Origin: Boseongicola sp. SB0675_bin_26
GTDB lineage: Bacteria > Pseudomonadota > Alphaproteobacteria > Rhodobacterales > Rhodobacteraceae
Reading direction: 5' to 3'
Assembly: GCA_009843725.1 (NCBI GenBank)
Contig: VYCX01000222.1
Span: 1-14,336 of the forward strand
Length of the DNA: 14,336 nucleotides
Below the pieces are notes generated by a model, which saw nothing but the letters and a program-made list of their open reading frames with translations, was not told where the DNA came from and did not search any database. The position numbers and the translations under genes are program-made. Below are positions 1 to 14,336 of the stretch, piece by piece; position 1 is the stretch's first letter; the number at the start of each line of letters is the position of its first letter.

Positions 1-55
1 GGCCGGACTGGACATGGGTGAAGTCCAGGACCTTGATTCCTTCGAGTGCCTTCAT
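1..55 (-). CDS. frc: Formyl-CoA transferase, N-terminal fragment (cut by window edge)
   Basis: Only the first 18 codons are in the window. They read MKALEGIKVLDFTHVQSGP when the cut last codon is included. This closely resembles the start of Oxalobacter formyl-CoA:oxalate CoA-transferase (LDGINVLDFTHVQAGP, from memory), a class III CoA-transferase. That enzyme moves CoA from formyl-CoA to oxalate, making the oxalyl-CoA used by the decarboxylase encoded just upstream. The ATG at 55-53 is preceded by a purine-rich AAAGAGAG ribosome site. The gene begins 80 bases after the oxc stop on the same strand, so the two are probably co-transcribed. Other class III CoA-transferases share parts of this motif, but the pairing with oxc makes frc the best call. 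Confidence 0.8.
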   Translation of the reverse strand, partial: MKALEGIKVLDFTHVQSG

Positions 56-135
56 GTCTAAATCTCTCTTTGTGTCCCAAGGCCTGTTCCGGGTCGCCCG
101 CGTTCGGCGAGGCTTCGAGCCGCCCGGGGGTGATG

Positions 136-1866
136 TCACGTCCGTTTCACTGCGCTCTGCGGGTTCAGGTTTCCGATGCGGCCCGATTCGGTACCGGCCT
201 CGGGATCGATGATGGCGTTGACGAGGGTCGGCTTGCCGCTGGCAATGGCATCGCGCACGGCGCGTTCCAGGTCATCCGGACTGCGAGCGGTGACTCCTTC
301 GCCCCCGAAGGCCTGCATCACGAGGTCGTATCTGGACTCCCGCACGAACACGGTGGTGCCGGGATCGCGGCCAGTGGGATCGGCATCTGTGCCCCGGTAG
401 ATCCCTGAATTGTTGAAGACCACGACGCAGACCGGCAGCCCGTAACGGCAGATGGTCTCCACTTCCATGCCGCTGAACCCGAAGGCGGAATCGCCCTCGA
501 CCGCCACGACCGGGTGACCGGTCTCGACCGCGGCGGCAATCGCCGTGCCCATGCCGATGCCCATCACGCCCCAGGTGCCGACGTCAAGCCTCTTGCGCGG
601 CTTGTACATGTCGATGATCGACCGCGCGAAGTCGAGCGTGTTGGCGCCCTCGTTGACGAGGATTGCATCCGGATGGTCGGCGCACACCCGCTTCAGCCGG
701 CCCAGCGCGCCGTGGAAGTCCATCGGCACGTTGTTGTTGGCAAGCTTGGGGGCCATCCGCTCGACATTGGCGGCACGCTTTGCGTAGACCGCCTCGGTCC
801 AGTCTGCGGGCGGGGGCGTCCATCTGTCCATCTTCGCCAGCATCACGGAAAGCGTGCTTTCGATGTCGCCGACCAGCGGAGCGTTGATCGGCTGGTTGGA
901 ATCCATTTCCTTCGGGTCGATGTCGACGTGGATGAACTTCTTGGTGTAGCGCTCGCCCCACTGCCTTCCCTGTCCATGGCTCAGGAGCCAGTTGAGACGC
1001 GCGCCGATCAGCATGACGCAGTCGCTTTCCTTCAGGACGAGGCTACGGGCGGCGCCGGCATATTGCGGATGGCTGTCCGGCAGAAGGCCCTTGGCCATTG
1101 ACATCGCGATGTAAGGCGCGCCGGTCCGTTCAACGAATTGCCGCACGATCGCGTCGCATTGGGCGTAGGCCGCGCCCTTGCCGAGGATGAGCAACGGCCG
1201 CTTTGCACCTTTGAGAACGCCAAGCGCCCTGTCGACGGCGTGCGGCGCGGGGATCTGCGCCGGGCTCGGGTCGACGACCTTGATCAGGCTCCTTGCTCCT
1301 GTCTCCGCATCCATGACCTGTCCGAGCAGGCTGGCAGGAACGTCGAGATAGACACCGCCCGGCCGGCCCGAGACGGCAGCACGCATGGCACGGGCGATTC
1401 CGACGCCGATGTCTTCGGCGTGGAGGATGCGGTAGGCGGCTTTGCACAGCGGTTTCGCGATGGCGAGCTGGTCCATCTCCTCGTAGTCGCCCTTCTGGAG
1501 GTCCACGATTTCCCGCTCGGAACTTCCCGAGATCAGGATCATCGGCCAGCAGTTCGTCGTCGCATGGGCAAGACTGACCAGGCCGTTCAGGAATCCCGGC
1601 GCTGACACGGTGAGGCACACGCCCGGCTTCCGGGTCAGGTATCCCGCGATCGCCGCCGCGTTGCCTGCATTCGATTCATGCCGGAAAGAAATGACGCGCA
1701 TGCCTTCGGCCTGCATCATTCGGCCGAGATCCGTTACCGGGATGCCGGGGACATGGTAGACGTTATTGATCCCGTTCAGCTTTAGCGCGTCGATGATCAG
1801 GTGGAAGCCGTCCGTAAGTTCCTGCGTGACTTCAGTCTTGGAGTCCGATCCGTCCATGTCCGTCAT
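136..1866 (-). CDS. oxc: Oxalyl-CoA decarboxylase (ThDP-dependent)
   Basis: Decarboxylates oxalyl-CoA to formyl-CoA and CO2 in the cytoplasm, using thiamine diphosphate. The 576 residues match the usual length (568 in Oxalobacter). Family signatures run from end to end. The N-terminal Pyr domain has SFRHE with the catalytic Glu near residue 64. It is followed by LTVSAPGFLNG and the loop SGSSEREIVDLQ. The central domain has LGKGAAYAQCD and LIGARLNW. The PP domain has GTWGVMGIGMG and the ThDP-binding stretch GDSAFGFSGME...NN (about 459-487). The C-terminus has ESGRI, the lid region. The start overlaps the regulator stop as ATGA, implying translational coupling, with TGGAG just upstream. Near the N-terminus, YHVPGIP replaces the Oxalobacter YGVVGIP. 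A more distant ThDP enzyme is unlikely given similarity along the whole length. Confidence 0.95.
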   Translation of the reverse strand: MTDMDGSDSKTEVTQELTDGFHLIIDALKLNGINNVYHVPGIPVTDLGRMMQAEGMRVISFRHESNAGNAAAIAGYLTRKPGVCLTVSAPGFLNGLVSLAHATTNCWPMILISGSSEREIVDLQKGDYEEMDQLAIAKPLCKAAYRILHAEDIGVGIARAMRAAVSGRPGGVYLDVPASLLGQVMDAETGARSLIKVVDPSPAQIPAPHAVDRALGVLKGAKRPLLILGKGAAYAQCDAIVRQFVERTGAPYIAMSMAKGLLPDSHPQYAGAARSLVLKESDCVMLIGARLNWLLSHGQGRQWGERYTKKFIHVDIDPKEMDSNQPINAPLVGDIESTLSVMLAKMDRWTPPPADWTEAVYAKRAANVERMAPKLANNNVPMDFHGALGRLKRVCADHPDAILVNEGANTLDFARSIIDMYKPRKRLDVGTWGVMGIGMGTAIAAAVETGHPVVAVEGDSAFGFSGMEVETICRYGLPVCVVVFNNSGIYRGTDADPTGRDPGTTVFVRESRYDLVMQAFGGEGVTARSPDDLERAVRDAIASGKPTLVNAIIDPEAGTESGRIGNLNPQSAVKRT

Positions 1867-2582
1867 GCTCCAGGTTGGCTGCCGGACTCGGCAACGGGTT
1901 CCAGACGCGCCCAGGTGCGAGCGACATGGTCATGGAGGCGCATCGTGTGTTCGCGCACGAGCCTCTCAGCGAGATCGGGGTCACGCGCCTCGAGCGCCTC
2001 GATGATGGACATGTGGTCTACCACCGACCGGCTCGCACGGTCATCCTCGCCAAGCGCGCGACGCCGGACCGCGTGCATGTGGACAAAGAGGCCTTCGGCC
2101 ATGTCGGCAAGCAGCCTGCATCCGGACATTTTCAGGATCATCTGGTGAAACCGGATGTTGGCATCCGAGTACTCGCCGAGATCGGCGCGTGCCGAACTTT
2201 CGGAGTGCCGCATGGCATGCTTGCGCAGCTGCCTGATTTCTCCTTCGCTGGCGTCGGTTGCCGCCAGCCGCGCTGCCATCGACTCGAGTGCTGCCCACGC
2301 AACGATCATTTCAAGGATCTCGGTCAGCGACTTGCGCACGACAAAGACACCCTTCCGCGGAGCAATGCTGACGAGGCCGTCCTTTTCCAGGCGGGCCAAG
2401 GCCTCGCGAAGCGGCGTGCGGGAGATGCCGAGTTGTTCTGCGACAGAACGCTCGTCCAGGCGCAGGTCGGCACCTTCGACGTAGATGTTCATCTGCGTGA
2501 TCGCATCCCGAAGCGTTTCGTAGATGTGATCCTTCAGAGTGAAGTTCGTCGCGATCGGCTTCAGCGGCAATCTGCCGGCCAT
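1863..2582 (-). CDS. FCD-type GntR transcriptional regulator of the oxalate operon
   Basis: A 239-residue DNA-binding regulator. The winged helix occupies about residues 15-83 (HIYETLRDAI, then RSVAEQLGISRTPLREALARLEKDGLV). It is followed by an all-helical FCD ligand domain with typical metal-site segments: NIRFH, VDHMSIIEAL and VREH. Members usually repress neighbouring catabolic genes and release DNA on binding a small acid. The start is placed at the ATG at 2582, which has GGGGGGA upstream. A longer frame reaches 2675 but would run through the predicted promoter and the TGGTATACCA palindrome and adds residues not typical of the family. The stop overlaps the oxc start by four bases, so regulator and enzyme form one unit. 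The ligand is inferred from context to be oxalate, oxalyl-CoA or a related metabolite. Confidence 0.9.
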   Translation of the reverse strand: MAGRLPLKPIATNFTLKDHIYETLRDAITQMNIYVEGADLRLDERSVAEQLGISRTPLREALARLEKDGLVSIAPRKGVFVVRKSLTEILEMIVAWAALESMAARLAATDASEGEIRQLRKHAMRHSESSARADLGEYSDANIRFHQMILKMSGCRLLADMAEGLFVHMHAVRRRALGEDDRASRSVVDHMSIIEALEARDPDLAERLVREHTMRLHDHVARTWARLEPVAESGSQPGA

Positions 2583-2616
2583 TTCAGCCTGTCCCCCCAG
2601 GATGCGTCGTTGTCTG

Positions 2617-2626
2617 TGGTATACCA
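2617..2626. promoter_or_regulatory. Candidate GntR/FCD operator, palindrome TGGTATACCA
   Basis: A perfect 10-base palindrome with the TGGT...ACCA half-sites common for FadR-like (FCD) regulators. It lies 35 bases upstream of the regulator's start codon and overlaps the predicted -10 box. Binding here would block transcription of the whole gntR-oxc-frc operon, which fits autorepression. The sequence is seen directly; occupancy by this regulator is inferred. Confidence 0.6.
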
Positions 2627-2651
2627 TACGCCAGTGATTGCCAGCCTGCAA
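2623..2651 (-). promoter_or_regulatory. Predicted promoter of the gntR-oxc-frc operon
   Basis: On the minus strand, TTGCAG (2651-2646) and TATGGT (2628-2623) are separated by 17 bases, a reasonable sigma-70-type match. The -10 box shares bases with the TGGTATACCA palindrome. No other promoter of this quality was seen near the operon start. Confidence 0.45.
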
Positions 2652-2675
2652 TACCGGATCTTCGCGAAACTGCAC

Positions 2676-3023
2676 GACTGGATTGCGGGCGGACTTTCAA
2701 GCCGTCCGTCAGGTGTGCGGCGTTGGCATCCTTGATCAGGACGACGCGAGTCGCTTCCGTCGCAGCCGGCATTCCAGGCAGCGTTGGCGGCAAGACCGGA
2801 CGCCGAATTCGCGCAGGTGCCGCAATCGGGGAAGAGCGCGCCGGGAGCCGTCCTGGGATACACGAAACTTGGGGATCCTGGCGGCTTGCCCGGATTTCGG
2901 CCAGCGCAACTTTGCCTGGCGCGACCCACGAATTCGCGCACATCGGGGTTGATGATCTCTCGGTTGGCGCAGAAAGGGATTTGGCGAAGCTTGGCTATGC
3001 ATTGGCCGTGGTGGCAGCCCGCG
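2676..3023. other. Gene-poor spacer with a decayed fragment
   Basis: This stretch separates the oxalate operon promoter from the LysR stop codon. Apart from the short LysR relic I see no recognisable domain on either strand. The open frames present have no family motifs. It probably represents decaying DNA. Confidence 0.4.
2918..2968 (-). pseudogene. Relic of a LysR-type regulator C-terminus
   Basis: Minus-strand translation gives ANREIINPDVREFVGRA. The intact LysR protein next to it ends with ADREFIDPKVREFVDRA. The DNA is also alike over about 55 bases: 2928-2982 against 3108-3162 share the ccacgaattc core, the gcac and gggg-t-gatga stretches, and the cggt-ggcg block. No intact reading frame surrounds the fragment. 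It looks like the decayed 3' end of a second LysR gene or of a partial tandem duplication. A short similarity of this kind could also come from independent LysR relatives. Confidence 0.5.
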
Positions 3024-3998
3024 TCATTCAGGGCCTTCTGATGCCCGGCGCTCCCTAAGACCCAGCGGTCTTGGCATTTCGCTGGCAATCACCCTGACGG
3101 CACGATCCACGAATTCCCGCACCTTGGGGTCGATGAATTCGCGGTCGGCGTAGACGAGGCTCACCGGCAGTTCGGCGCCGACCTCGTCTTCCAGGATCGG
3201 CACTAGGCGACCCGTTTCGATGTCTTCGGCCACGACCGCAGAGGCGATCAAGGCGCACCCTATTCCTTCGATCGCGGCTTCCCGGATGTGCTCGATCTCG
3301 TTTGCCGAAAACCTGCCCGCAACCGGGACGGTTCCGCCGCCCCATCGGGGCCATCTCGCACTGGGGGCCCACTCCCCCGCAAATCCGACTATGCAATCGT
3401 GCCTTGTCAGGTCCGCTGCCCGCGCCGGGCGTCCGGCCCGGTCCAGATATTCCGAAGATGCAACCACGATCAGCCGGTCGGAATATACCTGCCTTGCAAT
3501 AAGGTCCTGATCCCTGATTGGCCCGATTCGCATTGCGACATCGACCCCCTCGGCAAGCAGGTCCACGTGCCGGGTCGTCGACTGCACTTCAAGGATCACT
3601 TCGGGGAAGTCGCGCAGAAAGTCCGTGAACAGCTGCAGGAAGTGCGGGCCAGTGACGGAAACACGCAGAAGGCCCCGCGGGATGTCGTCCAGGCGCCGGA
3701 CGGCCTCCCATGCAGCATCCGCGTCGACCACGACGCGTTGCGCTCGCTTAAGGAGCTCTTCGCCGGGGCGTGTCAGCGCGAGACGGGTCGTTCGGCGAAT
3801 GAGCAGGCGGACGCCCAGATCGGCCTCGAGCGAGGCAATGCGTCGGCTGAGCGTTGCGCGAGGCAGGCCCAGCCTGCGCGCGGCTTCGGAAATGCTGCCC
3901 GCACGTGTCACCTCGAGAAACTCGCGCAGCCGGTCAAGGCTCGGCCTGTGATCTGAATGGGCAGTACCTGTGCTTTTTTCCGGTCTAGTGACGTCCAT
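3024..3998 (-). CDS. LysR-family transcriptional regulator
   Basis: 324 residues, normal for the family. The N-terminal helix-turn-helix is clear (about 20-80): LREFLEVTRAGSISEAARRL, then LPRATLSRRIASLEADLGVRLL and RRTTRLALTRPGE. The substrate-binding domain follows, with the typical LLRVSVTGP opening, the DVAMRIGPIRDQDLIAR segment and the C-terminal YADREFIDPKVREFVD. The ATG at 3998 is preferred because longer frames would run into the divergent gene at 4045. No strong ribosome site precedes it, so the start is uncertain. LysR regulators often control a divergent neighbour, which makes the VOC-GST-MATE cluster the likely target. The effector is unknown. Confidence 0.9.
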   Translation of the reverse strand: MDVTRPEKSTGTAHSDHRPSLDRLREFLEVTRAGSISEAARRLGLPRATLSRRIASLEADLGVRLLIRRTTRLALTRPGEELLKRAQRVVVDADAAWEAVRRLDDIPRGLLRVSVTGPHFLQLFTDFLRDFPEVILEVQSTTRHVDLLAEGVDVAMRIGPIRDQDLIARQVYSDRLIVVASSEYLDRAGRPARAADLTRHDCIVGFAGEWAPSARWPRWGGGTVPVAGRFSANEIEHIREAAIEGIGCALIASAVVAEDIETGRLVPILEDEVGAELPVSLVYADREFIDPKVREFVDRAVRVIASEMPRPLGLRERRASEGPE

Positions 3999-3999
3999 G

Positions 4000-4009
4000 A
4001 CGCAAGCGT
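4000..4009. promoter_or_regulatory. Short dyad in the LysR/VOC intergenic gap
   Basis: ACGCAAGCGT is a 4-2-4 inverted repeat lying one base upstream of the LysR start, in the 46-base gap between divergent genes. LysR regulators typically bind imperfect dyads in such gaps. The match is short and may be chance. Confidence 0.25.
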
Positions 4010-4044
4010 AGCTGTGGGGAAACCGAAGGGAAAGGCCAAATGCC

Positions 4045-4479
4045 ATGCTGGACATCAAGAACTTCGACCACGTCGGCATACGCATCAGCGACCGCGAAAG
4101 GTCGGTGGCGTTCTACGAGTTGCTTGGGTTCGAGCTGGTCGCCGACGGCGGCTACGCGCACGGGCACCCCCTGGTGATGCTGCATCCCTCCGGGATCAAC
4201 ATCAACCTGCTCGGCCCGGCCAACGCGAGGCAGGGCGAGAACGTCCTGATGGATGAGAAGCTCAAGTATCCGGGCATTACGCATCTTGCCGTCAAGGTGA
4301 GGGATGCCGAGGCGACGGAAGCGTTCGTGTCCGGGAACGGCATTGCGATCACCGGGCGGCGCGAGTTTCGTGGCACCAGGACGATCTTCATCCGGGATCC
4401 CGACAGGAACGTGCTTGAGCTGGTTGGGCCCGGGCCCTCGGTCGCGGACCTGATCGCCGAACATGTCCATGCAAGCTGA
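4045..4479 (+). CDS. VOC-superfamily (glyoxalase/dioxygenase fold) protein
   Basis: 144 residues made of two beta-alpha-beta-beta-beta modules. FDHVGIRISDRERSVAFYELLGF opens the first and GITHLAVKVRDAEATEAF the second, ending DPDRNVLELVG. Candidate metal ligands are His9, His80 and Glu125. The fourth position of glyoxalase I is not obvious, so the exact reaction (lactoylglutathione lyase, fosfomycin-type thiol transfer, or another) cannot be fixed. The ATG at 4045 has AAGGGAAAGG upstream; an ATG five bases earlier is out of frame. It is first in an apparent operon with a GST 17 bases downstream, which suggests a glutathione-linked detoxification role. Confidence 0.88.
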   Translation: MLDIKNFDHVGIRISDRERSVAFYELLGFELVADGGYAHGHPLVMLHPSGININLLGPANARQGENVLMDEKLKYPGITHLAVKVRDAEATEAFVSGNGIAITGRREFRGTRTIFIRDPDRNVLELVGPGPSVADLIAEHVHAS

Positions 4480-4496
4480 ATCGTAGGAGAGACCCG

Positions 4497-5132
4497 ATGA
4501 AACTCTACTCTGCCCCGGGCACCTGTGCCACCGCGATGCACATCGCGCTTGAATGGATCGGCAAGCCCTACGAAGTCGAGCATCTCGATTTCGCGGGCAT
4601 GAAGTCGCCGGACTATCTCAGGCTGAACCCCTCGGGAGTCGTACCCACGCTCGTCGATGGAGAGATGGTGCTCCCGGAAGGAATGGCCATTCTGCTCTAC
4701 CTCGTGGACCTGAACCCGGATGCCGACATCGGTCCTGCCGCTGGAACTCCGGGCCGGATCGAACTGCACCGGTGGCTCGTCTATCTCTCGGGAACGCTGC
4801 ATCCCTACTTCTGGCCCTATTTCATGCCGATGCGGTTCACGACCGACGCGGGCGGGCACGCGAGCGTCAAGGCCGCAAGCCAGCTTCTCGTCGGCAGGGC
4901 GCTGACGTTGATCGACGATCACCTGGAGGGGCGCGACTGGATGGTGGGCGACCGGAAATCCGTTGCGGACGCGTTCCTCTATCCAATGGCGAACTGGGCA
5001 TACGGCTTCGAAAGGTCGACGGCCAGCTATGGCAACGTCGACCGGGTCATGAGAAGGCTGGCGGCAGATCCGGCCGTCCAGAAGGTGCATATGGCCCAGG
5101 GGACGAGCCCGAAGGTCGGCGGGTCCTCGTGA
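4497..5132 (+). CDS. Glutathione S-transferase, beta-class-like
   Basis: 211 residues. The N-terminal thioredoxin-like domain starts MKLYSAPGTCATAMHIAL, with Cys10 at the beta-class catalytic position, and contains the cis-proline segment NPSGVVPTLVDG. The helical C-terminal domain carries the N-capping-box-type stretch SVADAFLYPMANW. The usual Glu-Ser that grips the glutathione gamma-glutamyl group (ES-AI) reads EGMAI here, so the Ser is replaced by Gly, which may alter binding. The ribosome site TAGGAGAG precedes the ATG. It is translated with the VOC gene upstream and probably the MATE pump downstream. It likely conjugates or reduces an electrophile; the substrate is unknown. Confidence 0.9.
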   Translation: MKLYSAPGTCATAMHIALEWIGKPYEVEHLDFAGMKSPDYLRLNPSGVVPTLVDGEMVLPEGMAILLYLVDLNPDADIGPAAGTPGRIELHRWLVYLSGTLHPYFWPYFMPMRFTTDAGGHASVKAASQLLVGRALTLIDDHLEGRDWMVGDRKSVADAFLYPMANWAYGFERSTASYGNVDRVMRRLAADPAVQKVHMAQGTSPKVGGSS

Positions 5133-5214
5133 CAGGCGTGGGATGCGGGACCGTCGGTCGTCGGGCCATCGGGCGGAAGAAACTGCCTCAGGGAGGTGCC
5201 TCCGGAGTCCCGCG

Positions 5215-6654
5215 ATGCGGAAATTGTCCCGGCAGGTCCAGACAGGCGACGGACTCTTGAGCGAACGGCGTGCCTCCGACCTGATGACCGCGGCACCGGT
5301 CGGCCATGTGCTCGTCGGCATGGCGGCGCCAATCGCCCTCGGCATGCTCTCGACATTCCTTTTCCAGATCGTCGACACCTACTTCGTCGGCAAGCTGGGT
5401 TCTGCCGAACTGGCTGCGCTGGCGTTTTCCTCGACGGCCTACCTGGTGCTCGTCTCCGTGTTCATGGGGCTCTCCGTCGGCGTCTCCTCGGTCGTGGCGA
5501 GGGCGGCAGGCTCGGACCAGGGAGGCAGGGTGAAACGGATGGCCATGATCGCCTTGGGACTGGCGCTCCTCCTGTCGGTCGGTCTGTGCCTGCTGGCTCG
5601 CGGCCTGATCTCTCCCATGTTCTCCCTGCTGGGCGCCAGCGAAGAGCTCCTCCCGCTCGTCAGGCAATACATGGGCATCCTCTATCTCGGCTTCCCCTTC
5701 CTGATGCTGGGGATCGTCGGCAGCGGTGCCGTCCGCGCCATCGGCATCACCGGCCAGACCGAGCTCGTCTTCGCCGGGGCAGGCATCCTGAACCTTATCT
5801 TCGACTGGCTCCTGATCTTCGGCAAGGGGCCGTTCCCGGAACTCGGTCTAGCGGGCGCGGCGATCGCGACCGTCCTGTCTTTCGCCTTCATCTTCCTGGG
5901 CGTGATGGCAATCATGTGGCGCCATGGCCTGATCGGCTTCGCTGGCCTGCGCAGCAGCCTCGTCGACACGAGGGAGATGCTCGCGGTTTCCATCCCGACG
6001 GTCTCGATGCAGGTCCTTGTCCCGGCGACCGGCATGTTCATGGCATTCCTCCTGTCGGGCTACGGCACCACGGCGGTCGCCGCGTTCGGGATTGCAAGCA
6101 GGGTCGAGGCCCTTGCCTTGATCGGCATCTATGCGGCATCGATGTCCGTCACCCCGTTTGTCGCCCGGAATTTCGGTGCTGGAGAGCATGACAGGATCGA
6201 CGATGCATTGGTCTTCGCCGGAAGGCTGTCAGTCTGCCTGGGCCTGATGCTGTTCGCTGGACTTGCGTTGCTGGGTCCGTGGATCGCAAGGATCTTCTCG
6301 GACGAGCCTGAGGTCATCCGGTCCGTGACTCTCTACTTCCGCATAGTCGCGGCGTCATACGCGTTTCAGGGGGTATTCAACATGACCGTCGCGACATTCA
6401 ACGGACTGCAGATGCCTGGCGAGGCACTCCGTCTGATGCTTGTCCGCACCTTCGCGATGGTGCTGCCGCTGTCCCTGTTCGGATCGTTTTTCGGCTTCGG
6501 CTGGACCCTTGCCGGATATGCCGCCGGGAGCGCCGTGGCTGCGGGCTACGCCGGACGTCGCATGCGGCAGTCCCAGCGCAGGTGGAACCGTCCGATTGCG
6601 GGCTCAAGCCCGTTTGCGAAGATCCTTCGCGATGTTCGTTCGCTTTGGCGATAG
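5215..6654 (+). CDS. MATE-family multidrug/toxin efflux transporter
   Basis: 479 residues of hydrophobic, inner-membrane character with about twelve membrane segments. Family marks include PIALGMLSTFLFQIVDTYFVGKLGSAELAALAF cut across helices 1-2 (no stretch given in full here is from another source), the LSVGVSSVVARAAG segment, and the second-half repeat VSIPTVSMQVLVPATGMFMAF. The ATG at 5215 is preferred, with CCGGAG seven bases upstream. An in-frame ATG at 5143 lacks a ribosome site and would add a polar, Arg-rich leader. It lies 82 bases after the GST stop on the same strand. It would export cationic or conjugated compounds by Na+ or H+ antiport. Pairing with the VOC and GST proteins suggests a modify-then-export unit. 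Confidence 0.92.
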   Translation: MRKLSRQVQTGDGLLSERRASDLMTAAPVGHVLVGMAAPIALGMLSTFLFQIVDTYFVGKLGSAELAALAFSSTAYLVLVSVFMGLSVGVSSVVARAAGSDQGGRVKRMAMIALGLALLLSVGLCLLARGLISPMFSLLGASEELLPLVRQYMGILYLGFPFLMLGIVGSGAVRAIGITGQTELVFAGAGILNLIFDWLLIFGKGPFPELGLAGAAIATVLSFAFIFLGVMAIMWRHGLIGFAGLRSSLVDTREMLAVSIPTVSMQVLVPATGMFMAFLLSGYGTTAVAAFGIASRVEALALIGIYAASMSVTPFVARNFGAGEHDRIDDALVFAGRLSVCLGLMLFAGLALLGPWIARIFSDEPEVIRSVTLYFRIVAASYAFQGVFNMTVATFNGLQMPGEALRLMLVRTFAMVLPLSLFGSFFGFGWTLAGYAAGSAVAAGYAGRRMRQSQRRWNRPIAGSSPFAKILRDVRSLWR

Positions 6655-6685
6655 CTTCGCGCAACCTGGTTTCCGGGGTCGGTCC

Positions 6686-6703
6686 GCGACGAGAACTCGT
6701 CGC
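6686..6703. terminator. Hairpin downstream of the MATE gene
   Basis: GCGACGAG and CTCGTCGC form a perfect 8-base inverted repeat separated by AA, 31 bases after the MATE stop. There is no U-run, so it may be a transcript-end stabiliser or a Rho-assisted stop rather than a classical terminator. Confidence 0.4.
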
Positions 6704-6729
6704 ATGCGCATCCGGGCGATTTCGCGCAA

Positions 6730-6747
6730 AACGGGGTTTTTCCCGTT
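6730..6747. terminator. Possible terminator hairpin AACGGG-GTTTTT-CCCGTT
   Basis: A 6-base stem with a T-rich loop. On the minus strand the stem is followed by TTTT-like sequence through CCCGTTTTG. On the plus strand it is followed by AATT. It lies about 75 bases after the MATE stop and could end transcription from either side. A weak call. Confidence 0.35.
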
Positions 6748-7031
6748 AATTGACCGACATGCACGATACGGTATGGCTTGAGACTCGCTGCGCGCGTCAT
6801 GTTGCGTGCCGGTCAGCCAATGGGACAGTCCCCGGTCGAAACGGAATGCCGAGCCAAGGCCGCCTGCGCCTCTCGACCCGGCCATGCCGCACTCGCAACT
6901 TGCCCGGCGGAGCAGAGCAGTTCGCCTGGGAAGCCCATGACGGTCACGTCTAGGTCCAAGGAGAGGTGCGGTCCGTCCTGATCGGAACCTGTCGTCACAA
7001 GATGGCGACATCTCTCGCGATTTATGCCCTG

Positions 7032-7105
7032 GCTCCCGCATACAGTCGGCTGGCAAATTCCGGCCCGATGGTGTCGCCTTGCATGATGCAGATCACGTTC
7101 GAAAG
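7032..7105 (-). pseudogene. Possible fragment resembling an isocitrate/isopropylmalate/tartrate dehydrogenase start
   Basis: The minus-strand frame reads NLSNVICIMQGDTIGPEFA and then runs to a stop. It recalls the GDGIGPE motif at the start of decarboxylating NAD-dependent dehydrogenases. It is short, ends at once and lacks any further match, so it may be coincidence. Confidence 0.2.
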
Positions 7106-7254
7106 GTTCCTGGCTTTCTCTCTTGATCGCCGGGCGCCTCGGGCAGCGGGTCGAGGCACTATTCGTGCCGAATCTCTGATTCATCGGGCGGTGTCGCGCT
7201 GAGACGGTGGGATCGCTTGACGTGGCGCGTTTTGCGGAGACGGCTGACTGTTTC

Positions 7255-7283
7255 TTGCCTCATGCGGTATCGACCGTTAACAT
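7255..7283 (+). promoter_or_regulatory. Predicted promoter of the HigB-HigA fusion gene
   Basis: TTGCCT (7255-7260) and TAACAT (7278-7283) are separated by exactly 17 bases. The -10 box is overlapped by the perfect palindrome ACATATGT (7280-7287), a plausible site for autorepression by the HigA-type helix-turn-helix half. The start codon follows 27 bases downstream. Confidence 0.5.
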
Positions 7284-7310
7284 ATGTCAGCTGTCAGGCT
7301 ACACATCTAG

Positions 7311-7895
7311 ATGATCGAAACCTTCGCCAACAAGCAGCCGAAGGCTCTTTGGGAAACGGGCAAGTCGAAGATCGACACGAGACTCCATTCTCGAATTCTG
7401 CGTGGGCTGGATGCCTTGGACGCGGCAACGCGTCCGGAGGACATGAACCTCCCCGGATTCGGCTTTCATGCGCTTAGGGGCCACAAGCCAACACGGTACA
7501 CGGTCCACGTGAATGGCCCTTGGTGCGTTACCTTCGAGTTTGGGGATGGGAATGCCTACGCGCTCGACCTTGAGCAATGCCACCAGGAGACAAACATGAG
7601 CCGTGACGCGGATCGCTGCCCTACACATCCCGGCGAGCTTCTTCGAAAAGACGTGCTTCCGGCAGTCAAGAAATCGAAAACCGAAGTGTCGCGCTTGCTC
7701 GGCATATCGCGACAGCATCTCCATGACATTCTAGCTGAACGAAAGCCCGTTAGCCCGGAGGTTGCTGTGCGCCTTGGCAAGCTCTTCGGGAACAGAGCCA
7801 GTTTGTGGATCAGGATGCAAGGTGCGTATGACGAATGGCAGGTTTCCAAGAAGGTTGACGTGTCGGGCATTCCGACCTTGCACGCCGCCGAGTGA
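7311..7895 (+). CDS. higBA: Fused HigB-like toxin and HigA antitoxin in a single ORF
   Basis: A 194-residue protein with two parts usually made separately. Residues 1-91 match HigB (RelE/ParE fold): LDALDAATRPEDMNLPGFGFHALRG cut at the strand turns, then VNGPWCVTFEFGDGNAYALDLEQCH. Residues 96-194 match HigA: CPTHPGELLRKDVLP, the helix-turn-helix VSRLLGISRQHLHDIL, and VRLGKLFGNRASLW. The linker QETN is encoded by CAG GAG ACA AAC, which contains the ribosome site (AGGAGA) expected for a separate HigA starting at the ATG at 7596. One base (C7584 to T) would restore a TAG stop after His91. The toxin half lacks expected active-site residues: Arg of WRITF is Cys, and Tyr of DYH is Cys. It may therefore act only as a DNA-binding regulator or neutraliser. 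Confidence 0.85.
   Translation: MIETFANKQPKALWETGKSKIDTRLHSRILRGLDALDAATRPEDMNLPGFGFHALRGHKPTRYTVHVNGPWCVTFEFGDGNAYALDLEQCHQETNMSRDADRCPTHPGELLRKDVLPAVKKSKTEVSRLLGISRQHLHDILAERKPVSPEVAVRLGKLFGNRASLWIRMQGAYDEWQVSKKVDVSGIPTLHAAE
7585..7598 (+). promoter_or_regulatory. Internal ribosome site and start for free HigA inside the fusion
   Basis: AGGAGA (7585-7590) lies five bases before ATG 7596-7598, in frame with the fusion. This arrangement is that of an ordinary higBA operon and would allow free antitoxin (100 residues, 7596-7895) to be made alongside the fusion. Confidence 0.6.
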
Positions 7896-7970
7896 AGGCA
7901 AGAGCAGGTCGCGTTCGGCTGTCCGCATCATGTCGGTGACCACCTTGAGTTTCCGCTCGGCTGGATGTTG

Positions 7971-8002
7971 ATGGCTCCGGAAATGGCTCTCTGGCTTTCG
8001 TT
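7971..8002 (+). pseudogene. 5' part of a small membrane-protein gene split by the transposon
   Basis: ATG at 7971 (or 7965) opens a frame reading MAPEMALWLSF up to the transposon edge. When the element and one target copy are removed, it continues in frame into 11197-11452. The start has only a weak ribosome site. The fragment is recognised through the reconstructed junction, not by family similarity. Confidence 0.5.
7995..8002. repeat. Target site duplication, left copy (CTTTCGTT)
   Basis: Eight bases directly outside the left inverted repeat, identical to 11189-11196 directly outside the right one. Eight bases is the usual duplication size for IS1595-family insertions. Confidence 0.93.
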
Positions 8003-8028
8003 GGAGATTATCCATTATACTTGACAAA
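8003..8028 (+). repeat. Left terminal inverted repeat of the transposon
   Basis: It begins GGAGATTATCCA and ends CTTGACAAA. It matches the reverse complement of 11163-11188 at 21 of 26 positions. The repeat contains a consensus TTGACA -35 box that serves the transposase promoter. Confidence 0.92.
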
Positions 8029-8049
8029 CTTTCCAGCCATGCCTATATC
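8021..8049 (+). promoter_or_regulatory. Transposase promoter, -35 box inside the inverted repeat
   Basis: TTGACA (8021-8026), a 17-base spacer and TATATC (8044-8049): close to the sigma-70 consensus. Transposase bound at the repeat would cover the -35 box, which suggests autoregulation. Confidence 0.7.
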
Positions 8050-8075
8050 CCTTTCACAAGCGAAGGAGGATGGAC

Positions 8076-9032
8076 ATGGCTGGAAAGACGCACCGAGACG
8101 GACTTACCCCGATTGATGTCATGCGGATGTTCCCGGACGACGCAGCGGCGACCAAGTGGTTCGAGGAATGCCTTTGGCCGGAGCAGCGCCATTGCGGCAA
8201 GTGCGGGAGCCTGAAGACCCGCGAGGTTCCGAACGCCAAGCCCATGCCATACTGGTGCACGGACTGCCGCTCCTACTTCAGCGTCCGCACGGGCACGCCG
8301 CTTGCGCGCTCGAACGTCCCGATGCAGAAGTGGGCCATCGCGATATACCTGTGCCTGACGAGCCTCAAGAGCGTGTCGAGCGTCAAGCTCGGGCGCGACA
8401 TCGGCGTGAAGCAGTCAACGGCATGGTTCATGCTGCACAGGATCAGGGAGGCATGGGCGACGGGCGAGGCCGGACCCTTCGACGGCCCGGTGGAGGTTGA
8501 CGAGACCTACTTCGGCGGCAAGCGCCGCAACAAGTCGAACGCCGAGCGCAAGGAGCTTGCGGGCCGGGGACCCGTGGACATGACCGCCGTCGTGGGCGCG
8601 AAGTGCAGGGCGTCCAACAAGGTCAGCGCCAAGGTCGTGCGCTCGACCGACAGGGGCACGCTGCAAGGGTTCGTGGCCGACGTGACGGACCCGGAGACGA
8701 AGGTGCATACCGACGACGCAGCCGCCTGTATCGGCATTCCCAACCCGCACGGGACCGTCAGGCACAGCGTCTCGGAATACGTCAGGGGCAAGGTGCACAC
8801 GAACGGGATCGAGAGCTTCTGGTCGATGCTCAAGCGGGCGCACAAGGGGACCTTCCACAAGATCAGCCCCAAGCACCTGCAACGCTACTTGTCCGAGTTC
8901 TCCGGGAAGCACAACGTGCGGGAGTCAGACACCATCGACCAGATGCGCGACACCGTTGCCCGCCTCGTCGGCAGGAACCTGCTCTACCGCGATCTCGTCT
9001 CCGACAACGGCCTCTCCAACGGGGCGCGATAG
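8076..9032 (+). CDS. IS1595-family (ISXO2-like) DDE transposase
   Basis: 318 residues. The N-terminal zinc ribbon has Cys40-x2-Cys43 (CGKC) and Cys61-x2-Cys64 (CTDC). A helix-turn-helix-like segment follows (LTSLKSVSSVKLGRDIGVKQ). The DDE domain has VEVDETYFGG (Asp142), HTDDAA (Asp213) and NGIESFWSMLKR (Glu246), then the FHKISPKHLQRYLSEF segment seen in this family. It catalyses cut-and-paste-type strand transfer at the inverted repeats. The ribosome site AAGGAGG (8063-8069) touches an ATG at 8070, so the ATG at 8076, six bases downstream of it, is the better start. All catalytic and zinc residues are present and there is no frameshift, so it is likely active. Confidence 0.93.
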   Translation: MAGKTHRDGLTPIDVMRMFPDDAAATKWFEECLWPEQRHCGKCGSLKTREVPNAKPMPYWCTDCRSYFSVRTGTPLARSNVPMQKWAIAIYLCLTSLKSVSSVKLGRDIGVKQSTAWFMLHRIREAWATGEAGPFDGPVEVDETYFGGKRRNKSNAERKELAGRGPVDMTAVVGAKCRASNKVSAKVVRSTDRGTLQGFVADVTDPETKVHTDDAAACIGIPNPHGTVRHSVSEYVRGKVHTNGIESFWSMLKRAHKGTFHKISPKHLQRYLSEFSGKHNVRESDTIDQMRDTVARLVGRNLLYRDLVSDNGLSNGAR

Positions 9033-9041
9033 GTGCGGCTG

Positions 9042-9098
9042 CCTCAGCAGGGCACGGGCCAACGCCCTTGGCGTTGCGCCCCTGAGGTCCCGCTGAGG
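9042..9098. terminator. Long nested hairpin between the convergent transposase and lipoprotein genes
   Basis: An outer stem CCTCAGC/GCTGAGG encloses an inner stem GGGC-CAACGCC / GGCGTTG-C-GCCC around a CTT loop (9056-9081). It begins 10 bases after the transposase stop. No U-run follows, but the position between convergent genes suggests a two-way transcription stop or RNA stabiliser. Confidence 0.5.
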
Positions 9099-9223
9099 GT
9101 CAAGGACCGGTATGCCTCGTGTCATCGGCTTGCCTCCTTCCTTCCTGTTTCACAAAACGCATGAACCTCGCCGGACGATCCCTGCCAGTTGTGGAGCTTG
9201 GCCATGGCGTCACCTTAGGACGA

Positions 9224-10624
9224 TCAGTCCTTCCCCGCAACGAACGATCCTGCATACTCGTTGTCCCGGTCGCTCACGACGCCGCCGACCCATCCTGACG
9301 GATCGCCTGCATCGTCGGCATACCACTTCGCCTCGACGCTTTCGCCGGAGCATCCGCCGGACGTGCAGTCCATGTTGTAGGTGAAGTCCCCGAACCCGTC
9401 GGCAGGGAAACTGTGGTCATGCCACATGGCAACGCCGTCGTTGCTGGCGTAGTGGGCCTCGAAGTTGTCAACCCTGAGGTTCAGGTTCGGACGGTCCCCG
9501 AACGTGTATCGCAGGTTGGCGTCCGCACGGAGCAGGGCACCGAGATAGTTCTCGTTCATGTCCACGCCGAGGAAGTTGTCCTCGCCGCTCCATGTGGCGG
9601 AGGCTGTCAGCGAGACGCCCTCGGAGGGCTTCCCGCGAACCCACCCCGTGCCAGAGATTTCATCGACAAAGGACAGGTTGCCACCGTATGACCGCCCCGG
9701 AGCAGTCCATCCGTCAACCTCGAAGTGATGCTCGATCCATACGCCCCATCCGTTGATGGAGGAAGGGTCGCCGGACATGGAGACCGTGTAACGATCAACG
9801 TTGCTGTCGTTCCATGTCGCGTTCGGGACATGGCGGATGTCCTCCTGCGTCACGTAGTAGCGGGCGCGGCGCAGGACATTGGGGTCGAGGGTGTCATAAC
9901 TGATCACGCTGCCGGACCCGTAGGGCGCATGGCACCTGTCTTCCGGGCCGCATCCTTCAGTGATGCCGTTGGGGTTCACGTAATGGAACTGGTGGCCTGC
10001 CTCGTGGGACAGAACGTAGAACAGGTTTTGAGCAGCGGCCAATTGGGTCAGGTCGTTGCCGCTCCAAAGGCCGTCATAGACCTGCTCAACCCATGCATCA
10101 CTCAAGACGACTGCGTTGACCGCTTCATTGTAGCAGGCAATGGCATCGGAACCGTGACCGCAGTTGAGATTGCCGATCTCTCCGATCTGCAATTCCAATG
10201 CTCCGGGGTCGTAGTTCAGGTGCCGGGTCCATTGCAGGTAGGCCCTGTTCGCCAGAACCCAAAGAACGACCCCGGCGTCCTCAAGGCGCTGAACGGCATT
10301 GGGGTCGCGATCAAGTCCGGGTTCCAGACGATAGGCCAATGCCTCGGTGATCTCCGGGCGGGCGAAAGCCACGCCGCCCTGAGACGGTCGCTGCACCTGA
10401 AGCCCGTCCCTGCCATGCCGTGGCAAGTCGATCTGGGGATTTGCATACCAGCCCAAATCACTGTAGTTCCTCGCGCTGCTCCACTCGCCATGATGGACCT
10501 CGGACGACGCTGGCTGCATCGGCTCCTCAGGCATCGGGGGTCGGGGTGTCGTGCCGTTTTCGTCACTTCCTCCGCCGCAGGCGGAGATGGCAAGGATTGC
10601 CAATAACATCACTGATCTTTTCAT
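9224..10624 (-). CDS. Passenger lipoprotein: metzincin-like HEXXH domain plus C-terminal beta-barrel domain
   Basis: 466 residues from an ATG with a perfect AGGAGG eight bases upstream. The signal peptide MKRSVMLLAILAISAC has lipobox ISAC (Cys16), then a Gly- and Pro-rich linker, so the mature protein is membrane-anchored outside the cytoplasm. The middle domain has a zinc-protease motif HEAGH (207-211) and, downstream, SVISY followed by YYVTQEDIRHV. This resembles the Met-turn and C-terminal helix of matrixins, with Ile in place of Met. The typical third ligand (HExxHxxGxxH) is not evident. Cysteines 154/164, 225/231 and 420/425 could pair. The last about 130 residues (GTGWVRG ... WSGEDNFLGVD ... 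DNEYAGSFVAG) look like a small TbpB/HphA-type barrel. Proteolysis is inferred; the target is unknown. Confidence 0.75.
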   Translation of the reverse strand: MKRSVMLLAILAISACGGGSDENGTTPRPPMPEEPMQPASSEVHHGEWSSARNYSDLGWYANPQIDLPRHGRDGLQVQRPSQGGVAFARPEITEALAYRLEPGLDRDPNAVQRLEDAGVVLWVLANRAYLQWTRHLNYDPGALELQIGEIGNLNCGHGSDAIACYNEAVNAVVLSDAWVEQVYDGLWSGNDLTQLAAAQNLFYVLSHEAGHQFHYVNPNGITEGCGPEDRCHAPYGSGSVISYDTLDPNVLRRARYYVTQEDIRHVPNATWNDSNVDRYTVSMSGDPSSINGWGVWIEHHFEVDGWTAPGRSYGGNLSFVDEISGTGWVRGKPSEGVSLTASATWSGEDNFLGVDMNENYLGALLRADANLRYTFGDRPNLNLRVDNFEAHYASNDGVAMWHDHSFPADGFGDFTYNMDCTSGGCSGESVEAKWYADDAGDPSGWVGGVVSDRDNEYAGSFVAGKD

Positions 10625-10672
10625 GTCGGAAACCTCCTGTATTGCATTACTCTCTGAACCTGTTGGAAGCGT

Positions 10673-10689
10673 CCCGGCGGGTTGCCGGG
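10673..10689. repeat. Hairpin in the lipoprotein leader (CCCGGC-GGGTT-GCCGGG)
   Basis: A perfect 6-base GC stem with a 5-base loop. On the minus strand it lies between the large branched structure and the lipoprotein ribosome site, so it would be in the leader of the lipoprotein message. Confidence 0.6.
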
Positions 10690-10694
10690 CCGGT

Positions 10695-10774
10695 CGCCAA
10701 ACAATCTCCAAGGTAGTGATGAAGTTCCTGCACGAAGCAGGCGGCCCGGCATGGGCCACCTTGGAGGTTTGGCG
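10695..10774. repeat. Three-stem branched inverted-repeat structure between the passenger genes
   Basis: The outer arms pair over 17 bases: CGCCAAAC with GTTTGGCG, and CTCCAAGGT with ACCTTGGAG, interrupted only by AAT at 10703-10705. Inside are two perfect 5-base hairpins: CCTGC-ACGAA-GCAGG (10727-10741) and GGCCC-GGCAT-GGGCC (10743-10757). They are separated from the first outer arm by 12 unpaired bases and abut the second arm directly. The layout is that of a multi-branch RNA, or of a folded single-stranded DNA. It begins 11 bases past the membrane-protein stop, so it sits in the spacer before the lipoprotein gene. Confidence 0.7.
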
Positions 10775-10785
10775 ATGAAGGGAGG

Positions 10786-11136
10786 TTACTCGCTGTCGTC
10801 GAGAGGCGCAAGAAGTCCGTTATTCTCAAGCCACTTGATCAGGTCGCGGGACACGTTCTCGTCGGTCCTGAGGCGCAGCTTGCCGTATGCGGTCCCGATC
10901 TCCCAGACCCTTTCCTCGGGGTGGAACACGGCAACCTGTCCACCCTTGTTCGCAGGCTTGACCTTGGAAAACTCCTTCAGGATGTCCTTGCGGAGGTTCT
11001 TCAGCCTTCGCGTGGTTCCCCAATTGTAACATATGACGAACCCGATCACTCCGGCCACTATGGAGCTTATCATCATCTGCCTGAACTCTCTTGTGCTGAA
11101 GCCAAGGAGGTCAACTGTTGCATCGAACCATGCCAT
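10786..11136 (-). CDS. Passenger small membrane protein of unknown function
   Basis: 116 residues from the ATG at 11136; a TTG at 11148 could add four more. One clear membrane helix lies at about residues 21-39 (MMISSIVAGVIGFVICYNW). It is followed by a basic stretch (TTRRLKNLRKDILKEF), which predicts a cytoplasmic C-terminus of about 75 residues. That tail has a compact mixed pattern (VAVFHPEERVWEIG ... DLIKWLENNGLL). I recognise no family. It lies next to the right inverted repeat, whose inward TTGACA could help drive it, and precedes the lipoprotein on the same strand. No good ribosome site is visible. It may act with the lipoprotein or in transposon biology. Confidence 0.65.
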   Translation of the reverse strand: MAWFDATVDLLGFSTREFRQMMISSIVAGVIGFVICYNWGTTRRLKNLRKDILKEFSKVKPANKGGQVAVFHPEERVWEIGTAYGKLRLRTDENVSRDLIKWLENNGLLAPLDDSE

Positions 11137-11162
11137 GCGCCGGTCCAAGCGCGTTCCGTGGC

Positions 11163-11188
11163 TGTGTCAAGCATTGTGGATAATCCCC
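11163..11188 (-). repeat. Right terminal inverted repeat of the transposon
   Basis: Read inward on the minus strand it begins GGGGATTATCCA and ends CTTGACACA, matching the left repeat at 21 of 26 positions. It also carries an inward TTGACA box (11170-11165). No good -10 box lies 17 bases further in, where TGGACC is found. Confidence 0.92.
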
Positions 11189-11196
11189 CTTTCGTT
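11189..11196. repeat. Target site duplication, right copy (CTTTCGTT)
   Basis: Identical to 7995-8002. Together the two copies fix both boundaries of the transposon to the base. Confidence 0.93.
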
Positions 11197-11452
11197 CTGG
11201 CCCATCTACTTGGCGATACTCCTCATCGTCGTCGGCGCGACCGTCGTCGCGGTGACTGCATGCGTCCGGCCGGCGCATTTGCTGGACCAGGCGATGGACG
11301 GACGGCGCGTCCTCCGCATACCTGTCATGGCGCCATTCCTGGCCACGCCGACCGCGTCGGCGCTGGTCCGGAAGACCATGCTCACGGACACGATGAATGT
11401 TGTTCTTGCACATCTCCGGAAATCCCTGCCGGCGACTCCCGTCGAGTGGTAG
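11189..11452 (+). pseudogene. 3' part of the small membrane-protein gene split by the transposon
   Basis: The frame continues from the 5' piece as LSFWPIYLAILLIVVGATV, a membrane helix, then a tail ending LRKSLPATPVEW and TAG. Removing the transposon gives a protein of about 95 residues with one N-terminal helix. Most codons end in G or C, as in the neighbouring real genes, which supports former coding. No family recognised. Confidence 0.5.
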
Positions 11453-11674
11453 AGCCAAGAACGCAGCGGTCGACCATGCCCAGTGTCGCGGCAGGAATTG
11501 AGTTCAACTGGTCGGGGATCCTTGGAGTATCCGGACCTCTTGGCGTGGACACGTTGCTTCTCGCTCAACGGACGGGGATCGCCGAGACGATCGCCGGTCG
11601 CGCCGATGGCGAGATCGTCTTCTGGCACGGCACATGCTTGCATCTGGTCCGGAACGCCATCATCACCTTGGATT
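11453..11674. other. Short spacer before the SDR gene
   Basis: About 220 bases between the split membrane-protein gene and the SDR ribosome site. I see no gene, clear promoter or repeat in it. Confidence 0.4.
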
Positions 11675-11690
11675 CGGGAGGCCTGCGGAA

Positions 11691-12458
11691 TTGAAACGGC
11701 TCTTCGGCATGGTCGCGCTCGTCACGGGTGGCGCACAGGGAATCGGGCGGGCCATCTGCGAGGCCTACGCGCGGGAAGGGGCACGCGTGGCCGTAGCAGA
11801 TGTCCTGCTCGAGAATGCGACAAGTGTCGCCACCGACATTGATGGGCTCGCGCTGTGTCTCGACGTGACGGATCTGGCCTCGATTTCCGATGGCGTTCGC
11901 GCTGTTGAGGAGAAATGGGGCGGGATCGATATCCTGGTCAACAATGCCGGCATCTTCAACATGTCTCCGGTCGAGGAAATCGCGTTTGGAGACTACCGTC
12001 GCCAATATGACGTCAATGTCGGAGGCACTATATTCGTGACCCAGGCGGTCGTGCCCGGCATGAAGCGCAGGGCACAAGGCGGCGCAATAATCAATTTGGC
12101 ATCTCAGGCGGGAAGGCGCGGTGAGCCGAACATTTCTGTATATTGTTCGACCAAGGCTGCAGTGATCTCGATTACGCAATCACTTGCGCTTGAACTTGCC
12201 GGTGACGGCATCCGCGTCAATGCAATCGCGCCGGGCGTCGTCGACACACCGATGTGGGACACCGTGGACAGCCAATTTGCACGCTATGAAGATCTCGCCA
12301 TCGGCGAGAAGAAGCGGCTGGTTGGAGAGGCGGTTCCGCTCGGGCATATGGGACGACCGGAAGAGATCGCGGATCCGTGCGTGTTTCTTGCATCTCCAGA
12401 GGCCAGGTACATCACCGGGCAGACCCTGAACGTCGATGGCGGCAATCGGATGAGTTGA
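11691..12458 (+). CDS. Short-chain dehydrogenase, sorbitol/polyol dehydrogenase-like
   Basis: 255 residues from TTG at 11691, which has GGGAGG nine bases upstream. The upstream ATG at 11634 would add 19 residues outside the fold. NAD-binding motif TGGAQGIG (12-19), Asp37 after VAVA (favouring NAD over NADP), NNAG (84-87), catalytic Ser138, Tyr151 and Lys155. The stretch QAGRRGE, the FARYE segment and GEKKRLVGEAVP closely match, from memory, sorbitol dehydrogenase (SmoS/PolS) of Rhodobacter sphaeroides. It therefore probably oxidises D-sorbitol to fructose or a related polyol. No sugar-transport genes lie nearby, so the substrate is uncertain. The C-terminus ends in the typical NVDGGNRMS. Confidence 0.9.
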   Translation: MKRLFGMVALVTGGAQGIGRAICEAYAREGARVAVADVLLENATSVATDIDGLALCLDVTDLASISDGVRAVEEKWGGIDILVNNAGIFNMSPVEEIAFGDYRRQYDVNVGGTIFVTQAVVPGMKRRAQGGAIINLASQAGRRGEPNISVYCSTKAAVISITQSLALELAGDGIRVNAIAPGVVDTPMWDTVDSQFARYEDLAIGEKKRLVGEAVPLGHMGRPEEIADPCVFLASPEARYITGQTLNVDGGNRMS

Positions 12459-12987
12459 CTTGACGAATTCTGCACGGCTCGGTCTCGACGGGCGCCGTGA
12501 TCGCCGGATTGTTCCTTGCTGAGATGCTTCGTGCATGCGTGTGCACCGATGCTTGCGAGGACTGTTCGGGAATCAATGCGAATGATGCCCCAAAGGGATT
12601 GTCAGACGTCGCTGAGTTGGCAGGTGCCCGGCTCCGGGAGTGGCCGAGGCAATGGCATTTCCCTGGCGGTCTCGCGGATGGCGAGGTTCTCTTGCCATTG
12701 ATTGAGGCCTGGTTGTCCCGGATTTGGGAGCGCGGGTGCCGCGACGCGATTCCGCTCCATTGTGCAGGACATGGACGTCTCAGGGACGGAAAGTGAGACC
12801 GTGTTCATGCCTTGCGCGGGAGGCAGGCAATGCTGAAGCACATCCTGCGCAGCGACAACTGGTGTTGAGTCGGACGGCTCGCTTGCCGTCCGCAGACTTG
12901 CCGGATCCTGATGTGGCTCGGCCAAGCCTGCCGTTCAAGGCACGTTCTCAATGGCCCCGGCGGGCGGCACTGTGCATCTCAAGGCGT
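12459..12987. other. Gene-poor stretch between the SDR and MOSC genes
   Basis: About 530 bases with only short frames and no recognised motifs. It contains one strong hairpin at 12871-12892. It may hold decayed coding sequence, but none can be named. Confidence 0.4.
12871..12892. terminator. Strong hairpin CGGACGGC-TCGCTT-GCCGTCCG
   Basis: A perfect 8-base GC-rich stem with a 6-base loop, about 95 bases past the MOSC stop on the minus strand and about 410 past the SDR stop on the plus strand. No U-run follows. It could be a terminator-like or transcript-protecting structure for the MOSC message. Confidence 0.4.
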
Positions 12988-13542
12988 TCACGCCTGCTCC
13001 TTCTGGATCTTGTCTCCGGCTTCCACGCGACCCGATACCACCACCCTTGCATTGATGCCGCGCAGGCAGAGCTCCCTTCCGCGCCGGGAGTTCACGAACT
13101 TCAACGCTTCGGTTCCGAACCGGGACATGAATTTCTTGCAACCGGTGTGCGGGACGTCTGTCACCTCTACTGTTGCCGAGCCAATGGCAAGCCTGGTCCC
13201 GGCAGGAAGGTTCTCCCTCGAAAGATCCAGGTCAACGTAGAACTGATCGCCCGCAAGTGCCCAACGGTCCCTGGATCCGGCAAGCAGCGATATGGTCCGG
13301 GAATTCATCAGGGTGAGTTGCATGTCCGGATGCGCCGACCCATCCCTAGTCCTTCCGCTGCCGCGAGCACGCCAGTTGTCGCCGACCAGCCCGCCTTCGA
13401 CATCCAGTTCGCCAACTGCCACTTCTTCCCGGCTGTCCGTTTCGGGACGGCGAACGATCATCGCGATCACCCCTTCGTCCTTGGGTGACGCCAGAATGCA
13501 AGGCAGGCCCCCCTCTAGTTCGTCTGCACTTCTAAAGCGCAC
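12988..13542 (-). CDS. MOSC-domain protein (MoCo sulfurase C-terminal-like)
   Basis: 184 residues from a GTG start, with AAAGGAG seven bases upstream (13550-13556 on the plus strand). The MOSC signature is clear: DQFYVDLDLSRENLPAGTRL, then EVTDVPHTGCKKF with the conserved Cys135, then FGTEALKFVNSRRGRELCLRG cut by a short turn, and GINARVVVSGRVEAGDKI. These stand-alone MOSC proteins are thought to carry sulfur on the conserved Cys and are related to YiiM/YuaD, which act in molybdenum-dependent or hydroxylamine-type reductions. The substrate here is unknown. No molybdenum cofactor genes are in the window. It appears to be a single-gene unit. Confidence 0.9.
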   Translation of the reverse strand: MRFRSADELEGGLPCILASPKDEGVIAMIVRRPETDSREEVAVGELDVEGGLVGDNWRARGSGRTRDGSAHPDMQLTLMNSRTISLLAGSRDRWALAGDQFYVDLDLSRENLPAGTRLAIGSATVEVTDVPHTGCKKFMSRFGTEALKFVNSRRGRELCLRGINARVVVSGRVEAGDKIQKEQA

Positions 13543-14275
13543 TGCACTGCTCCTTTCCGATTACAGATGCCGAAATTGGGCTGCTTTGCGTGTCGGCGCC
13601 GGTTCGGGATGCCGAGCTTGCTTGTCTGGTTTCCTTGCCTGTCGGGATCGATCCCTGCCTCAATGGACGCCACTTCTAGGACATTGACAGCCTGTGTGCC
13701 AGAACCTTCCGAAGGCTGTGTCGTGGCACCGTCCGTCCCGCGCGATGCACCTATGGGACGGCCCGCCGGAACCGCATGTTCGAGCATGAACGGGAGGCGG
13801 GCCCGCGAAGCACCGCAACGAGACAGGCTGGCCGAGTGGGCGAAGCGGCGCTCCCTTGCCGCCCAACGACCGGAGGCCACGCGTACGCGATGCGCCCATG
13901 TCCGCATCCGGCGCGCGAATTGAATCTTCTTAGGCGCCGCAAGACCCGACCTCCGGGGCGCGAACACAGGGTGCTCAGGATCGTGCGAGGAGAGTTCATC
14001 ATGGCACCCGTCACTGGCACTTCGGGTTGGGCGACTTGCCTTGCGGGAGCCGATTGCCTCCTCTTCTCGTTCGACCTTGGGCGCGAACACGTAGCTGCTG
14101 GAATTGCCTGGCCCGTCCCCGATGAACCGCATCCCAATGGGCGGACCTCGCATTCGATCAAGTTGCGGCAGCATGACACCGGGGCAGCAGACCGGGACGG
14201 CTGCGATCTTTGGAGCAAAGTTAACGCACGTGGTGTCTTGCGCGTCCTTGATGTCGACCTGCCCGGTTCCGGCAA
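13543..14275. other. Gene-poor stretch at the right side
   Basis: About 730 bases where several long frames overlap on both strands but none has a recognisable domain. Two are worth noting. A plus-strand frame from ATG 14001 is preceded by GAGGAG. A minus-strand frame from 14279 shows coding-like codon ends for its first about 80 codons. Neither can be assigned. Confidence 0.35.
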
Positions 14276-14336
14276 TCATCCGGCCATGTCTTCCAGAACA
14301 TGACGAAACGTGTCGGCGGGTTCATGTGCAAGAGTT
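14276..14336 (-). CDS. Possible C-terminal end of a minus-strand gene (cut by window edge)
   Basis: The minus-strand frame from the edge reads TLAHEPADTFRHVLEDMAG and then TGA (14278-14276). The residues are protein-like, with an amphipathic helix pattern. Only 19 codons are visible, another frame is also open here, and no family can be named. Confidence 0.35.
   Translation of the reverse strand, partial: TLAHEPADTFRHVLEDMAG

Follow-up and report, generated by a model that had tools for sequence, protein, structure and literature searches.

A cargo-carrying IS1595 element of Boseongicola sp. SB0675_bin_26 encoding a predicted surface lipoprotein with an inserted zinc-protease-like domain

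The element, its transposase and its insertion site

We have analyzed a stretch of 14,336 nucleotides ("the window") that constitutes one contig (C110) of the 574 in the draft genome of Boseongicola sp. SB0675_bin_26. It contains an element of 3186 bp, 8003-11188, whose 26-base terminal repeats agree with each other at 21 positions and which is flanked by a perfect 8-bp target duplication (Table 1). The pair 8003/11188 was the top-scoring combination of terminal repeats and target duplication around the transposase gene (8070-9032), confirming the 26-base repeats and the 8-base duplication of the first-pass annotation. A second right end beside the transposase gene was looked for and none was found. 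Both repeats contain TTGACA, and both ends (GGAGATTATCC and GGGGATTATCC) begin with GG, as IS1595 terminal inverted repeats do. In the portions of the literature consulted, repeats beginning with GG are stated for the Merlin elements, related to IS1595, and an 8-bp target duplication is given as a feature of the IS1595 family. Only one copy of the window element was found.

Table 1. Features of the element and of its insertion site (positions in the window)
Feature	Position	Strand	Basis and remarks
Left copy of the target duplication, CTTTCGTT	7995..8002	.	from sequence; single copy at empty sites
Left terminal inverted repeat, 26 bp, GGAGATTATCCATTATACTTGACAAA	8003..8028	+	21/26 with right end
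Candidate transposase promoter, TTGACA (8021-8026, within repeat)-17 nt-TATATC (8044-8049)	8021..8049	+	read from sequence
IS1595-family (ISXO2-like) transposase	8070..9032	+	PF12762, NF033547; likely true start ATG 8076
Passenger 1, 466-aa lipoprotein, lipobox C16	9224..10624	-	open frame; AGGAGG upstream at 10633-10638
Inserted metalloprotease-like domain of passenger 1, residues ~93-275, HEAGH	9800..10348	-	HExxH invariant in alignment
Passenger 2, 115 aa, with a single hydrophobic segment near the N-terminus	10786..11133	-	open frame, hydropathy
Right terminal inverted repeat, 26 bp	11163..11188	-	21/26 with left end
Right copy of the target duplication, CTTTCGTT	11189..11196	.	from sequence
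Right part of interrupted target, probable sugar-ABC-transporter permease remnant	11197..11452	+	plasmid matches so annotated; left part ends 8002

The transposase had been called ISXO2-like, and both profile collections place it in the IS1595 family (Pfam DDE_Tnp_IS1595, E 8e-34, 117 bits against a cut-off of 27; NCBIfam IS1595, 169 bits against 75). Residues D144, D215/D216 and E248, which we take to be the DDE triad with either D215 or D216 as its second member, are invariant across the six transposase copies of this genome, and so are C42, C45, C63 and C66, which we read as zinc-ribbon cysteines. The zinc ribbon profile scored 17.9 bits, below its cut-off of 25.4; in the part of the family description consulted, an N-terminal zinc ribbon is ascribed to all IS1595 groups except IS1016. 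The likely start codon sits six bases after an AGGAGG (8064-8069). Upstream, the candidate promoter has its first hexamer within the left repeat, and the same layout, TTGACT-17-TATATT, appears in a sister element of the survey described below (L013). Therefore, as read from the sequence, the left repeat probably also contributes to the promoter of the transposase gene. A consensus promoter scan did not have this candidate among its sites, because it accepts only second hexamers that end in T.

The first-pass annotation had proposed that empty sites be sought in related strains, and two genomes of the same genus, G397 and G398, have them: there the left flank runs directly into the right one through a single copy of the target, without the passengers. 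The alignment across the junction covers 598 nt in each genome, 94 of them left of the junction, with an identity of 95% for G397 (L126) and 91% for G398 (L127), and the target reads CTTTCGCT and ATTTCGAT, respectively. Further left, no window match was found in G397 within the stretch compared, and in G398 the match resumes after ~580 extra bases. These bases (G398:C131, ~3093-3677) lie between a higBA-like gene and the target and are missing from the window. When the two flanks of the window were joined computationally they read through in one frame, and in a genus mate (L129) the left-flank match lies ~110 bases from a permease match. The sequence thus interrupted, located downstream of the higBA-like frame, is probably a remnant of a sugar-ABC-transporter permease gene, judging by the sequence matches. 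The higBA-like frame of the window (7311-7895, ~100 bp left of the insertion) reads as a HigB-like toxin fused, within a single frame, to a HigA-like antitoxin (PF05015, TIGR02607). Two other ideas about the region were dropped: a plasmid context, as the distant blastn matches to plasmids (20 of 22 listed) cover the flanks only, and an RNA element, as Rfam gave no match at the gathering threshold in the window.

The two passengers

Both minus-strand passengers of the first-pass annotation are open reading frames. The larger one starts with a lipobox signal peptide, MKRSVMLLAILAISAC, detected by a pattern screen, followed by a Gly-rich linker, and 96 homologues were obtained among 7997 candidates scored. 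Its structure was predicted with a pLDDT of 90.8. Matches in the PDB indicate a handle and an eight-stranded barrel in the model, forming a predicted lobe of Slam type (residues ~38-92 and 276-466) that is split by a matrixin-like zinc-protease domain. The identity between the lobe and the Slam-type structures was 6-19% among the matches listed. When the model was compared with the PDB, TM-scores normalised by its whole length were at most 0.24 among the matches listed; the alignments with VIA-align re-rank the list of Foldseek and do not represent an independent search. Neither passenger has a Pfam match above cut-off, and for the lipoprotein there was none even at E 10, TbpB_B_D included. 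This domain is above cut-off in one homologue (P0092), but in an N-terminal stretch missing from the window protein. NCBIfam gave one TonB-receptor match to the lipoprotein, far below cut-off. As for the export machinery, the Slam profile PF04575 was over cut-off in 7 of the 8 genomes of the genus (a partial match in the own genome plus 6 of the 7 genus mates) and in 0 of 14 controls. The first-pass annotation suggested a surface function, and for the lipoprotein this has support from the lipobox, the Slam-type lobe predicted by modelling and the Slam genes of the genus.

In the inserted domain, H207, E208 and H211 are invariant in 63 aligned sequences and the HExxH motif falls within a zincin fold in the predicted structure. 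The canonical metzincin motif is HExxHxxGxxH. It could not be read in the window lipoprotein; H232 is also invariant in the alignment, and the assignment of the third zinc ligand is uncertain. At the position of the Met-turn the window protein has SVISYD, with Ile, and several homologues SVMSYD. Foldseek alone gave a best protease match to the domain of only E 0.17, and the profile of the lipoprotein family compared with the PDB retrieved, apart from unrelated chains, just one snake-venom metalloproteinase (E 0.27).

For the 115-aa passenger the sole entry found in the protein database is marked as a protein encoded in the window. It had no match among the loci compared, and BLASTP against a similarly placed protein in another element (L190) gave no alignment. 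The idea that the two passengers form a conserved pair was dropped as unsupported, given a small protein for which no relative was found and five lipoprotein loci elsewhere with no IS1595 transposase in the flank examined. PADLOC found no match for either passenger.

Related IS1595 elements and their cargo

With a profile of the six transposases of this genome, we detected copies in 58 of 394 family genomes, its own included (E <= 1e-40), corresponding to 92 places, five of them own, with up to 5 candidates scored per genome. Of the 87 non-own places we kept 60, having discarded fragments, stop-containing frames and low scorers, and together with the window and seven other own contigs they made 68 loci in which bounded elements were searched. 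A bounded element, allowing one mismatch in the target duplication, was found at 47 of them, the window included. When the downstream halves were exchanged between these 68 loci, a control restricted to the family and own sets and excluding the viral and genus ones, 0 of 199 chimaeras were bounded. The 47 elements measure 1684-6334 bp, with a median of 2690 bp; two of them are doubtful, L110 with a second IS1595 domain and L099 with a mismatch in the duplication and ends not beginning with GG. All of them carry cargo, as far as mechanical gene calls, taking the longest frame first and sometimes perhaps wrong, can tell. The size of the window element, described before as about three times the usual one, is large compared with simple IS1595 elements, but in its own lineage it is ordinary, given that median. 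In viral contigs 29 of 51 loci were bounded, and in loci of the genus 7 of 20. L185 and L054 represent one and the same insertion, and L188 and L016 one region.

Copies with ends directly next to the transposase gene had been named before as evidence against the enclosed cargo. None of the 47 own-genome and family elements is a bare IS or shorter than 1300 bp, and one of the 29 viral elements is bare (L141, 1179 bp). The other refuting condition of the first-pass annotation, passengers at the same locus without the repeats, was likewise answered in favor of the element by the empty sites. This relative and the imperfect repeats (21/26) could favor a simple IS of ~1.1 kb located beside host genes, with a distant right repeat arising by chance. 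Against it stand the perfect 8-bp duplication exactly at the ends, the lack of a nearer right end and the swapped controls, none of which reached the threshold. It had the faintest of probabilities in our judgment, and it is ruled out by the empty sites, from which the whole 3186 bp are missing. The first-pass annotation was right in that the transposon is of IS1595 type and complete, that it has two passengers and that its limits are known to the base. The window element is a real cargo-carrying IS1595 element, i.e., a transporter IS.

The cargo of the sister elements was scanned with Pfam (at least one cargo frame, not always all, in 44 of the 47; none in L070, L103 and L104). DNA methylases or restriction nucleases appeared in 9 of the 47 (L015, L054, L056, L057, L058, L059, L063, L081 and L099) and PIN, Panacea or RelA/SpoT domains in 5 (L079, L083, L087, just below cut-off, L088 and L090). 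DUF3800 was present in six bounded elements (L068, L085, L086, L091, L097 and L098), and its function might be sought in element persistence. In the own genome, L015 has a C5 methylase and L016 a D12 methylase, each with a type II nuclease, and an element of a genus mate (L198) has a D12 methylase with a NotI-type nuclease. The presence of restriction-modification and toxin-like genes in the sister elements, together with the predicted surface location, would fit an anti-phage or exclusion role of the lipoprotein, which would protect host and element as a protease at the surface or by masking a receptor. PADLOC found nothing of the kind in either passenger, and the known lobes of Slam-type lipoproteins, reviewed in PMC7857515, serve nutrient capture and immune evasion according to the parts consulted. 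We consider this role unlikely.

Several other features of the sister elements deserve description. P63C was found in three bounded elements. In six elements of 2.4-3.0 kb from six genera (L067, L068, L069, L070, L072 and L073) a gene for 313-347 aa directly follows the transposase, with an 8-nt overlap in 6 of 6; it is P63C by Pfam in L068, L072 and L073, and had no match in L067. This overlapping gene may belong to the transposition module. The regions of L016 (G000:C106), L188 (G398:C39) and L189 (G397:C29) are 99.8% identical over ~8.7-8.9 kb, as against 91-95% for the window flanks versus G397 and G398, indicating either a recent transfer of the region with its restriction-carrying IS1595 element or misbinning. 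The cargo frames of L187 (G397:C79, 4095 bp) include three for small proteins that start like signal peptides and a fourth with a membrane segment, without Pfam match in the three of those four frames scanned. The element L063 (G014:C33) is bounded and, unlike most others, has frames on both sides of the transposase.

TbpB-like lipoproteins are found in five IS1595 elements, the window included, always downstream of the transposase and on the opposite strand. Two of them, L061 (4110 bp) and L062 (3236 bp), are bounded elements in one genome of another genus. Their lipoproteins, 56% identical to each other, match the TbpB barrel at 21-23 bits (cut-off 26) and align with the C-terminus of the window protein with a probability of 57% and E 1e-4 for one comparison; a profile of the pair found nothing in the PDB. 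The one in L061 is beside an outer-membrane barrel and the one in L062 beside a second lipoprotein. A decayed element of the own genome (L018), with a truncated transposase and one remaining end, has a TbpB-like lipoprotein at 23.7 bits (cut-off 26). Finally, a genus mate (L195) has a transposase and a lipoprotein, the latter at the cut contig end, and the last 47 residues of this lipoprotein are 79% identical to that of L018. Close to the lipoproteins of these two loci there are related small proteins (L018:1492-1812 and L195:3323-3661, 31% identity over 77 residues, E 4e-6), GIY-YIG-like by eye and without Pfam match. The "undescribed passenger class" of the first-pass annotation has support, because TbpB-like cargo recurs in four further IS1595 elements, but cargo-carrying IS1595 elements as such were already established.

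In a tree of 81 transposases, 62 of which have neither of the two cargo labels, the five lipoprotein elements need 4 label changes (mean of shuffled labels 4.5, with 218 of 500 shuffles as low) and the restriction cargo also 4 (212 of 500 as low). Cargo labels are therefore not detectably tied to transposase lineage, as expected if cargo is exchanged.

An alternative is that a lipoprotein gene already resident there and a small gene unrelated to it were caught between the ends by chance, with no selected role in the element for either. Five loci with relatives of the window lipoprotein (L019-L023) had no IS1595 transposase in the flank examined, so that the gene family is not element-specific; L020 is the copy of G395, the only full-length match among the seven genus mates. 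The profile of the L061 and L062 lipoproteins gave 25 matches in 5 of the 394 genomes (up to 6 candidates scored per genome), three of them in IS1595 elements, two being the queries themselves, and the other 22 had no IS1595 transposase in the stretches examined (only a short locus in G314:C100). With 1 of 23 non-query matches in such elements, we do not claim an enrichment of the lipoprotein there. Of 83 bounded elements put through the lipobox screen, 4 passed, namely those of the window, L061, L062 and L063, the case of L063 being a 100-aa frame that is probably only a signal peptide. To this may be added the small protein for which no relative was found. On the other side, the five elements share the same placement of the lipoprotein gene, downstream and on the opposite strand, their four label changes include at least 2 forced by the starred branches of the tree, and in the window the frame, lipobox, ribosome site and HExxH are all intact. 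An enclosure of this kind is conceivable, and we would put it on the doubtful side.

Interpretation and comparison with known systems

We find it quite probable that the window contains an IS1595-family transporter IS carrying a predicted surface lipoprotein with an inserted zinc protease, where display at the surface, proteolysis and a benefit are all inferred. A promoter with its -35 box in the left repeat would drive the transposase, which would bind both 26-bp ends, and the whole 3186-bp unit would integrate at an 8-bp staggered cut, as in the family. The lipoprotein would be exported, lipidated at C16 and carried to the outer membrane, from which a Slam protein encoded in the genus might move it to the surface. 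There the TbpB/fHbp-like lobe would present the inserted matrixin-like zinc protease. The host would likely profit because an outside protein is cleaved or bound, or because a surface used by phages is altered, and this benefit would help the element to persist. In sister elements built on the same chassis, restriction-modification or toxin-like cargo may serve persistence instead.

Tentatively, a single Rhodobacterales IS1595 chassis may shuttle "kill or addict" and "change the surface" cassettes, swapped between transposase lineages, the surface cassettes being a mobile pool that acts on hosts, neighbours or phage. The former would perhaps comprise restriction-modification, PIN, Panacea and RelA/SpoT, and the latter Slam-type lipoproteins, one with a matrixin-like protease. 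IS-sized elements are usually regarded as selfish or resistance-bearing. The cargo of the present lineage, with elements of 2-6 kb, includes predicted restriction systems of two genes and a novel kind of predicted surface protein, by its model a protease built into the scaffold used by Neisseria surface antigens. Should the surface cassettes prove functional, elements of IS size could spread outer-surface traits among marine Rhodobacterales, and this would help to explain the surface diversification of such lineages.

The source for the transporter IS of the IS1595 family is reportedly Siguier, Gagnevin and Chandler 2009. The window element shares with them the IS1595 transposase, the 8-bp duplication and passengers inside the ends that are not involved in transposition. 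Such elements with passengers are in print (PMC11891212, PMC9330008), and in the parts of these reviews consulted the example is ISNha5, with a transcription regulator, while methyltransferases and resistance genes are named for other families; the window passengers differ in being a predicted surface-lipoprotein protease and an orphan membrane protein. In the part consulted of PMC10214660 a type I restriction locus lies beside an IS1595 copy, not inside it. Judging by the titles and abstract openings listed, and with most subscription papers outside the search, we found no report of an IS1595 element that encloses restriction-modification or surface-lipoprotein genes. As far as these literature searches show, three things are new: the predicted protease-in-a-Slam-lobe architecture, the fact that an IS1595 element with empty sites carries it, and the presence of restriction, toxin-like and surface cargo together on one small chassis.

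The likeness to the Slam-dependent lipoproteins (TbpB, LbpB, fHbp, NHBA, HpuA and HphA) lies in the predicted handle-and-barrel lobe, the lipobox with its Gly-rich linker and the Slam genes of the genus. The window protein adds to them a metalloprotease-like domain and rides a transposon, and sequence identity is low, as given above for the matches listed. The matrixin and karilysin-like zinc proteases differ by their canonical motif, the third ligand being uncertain here, and the window domain sits inside another domain. Tn7-like transposons with defence-rich cargo are in print (PMC8649781) and resemble the elements described here in a cargo rich in restriction-modification and toxin genes, as far as the consulted part goes; the word "lipoprotein" has 0 occurrences in the main text of that paper. 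The elements described here differ from them in having one DDE transposase, a size of 2-6 kb and IS-type ends.
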